The notes under the pieces were generated by a model. That model was given only the letters and a program-made list of their open reading frames with translations, searched no databases and was not told where the DNA came from. 38,635 nt of DNA from Bacillota bacterium (GTDB taxonomy: Bacteria; Bacillota; Sulfobacillia; JAJYWN01): assembly GCA_021791495.1 (NCBI GenBank), contig JAJYWN010000054.1, forward strand, positions 1-38,635. The letters run 5' to 3'. This document shows, in pieces, positions 1 to 38,635 of the stretch (the stretch's first letter is position 1; every line of letters starts with the position of its first letter). A program made the position numbers and the translations under genes.

Positions 1-304
1 AACCGCGCTTGAAGCGGCCGGTCACGTCGTTGGTCTTCATCTCCTCGGTCCCCCGCCCCGGCACATTGGTGCTGGGATGGGTCTTCAAGGGATCGGAGAA
101 GTCGCGCCGCAACACGCGCGGATAGTCCAGCTCGGGGACGACCAGGGCTTCGGCCGGGCACACACCCGAATGGCGGCAGATGTTGCACTCCACGCATTCG
201 TCCTGGACGATTTCCGGGGTATCGGTACCCTGCCGGATGGCGCCCATGGGGCAGTAAGGTATACATAGCTCGCAATTGATGCATAGGTCTTTGTCGATCT
301 TCAA
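1..304 (-). CDS. 4Fe-4S dicluster ferredoxin-like protein, 3' end outside window
   Basis: The product starts with a bacterial 2x[4Fe-4S] ferredoxin domain. The first cluster motif is CINCELCIPYCP, a standard CX2CX2CX3CP. The second is CVECNICRHSGVCP, with five rather than three residues before the last cysteine. A conserved-looking stretch with GRGTEEMKTNDVTGR follows, and the frame continues past position 1, so this is more than a minimal ferredoxin. I chose the TTG at 304-302 because AGGAGG lies 9 nt upstream; the ATG closer to that site reads ATG-ACC-GTT-TGA and is not usable. It lies 58 nt behind the M20 peptidase gene and is probably the distal gene of the peptide operon, or the first gene of a redox unit beyond the window. 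The electron partner cannot be identified from what is visible. Confidence 0.85.
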   Translation of the reverse strand, partial: MKIDKDLCINCELCIPYCPMGAIRQGTDTPEIVQDECVECNICRHSGVCPAEALVVPELDYPRVLRRDFSDPLKTHPSTNVPGRGTEEMKTNDVTGRFKRG

Positions 305-362
305 ACGGTCATTCCTCCTGCGTATCTAGCCACAGAGATGGGAACGGATTGCGTGCGGCGCG

Positions 363-1619
363 CTAGGCGGACAGCAGCCGCCCGAAGGCCAGGCAGTACA
401 CCTTGGCCGTCCGGATGAGGTTCTCCACGGCCAGCCGCTCATTGACGGCGTGGTGCATGTTAATGACCCCGTAGGCGAACAGCACGCTGGGGATACTCTT
501 GGCCGCCAGCAGTTGGGAGATGCCGACCGACGCCGGCCACCCGGTAACCTTGGGGCGCTCGCCGGTGATCTCTTCGGCGGCCTTGGCCAGTTCCTGTATC
601 AAGGGGAGCTTCTCGTCCACCACGATGTTGGGGACGCCGCGGATGGTTTCGACGACGCCGTCCACACCGTGCTTCTTCAGCATCGCGGTGATCCTGGCCT
701 TGATGTCCGCCTCGACGTCTTCCAGCTTCTCCGTGCCGTCGACGCGCCGCGCGATGTAGATGTTACACCACTCCGCCGGGCGGCTCTGCCTCGGGCCGCA
801 CTCGCACGTCGACAAGGTCATCCTCTGGTGACCGGTGCCGCAGATGGGGTCCTCGAAGGCGTTGGTCTCTTCGATATACGCCTGTAACTCCGGCATAATC
901 TTCATGGCTTCCACGAAGGCGTTCTTATCCAGCTTCGGCGTAAGGGTGTGCCAGCTTTGCCCTTTCACCTTCAGGACCATCTGCAGCCGCCCGCTGAGCG
1001 CCCGGATGATGTTGTGGTCACCCACGGCGCTGTAGAAGCTCTTCGCTTCCGGGAAGAAGTCTGTGGTGCAGCCATACAGGGCGTAGTCGCTGCTGAGGTC
1101 GAAGTGCTCGGCGATCTTCCGCATCCCCTGGATGCCGCCCTCCTCCTCGTCCACGTCGCACACGATAATGAGCTCGCCGGCGAACTCGTGCCCGATAGCC
1201 CGCAGCGCCTTCAGCGCGTAGAGCATCTCGGCCAGCGGCGACTTGTGGTCACAGGCGCCGCGCCCATAAATGAAGCCGTCGACGATGTCACCGCTAAACG
1301 GCCCGGCCACCCAGCCGTCTTCCACCTTGCCGTTGACTGTATCCAGGTGGGCGTTAAAGAGGATGCGCGGGCCCGGCTTGCTGCCCTTCAGGCGGGCGAC
1401 GATGTTGGGCCGCCCCTTGACGGCCTCCAGTGTCTCCACCGTCAGACCGAGGTCGGTCAGCTCCTCGATCATGAGCTGGGCCATCTTCCCCTCGCCTTCG
1501 GAGGTGGGGTCCAGGGCCGGGTTCACGCTCTTTGTGCGGATCATGGTCTGCATGAGCTTGATGAGGTCGTCGCGGTGGTCGTCGATGTAGGCCACAGCTT
1601 TCGAGAGGTCGTTAGCCAC
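363..1619 (-). CDS. M20 family metallopeptidase (ArgE/DapE/carboxypeptidase G2-like)
   Basis: This is a 418-residue zinc-dependent amidohydrolase or peptidase of the M20 family. Metal-ligand motifs appear in order: FNAHLDT (HxD, about residue 90), GRGACDHKS (bridging Asp, about 120), DVDEEEGG (catalytic Glu pair, about 155) and a C-terminal MHHAVNER histidine (about 390). The length matches ArgE, DapE and CPG2 proteins. The start is GTG at 1619 with AAGGGAG upstream. It follows dppC by 21 nt in a peptide-transport operon, so hydrolysis of imported peptides or N-acyl amino acids is a more natural role than arginine or lysine biosynthesis. The substrate cannot be deduced from motifs. Confidence 0.9.
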   Translation of the reverse strand: MANDLSKAVAYIDDHRDDLIKLMQTMIRTKSVNPALDPTSEGEGKMAQLMIEELTDLGLTVETLEAVKGRPNIVARLKGSKPGPRILFNAHLDTVNGKVEDGWVAGPFSGDIVDGFIYGRGACDHKSPLAEMLYALKALRAIGHEFAGELIIVCDVDEEEGGIQGMRKIAEHFDLSSDYALYGCTTDFFPEAKSFYSAVGDHNIIRALSGRLQMVLKVKGQSWHTLTPKLDKNAFVEAMKIMPELQAYIEETNAFEDPICGTGHQRMTLSTCECGPRQSRPAEWCNIYIARRVDGTEKLEDVEADIKARITAMLKKHGVDGVVETIRGVPNIVVDEKLPLIQELAKAAEEITGERPKVTGWPASVGISQLLAAKSIPSVLFAYGVINMHHAVNERLAVENLIRTAKVYCLAFGRLLSA

Positions 1620-1640
1620 TGCCGCTCACTCCCTTGAAAT

Positions 1641-2486
1641 CTATAGCTGCTTCGAGAACCTCGGATCGAGGACGTCACGGATGGCGTCGCCCAAGAGGTT
1701 GAACCCGATGACTGTCACGGTGATGGCGATACCGGCGAACCCAGAGATCCAGGGGGCCTGCTGGAGAAAGCCGCGCCCGTCATTGATCACTCCACCCCAG
1801 GTCGGGATGGCCGGGTCGCCGCCAAGTCCGAGGAAACTGAGACTGGCTTCCATGGTGATGGCGGTACCGATCTGCATGGTCAAGAGAACGATGGCGGAAC
1901 TGACCACGTTCGGCAGCACGTGCTTCCACATGATGGAGCCGTGTCGGACCCCGGACGCCCGGGCCGCCAGGACGTACCCCTGTTCGCGGACAGACAGCGC
2001 CACCGACCGGATGACCCGCGCGAAGCGTGGTGAGAAAGTCAGGGCGATGGCGATAACGATGTTTTGGAGGTCCGGACCCAGGATGGCCACGATAGCCATG
2101 GCCAGGAGGATCGTAGGAAAGGACATCAAGGTGTCCACCACGCGCATGACGATGGTGTCAACCCACCCACCGTAGTAGCCCGACACGATGCCCATGGCCG
2201 TCCCGATGATCGACGAGATCCCTGTCGAGAAGAACCCAAGCAGAAAGGAAATCCGTGTCCCCCAGACGAGCCTACTGAAGACGTCCCTCCCGAAGGTATC
2301 GGTCCCCAGCCAGTATTGCGCGCTGGGCGCTTTCAGGCGGTCCTGGATAACCTGAGTCCGAGGATCGTGGGTGGCCAGCCACGGCGAGGTCAAGGCGATG
2401 ACCAGAAGGACGACGACGATGCCCAGCCCTAACCTGGCGTTTCTGGACTTACGGAGCGTTCGCGTCAAGCGTGCCGACATTGACAT
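1641..2486 (-). CDS. dppC: Dipeptide/oligopeptide ABC transporter permease, DppC/OppC type
   Basis: This inner-membrane permease has about 281 residues and roughly six membrane segments. The N-terminal OppC domain ends in the family hallmark YWLGTDTFGRDVFSRL. The cytoplasmic EAA loop, which docks on the ATPases, reads AARASGVRHGSIMWKHVLPN. Two starts are possible: ATG at 2486, and a second in-frame ATG at 2480. The second is better spaced (8 nt) from AGGAGG, whereas the first nearly abuts it, so the true protein may be two residues shorter. It lies 9 nt behind dppB and pairs with DppB to form the channel. Substrate class (dipeptide, oligopeptide or other solute of the family) is inferred from the family only. 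Confidence 0.93.
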   Translation of the reverse strand: MSMSARLTRTLRKSRNARLGLGIVVVLLVIALTSPWLATHDPRTQVIQDRLKAPSAQYWLGTDTFGRDVFSRLVWGTRISFLLGFFSTGISSIIGTAMGIVSGYYGGWVDTIVMRVVDTLMSFPTILLAMAIVAILGPDLQNIVIAIALTFSPRFARVIRSVALSVREQGYVLAARASGVRHGSIMWKHVLPNVVSSAIVLLTMQIGTAITMEASLSFLGLGGDPAIPTWGGVINDGRGFLQQAPWISGFAGIAITVTVIGFNLLGDAIRDVLDPRFSKQL

Positions 2487-2495
2487 CGCCTCCTT

Positions 2496-3437
2496 CTAGT
2501 TATAGTGGATCCTGGGGTCCAGCGCCGCGTAGGTCACGTCCACCAGGAGATTCACAAGGATGAACACCATGGCGATAATGAAAACGGCCCCTTGGACCAT
2601 CGGGTAGTCGCGGGCCAGGATGGCGTCGACCACCATCTTGCCGAGTCCGGGACGGGCGAAGACGGTCTCCGCCAGCACCGCGCCCCCCAAGAGGTGACCG
2701 ATGTTCATACCCACCACCGTCACCACGGGAATCGCCGCGTTGCGGAGGGCGTGTTTATAGATGACTATCGTCTTCGCCAGCCCCTTGCTGCGCGCGGTCC
2801 GGATGTAGTCCTGCCCGAGCACCTCGAGCATGGTGGACCTGGTCATCCGCGCGGTAAGCGCCATCCCCGAAAGGCCGATGGCCAGAACGGGCAGGACCAG
2901 GTGCTGAAGTGTGTCGGGGATATTGCCGATATCCCCCGCCCCGATGACCGGAAACCAACTCAGCTTCATAGCGAATAGGAACAATAGCATGAGGCCCAGC
3001 CAGAACGTGGGCATGGAGACCCCGATCAGGGCCCCCACCATGGAGATTGTGTCCTGCCACGACCCCGGCCGCGTGGCCGAAAGCACCCCCACCGGCACGC
3101 CTAGGACCGTGCTCACCGCCACCGCTCCGAAAGCCAACATCATACTATAGGGAAAGCGCTGCCTGATCTCGGCCATTACCGGTCGCTGGGTGCGAATGGA
3201 TGTGCCGAGGTCCCCGTGGATCAGGCCGGTGAGGAAAGAGACGTACTGAGTGCCAAGGGGACGGTCCAGTCCCAGGGCTCCGCGCATGGCCACAATGGAG
3301 TCGGGTGTGGCGTAGTCGCCCAGGATCATCTCCACCGGGTCACCGGGAACGAGATGAATGATGAGGAAAACGAAGGTGGTCACCAACAAGACCGTCGGGA
3401 TAGTCTGAATCAGTCTTCTGGCGATGTACTGGAGCAA
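2496..3437 (-). CDS. dppB: Dipeptide/oligopeptide ABC transporter permease, DppB/OppB type
   Basis: A 313-residue permease with the canonical DppB opening (YIARRLIQTIPTV), an early HLVPGDP loop, six membrane segments, and an EAA loop RTARSKGLAKTIVIYKHALRN. The C-terminus DYPMVQGAVFIIA followed by DVTYAALDPRI is typical of the family. The start is TTG at 3437, with GGAGGTG upstream at normal spacing. A strong stem-loop (3527-3557) lies between this gene and the upstream binding-protein gene. That layout is common where the binding-protein mRNA must accumulate above the permease message. It works with DppC, DppD and DppF of the same cluster. Confidence 0.93.
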   Translation of the reverse strand: MLQYIARRLIQTIPTVLLVTTFVFLIIHLVPGDPVEMILGDYATPDSIVAMRGALGLDRPLGTQYVSFLTGLIHGDLGTSIRTQRPVMAEIRQRFPYSMMLAFGAVAVSTVLGVPVGVLSATRPGSWQDTISMVGALIGVSMPTFWLGLMLLFLFAMKLSWFPVIGAGDIGNIPDTLQHLVLPVLAIGLSGMALTARMTRSTMLEVLGQDYIRTARSKGLAKTIVIYKHALRNAAIPVVTVVGMNIGHLLGGAVLAETVFARPGLGKMVVDAILARDYPMVQGAVFIIAMVFILVNLLVDVTYAALDPRIHYN

Positions 3438-3526
3438 ACGGCCCCACCTCCGGAAGGGATCAATGCCTTGACGTGACCCGGATTGCCTTGCCCGTGCCGC
3501 AGCCGTCGGGCTAGCATTCGGGCCGA

Positions 3527-3557
3527 CCAGCCGGCAGGTACGGGACCTGCCGGCTGG
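3527..3557 (-). terminator. Intergenic stem-loop between binding protein and dppB
   Basis: A perfect 13-bp inverted repeat (CCAGCCGGCAGGT and its complement) is separated by a 5-nt loop. On the minus strand it follows the binding-protein stop codon at 3611 and has no U-tract behind it. It looks like a 3'-protecting or partially terminating hairpin that lets the lipoprotein transcript exceed the permease transcript, rather than a full terminator. The structure is seen directly; the function is inferred. Confidence 0.6.
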
Positions 3558-3610
3558 CCACCCGTTTTTGGCTTAAGCCATAGCTTCAAGAACCGACTAC
3601 TCGACCCTGA

Positions 3611-5161
3611 TTACTTGGCGTTGGGGTCGATGGAAACCGGGAACATACGCAGCGAGCGCCGCGGGTCGGCCGGGAAGCCCTTGACCTTCTTGCTCAGGGC
3701 GAAGATGTACTTCTCGTTGTCCAGCCAGATGCCGACATAGTCCTTGGCGATCTGCTGCTGGATCTTGGAGAAGTCGGCCGACCGCACTTTGTCGTCGGAC
3801 GACGCCAGCGCCTCGTCGATGAGCTTGTCGACGGCCGGGTTCTTGTACCCGAAACCGTTGTTCCCAGGGTACTGGCTCGAGTGGAACCGCATCATGACAC
3901 GGTCGGGCACCGGATCCTGGTTCCAGCTGACGGACCAGATGGGAACGCTGCCCTTGCGCTGGTTGGCCAGAGCGGTGGCCGTGTCGATGGGCTTATACTC
4001 GATGGTGATCCCCAGTTTGCGCATGTCTTCCTGGAAGACCGTCGCCGGAACGGTGAACCGGTCGATGTTCGGGACTTCCATGACGGTCTTGAAACCATCC
4101 GGGAATCCTGCTTCGGTCAGGAGCTGTTTGGCCTTCACGGGATCGTAGGGCGGGTCTTCCTGATTGGGTTCATATCCGGGGACGGATGGGGCCAGGAAGC
4201 CTTTGGCCTTGGTGGAGATGTTGCCGAACATCTCGTTGATGACCTTGTCCCGGTTGAAGCCCATGACCACGGCCTGCCGGACCTTGGGATTGTCGAAAGG
4301 CTTGATCTGCTGGTTGAAGCCGATCATGCGGGTGATCAGGCCGGCGATCTCGGATACCTGGAACTTGGCGTCACCCTTGTACTTCTTATAGTGCTCGCCG
4401 TCGGTAACCTGGATGACGTCCACTTCGCCCTTCTCGAAAGCCATGTACATCGTGGTGGGCTCGGGAATGGGGACGAAGACCAGTTTCTGGATCTTGGGAG
4501 CGCTGCCCCAATACTTCTTGTTGGCGACCAGGTCGGTTTCAGTGTTGGCCTTCCAGGCCTCGAAAGCGAAGGGTCCGGTGCCGACCGGGTTGATGGAGTA
4601 ATCCTTGCCCAGTTTCTCGACGGCCTTCTTGGAGACGATGCCGCCAGTCGGTGCGGCCAGCGCCGTCAGGAGGGCCGGATCGGTCCGGTTCAACTTCAGA
4701 ACCACCGTCGAAGCGTCGGGTGTGTCAATGCTGTCAATAGAGGCAAAATTAGAAGCCGCTTGCGAGATCTTCTTGTCTCTCACTCGATCGAGGGAGAACT
4801 TGACATCGGCGGACGTCATTTCGCCGTAGTCCTTGTGGAACTGAACGCCCTTGCGAAGCTTGAAGGTGTAGGTCTTGCCGTCCGGCGAGATGGTCCACTC
4901 GGTGGCCAGGGCCGGCTGGAGTTTGGTCCCGCCGTACTCGAACTGGAGAAGACCGTCGTAGATGTTGCCGGCGATCTGGCTCTCCGTCACGCTGGGCAGG
5001 TTGATGGGGTCCAGACCCTTCATGTCGTAGGTCTGCGCGATCTTTAAGACTCCGGTGTCCTTGGACGACTTGCCGCAACCGGCGCCGACCAAGGTCACCA
5101 TCATGATGGCCACGATGGTCAGGGTCAGCAACCTCGACTTACGCCCTCTCAGGAACCTCAA
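3611..5161 (-). CDS. Peptide-binding lipoprotein of ABC transporter (SBP family 5)
   Basis: This is the extracytoplasmic solute-binding protein of the Dpp-like system, about 516 residues. A positively charged N-terminus (RFLRGRKSR) and a hydrophobic core end in a lipobox LVGAGC with Cys29 as the lipidation site. The mature part is a family-5 binding protein: an early DPINLPSVTE segment, the lobe-I motif YTFKLRKGVQFHKD, and PVGTGPFAFEAWK. The reading frame is open upstream to 5317, but I chose TTG at 5161. AAAGGGGAG sits 9 nt before it, and only this start gives a normal lipoprotein signal peptide. A sigma-54-type promoter ends about 90 nt upstream. It captures peptides or related solutes and delivers them to DppBC. 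Opp/Dpp/nickel specificity cannot be told from sequence alone. Confidence 0.93.
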   Translation of the reverse strand: MRFLRGRKSRLLTLTIVAIMMVTLVGAGCGKSSKDTGVLKIAQTYDMKGLDPINLPSVTESQIAGNIYDGLLQFEYGGTKLQPALATEWTISPDGKTYTFKLRKGVQFHKDYGEMTSADVKFSLDRVRDKKISQAASNFASIDSIDTPDASTVVLKLNRTDPALLTALAAPTGGIVSKKAVEKLGKDYSINPVGTGPFAFEAWKANTETDLVANKKYWGSAPKIQKLVFVPIPEPTTMYMAFEKGEVDVIQVTDGEHYKKYKGDAKFQVSEIAGLITRMIGFNQQIKPFDNPKVRQAVVMGFNRDKVINEMFGNISTKAKGFLAPSVPGYEPNQEDPPYDPVKAKQLLTEAGFPDGFKTVMEVPNIDRFTVPATVFQEDMRKLGITIEYKPIDTATALANQRKGSVPIWSVSWNQDPVPDRVMMRFHSSQYPGNNGFGYKNPAVDKLIDEALASSDDKVRSADFSKIQQQIAKDYVGIWLDNEKYIFALSKKVKGFPADPRRSLRMFPVSIDPNAK

Positions 5162-5249
5162 TACTCTCGACTCCCCTTTCTTTTCGACCTCAGGCATTTG
5201 ATTATGACGTGCTACTAGATGGCGGAATTGCCATACCATTTCCTCTATC

Positions 5250-5264
5250 GCAAATCCCATGCCA
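5250..5264 (-). promoter_or_regulatory. Sigma-54 (-24/-12) promoter of the binding-protein operon
   Basis: On the minus strand the sequence reads TGGCAT-GGGAT-TTGC. It matches the consensus TGGCAC-N5-TTGC with exact spacing, the invariant GG and GC, and a preceding C. It lies between the activator stop (5314) and the binding-protein start (5161), pointing into the latter with a leader of about 75 nt. The adjacent gene encodes an activator carrying GAFTGA, the sigma-54 contact motif, which makes a chance match unlikely. Confidence 0.8.
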
Positions 5265-5313
5265 GAACTCGAATCACCGTAACACTGGGCTTTTCGCCGC
5301 CTGCGCGATCCGG

Positions 5314-7554
5314 TCAATGAGGTATGGGACCGAAATGTGTCCCCATTACGCTCCCATTACTGAGGTAACTGCGGCCTTTTGGGGTCAGGCGGATACCCGC
5401 CCGCCCGTGGTGGATTTCGATGAGTCCTTCCTCCCGGCACATCTCCAAAAGTGCCCGTAACCTGCGCTCCGAACTGACGCCGGCGCCCTCCGCAACCAGT
5501 TCCAGCAACGTCCGCCTCCCCGCCGACCCGCGCGTGGTCGCCAGGTAGTCGACGGACCGGAGGATGGCCCGACGGATGACCTTGTCGGCGTCGGCGGCAG
5601 CGTCGGAGGCGGTTGCGGAGGCGGTTGCGGATGCGGATGCGGAGGCGGAGGCGGAGGCGGCGCCATTGAAGTCGGTCGCCGCACGGCCGCCTTCGGCGGC
5701 ACCGGGAGCCGGGATGGCGGACCCCGTAACGGCGGCGCCAGAAGCGGAGACCGCCACTTCGGCCGCGGACGTCCCGCGTATGTCCAGCCAAGGGACAGGG
5801 CACCCCATCTGAACCACATAATTCACGTAGTTCGAAAGCTCGCGGACGTTCCCCGGCCAGTCATAGGCAGTCAGGCGCCGGAGTTCCGCCTCGTCCACCA
5901 CGCCGCCCGGCTCCTGACCGTCGGAAAAGTACTTGACAAGGAGGGGGATATCTTCCTTTCGGCGGCGGAGCGGCGGAATGGAGATGGGGATAGCCGCCAG
6001 CCGGTAAAAGAGGTCCTGGCGGAAACCGCCCGCGCCGACTAGACCTGGAAGGTCGCTGTTGGTTGCGGCCACTACCCGGACGTCCACGGGGATGATGCGG
6101 CGGCCACCGACCCGCACGACTTCCTTCTCCTGAAGGACCCGCAGAAGCTTGGCCTGCACCGTGAAGGCGGCGTCGGCGACTTCGTCGAGGAAGATGGTGC
6201 CTCCGTTCGCCAGCTCGAAGAGCCCCGGCTTGCCGGTGCTGGCCGCGCCGGTGAAGGCCCCGCGCTCGTATCCGAACAACTCGCTCTCCGCCAGCTGCTC
6301 CGGCAGGGCGCTGAGGTTGATGGCCACGAAAGGCCCGGCCGCCCGCGCCGAGGTAGCGTGAATGGCGTGAGCGAACAGCTCTTTCCCCGTCCCGGTCTCC
6401 CCCAGGAGGAGGACCGGAAGGTCGGTCTTCGCCGCCTGTTGGGCGACGGTGACGGCCGCCCTCATGGGGGGAGCCACGGCGATCACGTCCGACCAGGAGT
6501 ATTTCGCCACGTACCCCGAGCTCCGCAGATGGCGGCTGAGGTCGGCCGACAGCCGCTGGATCTCCGAGACGTCTTTCAAAGCCACGATCCACTCGGGCCG
6601 ACCCTGCTCCGCGGCGAAGGGGATGACGCGGGCCATGACCTGCCGGTCACCCATCCTGACCAAGCGCTCGTATCCGTCTTCCGGCACCACGGTACCCACA
6701 CCGGGACCGGGACCCGTGACGCCCCCGGGGGCACCGGGATTGGACGGTGCGGTCAAGCCGGGGAAGACGTCCCAGAACGTGCCGCCATCGCCCGGCGTCG
6801 CCTTGAACTCGGTGAGCAGCGCCGCGGCCGGATTCCGGTAGGCGACCCGTCCTGCCTGGTCCACTACGAAGACCGCGTCGGCCTGAGACGCCAGGACGGC
6901 CTCCAAGGCCTGCCGGACCCGGGACACGCTACGCATGGACATCCCCAGGCGCCCGATGACGCCCACCAACTCGCTCCCCCACCGGGATGCCACGCGGACC
7001 AGGTTCCCCACCGGAAGCTGCAGCCGGGCGAAAGCTTCGACGATGGTACTGAAATCGATGCGCCGCAGCCCCAAGTCGTAAACGCGGCAGCCGGGCGGAG
7101 CTTCGACTTTCTTTCCGAAGCAGAGCACCCCCGCGCCCTGTCCGGAAACCGCCAAGCTGGGCCCCAGGGAGGCGATTGTGACCGGGATGAGGCGCAGCCA
7201 GTTCACGCCCAGTTCGCGGAGCATCGTGACCGTGGCCTCGGCGTCCAACTGGTAGTCCATAGCCACGTAGCAGGTAGAACGCTGCCGGATCTTGCTCAGG
7301 GTTTCGATAGCCTGAGATGTGAGGCTCCGCCTGGCCACCAGGATACGCTCGGCGCAGCCGGTGCGCCGCGCCACCCGCTCGGCGATGCTGGGGCTCGACA
7401 CCAAGACCAGGTCGGCTCGCAGGTCCTCCGGGAGTGTGGCTACGGTCAAGCCACGCAATGAGGCGCACCCCTGAAAAGGCTCCTCCAGTTGCCGGAGCAG
7501 GGTGCCCAAAGCTACCTCGTCGTTGGCGACGAGCACCAGTTCTTTCGTATTCAT
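5314..7554 (-). CDS. Sigma-54-dependent transcriptional activator, PrpR/NtrC-like, with PAS domain
   Basis: About 746 residues. An N-terminal alpha/beta sensor region (about 1-200) resembles the PrpR_N type. A PAS domain with [17 protein letters not shown] follows (about 230-330). The AAA+ domain has Walker A GETGTGKE near residue 385, GAFTGA near 432, Walker B GGTIFLDE, and [20 protein letters not shown]. After an Ala/Ser repeat linker, the C-terminus (about 680-746) looks like a winged helix, with [18 protein letters not shown] and [10 protein letters not shown], and not like the usual Fis-type helix-turn-helix. The start is ATG at 7554, six nt after GAGGA; the open frame extends upstream without support. 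It lies 55 nt behind dppF and directly before the sigma-54 promoter, so it most likely controls the transporter operon in response to a small ligand. Confidence 0.9.
5323..5360 (-). promoter_or_regulatory. Candidate upstream activator site for the sigma-54 activator
   Basis: An inverted repeat TATGGGAC-N8-GTCCCCAT (5323-5346) is followed by another CCCATTAC copy (5353-5360) in direct orientation with the right half, 11 bp on. The cluster is centred about 70-95 bp upstream of the -24 element, the usual position for an enhancer of a bacterial enhancer-binding protein. It overlaps the last codons of the activator gene. The repeats are seen directly; the binding role is inferred. Confidence 0.35.
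5605..5658. repeat. Nine tandem hexamers encoding an Ala/Ser/Thr linker
   Basis: Nine consecutive 6-bp units of the form GGAGGC, GGTTGC or GGATGC lie inside the sigma-54 activator gene. On the coding strand they give alternating Ala with Ser or Thr in the linker between the AAA+ and C-terminal domains. The unit is a multiple of three, so copy-number change would alter linker length without breaking the frame. Confidence 0.85.
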
Positions 7555-7609
7555 GCGCATTCCTCGGCCGTCAGGGATTTCGGCGTGCAGCGTGGAATGG
7601 CTCAGCTGT

Positions 7610-8659
7610 TCAACCCCGCAGGTGACACGCCACCGACCGCTCCGCCCCTGTCTGGCGCAGGACGGGCTCCTCGGTACGGCAACGGTCGGTCGCCAGGACG
7701 CAGCGGGTATGGAACCGACAACCGGAAGGCGGCTTGGCGGGGCTCGGCACATCGCCTTCAAGGATGACGCGTCCCTGGCGCTTGGCGTCGGGGTCAGGCA
7801 CTGGGATGGCCGACAACAAGGCCTCCGTGTACGGATGCAAGGGGGCCCGGAAGAGTTCCTCGGAGGGAGCTACCTCCACCAACTTGCCGAGGTACATCAC
7901 ACCGATCCGGTCGGACACGTGTTTTATGACATGCAGACCGTGGGCGATGAAGACGTAGGTCAGCTTGAACTGGTCCTGGAGCTCATCCAGGAGGTTCAGG
8001 ATCTGCGACTGGATGGACACGTCCAGAGCGGAAACCGGCTCGTCGCAGATGATCAGCTTGGGGTTTAGCGCCAGGGCGCGGGCGATGCCGATGCGCTGGC
8101 GCTGGCCGCCGGAGAACTCATGGGGGTAACGGTTCGCATGCATGGGCTGGAGGCCCACCACGCTGAGGAGTTCCTTCACCCGCTCCACCCGCCGTGCTCC
8201 GGAAGCGGCGCCGTGGGCCGAAAGCGGTTCACCGACGATCTCCCCCACCGTCATGCGGGGGTCCAGCGAACCGTAAGGGTCCTGGAAAATGACCTGCATC
8301 TCGCCGCGCAGCCGGCGCATCTCGCCCGCCGGCATCTTGAAAATGTCACGACCTTCGAAGTACACTTTCCCGAACGTAGCCGGGGTAAGGCCCAGGATGG
8401 TCATGCCCAGGGTCGTCTTGCCGCAGCCCGATTCACCTACCAGGCCGAAAGTCTCGCCGCGCTGGACAGAAAAGGAAACACCGTCAACGGCGTAGACATG
8501 GCCCACGACCCGTGATAAAACCCCACCGTAGATGGGGAAGTACTTCTTGATATCCACCGCTTCCAGGAGGACGTCTCGTCCGGGAGCGGCCGACGGACCA
8601 GTGCCGGCGCCGGGCACCGCCGGATCGGGGACAGGAGACTGGCGCAATACCACGCTCAT
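7610..8659 (-). CDS. dppF: Peptide ABC transporter ATP-binding protein, DppF/OppF type
   Basis: A 349-residue nucleotide-binding subunit. Walker A is GESGCGKT, the Q-loop is [14 protein letters not shown], the signature is FSGGQRQR and Walker B is [12 protein letters not shown]. The C-terminal oligopeptide-transporter extension has [16 protein letters not shown] and a GCRFHTRC cysteine-bearing tail. A Pro/Gly/Ala-rich stretch of about 20 residues precedes the domain. The start is ATG at 8659 with GGAGGTG upstream, 2 nt after the dppD stop codon, so translation is coupled. It pairs with DppD to power DppBC. Confidence 0.93.
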
Positions 8660-8661
8660 GC

Positions 8662-9651
8662 CTAGGCCACCTCCTTGGAATGCCGGACTTCGGGCGCGAT
8701 GTGGCAGGCGATGCGGCGCGTCCCCTGGACCACCAGTTCCGGCTCCTTTGCCCTGCAGATGTCCTGGGCATACGCGCAACGCGGGTGGAACCGGCAGCCC
8801 ACCGGGAAGTCCAGCGGATTAGGGACCACGCCTTCAATGGTGAACAGCTTGCCGCGCGGACGGTCCACCCGGGGAATGCAGGCGAAAAGACCTTCGGTAT
8901 AGGGGTGTAGCGGGTGGTGGAAAAGGTCCGAGACCGGCGCTTCCTCCACCACTTTTCCGGAATACATCACCACTACGCGTTCGGCCATCTCCGCTACGAC
9001 ACCCAGGTCGTGGGTGATGAGGAGGATGGCCATGCCCAGCTCACTCTTGAGCCGCTTCATGAGTTCGAGGATTTGGGCCTGGATGGTCACGTCAAGGGCT
9101 GTGGTTGGCTCGTCGGCGATGAGCAGGGCCGGGTTGCAGGAGAGGGCCATGGCGATCATGACCCGCTGGCGCATACCGCCCGACAATTGGTGCGGGTATT
9201 CCTGCAGACGGCGGGCGGGGTCGGGCACACCGACCAGACGCAGCATGTGCTCGGCCTTGGCCGTAGCTTCGCGGCGCTGCACCCCTTGGTGCAACTGCAC
9301 GGCCTCGGCGATCTGGTCGCCCACGGTGAAGACAGGGTTCAAGGAAGTCATGGGCTCCTGAAAGACCATGGCGATCTTGTTCCCGCGGATGCCCCGCATC
9401 TCGTCCTCAGTCTTCTTTAGCAAGTCGTCCCCGCGGAAGAGGATCTGACCGGACACGTATTTCCCCGGTGGGACGGGGACCAACTGCATAATGGACAAGG
9501 AAGTGACACTTTTCCCGCAGCCCGACTCTCCCACGAGCCCCAGGGTCTCGCCGGGGTCGATGTGGAAACTCACCCCGTCCACGGCGGGGAGAACACCGTC
9601 GTACGAATAAAAATACGTCCGTAGGTCCCTGATTTCGACTAGAGGTTCCAA
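8662..9651 (-). CDS. dppD: Peptide ABC transporter ATP-binding protein, DppD/OppD type
   Basis: A 329-residue ATPase. Walker A is GESGCGKS, the Q-loop is [20 protein letters not shown], the signature is LSGGMRQR and Walker B is [12 protein letters not shown]. The oligopeptide extension has [13 protein letters not shown] and the C-terminal [11 protein letters not shown]. The start is TTG at 9651, preceded by AGGAGG at about 10 nt; residues coded further upstream are not family-like. It is the first gene of the minus-strand peptide cluster. Confidence 0.93.
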
Positions 9652-9954
9652 TGCGGCTGACCCTCCTAAAGGTCGTATCCACCTGCTTCTATGGCCCTGG
9701 CGCGGATGCCGTGACGGAGCGATGTGGCGGTTCCAGGTGAGTCGCATATTTGCGGTTTGGAGTCAGAGTTTCGTCGCAATGAAAGGTGTTCCTGCCACTT
9801 CCTGATATCCCAGAAGCAACTATTCACTCTGCCGGCGCGGCCTGGGCGGCCCCGTCGCCGCGCAGTGAAGGTCAAGGGAAGTCCACCGGAGTACTCCTAC
9901 AGATCGACGTCCACGGAAGGCAAGATCGAGCGCTACTAGAAAAGGAGGTCAGCC
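9652..9954. other. Divergent intergenic region between dppD and the alpha/beta hydrolase gene
   Basis: About 300 bp between divergent genes must hold both promoters. I searched by eye for -24/-12 and -35/-10 elements on both strands and found no convincing match; the best is a weak TTCCTG-16-TATTCA on the plus strand ending near 9826. Only the ribosome binding sites at the two ends (AGGAGG before each gene) are clear. Confidence 0.5.
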
Positions 9955-10794
9955 ATGTATCTCACCATCAACGGCTGCAAGCACTATGTCGAAGACCAGG
10001 GCCCGAAAGACGCCACCGCGATCCTGACTCTTCACGGTGGGGGTGGCATGGGTGATTCGCGGGCCAAGCGCCGTGCCTACGCGGCCATCACCGACACTTA
10101 CCGTCTCATCACCTTCGACGCGCGCGGCTGCGGCCTTTCCGAGGAAGTGGGCACGCCCAGCTACGAGCAATGGGCGGCCGACGCCGAGGCCTTGCGTAAG
10201 GAACTCGGTTTGGGTAAGGTGGTGGTGGCGGGCGGGTCGTCCGGCGGCTTCCTAGCCCTTGAATACGCCCTGCGTTACCCCGACAGCGTGGCGGCGGTCA
10301 TCCTGCGCGACACCTGCGCCCACAGCGTGGACAACGACGAGTTGGAGCGCCGCGCCAGGGCTTCGGGGCTACCCATCGATTGGGACTGCTTCGACCGCTA
10401 CTGGACGGGGCGTACTCTGAACAAGGAAGACTTCGCCCAGGGTTTCTGGCAGATCATGCCGCTCTATCCCGGGAAGAGCGGTTGGGACCCGGTGAAGGGC
10501 CGTCAGAGCTGGGAAGGGATCATGTGGCACTATAAGACCCATAACTACACCGTCAGCACGAATTTCCCCGGCTGGGATGTGCGGCCGCGCCTGAAAGAGA
10601 TCAAGGCGCCGGTCCTCATCGTCCACGGCAAGCTGGACTGGGTGGTCCCCGTAGAGCGCGGTTACGAGATGACGCGGCTCCTGCCCAACGCCAGGCTGGA
10701 GCTCTTCGAGGAGTGCGGGCACGGACCACATAATGAAGATAATCCGCGGTTTATCGCCACGGTTCGGGATTTCCTGAAGACGAACGGACTTTGA
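9955..10794 (+). CDS. Alpha/beta hydrolase (proline iminopeptidase-like)
   Basis: 279 residues with the alpha/beta hydrolase fold. The oxyanion region is LTLHGGGGMG. A strand reads LITFDARGCGLSE. The nucleophile elbow is AGGSSGGF with Ser96. The acid is in HGKLDWVVP and the catalytic His in ECGHGPHNED near the C-terminus. The start ATG has AAAGGAGG 7 nt upstream. The DARGCGxS segment is typical of the proline iminopeptidase and epoxide/haloalkane hydrolase branch. Placement beside a peptide transporter favours an aminopeptidase or amidase, but ester or lactone hydrolysis is equally possible. It probably shares a transcript with the GarR-like gene 90 nt downstream. Confidence 0.88.
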   Translation: MYLTINGCKHYVEDQGPKDATAILTLHGGGGMGDSRAKRRAYAAITDTYRLITFDARGCGLSEEVGTPSYEQWAADAEALRKELGLGKVVVAGGSSGGFLALEYALRYPDSVAAVILRDTCAHSVDNDELERRARASGLPIDWDCFDRYWTGRTLNKEDFAQGFWQIMPLYPGKSGWDPVKGRQSWEGIMWHYKTHNYTVSTNFPGWDVRPRLKEIKAPVLIVHGKLDWVVPVERGYEMTRLLPNARLELFEECGHGPHNEDNPRFIATVRDFLKTNGL

Positions 10795-10798
10795 TCGG

Positions 10799-10830
10799 GT
10801 CGTACGCCGCGTCGCGTCGCACGCCGCGTC
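10799..10830. repeat. Imperfect 15-bp direct repeat in the hydrolase/dehydrogenase gap
   Basis: Two copies of GTCGYACGCCGCGTC (10799-10813 and 10816-10830) differ at one base. They are short and GC-rich with no known function, and lie immediately after the hydrolase stop. Confidence 0.6.
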
Positions 10831-10884
10831 TGGCGGGAGGTCAGCACAAGGCAATTGAACCCAAAAGACACAGGAGGTTTGGAA

Positions 10885-11781
10885 ATGAAGATCGGTTTTG
10901 TGGGTCTCGGCATCATGGGGAAGCCGATGGTAAAGAACCTGCTGGAGGCAGGGTTTGACGTAACCTGCTACAACCGTACGGCGTCCAAGGTGGCGGAGGT
11001 GGTGGCTCTCGGCGCGAAAGCCGCCGACACCCCGAAAGCGGCCGCCGCCGCCAGTGACGTGACTATCACCATGGTCAGTGACACGCCCGATGTTGAAGAG
11101 GTCATTCTCGGGCCGAGCGGTATCATCCACGGAGCCAAACGCGGGTCCATCGTGGTGGACATGAGCACCATCTCCCCCGCCGCCACCAAGGAGTTCGCGG
11201 CCGCGCTGGCCGACAAGGGAGTTGCCATGCTTGACGCCCCGGTCAGCGGTGGCGAGAAGGGTGCCATCGAAGGGACGCTAACCATCATGGTCGGAGGTCC
11301 CGCCGAAGCCTTGGAGACGGTCATGCCGGCTTTCATGGCTATGGGCAAGAAGGTCACCCACATGGGGCCATCAGGGAGCGGGCAGATGACCAAGCTCTGC
11401 AACCAGATCGGCTGCGCTCTAACCATCCAGTCCTTTAGCGAAGCCTTTGTACTGGGGGCGGCAGCCGGACTGGACCTTGACAAGGTGTTCCAGGCCATTT
11501 CAGGCGGTGCGGCGGGGTCCTGGTCCATGTCGAACTACGGCCCCAAGGTGCTCGCCGGCGACTTCTCGCCCGGTTTCATGGTGAAACTCCACCAGAAGGA
11601 CCTGAAGCTGGTCATGGAGGCCGCCCGCGACCTGCACGTGGCTCTGCCGGGGACGGCGGTGGCCCAGCAGCTTTTCGCGGTGGCGGAGAAGGAAGAAGGC
11701 GGCAGGCTCGGCAACCAATCGATGATCAAGCCGCTGGAAGCCATGGCCGGCGTGAAGGCCCGAAGTCAAAAGAAGCAGTAG
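10885..11781 (+). CDS. garR: NAD(P)-dependent beta-hydroxyacid dehydrogenase (tartronate semialdehyde reductase / 3-hydroxyisobutyrate dehydrogenase family)
   Basis: 298 residues. The N-terminal Rossmann dinucleotide-binding motif is GFVGLGIMGKPM. The substrate-binding signature is DAPVSGGEKGAIEGTL. The catalytic-lysine region is MTKLCNQIG, with GAAAGLDLDK following; all are hallmarks of the 3-HIBADH/GarR family, and length is normal. The start is ATG at 10885 with AGGAGG 7 nt upstream, not the earlier open frame. It reduces or oxidises a short beta-hydroxyacid such as tartronate semialdehyde or 3-hydroxyisobutyrate. The sequence does not settle which, so the symbol is a family label. A Rho-independent terminator follows directly. 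Confidence 0.88.
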   Translation: MKIGFVGLGIMGKPMVKNLLEAGFDVTCYNRTASKVAEVVALGAKAADTPKAAAAASDVTITMVSDTPDVEEVILGPSGIIHGAKRGSIVVDMSTISPAATKEFAAALADKGVAMLDAPVSGGEKGAIEGTLTIMVGGPAEALETVMPAFMAMGKKVTHMGPSGSGQMTKLCNQIGCALTIQSFSEAFVLGAAAGLDLDKVFQAISGGAAGSWSMSNYGPKVLAGDFSPGFMVKLHQKDLKLVMEAARDLHVALPGTAVAQQLFAVAEKEEGGRLGNQSMIKPLEAMAGVKARSQKKQ

Positions 11782-11789
11782 CAGCCGTC

Positions 11790-11832
11790 GGAGGGGGAGG
11801 CCAAAAACCAAAGAGGCCTCCCCTCCGCTTTT
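11790..11832 (+). terminator. Rho-independent terminator after the GarR-like gene
   Basis: A GGAGGGGGAGGCC / GGCCTCCCCTCC stem (one bulged G), a 12-nt A-rich loop, then GCTTTTCC. It lies 9 nt beyond the stop codon at 11781. Confidence 0.8.
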
Positions 11833-12337
11833 CCAGGACAGATCAACCACCTGCAGGAGTCTGTACAGGTTTCGGCGGGATCTGGACGGTCGCAGAGCCT
11901 GCAGGGTCCGGATGAGGTTTGGACTGGGCGAGGAGTGGGGCCCGTCGGCAACCGAATGCGGTAATCCTTGCTATGCTGCTTTGAGGAAGGTGCATTTTTT
12001 GCATCTTTAGGTACGGTGGCACCCGAGTCGCGGGCCTGAGTGGTCATCAGAGGCTTGGATCGGGTCGTGGACTGGGATCCAGTGGCCGATAATCCTGGAT
12101 TATGGTCAACCGGGCGGGCGCATCTGCCGGAGAGCTGCAAGAAATGCTCTTTCAACCAACCCAGAATGCACGGATTACCACTCTGGCCAGTCTGACCTCC
12201 CCGCTCCTCACCCCACCTTGGTTCCGACACACGGTCAGAAGGGTGGGTATCCCTTCCCCCTCGCGTCTCACGCGGTTCCTTCTCCGCCCTAACCTATCTT
12301 CTCTTATTGACCTACTCCCTACAATAAGGCCAAAGAA
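11833..12337. other. Orphan region between two convergent genes
   Basis: About 500 bp lie between terminators of convergent genes, so no promoter is expected here. It contains a sigma-54-like TGGCAC-N5-TCGC on the plus strand (12017-12031), a TGCA-T6-GCA hairpin near 11992, and a perfect 7-bp-arm palindrome ATAATCC-T-GGATTAT (12089-12103). Open frames present on both strands have no recognisable domain and no supported start. A small RNA is possible but unproven. Confidence 0.4.
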
Positions 12338-12355
12338 GGAGGCCGGACGGCCTCC
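12338..12355 (-). terminator. Hairpin terminator of the CocE-like gene (possibly bidirectional)
   Basis: GGAGGCC / GGCCTCC arms around a short centre. On the minus strand the hairpin is followed by TTCTTTGG, about 40 nt after the CocE-like stop at 12394. On the plus strand it is followed by CTCTTCCCTCTT. Confidence 0.65.
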
Positions 12356-12393
12356 CTCTTCCCTCTTATGGGTTTTAGCAGGCAACCGAGCGA

Positions 12394-14322
12394 CTAGTCT
12401 ACTCTTCCTTCAACCAAGGGGAGGACGATGTGGGACGGGTGCTCGGCGTCGTGGTAGATGGTGTTCGTGGCGACTTTCCAGAGACCGTTCGCCATCAGTG
12501 GCTCGCCCGTGTTCGGGTTCACGTCGAACCGCGGGAAGTTGGAACTGGACACGTCCAGCCTGATCGTGTGGCCCTTCTTGAACAGGTTCGACGTCGGGAA
12601 GAACTCGATGTGCAGTTCGTAGATCTTTCCCGGTTCGAGCAACTCACCCGGCTCCCGGCGGTTTCGGTACCGGGCGCGGAGGATGGTGTCCTGGATGTTC
12701 AGGGCGTAGCCCGCCGGATAGTCCTCGTTCGACGGGTAGACGTCGAGGAGCTTGGCCGTGAAGTCGGTGTCGACGCAGTCGGATGAGGCGTAGAGCACCA
12801 TCTCCAACGGTCCGATGACCTCCAGGTCCTTCTCCAGCGGCGCCGTCTCGAAGACGCACACGTCGTGCCGGGCCGCCAGCGGCAGATTATCCGTCGCCCC
12901 GAAGACGCGGTGGTTGCAGACCTGATTGAACCCGCCGCCCGGGATGACGTCCTCCGCCGCCGAAACGGGTCCGCCGATGGTCGGCACCGGATCCCGTGGG
13001 TCGAACTGGTAGGAGGTCCGGCGGCTGTCGCCCCCCGCGCCCGCCGGCACCATCGCACCTGCCGCGCCCGCCGCACCCACAGGCGCCACCGCCCCTGCCG
13101 CGCCTGCCGCCCCCACCGGTGCCGCCGTCCCTGCCGCCACCGCCGGCTTCTCGGCGGACAGCCCGCCGCCGGCGTGCAGGTAGAAGCGCGTGTTCTTGGC
13201 CCGCGCCAGAGGCCACTCCCACTCGTGTTGCCACCGGCCGCCGTGGTCGAGGCGCCCTTCCTTGGTCTTGCGGCCGCTGCCGCCGCCCATGACGAAGAGT
13301 TTGATGGGCCAGACGTGGGTGTTCTTCGCTCCGCGCAGGGTCTGGTCGAACCACTCCGCCCGGAAGGCGTTATAGTCGATGTACGAACCCGGCCCGAAGT
13401 CCGCGTCGCCAGCATACGGTACCTGCAGGTTGGCGCCGCCGTGTTTCCACGGGCCCATCAGCATGTAGGTGGGCGGCGACCCCTTCCGCTTGATCAGGTT
13501 CTGGAAGGCCGTCACCGTCGCCAGGGAATGCGAGTCGTACCAGCCGCCGATGAGCATCGTCGCCGCCGGCGAGTAGTCGTCCCAGTATGGCGTGCAGTCG
13601 AAGCTTACGTGCTGGTAGTCGGGGTGAAACTCGCTCTTCTGCATGATCTCGAAGATGGCTTCTTCGTACGTCGGCAGCAGGCTGAAGGGGTTCTGCCCGC
13701 GCTTCAGCGGCAGCGACCTCAACCATTCCCCAAGGTTCTTCTCGGCGTTGACGAAGTATTCGCGGAGGGCCGGCTTATCTTTCGTCTCGTGAGCGTCCAC
13801 CGCCATCCGGAACTCGCGGATGAGCATGGACAGGCGGGCCGCCCCGCCGAAACGTTGGCGGATACGGTGCATGTAGGAGAAGGCGCAGGCCGGCACCATC
13901 GAAGTCAGGTGCGGCGGGTTCAAGGCGCCGGCCGCCCCCTGGCAGATGCCGCCGTACGATAACCCCACCATCGCGACCTTGCCGTTGCACCAAGACTGCG
14001 CCGCCACCCACTCCACGCTGTCGTAACCGTCCTCCGCCTCGGGGCGGGCCGAACCGTGCTCGCCCTCGGACATGAACCGGCCGCGGCAGTCCTGGATGAC
14101 GCTGATGAAGCCGCGCTCAGCGAAATACCGGTGGGCGGGCGGGAGGTCGGGGCGAAGCTTGTTATAGGGCGTACGCTCAAGGATGGCCGGCAGCGGCCCT
14201 TCCACCTTCTTCCCGTTCTTGGCCGGGAAGTAGATGTCGCAGGCCAGCCGAACGCCGTCACGCATGGGCGCCATGACATTCGACTCGACGATCACATCGT
14301 AAAGGGCAGCGGGCTCAGCCAA
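12394..14322 (-). CDS. CocE/NonD family hydrolase (X-Pro dipeptidyl-peptidase S15-like)
   Basis: About 642 residues. The N-terminal S15 alpha/beta hydrolase domain has MAPMRDGVRLACDIYFP and the nucleophile elbow GLSYGGICQG. The acid lies in IGGWYDSHS and the His in GPWKHGGAN. The C-terminal jelly-roll domain ends in HTIRLDVSSSNFPRFDVNPN and contains ILRARYRNRREPGELLEPG. An Ala/Gly/Pro tandem repeat stretch interrupts the start of the C-terminal domain. The start is TTG at 14322 with AAAGGAG 8 nt upstream. CocE relatives cleave esters, acyl-amino compounds or X-Pro peptides. Placement in a peptide-scavenging region favours a peptidase, but the motifs do not decide. No signal peptide is seen, so it is likely cytoplasmic. 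Confidence 0.9.
   Translation of the reverse strand: MAEPAALYDVIVESNVMAPMRDGVRLACDIYFPAKNGKKVEGPLPAILERTPYNKLRPDLPPAHRYFAERGFISVIQDCRGRFMSEGEHGSARPEAEDGYDSVEWVAAQSWCNGKVAMVGLSYGGICQGAAGALNPPHLTSMVPACAFSYMHRIRQRFGGAARLSMLIREFRMAVDAHETKDKPALREYFVNAEKNLGEWLRSLPLKRGQNPFSLLPTYEEAIFEIMQKSEFHPDYQHVSFDCTPYWDDYSPAATMLIGGWYDSHSLATVTAFQNLIKRKGSPPTYMLMGPWKHGGANLQVPYAGDADFGPGSYIDYNAFRAEWFDQTLRGAKNTHVWPIKLFVMGGGSGRKTKEGRLDHGGRWQHEWEWPLARAKNTRFYLHAGGGLSAEKPAVAAGTAAPVGAAGAAGAVAPVGAAGAAGAMVPAGAGGDSRRTSYQFDPRDPVPTIGGPVSAAEDVIPGGGFNQVCNHRVFGATDNLPLAARHDVCVFETAPLEKDLEVIGPLEMVLYASSDCVDTDFTAKLLDVYPSNEDYPAGYALNIQDTILRARYRNRREPGELLEPGKIYELHIEFFPTSNLFKKGHTIRLDVSSSNFPRFDVNPNTGEPLMANGLWKVATNTIYHDAEHPSHIVLPLVEGRVD
13051..13122. 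repeat. Two 36-bp tandem repeats inside the CocE-like gene
   Basis: Two adjacent 36-bp units (13051-13086, 13087-13122) encode APVGAAGAAGA-M/V twice, with a third degenerate VPAGAGG copy next to them. The stretch forms a flexible insertion between the hydrolase and jelly-roll parts. Confidence 0.85.
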
Positions 14323-14523
14323 GGGTGGGACTCCTTTCGTGTACCGTGGTAATGGTTCAACCATGTTCGACAGCCCGGGTGACCTTCCTTTGGCCACTTC
14401 GGCAACAGGCAGGTTTCAGGGGCCCGGCTTCGCGGCAGACCGACGCCGTCCTCCTTATCTGCAGGGCAAACGCAGGTCGGTGTGGAATGCACAGAATAGC
14501 TGGAGAGGAGTGGTGGCGGGCAG

Positions 14524-15309
14524 TTGGGCGCAGGACAGAAGAGACCGTATTACAGCGCGTACGACCAGCGCTACCGGTCGGTCTACGAACAAGGGGTAAC
14601 TTATTGGACCTCGCACCCGGACGAACTTGCGGCCGTGGCGGCCGACGTGTCGGCGTTCCTAAGTCATTTTGGTATTCTCGAGTTAGCTTCGTCCATGCCT
14701 TCGGTCTCCGGCCCGAAGTTGATCGAATTCGGTTGTGGTGAAGGCTATGTGGGCGGACTCCTCGCCGGCCACGGCCTCGACTATACCGGGGTCGACATTG
14801 CCTCTGCTGCTGTGGCCAAGGCGCGGGAACGCCTCGCACCCTTCGGCGCTCGCGCCCGCGTGGTGGTGGGCGATCTCCTGGATGACGACCTTCTTCCTGA
14901 AGGCCAGTTTGACGCCGCCATCGACGTCATGTGTTTCCACATGCTCGTCTCGGATGAGGACCGACGGCATTACCTTGCCAATGCCTTTCGTTGGCTTTCC
15001 CCGGGAGCTCCAATGCTGTTTTCCCGCGAGGCCCACCGCACCGACGCCCACGCGGGGCCGGTCGCCTCCTATGATGAGTGGGTCCAACTGACGGGAGTTG
15101 ATCTGCAAACGCCGCAAGAACGGGAGGCTTGGGAGGCCGGTCGTCCAGTGAAGGTCAAACTACCGCTTCTGGCGGCCCGCCCCCGATCTGTGGACCAGTA
15201 TCAAGCCGAGGCGAAGGCGGCCGGCTTCGAATTCCACGAAGCGCACCTGCCGCAGGACAATAGCAACTGGGTCAGCTTCTGGGTCCGGAAGCCATCCCGT
15301 CGGGCATGA
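14524..15309 (+). CDS. Class I SAM-dependent methyltransferase
   Basis: 261 residues. After an N-terminal helix region rich in Tyr (YYSAYDQRYRSVYEQG), the SAM-binding core has motif I LIEFGCGEGYVG, motif II YTGVDIAS, the acidic-loop region VVGDLLDDD, and motif IV region FDAAIDVMCFHML. The substrate is unknown; small-molecule methylation is the commonest role of this subgroup. The start is TTG at 14524; the GGAGAGGAG upstream is somewhat far (about 12-14 nt), so the start is less certain than the frame. It overlaps the downstream EamA transporter by 4 nt (ATGA), so the two are translationally coupled and may act together. Confidence 0.87.
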   Translation: MGAGQKRPYYSAYDQRYRSVYEQGVTYWTSHPDELAAVAADVSAFLSHFGILELASSMPSVSGPKLIEFGCGEGYVGGLLAGHGLDYTGVDIASAAVAKARERLAPFGARARVVVGDLLDDDLLPEGQFDAAIDVMCFHMLVSDEDRRHYLANAFRWLSPGAPMLFSREAHRTDAHAGPVASYDEWVQLTGVDLQTPQEREAWEAGRPVKVKLPLLAARPRSVDQYQAEAKAAGFEFHEAHLPQDNSNWVSFWVRKPSRRA

Positions 15310-16250
15310 CGAGGGGTGCGATTCCGCCGGACACGAACCGCCACCTCCGTGGCGTCATTCTGGTCTTCCTGTCCGCAGCTGCCTTCGCCACCGAGGCCAT
15401 ATTCATCAAGCTGGCTTATGGTCAGGGGTCGCCTCCTATCGCGGTGGCGCTGGGGCGGCTTGTAGTCGCCTCCGCCGTTTTGGGGCCGGGCTTTCTGCGG
15501 CTCACGGCGCGGAAGCGCATCGCACCCCGGGTTCACCTAGCCGTCTTCGCCATCGGGGCGGGTCTGAACAGCGGCGTCATGCTCCTTTTGCTGCTTTCGC
15601 TCCAACGCGTTTCGGCCTCGGTCGCCATTCTTTGCCTCTACCTCTACCCGACTATCACCGCGGTGCTGGCCCGGCCGGTTCTGGGTGAAAGGATCACTCC
15701 GGCGAAGCTTAGGGCTTTAGGTGGAGCCCTGGTCGGCGTGGGGCTGGTGGCCTGGGTGCCGGCCGGCATGGGCGGTGCGGGCGGCGTGGGCGGCACGGGC
15801 GGGACCACCGGCGCGTTCGCCCAGACTCTCATCGGGGCGGCGTTCGCCTTCGGCGCGGCCTTTCTAAACGCCGCGGCCCTGGTCTTGGTCAAGCGGTGGC
15901 TGCCTTCGCTCCCGCCCCTGGTGTCTACTGGCGGCATTCTCTTGTGGGGTGCCGCCGCTTTCACTGTGGCCGGGGCGATGGGCGGTATCTCCCTAGCGGC
16001 GGTGCCGAGGGCCGCGTGGGTTTACGTGGTGGGATTAGGTCTGATCTCCACCGTTTTGGCCTTTGGGGCTCTCTACAGCGGTCTAGCCCTCATCCAGGCG
16101 TCGCAGGTCGCCATCATCGCTTCCTCTGAGCCGGCCATCACTGCGGTCCTGGCCGCCGTCATCCTTGGAGACCGCCTGGGGCCGCCGCAGATCGCGGGGG
16201 GCCTGCTAGTAATCGCCAGCGCGCTGTTATCCGCTCTAGCTTCCCATTAG
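15306..16250 (+). CDS. EamA/DMT-family drug or metabolite exporter
   Basis: 314 residues with about ten membrane segments in two EamA repeats. The first repeat holds AAFATEAIFIKLAYG and ends near LYLYPTITAVLARPVLGERI; the second ends in EPAITAVLAAVILGDRL. Both YPxxTAxLA and EPxxTAVLA are the family signature at the ends of the repeats. A Gly-rich loop, GMGGAGGVGGTGG, joins the repeats. The start ATG overlaps the methyltransferase stop, so export or uptake of a methylated metabolite is plausible. The 3' end overlaps the convergent EFR1 gene by 15 bp. Confidence 0.9.
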   Translation: MTRGAIPPDTNRHLRGVILVFLSAAAFATEAIFIKLAYGQGSPPIAVALGRLVVASAVLGPGFLRLTARKRIAPRVHLAVFAIGAGLNSGVMLLLLLSLQRVSASVAILCLYLYPTITAVLARPVLGERITPAKLRALGGALVGVGLVAWVPAGMGGAGGVGGTGGTTGAFAQTLIGAAFAFGAAFLNAAALVLVKRWLPSLPPLVSTGGILLWGAAAFTVAGAMGGISLAAVPRAAWVYVVGLGLISTVLAFGALYSGLALIQASQVAIIASSEPAITAVLAAVILGDRLGPPQIAGGLLVIASALLSALASH

Positions 16251-17045
16251 GCGAAGCAGCTTGGACCGGAGTGCGGGCGAAGGTCTGGGATAGTGTCCAG
16301 CGCCTCGCAGATGCTCGGTGTACACTGCCTTTTGGGGACATCTATTGTAGCACCGCCAGCAGCCGAAGCATCTCGCCTCGTCGAACGCGGGCATGGGGTC
16401 GAGCTTTATGGCCTCATATGGACAACCCACCTCACACAGACCGCATAGGTTGCACAGTTCGGGGTCCACATACTTCCTCCCCATTTCCTCCCGTGATTTC
16501 GACCGGGGGTACTCCCGCAAGAACATGTTGAACAGGCCGACCTTGACTCGAGCGTTTCCGACTTCCTTCCCCGCCAAGACGTCGATGATCCTCCTGTCCA
16601 GGGCGGACAAAAACCGCTCGAATCTGGAAAGCTCGCGCGGAGTTGGTGCCTCCTGAAACGTCTTGCCGCGGGCCACTGACGGAGAGTAGTTCCCAGGCGT
16701 GCGGAGAGAATGGTAGCCGATCACTCTCAGGCCCTTCTCTCTCGCCTTCTGTCCGAGGATCCTCAGGGTCTGGCCGCTGTGATCGGCGTAGGTATTGAAG
16801 ACGAAACAAGGCTGCCCATGGGCTCCGGCTAGCCGCTCCATGAAGGTTTCAAACCGCCACGGGACTCCCCACCAGTCGGTGAAAGTGGCAAAACCGACAA
16901 CCGCATATGGGCTCAGATCGGGCATCTGGCCAGAAGTTATGTCCAGCATCTCCAGGGACACGCTTCGGACGGCGTTCTTGATGCATTTGCAGGCGAGTTC
17001 GGTATTTCCGGTTCCGGAGTAATAGCAGAGTAGCCCTTTTCGCAT
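16236..17045 (-). CDS. EFR1-type flavodoxin-ferredoxin fusion protein
   Basis: 269 residues. The N-terminal flavodoxin-like domain has the phosphate-binding loop YSGTGNTE. The C-terminal 2x[4Fe-4S] domain has CNLCGLCEVGCP and CFGCWRCYNRCP. This layout is the EFR1 family of anaerobes. The protein likely shuttles electrons between an FMN and the two clusters, but the partner is unknown. The start is ATG at 17045 with GGGAGG upstream. It is a single gene convergent with the EamA gene, with 15 bp of 3' overlap. Confidence 0.9.
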   Translation of the reverse strand: MRKGLLCYYSGTGNTELACKCIKNAVRSVSLEMLDITSGQMPDLSPYAVVGFATFTDWWGVPWRFETFMERLAGAHGQPCFVFNTYADHSGQTLRILGQKAREKGLRVIGYHSLRTPGNYSPSVARGKTFQEAPTPRELSRFERFLSALDRRIIDVLAGKEVGNARVKVGLFNMFLREYPRSKSREEMGRKYVDPELCNLCGLCEVGCPYEAIKLDPMPAFDEARCFGCWRCYNRCPQKAVYTEHLRGAGHYPRPSPALRSKLLRLMGS

Positions 17046-17197
17046 GGTTCCTCCCGTTTGAGGTCACGGCATGAATGTAGTGGGCAAGGCCCCCCCCCAC
17101 CTATCCTACCGGAGCCCGGAGAGAAGGCAAGTACCAGATAGTTTTGCGATGGAGACAGGCCGCGACGAGCGCGGTCGGTCGTGAAGCCGGACCAGAT

Positions 17198-17226
17198 TTG
17201 CCGTCCAGCGAAAACCGTGCTATAAT
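17198..17226 (+). promoter_or_regulatory. Sigma-70 promoter of the DEAD-box helicase gene
   Basis: TTGCCG, a 17-nt spacer and TATAAT, with an extended -10 TG one base upstream (TGCTATAAT). It is the clearest housekeeping promoter in the window. It starts a leader of about 100 nt before the helicase ATG at 17332. Confidence 0.85.
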
Positions 17227-17268
17227 CGGCAAAAGAACCTATTGCTGCACCACTGAATTCGAGTTCTG

Positions 17269-17295
17269 GGCGTCAGCTAGAGGCTGACGCCTTTT
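17269..17295 (+). terminator. Leader hairpin with U-run, candidate attenuator of the helicase gene
   Basis: A perfect 9-bp stem GGCGTCAGC / GCTGACGCC has a 5-nt loop followed by TTTT. It lies between the promoter and the helicase start. As the only structure in the leader it could stop transcription early; AGAAC/GTTCT segments upstream (about 17234 and 17263) could form an alternative fold. No known riboswitch core is recognised. Confidence 0.6.
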
Positions 17296-17331
17296 CGTGT
17301 GCCTATAGGTCAAAGAAAAGTAGAGGTGTTT

Positions 17332-18744
17332 ATGTTTAGACAGTTTGGACTCGACCCCTTGCTTCTGAAGAACGTTGCGGAGCAAGGGTACACGGAACCG
17401 ACGCCCGTTCAGGTGTCGGCCATCCCACCGGCCATGGACGGCCACGACTTGGTAACGACCGCCGAAACAGGAAGTGGCAAGACAGCCGCATTCCTCCTCC
17501 CCATCATCCAGCGTCTCCTGACCGTCCCCCGTGGTGTGACCAGTGCCCTCATCCTCTGCCCGACGCGCGAGATCGCGCTGCAAACCTTGGGTGAGGCGAA
17601 GAAACTAGGCCGCGGTACCGGGCTGCGCTCCACCGCCATCTACGGCGGCGTAGGCTTCGAGCCGCAGATCCAGGACCTCCGGTCCGGATCGGACATCGTC
17701 GTCGCCACGCCGGGTCGCCTGCTGGACCATGTGGGGCGCGGTAACATCAACTTCAGGAGCCTGCGCACCCTCGTCCTGGACGAGGCCGATCGCATGCTGG
17801 ACATGGGCTTCCTGCCCGACCTGCGCCGGATCCTGGCTTTGCTGCCGAAGGACCGCCAGACTTTGCTTTACTCGGCCACCATGCCGGCGGAGATCGAGGC
17901 TCTGGCCGGACGGTTCATGCGGCGGCCCGTGCGGGTCTCCATCGGGCGGCCCAGCACTCCGCCCAGCACCATCAACCAGGCCGTCTTCGCGGTCGAGCAA
18001 GACGAGAAGACCGGTGTCCTCCTTTCCCTGATCCAGAAGGAACGGATGTACAGCGTCTTGGTGTTCACGCGGACCAAGCACCGGGCCGACCGTCTCGCCA
18101 GACAACTGGCGCGGGCCGGCCTACCAGCGGCCTGCATCCACGGGGACCGGTCGCAGCACCAGCGCGAGGCCGCTTTGGACGGGTTCCGGCGCGGGACTCA
18201 CCAGGTGCTGGTCGCCACGGACATCGCGGCGCGCGGCCTCGACATCCCGGGCGTGTCGCACGTCGTCAATTACGACCTGCCGCCGGTGCCGGAGGACTAC
18301 ATCCACCGCATCGGGCGAACGGCGCGCGCCGGAGCCGACGGGACGGCCTTCAGCCTTGTCACCAAGGATGACGGAGAGACCCTTCGGGACATCGAGTACA
18401 CCCTCGGGCGCGAGATTCCCCTGCTAGACCCGCCTGCTGCGGCTAGCCTGCCGGTCACGGCGACACCCCACAGGCGTGGAACGCCCGTGCACCGCCTCGA
18501 TACGCCGCGCGTCCAGCGGGCCGAGCAGGCCAAGAGTGGTCAAGGCGAGGACCAGAGCCACCGGCGTCACCGTTCCCGTAGCCGTGGACGCCACAGGGAT
18601 ACGGCCCGCCCGGTCGACCAGCCGCATGCCTTGTCCAAGGAACCGCCGGTCCTGGCCCAGGCTGAACGGTCAGTCCCGTCGAATCGCGACACCCAAGGTC
18701 ATACCCGCCGCCAACGCGTCATCACCATCACCGTCGCCAACTAG
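17332..18744 (+). CDS. DEAD-box ATP-dependent RNA helicase (RhlE-like)
   Basis: 470 residues with all helicase motifs in order: Q motif (FGLDPLLLKNVAEQGYTEPT), AETGSGKT, PTREIALQ, TPGRLLDH, DEAD, SAT, VFTRTKHRADRLA, ATDIAARGLDIP and HRIGRTARAG. The C-terminal tail of about 90 residues is Arg/Ser/His-rich (RRHRSRSRGRHRD), a likely RNA-binding extension as in RhlE and CshA relatives. The start is ATG at 17332 behind AGAGGTG; the earlier open frame lies inside the leader. Such helicases remodel rRNA or mRNA and are often cold-induced. The leader hairpin fits such regulation but does not prove it. Confidence 0.92.
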   Translation: MFRQFGLDPLLLKNVAEQGYTEPTPVQVSAIPPAMDGHDLVTTAETGSGKTAAFLLPIIQRLLTVPRGVTSALILCPTREIALQTLGEAKKLGRGTGLRSTAIYGGVGFEPQIQDLRSGSDIVVATPGRLLDHVGRGNINFRSLRTLVLDEADRMLDMGFLPDLRRILALLPKDRQTLLYSATMPAEIEALAGRFMRRPVRVSIGRPSTPPSTINQAVFAVEQDEKTGVLLSLIQKERMYSVLVFTRTKHRADRLARQLARAGLPAACIHGDRSQHQREAALDGFRRGTHQVLVATDIAARGLDIPGVSHVVNYDLPPVPEDYIHRIGRTARAGADGTAFSLVTKDDGETLRDIEYTLGREIPLLDPPAAASLPVTATPHRRGTPVHRLDTPRVQRAEQAKSGQGEDQSHRRHRSRSRGRHRDTARPVDQPHALSKEPPVLAQAERSVPSNRDTQGHTRRQRVITITVAN

Positions 18745-18763
18745 GCCCGCGTGAAAACGGCTT

Positions 18764-18801
18764 GCCCCCAGGCCAACACGGCCTGGGGGCTTTGGTTTGT
18801 T
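18764..18801 (+). terminator. Rho-independent terminator between helicase and LDH2 genes
   Basis: An 11-bp perfect stem GCCCCCAGGCC / GGCCTGGGGGC with a 5-nt loop, followed by TTTGGTTTGTT on the plus strand. On the minus strand it is followed by AAGCCGTTTTC, so it can also serve the convergent dehydrogenase gene. Confidence 0.9.
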
Positions 18802-18822
18802 CCCCAGCCGGGCGGGATGCCC

Positions 18823-19878
18823 TCACGCGCCGATCGGCTCCGGCATCTTCACCCCATACTTGGCCGCGAACTTCTCGATCTCCCGGATGGTCTCGTCGGC
18901 TACCTCGACCCCGTTGCCCTCGGTGGCCTGCTCTTTTTCGAACTCGATCTCGCCGGGCACGTAGATGCGGTCGATGCCCTGGGCGTGCCGCTGTGCGCGG
19001 ACTTCACGGATCATCCGGTCCATCCGGGTCTTGAACTTTACCACGTCCTCAAAAGCCGCCACGTCGATGGCCGCGAAGAAGTGGCCGACATCGCCCACGG
19101 ACTTGGTGGCGTACAAATGCCCGACCTCCAAGGTCACTGCCGCCCCCGGCAGCACCCCCGCCAAGACCTCCACCGCCATCGCCAGCCCCGACCCCTTGTA
19201 GGTCCCGAAGGGTAGCAGGACGCCGTTGATGGCCACATTGGCGTCGGTGGTCGGCACCCCTTCCTTGTCCATCGCCCAGGTAGGCGGGATGGGGACGCCC
19301 TTCTTCTGGGCCACCATGATCTTCCCCTTGGCCACCACGCTGGTGGCGCCGTCGTAGACCACCGGCCGCTCCTTCCCCGCCGGCACGCAGATGCAGATGG
19401 GGTTGGTGCCGAAGTAAGCGTCGCGCCCTCCCCAAGCGGCCATGGTGGCAGAGGCGTTGGTGAGGGAGATACCGATCATGTCGCGTTCCAAGGGCATCAT
19501 GCCGTAGTAGGCGGCGATGCCGAAATGGTTGCTGCCGCGCACGCCCACCATGCCGACCCCCGCCTTCGCGGCCTTCTCGATAGCCAGGCCCATGGCGAAC
19601 CGCGAGGTGACGGCGCCCCACCCGTTCTGCCCGTCCACCACGGCCGTGGCCAGCGATTCGCGGACCACCTTCGGTTCGGTCTTCTTCGCGATGAGCCCGG
19701 AGTCCAGCCGCGCGAGGTAGAGTGGCATGCGGATGACGCCGTGGGAATCGACGCCGCGCCGGTTGGCGGCCAGAAGGTTATCGGCCACAACGGCCGCGTC
19801 GCCGGGGTCCACACCGCCACCCGCCAGGAGGTCGCGGCACATGTCCTTCAGGTCTGAGAGACGGTAGCGGTTTGCCAT
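18823..19878 (-). CDS. Malate/L-lactate/ureidoglycolate dehydrogenase family (LDH2) oxidoreductase
   Basis: 351 residues of the LDH2/MDH2 NAD(P)-dependent dehydrogenase fold, which is unlike classical malate dehydrogenase. Motifs: RRGVDSHGVIRMPLYL with the catalytic His, GVRGSNHFGIAAYYG, FGTNPICICVPAG, and GTYKGSGLAMAVEVLAGVLPGA. The start is ATG at 19878, with AAAGGGGAG lying inside the 3' end of the preceding gene, 2 nt after that gene's stop. It oxidises or reduces a 2-hydroxyacid or 2-oxoacid such as malate, lactate, ureidoglycolate or sulfolactate. The family has broad specificity and the exact substrate is not evident. It is the last gene of a three-gene operon with a dipeptidase. Confidence 0.9.
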   Translation of the reverse strand: MANRYRLSDLKDMCRDLLAGGGVDPGDAAVVADNLLAANRRGVDSHGVIRMPLYLARLDSGLIAKKTEPKVVRESLATAVVDGQNGWGAVTSRFAMGLAIEKAAKAGVGMVGVRGSNHFGIAAYYGMMPLERDMIGISLTNASATMAAWGGRDAYFGTNPICICVPAGKERPVVYDGATSVVAKGKIMVAQKKGVPIPPTWAMDKEGVPTTDANVAINGVLLPFGTYKGSGLAMAVEVLAGVLPGAAVTLEVGHLYATKSVGDVGHFFAAIDVAAFEDVVKFKTRMDRMIREVRAQRHAQGIDRIYVPGEIEFEKEQATEGNGVEVADETIREIEKFAAKYGVKMPEPIGA

Positions 19879-19880
19879 AG

Positions 19881-20774
19881 TCACTTCTCCCCTTTGAGAG
19901 TCTGTGGTGTGCGCTTGCGGCAATCCAGGAAAACGAGGGTTAGGGCGGCCGCCCCCCAGGGTAGCAGGACGGCCCCGGTGAGGGGCGCAATCAAGAACAT
20001 CAGTGGCCCGGTGGCGGCCGAAAGCACATAGCCGACCGCAGCGGCGGCAACGATGATCAGGCCGGAAGCGGTTACGGGCGCCGGGTTTGCGCGGAAGAAG
20101 AAAAGGCTCTGACGCAGGGCGGCGACGGTGTCTTTCTCCTCCAGGACCACGGCGGGCAATGCCATGGAGAGGGCAAGGAAGGCCACTAGACCAGGGACCA
20201 CGAAGGCGGCCGTCCCCACCATGATGGCGCTGGCGGCCACGCCCGCCGTGGCTATCTGGCGCAAGAAGGCCTCGTACATCCAGCCGGGGGGACGCCCCGT
20301 CTTGGTGGTGGGCCTGCCGGTGGCGGGCGTGCCGGCGGCGGGCGCATTGCCGGCCCCGCCGGGTGCCTTGGCGGCCCGCCTGGGTGCCTTGGCGGCCGCG
20401 GGAGATCTACCGGCGTCAGGAAACTCGCCGACCGCGGCGGCCGTGGCCGCGATCAGCCTGGCCAGAGACCACGTGATGACGAGGAATACACCCACCAGAG
20501 CCACGCCCAGCAGAGGCAACGCCAGCGTGCCGAACACCTTCACCCAATATGGGTCCGGGGGGGTCACTTGCGGCGGCCGGACCTCGTGACGTGAGAGCAT
20601 GTAGGACACCAGGGCGAAGCTGGGTACCGTCCCGACCAGGAACAGGACAAGCGTGATGGCGGCAGCTACGAGGCCCTGCTTCAGGAAGATCGCGGGCCGG
20701 GCACGGAAGATGAGCAGCCACGCGCGACCCAAGGCGCTGGTCAGACTGGCCGCTGGTTTCTGGTCTCCGCTCAT
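19881..20774 (-). CDS. Hypothetical multi-pass membrane protein
   Basis: 297 residues; I do not recognise a named family. Hydrophobic segments lie at about 30-60, 85-115, 175-205, 225-250 and 255-280, with a short hydrophilic N-terminus. A cytoplasmic or extracytoplasmic loop of about 45 residues is Ala/Pro/Gly/Lys-rich (KAPRRAAKAPGGAGNAPAAG). No catalytic motif is evident. The start is ATG at 20774 behind GGGAGG. It sits between the M20 dipeptidase (54 nt upstream) and the LDH2 dehydrogenase (2 nt downstream), so it is co-transcribed with both. A transport or scaffold role is only a guess. Confidence 0.8.
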   Translation of the reverse strand: MSGDQKPAASLTSALGRAWLLIFRARPAIFLKQGLVAAAITLVLFLVGTVPSFALVSYMLSRHEVRPPQVTPPDPYWVKVFGTLALPLLGVALVGVFLVITWSLARLIAATAAAVGEFPDAGRSPAAAKAPRRAAKAPGGAGNAPAAGTPATGRPTTKTGRPPGWMYEAFLRQIATAGVAASAIMVGTAAFVVPGLVAFLALSMALPAVVLEEKDTVAALRQSLFFFRANPAPVTASGLIIVAAAAVGYVLSAATGPLMFLIAPLTGAVLLPWGAAALTLVFLDCRKRTPQTLKGEK

Positions 20775-20828
20775 TTCAGTCGCCTCCCTCCTCCGCTCTT
20801 CGCGCAGATGCCCGGGATCGCCCTGCTT

Positions 20829-22319
20829 TCAGTCCACCGTCGTATGAGCGTACTCCCAGAGGATGTGGGCCACAGCCTTGATCCCGGTCGTGTAGGCCCG
20901 CACGCTATGCCGCTCGTTCGGCGAGTGCATGCGGTTCTCGGGCGGCCCCAGGCGCACCCAGGTCCAGGGTAGGCCCATCACCTGAGAGAAGACGTAACCC
21001 GGTCCGGACCCTTCAATAGAGGGTTTCACCACGGGTGGTTTGCCGTAGGCGGCGGTGAGCCCTTTCAGAGCGGCGGCGACGATGGGTGAATCCGGGCTGG
21101 TCCGCCCCGCCGGCATCCCCGACGCCCGGGCTATCTCAATGTCGGTGAACCCGCCCGCATCAAGGTGGCGCCGCAGCGCCGCCGTGATCTTCTCCGGGTC
21201 CTGGTTCGGCACCATGCGCAGGTCCAGTTTCACGCGGGCCTCCGCCGGTAACACCGTCTTTGAGCCCGGTCCCTGGTAGCCGGACGTCAGCCCGGCGATG
21301 TTGCAGGTGGGGTCGAAAAAGAGGTGTTTCTGCAGCTCGAGGCCGGTCATCGGCCGCCCGGTCTTCCCGGCGCCGCTCGTCCCCGCCATGAAGGGGGAAT
21401 CGCCGACGTCCGCCTTGATCATGTCGTCGGTGATGGCGGACTGCTCTAACAACGCCAGTTCGGCGGCGGTCGGCGCCGCCACGTCGTCGTAGAAGCCGGG
21501 GATGAGGACGCGGCCGTCCGGCCCCTTGAGCGTGTTCAGGGCCCAGATGAGCCGCCACGCCGGGTTCTGGATGATGGGCGCCTTTCCAGAGTGCAGGTCG
21601 CGCGTGGGACCGCGGGCGATGAGTTCCAGGGAAAGCATACCTTTGATGCCAAGGAACATCTCCGAGCGCCAGTTGGCGAAGATGGTGCCGTCGACGGCCA
21701 GCAAGGTGTCGGCCTTGATGACGTCGGCGTACTCTCTCGAGATCCACCCCAGGTGCACGCTGCCGATCTCTTCCTCGCTCTCGATAATGAACTTGATGCG
21801 GAGGGGCAACGTGACGCCGGCTTCGCGGAAGGCCTGCACTGCCTTGATAGCGGCGTAGAAGTTTCCCTTGTCATCCACGGAGCCGCGGCCCCAGATGTAG
21901 TCGCCATAGAGGCGGGCGTCGAAGGGCGGGTGCTCCCAGGCATCAAGCGGCTCGACAGGCTGGACATCGTTATGGCCGTAGAAGAGGACGGTGCGCGTGG
22001 CGCCTGCGGCTCGGTTGTCCGCGCCCGCGGCACTTGCCGCGCGGGCCTCACCGTGCGCGGCGCCCGCTCCCCCGCTCACCCCGCATGCCGCGCCGCTCCC
22101 CACGCTCAGGTCTACCTCGGCGAAGATGGCCGGATAACCCGGGCTTTTCAGGAGCCGCGCCTGGAAACCGATGGTCCGGAAGTGCTCCACCAAGGCTTCG
22201 GCCGCCTCGACCACTCCCTGGTTCGTCGCCGACACGCTGGGGTGGCGGATGGCGTCTATCAGGTCTTCGACGTAACCGTCGATGTTCCGGTCGACGGTGG
22301 ACAGGACTTTAGAGAGCAT
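20829..22319 (-). CDS. M20 family dipeptidase (PepV/CNDP-like metallopeptidase)
   Basis: 496 residues. The metal-ligand motifs are FYGHNDVQP (HxD), IWGRGSVDDKGN (bridging Asp), ESEEEIGS (catalytic Glu pair), and a C-terminal HSPNERH histidine. The HNDVQP and VDDKG motifs place it with carnosinase-like M20 dipeptidases rather than ArgE. An Ala/Gly-rich stretch of about 30 residues sits just before the first ligand motif (about residues 75-105), where homologues are expected to have a short loop. The start is ATG at 22319 with AAGAGGTG 6 nt upstream. It likely cleaves dipeptides brought in by peptide transporters and is the first gene of the run with the membrane protein and LDH2 enzyme. Confidence 0.91.
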   Translation of the reverse strand: MLSKVLSTVDRNIDGYVEDLIDAIRHPSVSATNQGVVEAAEALVEHFRTIGFQARLLKSPGYPAIFAEVDLSVGSGAACGVSGGAGAAHGEARAASAAGADNRAAGATRTVLFYGHNDVQPVEPLDAWEHPPFDARLYGDYIWGRGSVDDKGNFYAAIKAVQAFREAGVTLPLRIKFIIESEEEIGSVHLGWISREYADVIKADTLLAVDGTIFANWRSEMFLGIKGMLSLELIARGPTRDLHSGKAPIIQNPAWRLIWALNTLKGPDGRVLIPGFYDDVAAPTAAELALLEQSAITDDMIKADVGDSPFMAGTSGAGKTGRPMTGLELQKHLFFDPTCNIAGLTSGYQGPGSKTVLPAEARVKLDLRMVPNQDPEKITAALRRHLDAGGFTDIEIARASGMPAGRTSPDSPIVAAALKGLTAAYGKPPVVKPSIEGSGPGYVFSQVMGLPWTWVRLGPPENRMHSPNERHSVRAYTTGIKAVAHILWEYAHTTVD

Positions 22320-22510
22320 AGACGCACCTCTTGAGCGAGCGGCGCAGGTCCGATTGCGCGCGAGTCCTGTTCTCGTGCCTGCAACCTCTCCCCGCCCGCC
22401 GGTTTGGTCTTTACTTTGACCTTTTCCCGTTCGTTTCCTACCCTCCCCCGGAGTACAAGGAGCGGCCTGGGGCGCCCAAAGCCAGTAGGCGTGGGACGCT
22501 CAAAACTGCG

Positions 22511-22542
22511 GCGACCGGCGTCTTCACCAAGACGCCGGTCGC
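22511..22542 (-). terminator. Terminator downstream of the selenoprotein gene
   Basis: A 14-bp perfect stem GCGACCGGCGTCTT / AAGACGCCGGTCGC with a 4-nt loop lies about 70 nt after the stop at 22610. On the minus strand it is followed by CGCAGTTTTGAG. The remaining 290 bp up to the M20 dipeptidase start shows only short repeats and a pyrimidine-rich stretch. Confidence 0.75.
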
Positions 22543-22609
22543 CTGACGTTGTCTCAAACTCGATTGTCGATTGTCAGTGAAACTCCTACATGACTAGACG
22601 ACCAAACGA

Positions 22610-23344
22610 CTAGATGACGATCTTATTCCCGGCGGCCTTCAGGACGTGCTGCAAGAAGACCTTCTCCGGCACAGCGCCTTCCACGGACACGGAATCGTTC
22701 ATGACCGTCTTGGGCACACCGCGGACCCTGTTCTCCTGGGCCCAATCCATGAACTCCGTAGCTTCCACCATGCTCCCGATGATATTGGCGTTCTCCAGCG
22801 CCATCTGGTGAGCCAGCCGCACCGCGGCCGGGCAGTACGGTCAGGTAGGGGTTACAAATACGTTGATTTTCACCGGGGATGTGATGGTCTTCAGCGCCGC
22901 CTTGGTCTCCGCGGAGAGCTTCCCCTCGCCTTTACCTACGTCGGTGATGCCGGCGATAAGTGACGCGAATTCGTACCCGCCTGGGAAACCGTAGAACCGC
23001 ACGCCGCGGTCCTTGCCCTCCGGGTCGAGGATAATCGCCGCCGGCGCCCGGTCGACTCCATACTCCTTGGCTTTCTCGGCGTCGCTATGAAGGTCGTAGA
23101 ACTGGGCCGTCATCTTATCCGATATGGTCGCCAGTTCCTCGAACAGCCCCTTCATCTCCGCGCAATACTCGCAGTCCTGACTCGCCGCACTCTCGTCTCC
23201 GGCCGGACCCGAGGCTCCCCCAGCCCCCTTGGCCCCCGCGCCGTCAAGCCCTTCGGTGAAGACCACCGCGGTCACTTTGCCGCTGGGGATCTCCTCGAAG
23301 GCTTTCTTGATGTAGTCGCGGTCCTTGTCGGAAATCATCGCCAT
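22610..23344 (-). CDS. Selenocysteine-containing glutaredoxin-like protein disulfide oxidoreductase
   Basis: 244 residues read through an in-frame UGA at 22843-22841 (Sec168). Two thioredoxin folds are visible. Domain 1 has CEYC (Cys58/Cys61) and a cis-Pro region RAPAAII. Domain 2 has FVTPT-U-PYCPAAVRLAHQM, where U takes the first position of the normal CPYC site, then the cis-Pro motif VRGVPKTV. Both halves are in the same frame and each resembles the two-domain PDO/Grx-like family of anaerobes, where the first position is normally Cys. A hairpin of the bacterial SECIS type starts 9 nt after the UGA. A Gly/Ala-rich insert of about 25 residues precedes CEYC. The start is ATG at 23344. Ordinary gene callers would split this into a 167-codon and a 70-codon gene. 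A sequencing error (TGC to TGA) is the main alternative. Confidence 0.88.
22813..22831 (-). promoter_or_regulatory. Bacterial SECIS hairpin
   Basis: On the minus strand the stem CCGGCCGC pairs with GCGGCTGG (8 bp, one G-U) around a GGU loop. The stem begins 9 nt and the loop 17 nt after the UGA, within the range known for bacterial SECIS elements. The loop carries the G and GU that SelB recognises in known elements. The structure was seen by hand pairing. Confidence 0.75.
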
Positions 23345-23443
23345 GCTCCCAATTCTCCTTCCACGCCCGCCTCTTCGTGACTTGCCTTCTTCACATCAGC
23401 TTTGTTTTCGCTCCGTACAGGAGTTTTCCCCCATCTGGCGCGC

Positions 23444-23764
23444 TTACGACGGTCTCAAAGTAATCGAGATGTCTCGTGGGAACGAGACGCCGACCTCAGC
23501 CTCGATAGCTTTCAGAATCCCCGCGGCCACCGGACATCCCGGATGGCGGGTATGCTTGCCCAGGATCTTGCAGACCTCGGTGTCCCGGCCCGGGCCGAAG
23601 ACCTCGCTCAGAGCCGGCAGATCGGCAAGTTCGTCGGCGGCTTCCTGGACGTTCGGACACTCACTCATCATCTCAATGTGGACTCTCTGTTTGTCGGGCG
23701 TGGCCGTGACATTGACGACTGTGCTGAATCCACAGTTTCCAGCGTTTATCTCTGCGGTGATCAT
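23444..23764 (-). CDS. Small conserved cysteine-bearing protein of unknown function
   Basis: 106 residues, cytoplasmic, with four cysteines in NAGNCGF, MSECPNV, TEVCKIL and HPGCPVAAG. It resembles a small conserved hypothetical family of anaerobic Bacillota (DUF6951-like; recalled, not searched), whose cysteine positions suggest a metal or Fe-S site. The start ATG at 23764 has GGAGGG about 13 nt upstream, slightly far. It lies 99 nt before the selenoprotein gene on the same strand, behind a promoter with TATAAT at 23832-23827. The two probably form a redox-related operon. Confidence 0.75.
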   Translation of the reverse strand: MITAEINAGNCGFSTVVNVTATPDKQRVHIEMMSECPNVQEAADELADLPALSEVFGPGRDTEVCKILGKHTRHPGCPVAAGILKAIEAEVGVSFPRDISITLRPS

Positions 23765-23826
23765 GGCGGCGTTCTGCCCTCCAATCTGGCTATAGGTTGT
23801 ATACTTTGGATACTTGTCACGACGCG

Positions 23827-23855
23827 ATTATACCCCGTGGGGTATTCTCAGACCA
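23827..23855 (-). promoter_or_regulatory. Minus-strand promoter with CsoR/CstR-like operator in the spacer
   Basis: TATAAT (23832-23827) lies about 55 nt before the start at 23764. The -35 (TGGTCT, 17-nt spacer) is poor. Between them is the palindrome ATACCCC-GT-GGGGTAT (23830-23845), which resembles operators of the CsoR/CstR family (copper or persulfide sensors). On the plus strand a weak TTGGAT-17-TATACC overlaps the same palindrome and could drive the PdxA-like gene. The elements are seen; the regulator is inferred, as no CsoR-type gene is in the window. Confidence 0.5.
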
Positions 23856-23988
23856 CATGTTATCGGCTGTCGCACGTGCCGTCAAGCTAATCTCAAGGGA
23901 ACGCGGTGGGAAAAGCGAATCCTTGGGGGCGGGCGCCTCGCGCTCGCTCAGACAAGACATATCTGATAGACAAGGGTGACCGACGGAA

Positions 23989-24987
23989 ATGACACGCATA
24001 GCTGTGACCATGGGAGACCCGGCCGGCATCGGGCCGGAAGTGGTGACCCTGGCGCTGGTAAGTATGGCTCTGGAACGCGGGCGGAGCGGAGCGGCCGCCA
24101 AGGTAGCGGGGTCGGCTCCTGCTTCCGACATCCCCGAGGTGGTGGTCGTCGGCAGCAAGACCCTCCTTGAAAAGTCCGCCGCGCTTTACCGCGTGACGTT
24201 ACCCTTCGTGAAAATCGTGGACCCGTCCCCCCTTGGCCCCGATCAGGCGCCGGTGGGCCGGGTCTCCGCCGCGGCCGGCGACGCCGCGTACGCCTACGTC
24301 AAGGAGGCCACGCGCATGGCCCTGGCCGGCGAAGTCGATGCCGTGGCCACCGCGCCCTTGAACAAGGAAGCGCTGGTCGCCGCCAAGGTCCCCTATCTCG
24401 ACCACACCACGGCGCTGGCCGGTCTCACCGGCGTGCCCGAGGGCATCACGATGTTCGAGACCGGGCGACTGCGCGTCGTGTTCCTCACCCGCCACATGTC
24501 CCTGCGCCGCGCTCTGGACGATATCACCCACCAGCGTCTCTTCGAATTCTTGACTCTGGTGAGGGACGCCGCCCGGCTGCAACTGGGCATGGACCATCCG
24601 AAGATCGCCGTGGCCGCCCTGAACCCCCATGCCGGCGAGGGCGGGCTGTTCGGCGACGAAGAAGCCCGCGAGATCGCGCCGGCCGTGGCCGACGCCCGGA
24701 GGATGGGGATGGACGTCGTGGGTCCGGTGCCGGCCGACGCCGTCTTCCACCGCGGCGCCAAGGGCGACTACGACCTGGTGGTCTCGCTCTACCACGACCA
24801 GGGGCACGTCGCCGCGAAAACCTTGGACTTCGAGGGCACCATCAGCATCACCCTGGGACTCCCTTTCATCCGGACGTCGGTGGACCACGGCACCGCCTTC
24901 GACATCGCCGGCCGCGGCCTGGCCTCGGGCCGGAGCATGGCCCTGGCCATCGAGGCCGCGGCCCGCTACAGTTCCCGGAAATCCTAG
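23989..24987 (+). CDS. PdxA-family dehydrogenase (4-hydroxythreonine-4-phosphate / 4-phospho-threonate or erythronate type)
   Basis: 332 residues with the family signatures MGDPAGIGPEV at the N-terminus, HTTALAGLTG, FLTRHMSLRRALDDI, NPHAGEGGLFGDEE and SVDHGTAFDIAG. The metal/substrate motif reads YHDQGHVAAK, close to HDQGHIxxK of the PdxA2/DenD-like catabolic branch and unlike the HDQGLIPFK of classic PdxA. It probably oxidises a phosphorylated four-carbon hydroxyacid with loss of CO2. A short Ala/Gly insertion (about residues 31-45) is present. The start ATG at 23989 has a weak upstream site (GACGG). No vitamin B6 genes are nearby, so the catabolic reading is slightly favoured. Confidence 0.85.
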   Translation: MTRIAVTMGDPAGIGPEVVTLALVSMALERGRSGAAAKVAGSAPASDIPEVVVVGSKTLLEKSAALYRVTLPFVKIVDPSPLGPDQAPVGRVSAAAGDAAYAYVKEATRMALAGEVDAVATAPLNKEALVAAKVPYLDHTTALAGLTGVPEGITMFETGRLRVVFLTRHMSLRRALDDITHQRLFEFLTLVRDAARLQLGMDHPKIAVAALNPHAGEGGLFGDEEAREIAPAVADARRMGMDVVGPVPADAVFHRGAKGDYDLVVSLYHDQGHVAAKTLDFEGTISITLGLPFIRTSVDHGTAFDIAGRGLASGRSMALAIEAAARYSSRKS

Positions 24988-25044
24988 ACGGGCGAGGGTA
25001 CTCCGGTAGCTCAGGGTTAGTCTCTCTAGGGAGGCGGCGCGACG

Positions 25045-25776
25045 GTGGACGGACGGATCCTTTTGGCCGACGACGAGCCTGTAGTGCACGAATTGCTGAC
25101 CCCCCTGCTAGAACGGGAAGGGCTCACCGTCCTGCACGCCTACGCTGGCGACGTGGCGGTCGAAATGGCTCGTCGGGAATCGCCAGACTTGATGCTCCTT
25201 GACGTGATGCTGCCCCGGAAGGACGGAGTTGAAGTGTGCCGCGAGGTCCGCAAGACTCACAACTTCCCCATTCTCTTTCTTTCCGCCAGGGGCGAGGAAT
25301 CCGACAAGGTGGTGGGGCTGGGGGTCGGCGGTGACGACTACATAACCAAGCCGTTCAGTACGGCTGAGGTGGTTGCCCGGGTCCGGGCGCACCTCCGCCG
25401 CAGGAAACTGGACCAGGCAGCGGGCCCGCCCGCGCCGGAGGTGGTCCACGCCGGCGGCCTGGTGATCGACACCGGTACAGCCGAAGTCCGGCTGCCGTCG
25501 GGAACCGCCGTCACCCTGACCGCCCGGGAATTGGGACTTCTCCTGGCTCTGGCCAGATCCCCCGGGCGCATCTGGACCAAGCGCCAGTTGTACGAAGCGG
25601 CCTGGGACTCACCCTTCATGGGTGACGACAATACCGTCATGGTCACCGTCCGGCGTCTCCGGGAGAAGGTCGAGGCGGACCCCGATGCACCGACACACAT
25701 CCTGACGGTCCGCGGCCTCGGCTATAAGCTGGCCGCGGGCACGCTCGGAGGCATCCGAGGCGGCGGAGGCGACTGA
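25045..25776 (+). CDS. OmpR-family response regulator
   Basis: 243 residues. The receiver domain has the acidic pair DDE at 9-11, phospho-acceptor Asp53 in LLDVMLP, and the Lys of YITKPF. The C-terminal winged helix has LTARELGLLLALA and TVMVTVRRLREKVE with RGLGYKL. The start is GTG at 25045 with AGGGAGG upstream. The stop overlaps the kinase start by one base (TGATG), so they are co-translated. It most likely binds the 11-bp-phased AGGTCA repeats ahead of the downstream ABC genes. Confidence 0.93.
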   Translation: MDGRILLADDEPVVHELLTPLLEREGLTVLHAYAGDVAVEMARRESPDLMLLDVMLPRKDGVEVCREVRKTHNFPILFLSARGEESDKVVGLGVGGDDYITKPFSTAEVVARVRAHLRRRKLDQAAGPPAPEVVHAGGLVIDTGTAEVRLPSGTAVTLTARELGLLLALARSPGRIWTKRQLYEAAWDSPFMGDDNTVMVTVRRLREKVEADPDAPTHILTVRGLGYKLAAGTLGGIRGGGGD

Positions 25777-27200
25777 TGCGCCTGTCGACGAGGTTGAGCT
25801 TGTCCTACATCGTCTTCCTGGTGTTGCTGGGCGTTCTCGTGACAGGGCTGGCCGGCTTTCAGTTCGCCCGCTTCGTCATGTACACCAACTCCCTTCCCTC
25901 CCCAGCGTCACCGGGGGCCGCGGAGGAAATCGCCGCCGCTTTGGCCCAATCTGGCCTGACCGGGCCCCTTCCCGACCGCTGGCTCCAGGATACGCTGGCG
26001 GCCGGCGGGTGGGTGCAGGTGGTGGACCGCGACGGGCGGGAGGTAGCCCAGGTGGCCGCCCCCGCAAACCGTTCCCGAGCTTACACCGCGTCGGAACTGG
26101 CGGCCTTGGCCGCGAGCCGCAGCCCCATCGGGTCCGGGGGGTGGGTGTACGGGACCGCGCCAGTGGTCGGAACCGCCGGGGTGATCGGCACCGTGGTGCT
26201 GGCCGCACCCGCCCGCGGGCCGTCGGCCGTCAACGCTTACATCCCGGCTACGGCCACGGCGGCTTTCTTCCGCTATTTCTTCAGCGGTTTCCTGATGGCG
26301 GTGGTGACCGCCATCCTCCTTGCCCTCCTAGCTGGATTCTGGTATGCCCGGCGCCTGGCGAGGCCGCTGGTCCGGCTCTCGGAGGAGCTGAAGGCGGCTG
26401 CGGCGGGGGACTTCAGCCGCCGCGTCGCCACGGTGGGAAACGACGAGTTCGCGGTCCTCGGCCGGACTTACAACCACTTAGCTGAACAACTGCAAACCGC
26501 CGAACGTGAACGGAGTCGGACCGAACAGGCCCGTCGGGACCTGGTGGCCAATATCTCGCACGACCTGCGCACTCCCCTCACGGCCATCCAAGGATTCTCC
26601 GAGCGCCTCGTGGACGAGGCCACGCCCGCCGAAGAACGGCGCCGCTCTGCAGAGGTCATCTCCGCTCAGGTGGGGCAACTGGATAACCTCCTTTCGGACC
26701 TCCTGGAGCTTTCACGCCTGCAATCCCTGCCCGAACTGAAGAAAGAAGACGTGGATCTGGCCGAGGTGGCTAGAGAACAGGTCATCGTCCTCATGCCCCA
26801 GCTGGAGCAGGCCGGGATGGAGGCCAACGTCGACCTGCCAGAAGACCTGCCGCCGGTTCCCGGCGACCGGCGGCTCATCGGCCGGGCGCTCCAGAATCTG
26901 CTGGTCAACGCCGTCCTCCACAGTGGCGGAGCCAGACACGTGGGCGTGACGGCGGGGCGTTCGGACACCGGCCTATTCGTGCGCATCGCCGACGACGGCC
27001 AAGGCATCCCCGAACCGGACCTGCCCGTACTGTTCCAACGTTTCTACCGGGGCACATCGGCCACCAGTTCCGGGCATGGCTCAGGGCTGGGACTGGCTAT
27101 CGTCAAGCAGATAGCCGAAGGGCACGGAGGTCGCGTCACGGTGGACACGGCCCCGGGGCGAGGCGCGGCTTTCACACTCTGGCTGCCGTTGTCAGGTTAA
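25776..27200 (+). CDS. Membrane sensor histidine kinase (HAMP, HisKA, HATPase)
   Basis: 474 residues. TM1 (about 10-32) is followed by an extracytoplasmic sensor loop of about 130 residues with no family I recognise, TM2 (about 165-190), and a HAMP domain starting RRLARPLVRLSEEL. The HisKA box is NISHDLRTPLTAIQGFSERL with His262. The ATPase domain has N-box LVNAVLHSG, G1 DDGQGIPEPD, and GHGSGLGLAIVKQ. It is the kinase of the preceding regulator. The signal is unknown, but linkage to an ABC-2 exporter suggests sensing of a peptide antibiotic or envelope stress. Confidence 0.93.
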   Translation: MRLSTRLSLSYIVFLVLLGVLVTGLAGFQFARFVMYTNSLPSPASPGAAEEIAAALAQSGLTGPLPDRWLQDTLAAGGWVQVVDRDGREVAQVAAPANRSRAYTASELAALAASRSPIGSGGWVYGTAPVVGTAGVIGTVVLAAPARGPSAVNAYIPATATAAFFRYFFSGFLMAVVTAILLALLAGFWYARRLARPLVRLSEELKAAAAGDFSRRVATVGNDEFAVLGRTYNHLAEQLQTAERERSRTEQARRDLVANISHDLRTPLTAIQGFSERLVDEATPAEERRRSAEVISAQVGQLDNLLSDLLELSRLQSLPELKKEDVDLAEVAREQVIVLMPQLEQAGMEANVDLPEDLPPVPGDRRLIGRALQNLLVNAVLHSGGARHVGVTAGRSDTGLFVRIADDGQGIPEPDLPVLFQRFYRGTSATSSGHGSGLGLAIVKQIAEGHGGRVTVDTAPGRGAAFTLWLPLSG

Positions 27201-27227
27201 TGTAAGGTCAATAGCAGGTCATTGACA
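27194..27227 (+). promoter_or_regulatory. Three 11-bp-phased direct repeats upstream of the ABC genes
   Basis: AGGTTA (27194), AGGTCA (27205) and AGGTCA (27216) are spaced exactly 11 bp start to start, the phasing typical of tandem OmpR/PhoB-family binding. TTGACA (27222-27227) directly follows and may be the -35 element; no good -10 is present (TGTTGT at 16 nt), as expected for an activated promoter. The first repeat overlaps the kinase stop codon. Confidence 0.55.
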
Positions 27228-27286
27228 GCTTCCGCGGTTAGCATGTTGTTTGGCACCACGAACGCTTGCGAAGGAGGCTGTCACAT

Positions 27287-28201
27287 ATGGAAACTGTCTT
27301 GGCTACGCGTTCGCTGACCAAACGTTACGGCCGGCGTGCCGTGGTTGACGCTGTCAGTCTGAACGTGATGAAAGGCGACATCTACGGCTTCCTTGGGCCT
27401 AACGGGGCGGGCAAGACCACCACCTTGCGGATGATCGTGGGATTGGTGACGCCCACCTCCGGCCACGTGGAGATTCTGGGCCGGGACCCCTCGCGGTCTC
27501 CCCGCTCGCTCATGGGCGAAGTCGGATCCCTCATAGAAGGCCCCGCTTTCTACCCGCACCTGCCGGCCGGGGAGAATCTGCTGATCCTTCAACACCTGCG
27601 CCGCCACGTGGACCGCCGCGAGATCGAAGAACTGCTCGAGTTAGTGGGGCTCGCCGACGTGGGGCGCATGCCCGTGGACCGCTTCTCCACGGGGATGAAG
27701 CAGCGTCTGGCCATCGCCCTAGCCCTGTCCGGTACACCTCAGATGCTGGTGCTGGATGAGCCCACCAACGGACTGGACCCCGAAGGTTTTCGGGAGTTGC
27801 GGAGCCTCCTCCGCCGCCTGGCGGCCGAACGGGGAGTCACGGTTCTTCTGAGCAGTCATCTGCTTCATGAAATCGAGCAGGTGGCTACGCGCATCGGCGT
27901 GATCAGCGGCGGCCGGCTTCTGGTGGAAGCCACGGTGGACGAGCTTAGGGGTCAGCGCGAGCGGTGCCTGGAGGTAGTGGTCTCCCATCCGGAAGCGGCC
28001 CAGGACCTGATCACAAGGCGCCTGGGAGCGAAGGTCGAACGCACGGGCGACCTGACCCTGCTGATCCGGGGGCTGGTGCAGCCCGCCGAGGTCAACGCCT
28101 TGCTGGTGCGCAACGACGTGGCTGTCTCCCGCCTGGTCGAACGTGAGGCGTCCCTGGAGACCATCTTCTTCAATCTGACGGGAGGGACGGTCCATGCTTA
28201 G
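27287..28201 (+). CDS. ABC transporter ATP-binding protein (BcrA-like)
   Basis: 304 residues. Walker A is GPNGAGKTTTL, the Q-loop follows, the signature region is FSTGMKQRLAIALAL, Walker B is MLVLDEPTNGLDP, and the H-loop is LLSSHLLHEIEQ. The C-terminal extension of about 80 residues is typical of drug or lantibiotic exporters. The start is ATG at 27287, nine nt after AAGGAGG. It overlaps the permease gene by 8 nt and works with it. Substrate is unknown; the preceding two-component system suggests an antimicrobial peptide or bacitracin-like compound. Confidence 0.92.
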   Translation: METVLATRSLTKRYGRRAVVDAVSLNVMKGDIYGFLGPNGAGKTTTLRMIVGLVTPTSGHVEILGRDPSRSPRSLMGEVGSLIEGPAFYPHLPAGENLLILQHLRRHVDRREIEELLELVGLADVGRMPVDRFSTGMKQRLAIALALSGTPQMLVLDEPTNGLDPEGFRELRSLLRRLAAERGVTVLLSSHLLHEIEQVATRIGVISGGRLLVEATVDELRGQRERCLEVVVSHPEAAQDLITRRLGAKVERTGDLTLLIRGLVQPAEVNALLVRNDVAVSRLVEREASLETIFFNLTGGTVHA

Positions 28202-28928
28202 GGTTTTTCGAGCCGAAGTGATGAAGTGGCGCCGGAACTGGTTTCCCTGGGTCGTGCTGGCTTCAGCCCTGGCCGCACCCTTCCTGGTCTTCCTCATGGG
28301 GGCGCTGCGCTCTGACCGGCCGACGGCCGCTTCTTTGATGCAGAACATCCTCACGTTCCACTTCTTGCTGACCGGCCCCCTGGTGGTCACCCTCATCGGG
28401 GCGCAGTTCATCGCCGCCGAGTACCAGTGGGATACGTGGAAACTGCTCCTGACCGCGCCCGTCCCACGGTGGTCGGTGTACGCTGCCAAATGGGTCCTCG
28501 GCGTCGTCTGGATCATGGCCCTTTCATTGTTGGTGGCCCTGGCCGGTTTCAGTGCCGCTTACCTTGTGCACGCCACGGGTGCCCTGGCCTACGGCCTGTG
28601 GCTCAAGGCCTTCCTGTACGGCAGCGTGGGACTGACTGCCGCCTTATCCGTCTATCACCTGATCACTTTGATCAGCCGCAACTTCTTCGTGACCAGCGCC
28701 GTCGGGATAGTCGCCGCTTTCGCCGGCCTGCTGGCCAGTCAGTCGAAGTACATCGGAGTCTACCCTATCACGGGCAACCTCCTGATAGTCCAATCTCTTC
28801 TTGGTAGGGTCGACGATCTGGGCGGCGTCATCGGGACACCGGAGGTGTGGGCGGGCGTACTGATAGCCACGGCCCTGTTCGGTCTCGTCGGAAGTCTGGC
28901 GTACGTCCAGAAGGCAAGCTACCGGTAA
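28194..28928 (+). CDS. ABC-2 type permease
   Basis: 244 residues with about six membrane segments. The N-terminal part (VMKWRRNWFPWVVLASALAA) and the conserved segment QFIAAEYQWDTWKLLLTAP, which ABC-2 exporters use for coupling, are recognisable. It has the small single-domain size of bacitracin/lantibiotic-type permeases (ABC2 family), so it probably dimerises. The ATG overlaps the ATPase gene by 8 nt. It exports the unknown substrate of the cassette. Confidence 0.87.
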   Translation: MLRVFRAEVMKWRRNWFPWVVLASALAAPFLVFLMGALRSDRPTAASLMQNILTFHFLLTGPLVVTLIGAQFIAAEYQWDTWKLLLTAPVPRWSVYAAKWVLGVVWIMALSLLVALAGFSAAYLVHATGALAYGLWLKAFLYGSVGLTAALSVYHLITLISRNFFVTSAVGIVAAFAGLLASQSKYIGVYPITGNLLIVQSLLGRVDDLGGVIGTPEVWAGVLIATALFGLVGSLAYVQKASYR

Positions 28929-29072
28929 CGGGGACTCCACCGTGGGGGCGTGGACGGCGGGCGCGGCTCGGCAAAGGGTGGGACGCGGCGACAGGGGGCA
29001 TGACGAGGCAGGAGACTTCCCACAAGCGCGGAAGATTCGACACCAGAACTGTCTACGCGGGAGGTGCTCCTA

Positions 29073-31370
29073 TTGCCACGCCCCATGGTGGTATCCGATC
29101 TGTATTCTTTCGTGTCCCCCGGCGACCCTCAGATCTCGCCCGACGGACGGCTCGTGGCTTGTGTGGTTCAGACTTTGGACAAGGGTGACGACCGCCCGAA
29201 GACCGACATTTGGGTGGCTCCCGTCGCCACTGCGCCCGCAGATGCCTCCCCACGCCGGCTGACCAACTCCGGCGGCAAGGACCGCCACCCGCGCTGGGCT
29301 CCGGACGGGCACACGCTGGCCTTCATCTCCGACCGCAGCGGCAAGCCGCAGGTCTGGATCATCGATACCGCCGGCGGCGAGGCCTGGCAGCTGCCCACCG
29401 AGGAACGCGTGGGTTCGGCGCCAGTGTGGTCCCCCGATGGGCGCTTTATCGTCTTCACGGCCAAGGTCTTCGACAAACCGGCCGACTGGCGGCCCTACCC
29501 CGGCGCCCCCGCCGGAGACCGGGCAAGGGCCGAGAAGGCTGCCTTGGCCCGCCTACGCGATGCAGGTAAAGGAGGGCCGGAAGCGGGAGGCGGCAGTGGT
29601 GGCGGTAGCGGCGGCGCCAAAGACCGGCGTTCGGACGCCAGCGACGTCAAAGTTATCACCCGCATCCGCCATAAGATGGACGGAATCGGATACTACGGAG
29701 ACCTTCGCTCTCATATCTACGTAGTCCCGGTTCAGCGGCCGGAGGCAGGCGCCGCCCCGGGCGGATCCGCGGGTGCCCCCGGCACCTCGCCGATCAGCGC
29801 CCGGAAGTTGACTTTCGGAGACTTCGACCATGACCAACCTGCCTGGTCGCCGGATGGCAAAGCCATCGTCTTCGTCGCCACGCGCCGGGACGATGCCGAC
29901 TACCTGAACAAACAGGACATCTGGTCGGTCGACCTGGTGGCCGGCGGTCTGACGCACTTAGTCGATGCCTCTGGGCCGGTCACCGGGCCGTCTTTCTCCC
30001 CCGACGGGAATATGCTGCTCTGGGGCGGGCACGATGGCAAGTACGCCGGCTCCACCACCAGCCAGGCCTGGGTGGCCGACCTGGCCGGCCGCCCCTTCCC
30101 CATCCCACAGGCGGCCACCACCTCCCTCACGGCCGCGCTGGACCGCCCCATCGGCAATCCGGTCTCGTCCGACGTACGCTATGGGCCGGCCTCGACGCCG
30201 CCGGTGTGGGGGCCGGCCGGCAGCCGCCGGACGGTGTACACCTTGATCGGTGACCATGGTAGCACCTACGCCGCGGAAATCGTCCTGCCCGTAGGGGCGG
30301 GGTGCGGACCTCTGGCCGAGCCGCCCGCCATCCGTCGGGTCGCCGGCGCTCCCGGGCAGGTGCTGGCCGCCCTCTCTGTCGCCGCCGATGGCTCTCTGGC
30401 CTTCCAGGCCGGAACCGCGGCCCAGCCCGACGAAATCTACGTCAAGCCGGTGGCGCCGGCCAGTCCCCTCGTCGAGCGCGGCGCCGGCGGGAGTGCAGCG
30501 GACAGGGGTTCCGAACGCCGCGTCACCCACTGCAACGACGACCTCCTCGGTGAACTGGCGCTGGGCCGGCCCGAGAAGTTCTCCTTCAAGGGCGCCGACG
30601 GCTGGGATATCGAAGGTTGGCTTTTGAAGCCGCCGGCCGCCACCGCCAGCGTACCGGCCGGCACATCTGCCACCGCAACCGCCGCCGCTGGTTCCGGCGT
30701 CCTCTTCATCCACGGCGGCCCCCACGGTTGCTACGGCGACAGCTTCATGTTCCAGGCCCAAATCCTCGCCAGTAACGGCATAGCCGTTTTCTACACCAAC
30801 CCGCGCGGCAGCCAAACCTACGGTCAGGACTTCGCCCGCGCCGTGGTGGGGGACTGGGGCGGCAAGGACTATCAAGATATCATGGCCGGCGTGGACCGCG
30901 CCGTTGCCGACGGCGTTGCCGACCCGTCGCGCCTAGGCGTCACCGGCTGGAGCTACGGCGGCTACATGACCTCCTGGGTTATCACGCAGACCCAGCGCTT
31001 CGCCGCCGCCGTGGCGGGTGCCATCATCTTCAACCGGCACAACTTCTGGGGCACCAGCGACATTGGTTACTCCTTCGGCGAGCACCAATTCGGCGGGACG
31101 CCCTGGGAAGAGCCGGAGCGCCTGCTGGAGCGGTCGGCCGTCAAGCACGCGAAGAAGGTGACCACGCCACTCCTCCTGGTCGGCGGCGAGGCCGACCTGC
31201 GCTGCCCCATCGAGCAGGCGGATCAGTACTTCATCGCCCTGAAACGGCAGCACAAGGAAGTCGTGCTCACCCGCTACCCCGGCGAGTTCCACGGCTTCAC
31301 CAAGCCAAGCCACCGCGAAGACCGCTACGAGCGCCTGCTGGCGTGGTTCAAGTACTACCTTCACGCCTAG
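29073..31370 (+). CDS. S9 family peptidase (acylaminoacyl-peptidase/prolyl oligopeptidase-like)
   Basis: About 765 residues. The N-terminal beta-propeller has TolB/WD40-like repeats with ISPDGR, WSPDGR and FSPDGN motifs. The C-terminal hydrolase has the nucleophile elbow GWSYGGYM, the acid region GGEADLRCPIEQ and the His of YPGEFHGF; HGGPHG forms the oxyanion loop. Low-complexity Gly/Ala insertions lie at about 170-185, 225-245 and 525-545, the last between the EGWLLKPP strand and the HGGPHG loop. The start is TTG at 29073, as GGGAGG is 8 nt upstream; ATG at 29085 would be 20 nt away. No signal peptide, so likely cytoplasmic. It cleaves short or N-acylated peptides. Confidence 0.9.
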   Translation: MPRPMVVSDLYSFVSPGDPQISPDGRLVACVVQTLDKGDDRPKTDIWVAPVATAPADASPRRLTNSGGKDRHPRWAPDGHTLAFISDRSGKPQVWIIDTAGGEAWQLPTEERVGSAPVWSPDGRFIVFTAKVFDKPADWRPYPGAPAGDRARAEKAALARLRDAGKGGPEAGGGSGGGSGGAKDRRSDASDVKVITRIRHKMDGIGYYGDLRSHIYVVPVQRPEAGAAPGGSAGAPGTSPISARKLTFGDFDHDQPAWSPDGKAIVFVATRRDDADYLNKQDIWSVDLVAGGLTHLVDASGPVTGPSFSPDGNMLLWGGHDGKYAGSTTSQAWVADLAGRPFPIPQAATTSLTAALDRPIGNPVSSDVRYGPASTPPVWGPAGSRRTVYTLIGDHGSTYAAEIVLPVGAGCGPLAEPPAIRRVAGAPGQVLAALSVAADGSLAFQAGTAAQPDEIYVKPVAPASPLVERGAGGSAADRGSERRVTHCNDDLLGELALGRPEKFSFKGADGWDIEGWLLKPPAATASVPAGTSATATAAAGSGVLFIHGGPHGCYGDSFMFQAQILASNGIAVFYTNPRGSQTYGQDFARAVVGDWGGKDYQDIMAGVDRAVADGVADPSRLGVTGWSYGGYMTSWVITQTQRFAAAVAGAIIFNRHNFWGTSDIGYSFGEHQFGGTPWEEPERLLERSAVKHAKKVTTPLLLVGGEADLRCPIEQADQYFIALKRQHKEVVLTRYPGEFHGFTKPSHREDRYERLLAWFKYYLHA

Positions 31371-31428
31371 GCCGCCCGGAGCGGCAAACACTAAGGCGGA
31401 CCACTAGAATGAACGAGGAGATGCCCCG

Positions 31429-31830
31429 GTGACCAAAAGGCAGATAGTCCACATCGACGACGAATTGTGCAACGGCTGCGGCCGCTGTGTCACCCCCTGC
31501 GCCGAGCAGGCCATCGAGCTGGCAGACGGTAAAGCCCGCGTCATGCGGGAGGAGCTTTGCGACGGGGCCGGCTTTTGCCTGGCCGTTTGTCCCACGGGCG
31601 CATTGACCATCGAGGAGCGGGAAGCCCCGGACTTCAGCGAGGAAGCCGTTCACCGCCACCGTCTGGAACAGATGATCAAGGAGAACGCCGCCAAGAAGGC
31701 GAAGGCGGCCACCCTCCACTGCGAGCTGTGCGGGCGCTCGGAGAACGACGCACCCTTGATCGCCGTGCGCGACCAGGGCACCAGCCGGTGGGTGTGCGTC
31801 AAGTGTCTTCCGGCGCTGATTCACGGCTAG
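31429..31830 (+). CDS. Small ferredoxin with extra C-terminal cysteine pairs
   Basis: 133 residues. The first [4Fe-4S] motif [11 protein letters not shown] is complete. The second reads [12 protein letters not shown] and has Ala in place of the second ligand Cys, so it likely holds a different or absent cluster; the CDGxGxC pattern is known in this small family. After a charged helix, the C-terminus has CELCGR and CVKC, a possible zinc or rubredoxin-like site. The start is GTG at 31429 with GAGGAG 8 nt upstream. It lies 58 nt after the S9 peptidase; function unknown, presumably electron transfer or sensing. Confidence 0.8.
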
Positions 31831-31881
31831 CCGACATTGGTTTCGCCGGTCGCTGACGCCGCATGGTTGGGCGAGCGGCGG

Positions 31882-31913
31882 CCGGGTGATCGGGTGGCCG
31901 GGTGATCGGGTGG
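31882..31913. repeat. Perfect 16-bp tandem duplication upstream of the transporter gene
   Basis: Two perfect adjacent copies of CCGGGTGATCGGGTGG (31882-31897, 31898-31913). The short unit suggests slippage. No coding function is seen. Confidence 0.85.
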
Positions 31914-31967
31914 CCGGCGGCCACCGTCGAGCAGGTAACCGGCGGCCCTTGTCGAAAAAGTCAGGCT

Positions 31968-33410
31968 ATGAACAGCAAGGGCCGCCTATCTGTCTTCACA
32001 AAGCTCTCCTACGGCTTCGGTGACTTCGGATACTCCGCCGCCTACACCGTCGTCGCATTCCTTTTCCTGTTCTACCTGACGGATACGGCACATCTCTCCC
32101 CCGCCCTGGCCGGTACGGCCCTCCTCGTCACCAAGGTCTGGGACGCGGTGATCGACCCCTTCCTCGGCCACCTGACCGACCACACCGTCACGCGCTGGGG
32201 CCGCCGCCGGCCCTACTTCTTGTTCGGCTTTGTGCCCTTCGGTCTGACCTTCTTTCTTCTCTGGGTCATCCCGCGAGGGATGTCGCAGACCGGCATGCTC
32301 CTATACGTTATCGTGACGGTCATCCTTCACGTCACGGTGTTCTCCGCCATGAGCATCCCGTACTCGTCCCTAACGGCTGAACTGACGCCGGACTACGATG
32401 AAAGGACGAGCCTGACCGGGTATCGGATGGCTTTCTCCATCGTCGCCGGGCTGGTCGCCGCCGCCGCGCCGCTGGCCATCGTCCAGGCCTTCGGCGGGAC
32501 CGCCGTCGGGTACCGCAACATGGCCGCCATTTTCGGTCTGCTGATCGCCGTTTGCCCGCTGGCTGTCTTCCTCGGCACGCGCGAACCGGGTCGGCCCAAG
32601 GGGGCCGCGGCCACGGGGCCGGAAAGGGTCGGACCCCGAGGTAGCGCGCCCGAAGAGGCCGCATCCTTCTCGGTTCTGGAAGGCGTCCGCGCCACCCTGG
32701 CCAACCGGCCGTTCCGCCTAGCCTTGTCGGTCTACCTGTTCACGCAGATGGGCATAGATGTTATCTCCGCCACCTTCGTCTACTTCCTCAAGCACTGGAT
32801 GCGGATCGAAGGCGACTCCTCAATCATCCTTGGCATCATCTTCCTCGTCGCCGTCGCCACCCTCCCCTTCTGGGTCTGGTTCAGCAACCGGACCAGCAAG
32901 AAGCTGGCCTACGCTGTCGGCCTGGGATTCCTGGCCGCCGTCCTCCTAGGCGTCATTGCCCTGCAGCCCGGCCAGATAAACGCCGTCTACGCCCTGTGCG
33001 TGCTGGCGGGTATCGGTCTCGGCGCCGCCCACGTCATCCCTTGGTCCATCATCCCCGACTGCATCGAATACGACGAGCTGGTCACCGGACAGCGCCGCGA
33101 GGGGATGTTCTACGGTTTCATGAGTTTCGCCCAGCAACTGGCCTCCTCGGTGGCCCTGTTCTTCACCGGGCAGGCGCTATCGTGGTCCGGTTACGTCGGG
33201 GCCGCCGCGACACAGACACCGGCCGCCTTGTGGGCCATCCGCATCCTGCTCGGTCCGGTCCCGGGGCTGATGTTCCTGGCTGGAATTACCTCGGTGCTCC
33301 TCCTGCCCATCTCCAGGCGGGACCACGCGCGGATCCGGGAAGAACTGGAGCGCCGCAGGCTTGGGAAGGAAGGAGTGTTGCCTCTTGACACTGCCTCTGA
33401 GAAGAGCTGA
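31968..33410 (+). CDS. GPH/MFS-type sugar or organic-solute:cation symporter
   Basis: About 480 residues with about twelve membrane segments. The GPH-family signatures are visible: SYGFGDFGYSAAYTVVAFLFLFYL at the N-terminus, WDAVIDPFLGHLTDHT and RWGRRRPYFLFG in the first loop, and MSIPYSSLTAELTPDYDERTSL. The central loop between the halves is Gly/Pro-rich. The start is ATG at 31968, although only a weak AAAGTCAGG lies upstream; an open frame from 31902 is less likely. The substrate (glycoside, glucuronide or other organic solute) is not predictable. The 3' end overlaps the next gene by 26 nt. Confidence 0.88.
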   Translation: MNSKGRLSVFTKLSYGFGDFGYSAAYTVVAFLFLFYLTDTAHLSPALAGTALLVTKVWDAVIDPFLGHLTDHTVTRWGRRRPYFLFGFVPFGLTFFLLWVIPRGMSQTGMLLYVIVTVILHVTVFSAMSIPYSSLTAELTPDYDERTSLTGYRMAFSIVAGLVAAAAPLAIVQAFGGTAVGYRNMAAIFGLLIAVCPLAVFLGTREPGRPKGAAATGPERVGPRGSAPEEAASFSVLEGVRATLANRPFRLALSVYLFTQMGIDVISATFVYFLKHWMRIEGDSSIILGIIFLVAVATLPFWVWFSNRTSKKLAYAVGLGFLAAVLLGVIALQPGQINAVYALCVLAGIGLGAAHVIPWSIIPDCIEYDELVTGQRREGMFYGFMSFAQQLASSVALFFTGQALSWSGYVGAAATQTPAALWAIRILLGPVPGLMFLAGITSVLLLPISRRDHARIREELERRRLGKEGVLPLDTASEKS

Positions 33411-34575
33411 CAAGGCCGAGAACTGGGGTCCTTCCGCCGCCGGCGGAGGGGTGGCCGCGGTGACGGTGTCCGAGGTCACCCAGGCCTCCGACTTCAAGCA
33501 GTTTGTCACCCTGCCGTGGGAGTTGTACCGTGGCAACCCCTATTGGGTGCCGCCCCTCCTCTCCGAGATCGTTCCGAGCCTGAAGGGGCAGAACAACCCC
33601 CTTTTCGACAAGGGACCTCACACCCTTTTGCTGGTCCGGCGCGGGGGCGTGCCCGCCGGACGCCTGCTGGTGGGCGTCAATGCGACCCTGAACGAGGAAA
33701 AGGGTTTTCGTGAGGGGTACCTGGCTCTCTTCGAGTCGGTGGAGGACTATGCCGTGGCCGCCGCACTCTTCGACGCCGCCGCGGCGTGGTTGAAGAAGCA
33801 AGGGATGGAGTGGATGCGTGGCCCGTTGCCGCACAACGACGACGACTATCGGGGACTGCTCATTTCCGGTTTTGACTCGCCACCCACCATCATGAACCAG
33901 TACCATCCCCCCTTCTATCAGGAGTTCTTCGACCGCTACGGCTTCGAGAAGTACCTTGACTACTTCGCCTATCATGTCGACCTGCGGGAAGGGATCCCGG
34001 ACCGGTTCAACCGCGTCGTGGACTACGCCAAACAGCGTTACGGCTATGGCGTGCGCGCGCTGGACTTGAAGAACCTGGAGAGCGAGATGGCCGACGTCAA
34101 GAAGATCCTCGACGCGGCCCTGCCGGCGGAGTGGCCGGATTTCACCGTACCGACCCTTGACGAGGTGCGGTCCATCGGCCTCAAACTGCGACCCGTGGCC
34201 GTGCCCGACCTCTGTTACATCGCCCGCTCCAATGAGGGAGAGCCTATCGGTTTCTCGGTGGCGCTACCGGACTATAACATCGCCCTCAAGCACCTGAACG
34301 GCCGCCTCTTCCCGCTGGGGTGGCTGAAGTTCCTCTGGTACCGTCGCCAGATCAAAAGCGCCCGCCTGTTCGTCCTGTTCGTGGTCCCGGCGTGGCGCCA
34401 GCGTGGCGTCACGGCGGCCATCTACCTGGCGAGCATGCAGGCCGCCGCGCGGATGGGTTACACTCATGCGGAGGGCTCGACCATCCTTGAGACCAACGGG
34501 CCCATGCGGCGAGACGTGGAGCGTATGGGCGCGGTGCATAACAAGACGTACCGTATCTACCAGAAACGCCTCTAG
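33385..34575 (+). CDS. GNAT-fold acetyltransferase-like protein of unknown function
   Basis: About 396 residues. Two acetyltransferase-like halves are suggested: N-terminal LPWELYRGNPYWVPP with GRLLVGVNATLNE, and a C-terminal segment with EGSTILETNGPMRRDVERMGAV, typical of large duplicated GNAT-like proteins. The frame is open from 33361, but TTG at 33385 has AAGGAAGGAG at normal spacing, so I use it. It overlaps the transporter stop by 26 nt, indicating coupled translation. The substrate is unknown. Confidence 0.78.
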   Translation: MTLPLRRADKAENWGPSAAGGGVAAVTVSEVTQASDFKQFVTLPWELYRGNPYWVPPLLSEIVPSLKGQNNPLFDKGPHTLLLVRRGGVPAGRLLVGVNATLNEEKGFREGYLALFESVEDYAVAAALFDAAAAWLKKQGMEWMRGPLPHNDDDYRGLLISGFDSPPTIMNQYHPPFYQEFFDRYGFEKYLDYFAYHVDLREGIPDRFNRVVDYAKQRYGYGVRALDLKNLESEMADVKKILDAALPAEWPDFTVPTLDEVRSIGLKLRPVAVPDLCYIARSNEGEPIGFSVALPDYNIALKHLNGRLFPLGWLKFLWYRRQIKSARLFVLFVVPAWRQRGVTAAIYLASMQAAARMGYTHAEGSTILETNGPMRRDVERMGAVHNKTYRIYQKRL

Positions 34576-34626
34576 GCGCTCGCCCTCTTTGAATTCGGGG
34601 GTGTGGGGGCCGCACCCTAACACACA

Positions 34627-34658
34627 CAGAGGGCGACCTCTCGCGAGGCCGCCCTCTG
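34627..34658 (+). terminator. Hairpin terminator after the acetyltransferase-like gene
   Basis: CAGAGGGCG and CCTC arms pair with GAGG and CGCCCTCTG, with a single mismatch between them (A/C), around a TCGC loop. It lies about 50 nt after the stop at 34575. Only TCTAAC follows, so the U-tract is poor. Confidence 0.6.
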
Positions 34659-35263
34659 TCTAACAACGTCTGAACCCGGATCGAAATTGCCTGAAGTCTG
34701 GTGTTTTTGTGTGATGATCGTTTCGACTTAGAAGCGAAGGACTCTGCTGCTTAGTTGCTGCGAAGTGTGGTATGGGTCTGGGACGATGTTGTTAGGTTGG
34801 TTGTGTCCGATGGGCTATGGGTACTGGTGTGTTGTAAGCTGAATCTATTGTTGGCGTTTTGTAAGTTTGTCGTTACGAAGCTGGCCCTGGTTCAGACAGG
34901 GATTCGCCTTTTTCTTCCTAAAACTGCGCCCTGGAGGCTTTCGCCCGGGGACCCCTGCGCCCCAGATTAGCTTGACGCCTGATGTCCAGAAGCGTAAGCA
35001 TGATGCGCAAGCGCTCACGCTGCTCGACGTTCAACCGCCTGCTGTAGCTTTCCGCCGCCATATGGACGCTCATCGTTGCCACCCTTTCCACACTCAGAAT
35101 ACCGTTTGTACTCTTCCTTGGCATCGTTCCATGGGTGTAACTTGCTTCACATGCATCTACTACCTGAGTCCTAAGACTCTTGCCGGTCTTGCCGCATACC
35201 TCCATCCGCCAGATGGGGCAGAAATCATAGGAAATCGGTGCCGCGGGTCGAAACCTGTGCACG
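34659..35263. other. Intergenic region with a T-rich, lower-GC segment
   Basis: About 600 bp with no clear gene on the plus strand. Positions 34690-34915 are T/G-rich and visibly lower in GC than the rest of the window. They end in CCCTG-N7-CAGGG followed by a T-run (34912 region), which could be a weak terminator for a plus-strand small RNA. A short minus-strand frame (34918-35073) is listed separately. The promoter of the downstream kinase is not evident. Confidence 0.4.
34918..35073 (-). CDS. Possible small protein (51 aa), weakly supported
   Basis: A 51-residue frame from ATG at 35073, preceded by AAAGGGTGG at about 5 nt. The product has an amphipathic, Arg/Leu-rich helix (NVEQRERLRIMLTLLDIRRQ) then a basic tail, which is better balanced than the residues coded further upstream in the same frame. 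No family is recognised. It may be chance; the ribosome binding site and helix pattern are the only support. Confidence 0.3.
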   Translation of the reverse strand: MSVHMAAESYSRRLNVEQRERLRIMLTLLDIRRQANLGRRGPRAKASRAQF

Positions 35264-37831
35264 ATGAAACTATCGATCCGGACCAAACTGGCTGCGCTCC
35301 TCATCGTCGTCTCCGTAATCCCCGGGGCGGTGACGCTCTGGCTTTCTATGGGTACGATCGGTCGCGTGGCCGACTCCTCCACGCGCCAGGCTTCGCAAGC
35401 CTTGGAGGCCCAGGCGCGCGAAAGCCTGACGTCGTCCGCCGCGCAGCTGGCTTTAGAAGACGACCTGGTATTGCGCCATGCCCGTGAAAAAGCCCAGGCC
35501 CTGGCGTCCTACGCTTCGGCCCTCTATGACCACCCTGAGCTTTACGCCGGGGGGCAATACTGGAGCGCGTCACAGCATCTCAGCCCGCAGGAACAGAGCG
35601 GTTGGATGACCGACGGCCAGACGTCCGCGTCAGTCTTTGTGCCACCTCTGACGTCCCTGGACTCCAAAGTCATCAGTGACCTGAACATCGCCGCGAATCT
35701 GGATTTCATGGCCGAGGCGCTGAAGGAAAAGGACTCCTACAAGTCCCTCACCCACTTCACGCTGGACTCGGGCGGCATCATCGCCCGTATCTACCCGAGG
35801 ACGAACCTGAGTCTGACCCAGCGCTTCGACGCGCGCATCCAGCCCTATTTCATGGCGGGTGCACCGGCCGCCAACCCGAACCACGCCACGGTTTTCACCC
35901 AGCCCTACCTTGATCCGTTGTCCAATCGCGGCTTGCTAGTAAGCGCGGTCAGCCCGGTCTACACCTCGGGCGGGTCCTTCGTCGGCGTGATCTCCGTAGA
36001 CGTTCCTCTGAGCGACCTGTCCGCGACAGTCGTCAAGCGCGACTCCGCCGAAGATGGGTACGCCATCATCGCCGATCATCTGGCCCGCGTGGTCGCTGCT
36101 TCCGACGCCGCTTTGGCCAACCTCGGCTTGGACAAGGTCTTGGCCGAACCGATGCAGGTCCACTTCCCCAGCCTCCTCTCGTCGAGTGATGAGAACCTGC
36201 GCCAGGTGGCTTCGAAAATGCTGGCCGGGACCAGCGGAGTCCAAGAGATCGGACAGGGCGACAAGGCGCGTCTGGTGGCGTGGGCGCCGGTACCGTCGGC
36301 CAACTGGACGCTGATGCTTTTCGAGCCCAAGCAGGCCGTGCTCCGACCGGCCGCCGAGATGATGGAGGCCGCCGTCCATAGCAAGGAACTCCTCTTGGCC
36401 CAGTCCGCCGGTGAAACCATGGTGGTCGCCGCCGGCGCGTTGCTCTTGGCTCTCCTCCTCGGGGCCGCTTTCACCCGCCCCTTCCAGAAGCTCTCTGAGG
36501 GCGCGCGGGCTATCGGGCAGGGCAACTTGGCGCACCGCATCGACCTGGATTCACGGGACGAGGCCGAGGAACTGGCCCACGAGTTCAACGCCATGGCCGA
36601 ACGCATCCAAGAGATCAGCGCCGGCATGGAGGAACGCGTGGCTTCGCGCACGCGGGAGATGGCGGCCCTCTACGCCGTGGCTTCGGCCACCAGCCACTTT
36701 CTGGACCTCTCTTCGATTATGAGAGAAGTGCTGGACCAGGTCACCACGGTGAGCGGTTGGGAAGCGGGCGAAATCTATATTTTTGAGGGGCAGGTCGGCA
36801 GTGCTCCGGACCGCCTCACCGAGCGTCTGCCCCTCCCCGTGGCCGACGCCGTCCGTTCGCTGGCCATGTCCGGTTACGGTGACGTCCGCCCGCAGCAGGC
36901 CGCCACCGGCCAGGGTCTCTTCTATTACATGTTGTCAGTGGAGGACGACTTGGGGCTGGTGAAAAACGCCGCCGATCCCGACTGGCCTGAAGACCTAGTG
37001 GTCTTCCCAGTGCGCAGCAAGGGCCAATCTCTTGGTTATCTGGCGCTGGCCACACGCCACCGCGGGCGGCGTGAGTTCCTGCGCCCGGCCCTCATCGTGT
37101 CGGTCGCATCGCAGCTGGCCGTAGCCATCGAGAACTTCCGCCTGTACGAGCAGGCCAAGCAACTGGCGGCCAGCGAGGAGCGCAGCCGCCTGGCGCGCGA
37201 ACTGCACGACTCCGTCAGCCAGACGCTATTCAGCATCGCGCTGACCGCCCAGGCCGCCGCCACCCTGAACCAGAGCCACCCCGACAAGGTGACCGACCTC
37301 CTCACCCGTCTGTCGAACCTGACAGCCGCGGCGCAGAACGAAATGAGAGACCTCATTTTTGCCCTGCGGCCTGAGGCGCTGCAGAACGAGGGCCTCCTGC
37401 GGGCGTTACGCCGTTTCATGGCCACCGTGCAACTGCTAGGTCTGGATGTCACCTTCGAAGTCGAAGGTGAACCGGCCATCGGCAGCGAACGAGAATACGC
37501 CCTTTACCACTTCGTGCGCGAGGCCGTCCATAACGTGGTCAAACATGCCAAGGCCAGACGCATCCTGGTCTCCCTGGCCTTCAGCGCCGATAGGGTTTCG
37601 GTGGAGGTCGTGGACGACGGCGTGGGGTTCGCCTTGGACGAGGACGGGTGGCCGGCGCCAAAGGTTGGACCGGACGGACGGCCAGGCCGGCGCGGGTTGG
37701 GTTTCTCCACCATGCGCGAGCGCGCCGCTTCTCTGGGTAGCAAGCTGATCATCGAGTCGTCTCCCGGCACCGGGACCCGGCTGGGTCTGGTACCGCTGGG
37801 AGCGCCGGATGAAGTCCGGCGGGGGGAATAG
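35264..37831 (+). CDS. Hybrid-domain sensor histidine kinase, NarX/LiaS-like (HisKA_3)
   Basis: 855 residues. TM1 (about 9-30) is followed by a long extracytoplasmic Cache-like sensor (about 35-365), TM2 (about 385-405), a HAMP domain (FTRPFQKLSEGARAIGQGNL), a GAF-like domain (about 470-620), and the HisKA_3 dimerisation domain ERSRLARELHDSVSQTLF with His648. The ATPase has N-box REAVHNVVKHAKA, VVDDGVGF and GRRGLGFSTMRER. The start is ATG at 35264; a clear ribosome binding site is not seen. It phosphorylates the NarL-like regulator 3 nt downstream. The sensed ligand is unknown. Confidence 0.91.
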   Translation: MKLSIRTKLAALLIVVSVIPGAVTLWLSMGTIGRVADSSTRQASQALEAQARESLTSSAAQLALEDDLVLRHAREKAQALASYASALYDHPELYAGGQYWSASQHLSPQEQSGWMTDGQTSASVFVPPLTSLDSKVISDLNIAANLDFMAEALKEKDSYKSLTHFTLDSGGIIARIYPRTNLSLTQRFDARIQPYFMAGAPAANPNHATVFTQPYLDPLSNRGLLVSAVSPVYTSGGSFVGVISVDVPLSDLSATVVKRDSAEDGYAIIADHLARVVAASDAALANLGLDKVLAEPMQVHFPSLLSSSDENLRQVASKMLAGTSGVQEIGQGDKARLVAWAPVPSANWTLMLFEPKQAVLRPAAEMMEAAVHSKELLLAQSAGETMVVAAGALLLALLLGAAFTRPFQKLSEGARAIGQGNLAHRIDLDSRDEAEELAHEFNAMAERIQEISAGMEERVASRTREMAALYAVASATSHFLDLSSIMREVLDQVTTVSGWEAGEIYIFEGQVGSAPDRLTERLPLPVADAVRSLAMSGYGDVRPQQAATGQGLFYYMLSVEDDLGLVKNAADPDWPEDLVVFPVRSKGQSLGYLALATRHRGRREFLRPALIVSVASQLAVAIENFRLYEQAKQLAASEERSRLARELHDSVSQTLFSIALTAQAAATLNQSHPDKVTDLLTRLSNLTAAAQNEMRDLIFALRPEALQNEGLLRALRRFMATVQLLGLDVTFEVEGEPAIGSEREYALYHFVREAVHNVVKHAKARRILVSLAFSADRVSVEVVDDGVGFALDEDGWPAPKVGPDGRPGRRGLGFSTMRERAASLGSKLIIESSPGTGTRLGLVPLGAPDEVRRGE

Positions 37832-37833
37832 CC

Positions 37834-38635
37834 ATGGACGACGGGATCAAAACGCCGAATGCGGCGCCCAGTCCGAAAACCAGGGTCCTGATCGCCGACG
37901 ACCACGCCATGGTCCGCGAGGGTCTCCGGGTGTTCCTATCGCTCCACGATCACATCGAAGTGGCGGGTGAGGCTGCGACAGGGACCGAAGCGGTGGCCCT
38001 GACCGGACGGGAGCGCCCCGATGTGGTACTGATGGACCTACTGATGCCGGAGATGGACGGCATTGAGGCCACTAGGGAGATCAAACGGCTGTACCCTGAG
38101 GTCAAGGTCCTGGTCCTGACCAGCCTCCTTCAGAACGCCAAGGTGGTGGAGGCGGTCCGGGCCGGGGCGTTGGGTTTCTTGATGAAAGACGTCAAACCGA
38201 ACGACCTGGCCGCCGCCATAGAAGGGGCGCGGCGCGGGATTCCGCAGTTGGACCCCGAGGTCTCCAAAATCGTCCTGGAGGAACTGGCCCATGGAGCGGG
38301 GGCGGCTGGGGGAGCTAGAGCGGCCGCGGGCATGACGGGGGCCGGGAAGGGAGCGCCGGCTGACCCGGGCGCGACGGGATCAGGCGCGGCCGAGATGGTC
38401 ACAGCGGGCCGGGCAGGCGGGGGAGGCGGCGGGACAGCGGCCGAACTCACGCCGCGGGAAATGGAAGTCTTGAAGATGGTCGGGCACGGCCTCAGCAACA
38501 GGGAGATCGCCTCTAAGCTGTTTCTATCGGAGAAAACCGTGAAGACCCACGTCAGCCGGATCCTGAGCAAGCTCGGCCTGCGTGACCGCACCCAGGCCGT
38601 GGTGGCCGCCTACGAATCCGGCCTCGTCGTCCCCG
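37834..38635 (+). CDS. NarL/LuxR-family response regulator, 3' end outside window
   Basis: At least 267 residues. The receiver domain (about 17-135) has DDH, phospho-acceptor Asp68 in VVLMDLLMPEMDG and the Lys of GFLMKD. A long Gly/Ala-rich linker (about 155-205) is far longer than usual for this family. The LuxR helix-turn-helix has LTPREMEVLKMVGHGLSNREIA and LSEKTVKTHVSRIL. The frame is still open at the window edge, but the domain is complete. The start is ATG at 37834, 2 nt after the kinase stop, with GGGGGGAA upstream. It is the output partner of the preceding NarX-like kinase. Confidence 0.93.
   Translation, partial: MDDGIKTPNAAPSPKTRVLIADDHAMVREGLRVFLSLHDHIEVAGEAATGTEAVALTGRERPDVVLMDLLMPEMDGIEATREIKRLYPEVKVLVLTSLLQNAKVVEAVRAGALGFLMKDVKPNDLAAAIEGARRGIPQLDPEVSKIVLEELAHGAGAAGGARAAAGMTGAGKGAPADPGATGSGAAEMVTAGRAGGGGGGTAAELTPREMEVLKMVGHGLSNREIASKLFLSEKTVKTHVSRILSKLGLRDRTQAVVAAYESGLVVP

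Follow-up and report, generated by a model that had tools for sequence, protein, structure and literature searches.

Does the in-frame UGA that joins two same-phase, minus-strand reading frames at this locus end a gene, or does it encode selenocysteine (Sec)? The stretch of DNA in which the locus lies, called the window throughout, is 38,635 nucleotides long. An earlier note, made from the window's sequence alone, had read the UGA as Sec in the catalytic UxxC site of a two-domain thiol oxidoreductase.

Reading frame and fold of the oxidoreductase

We began with the frame itself, which computation establishes. It runs from an ATG at 23344 through the TGA at 22843-22841 to a TAG at 22612-22610 and yields a read-through product of 244 residues, MAMISDKDRD...FVTPT-U-PYCPAAVRLAHQ...KIVI*, in which the UGA is codon 168 and occupies the first place of the CxxC site in domain 2 (TPT-U-PYC). 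These coordinates agree exactly with those in the earlier note, and a search of the host's own genome recovered the same gene, flagged with one TGA. The features of the locus are collected in Table 1. The joined frames taken alone mean little, because the six frames of this GC-rich window contain eight cases in which a single TGA links two long open stretches of one frame; we accordingly discarded this geometry as evidence for Sec. The alignment of homologues, however, shows conserved sequence both before and after the TGA, reaching almost to the C terminus, the continuity that the earlier note had described.

Table 1 Features of the oxidoreductase locus in the window
Feature	Positions	Strand	Basis or remark
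Protein disulfide oxidoreductase (PDO) gene, predicted to contain Sec	22610..23344	minus	244 codons + TAG stop, one internal TGA; TIGR02187 247 bits
In-frame UGA, predicted Sec168, which opens the U-P-Y-C active site of domain 2	22841..22843	minus	Cys or TGA in all aligned homologues
Cys171, putative resolving cysteine of UxxC	22832..22834	minus	column C171 invariant in homologue alignment
Domain-1 CEYC motif (Cys58, Cys61)	23162..23173	minus	sequence and alignment
AAGGAG, probable ribosome-binding site	23355..23360	minus	sequence seen shortly 5' of the ATG
Candidate bacterial SECIS hairpin, CCGGCCGC-GGU-GCGGCUGG	22813..22831	minus	8 bp, loop 22821-22823, -13.9 kcal/mol
DUF6951 family gene (PF22263), four Cys	23444..23764	minus	94.3 bits, cut-off 27; directly upstream of the PDO gene

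The family and fold of the product are equally plain. Residues 6-237 align with positions 2-209 of the NCBIfam model TIGR02187 (PDO_seleno_TRX) at 247 bits, above a cut-off of 185; Pfam thioredoxin and glutaredoxin models also match, and phmmer connects the product to the Pyrococcus furiosus PDO 1A8L at 1.9e-49. An AlphaFold model (pLDDT 92.2, pTM 0.89) consists of two tandem thioredoxin folds, and its best match in the PDB is again 1A8L (TM 0.83/0.90, 40% identity). These matches uphold the two-domain, PDO/Grx-like assignment of the earlier note. Both active sites of TIGR02187 are present, UPYC at residues 168-171 in domain 2 and CEYC at 58-61 in domain 1. Just N-terminal of CEYC lies a low-complexity, Gly/Ala-rich insertion of ~20 residues (residues ~31-55) that is modelled with low confidence and is shorter or absent in most relatives, the comparison being with the homologues aligned here.

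The archaeal PDOs (P. furiosus 1A8L and the Sulfolobus solfataricus enzyme), which are the biochemically characterized form (PMC7465337, PMC7278568), share the two thioredoxin folds and the two CxxC positions but have Cys at the domain-2 nucleophile position, where the window protein is predicted to have Sec. The N-terminal domain of AhpF (E. faecalis 5H29/6IL7, E. coli 4O5Q) has the same double thioredoxin fold and is less close than 1A8L, at ~22% identity. Moreover, AhpF is fused to a flavin reductase, whereas the window protein stands alone, and its scores fall well short of the AhpF cut-offs.

The DUF6951 gene directly upstream is possibly co-transcribed with the PDO gene. We make no firm claim of an operon, because in the ~1.5-kb flanks surveyed for most loci only one relative, L066, has the same gene order. 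L066 belongs to another family of the same class, and its DUF6951 gene lies upstream of a Cys-type PDO.

Selenocysteine machinery and the distribution of the UGA

We searched the host genome, a 4.2-Mb draft in 81 contigs, for Sec genes by family searches. On one contig (C47), selA (582 bits, above cut-off) adjoins selB (331 bits with its neighbours in frame), and the same contig carries a tRNA-Sec gene (selC) with a TCA anticodon. The genome has selD twice, and each copy carries a single in-frame TGA close to its N terminus, within a SelD-like Sec context rich in Gly (GKAGUGCK and GSGUACK). Because selA, selB, tRNA-Sec and two selD genes are all there, the Sec pathway in this genome is complete. 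The earlier note had held that absence of selA, selB or selC would speak against its reading; these genes, and selD, are present. A tRNA scan of the window found none, selC being on another contig, and a second tRNA-Sec-like Rfam match (C54:51407-51491, 49.1 bits) turned out to be tRNA-Ser(TGA). We also observed that selC lies 3' of trxB and trxA, which have the same orientation (L010 1497-3035, C47), and that the selD paralogues (G000:C10:34029-35000, L018, and G000:C54:48833-49753, L019) each have their own Sec-like TGA. Two Sec-type SelD copies in one genome seem unusual.

These results bear on the idea that a variant code is at work, with UGA decoded as Cys or Trp, by reassignment or read-through, and no Sec recoding. 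Such a decoder, if it inserted Cys, would also produce an active enzyme, the site being Cys in other members of the family. TGA, however, is a normal stop in the window, where it ends 9 of the 29 main genes and occurs internally in the PDO gene alone, and the genome has a tRNA-Sec with anticodon TCA together with SelA, SelB and SelD. We regard a variant code as scarcely conceivable here.

We next consider homologues, sought in 398 genomes of the phylum, 61 nearest relatives and named metagenome-assembled genomes. The site codon could be read in 60 distinct homologues, the window's own included, and was TGA in 36 and TGC or TGT in 24, so that Cys or predicted Sec occupies the site in every one, as the earlier note's reading implies. 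The TGA was always at the equivalent of PDO codon 168. Judged from this alignment, the coincidence of a TGA with the catalytic Cys codon, and its recurrence there in 36 of 60 homologues, are far beyond chance.

An ordinary PDO gene whose TGC or TGT codon had suffered a nonsense change, or had been miscalled, would look similar in several respects: the assembly is a draft of 81 contigs, TGA is one base from either Cys codon, and both halves of the product resemble a normal PDO. Yet TGA also stands at this codon in the 29 further whole genomes where the site was read and in six named metagenome-assembled genomes, three genomes of the same order (44-48% identity) have both the TGA and a nearly identical downstream hairpin, and the host's Sec pathway is complete. 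The recurrence of TGA at codon 168 refutes a pseudogene or sequencing error in practice, and we consider either extremely improbable.

The UGA also tracks the machinery that would decode it. Every one of the 30 TGA-form genomes sampled had selA (in G171 as two contig-edge pieces; for G310 the TGA was taken from the search table) compared to 10 of 18 genomes with Cys forms only (Fisher p = 1.2e-4, a value that is only indicative as the genomes are related and not independent). On the homologue tree, nine Sec/Cys changes are needed (bootstrap range 8-10), and the best-supported branches alone force two. One exchange within a genus appears recent: L071 (G433) has TGC where L070 and L072 (G419 and G443) have TGA. 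In L071 the sequence 3' of the codon has hardly changed, and the genome still has selA, which makes L071 a case of a remnant or incipient SECIS. Separately, four genomes of genus g2 (G008, G055, G094 and G183) each have multiple PDO paralogues, some of which match as a pair of domain pieces that lie apart, each containing one TGA, a pattern that suggests selenoprotein expansion and changes in domain spacing.

The candidate SECIS hairpin

Folding the minus strand gave the hairpin as the earlier note had described it, with an 8-bp stem, a GGU loop and a 17-nt spacing. The candidate extends from +10 to +28 after the UGA with its loop at +18 to +20, and, of the published bSECIS constraints, it fits those that we checked, namely loop size, stem length, a G in the loop and a spacing of 16-37 nt (PMC13188914). 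The arrangement resembles SelB/SECIS decoding in E. coli formate dehydrogenase in its selA, selB, selC and selD genes, in a hairpin directly 3' of the UGA and in a G-containing apical loop. An Rfam scan of the window had no matches, a result of little weight since bacterial SECIS hairpins are very diverse.

Taken alone, the hairpin is weak evidence and just modestly better than chance, because 20 of 500 synonymous resamplings that kept the protein had an equally good SECIS-like hairpin; the dinucleotide-shuffle z for the region was -1.5. When 64 nt of naked RNA were folded, an overlapping stem from +1 to +24 won by a narrow energy difference (-14.0 vs -13.9 kcal/mol). A ribosome halted at the UGA would, we infer, enclose the 5' arm of this competing stem. 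Across homologues, SECIS-rule hairpins of -8 kcal/mol or lower were found in 26 of the 36 Sec rows compared to 4 of the 24 Cys rows, and the mean z against synonymous nulls was -1.28 for Sec and -0.53 for Cys rows (Mann-Whitney p = 0.002, with rows that are not independent). The register of the hairpin differs by ~1 base between lineages.

Because the genome has the Sec machinery, the UGA is conserved in relatives and a hairpin obeys the SECIS rules, we infer that Sec insertion at the UGA is very likely; the same three lines of evidence support the earlier note's central reading. We have little doubt that the gene encodes a PDO of two thioredoxin folds with SelB/SECIS-directed Sec at position 168.

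Catalysis, domain 1 and the known selenoprotein family

In the mechanism that we propose, SelB and Sec-tRNA(Sec) would act on the hairpin just 3' of the UGA and place Sec at residue 168 in the U-P-Y-C site of domain 2. From archaeal PDO biochemistry, the Sec selenolate would be expected to attack substrate disulfides and Cys171 to resolve the intermediate. Reduction could proceed via thioredoxin reductase, for which the host has one gene above the family cut-off, or via the domain-1 CEYC, and the archaeal homologues point to peroxiredoxins and oxidized protein thiols as likely clients. In S. solfataricus, electrons pass from NADPH through thioredoxin reductase to PDO, which serves peroxiredoxin reduction; the C-terminal site dominates thiol-transferase activity, and isomerase activity needs both sites (PMC7465337, PMC7278568). 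Sec at the C-terminal site would put a better nucleophile at the dominant site, which fits these data.

The earlier note had also envisaged an asymmetric redox relay. Of the 40 aligned homologues, 8 lack the domain-1 CxxC, and five of these 8 have Sec; the domain-2 C/UxxC is invariant. With so many relatives lacking it, Sec forms included, the domain-1 motif is not essential in the family, and this pattern makes an obligate relay through domain 1 unlikely across the family. A relay running from domain 1 to domain 2 would be at best optional; the window protein still has CEYC and may use one. It is also conceivable, if rather doubtful, that in this lineage Sec in domain 2 made the domain-1 CxxC dispensable. 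The enzyme would then be a single-site selenol oxidoreductase in which domain 1 is a docking or structural module, Sec and Cys would have been swapped repeatedly, once within a genus, and the window protein would be an intermediate with both sites. The loci that lost the domain-1 CxxC and kept the domain-2 C/UxxC are L051, L055, L058, L067, L078, L083, L086 and L090, which comprise Sec and Cys forms.

The fate of domain 1 also bears on whether the locus makes two meaningful products, the Sec read-through protein and a UGA-terminated domain-1 protein of 167 residues, their ratio depending on how much selenium is available. When selenium is scarce, translation is generally expected to end at a Sec UGA, and the short product would be a whole thioredoxin-like domain with its own CEYC. 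Nothing we saw, however, points to selection for domain 1 as a product of its own, and in several relatives with the same UGA the short product would have no active site because the domain-1 CxxC has been lost. We judge this two-product arrangement very unlikely.

The novelty implied by the earlier note did not hold, as the Sec family was first described in 2006 and is already catalogued. Reviews list a predicted selenoprotein "Homolog of AhpF N-terminal domain (Grx-like domain protein)" with TIGR02187, UxxC and ABB15282.1 (PMC13188914, PMC9312934), a 2006 survey counted two Sec members, in C. hydrogenoformans and Symbiobacterium thermophilum (PMC1794560), and a 2007 stop-codon survey places C. 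hydrogenoformans CHY_0740 in a TGA family called "glutaredoxin-like" (PMC1914089), which is presumably the TIGR02187 family. The NCBIfam name PDO_seleno_TRX itself contains "seleno". The window protein shares with the catalogued selenoprotein the NCBIfam model, the UxxC motif and a single Sec, and differs in coming from another organism and, judged against the homologues aligned here, in the insertion that precedes CEYC. The window gene is thus very probably a genuine Sec form within a known selenoprotein family.

Since the family is already in selenoprotein catalogues, the overall picture of Sec biology is unchanged. The earlier note did read correctly, from raw sequence, a gene that standard gene callers can cut short at this codon. 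The analysis also widens the recorded spread of Sec PDO from two members in 2006 to many genomes of the host's phylum, with TGA forms in several metagenome-assembled genomes from elsewhere, two of them labelled Deltaproteobacteria, and with several Sec/Cys exchanges on the PDO tree.
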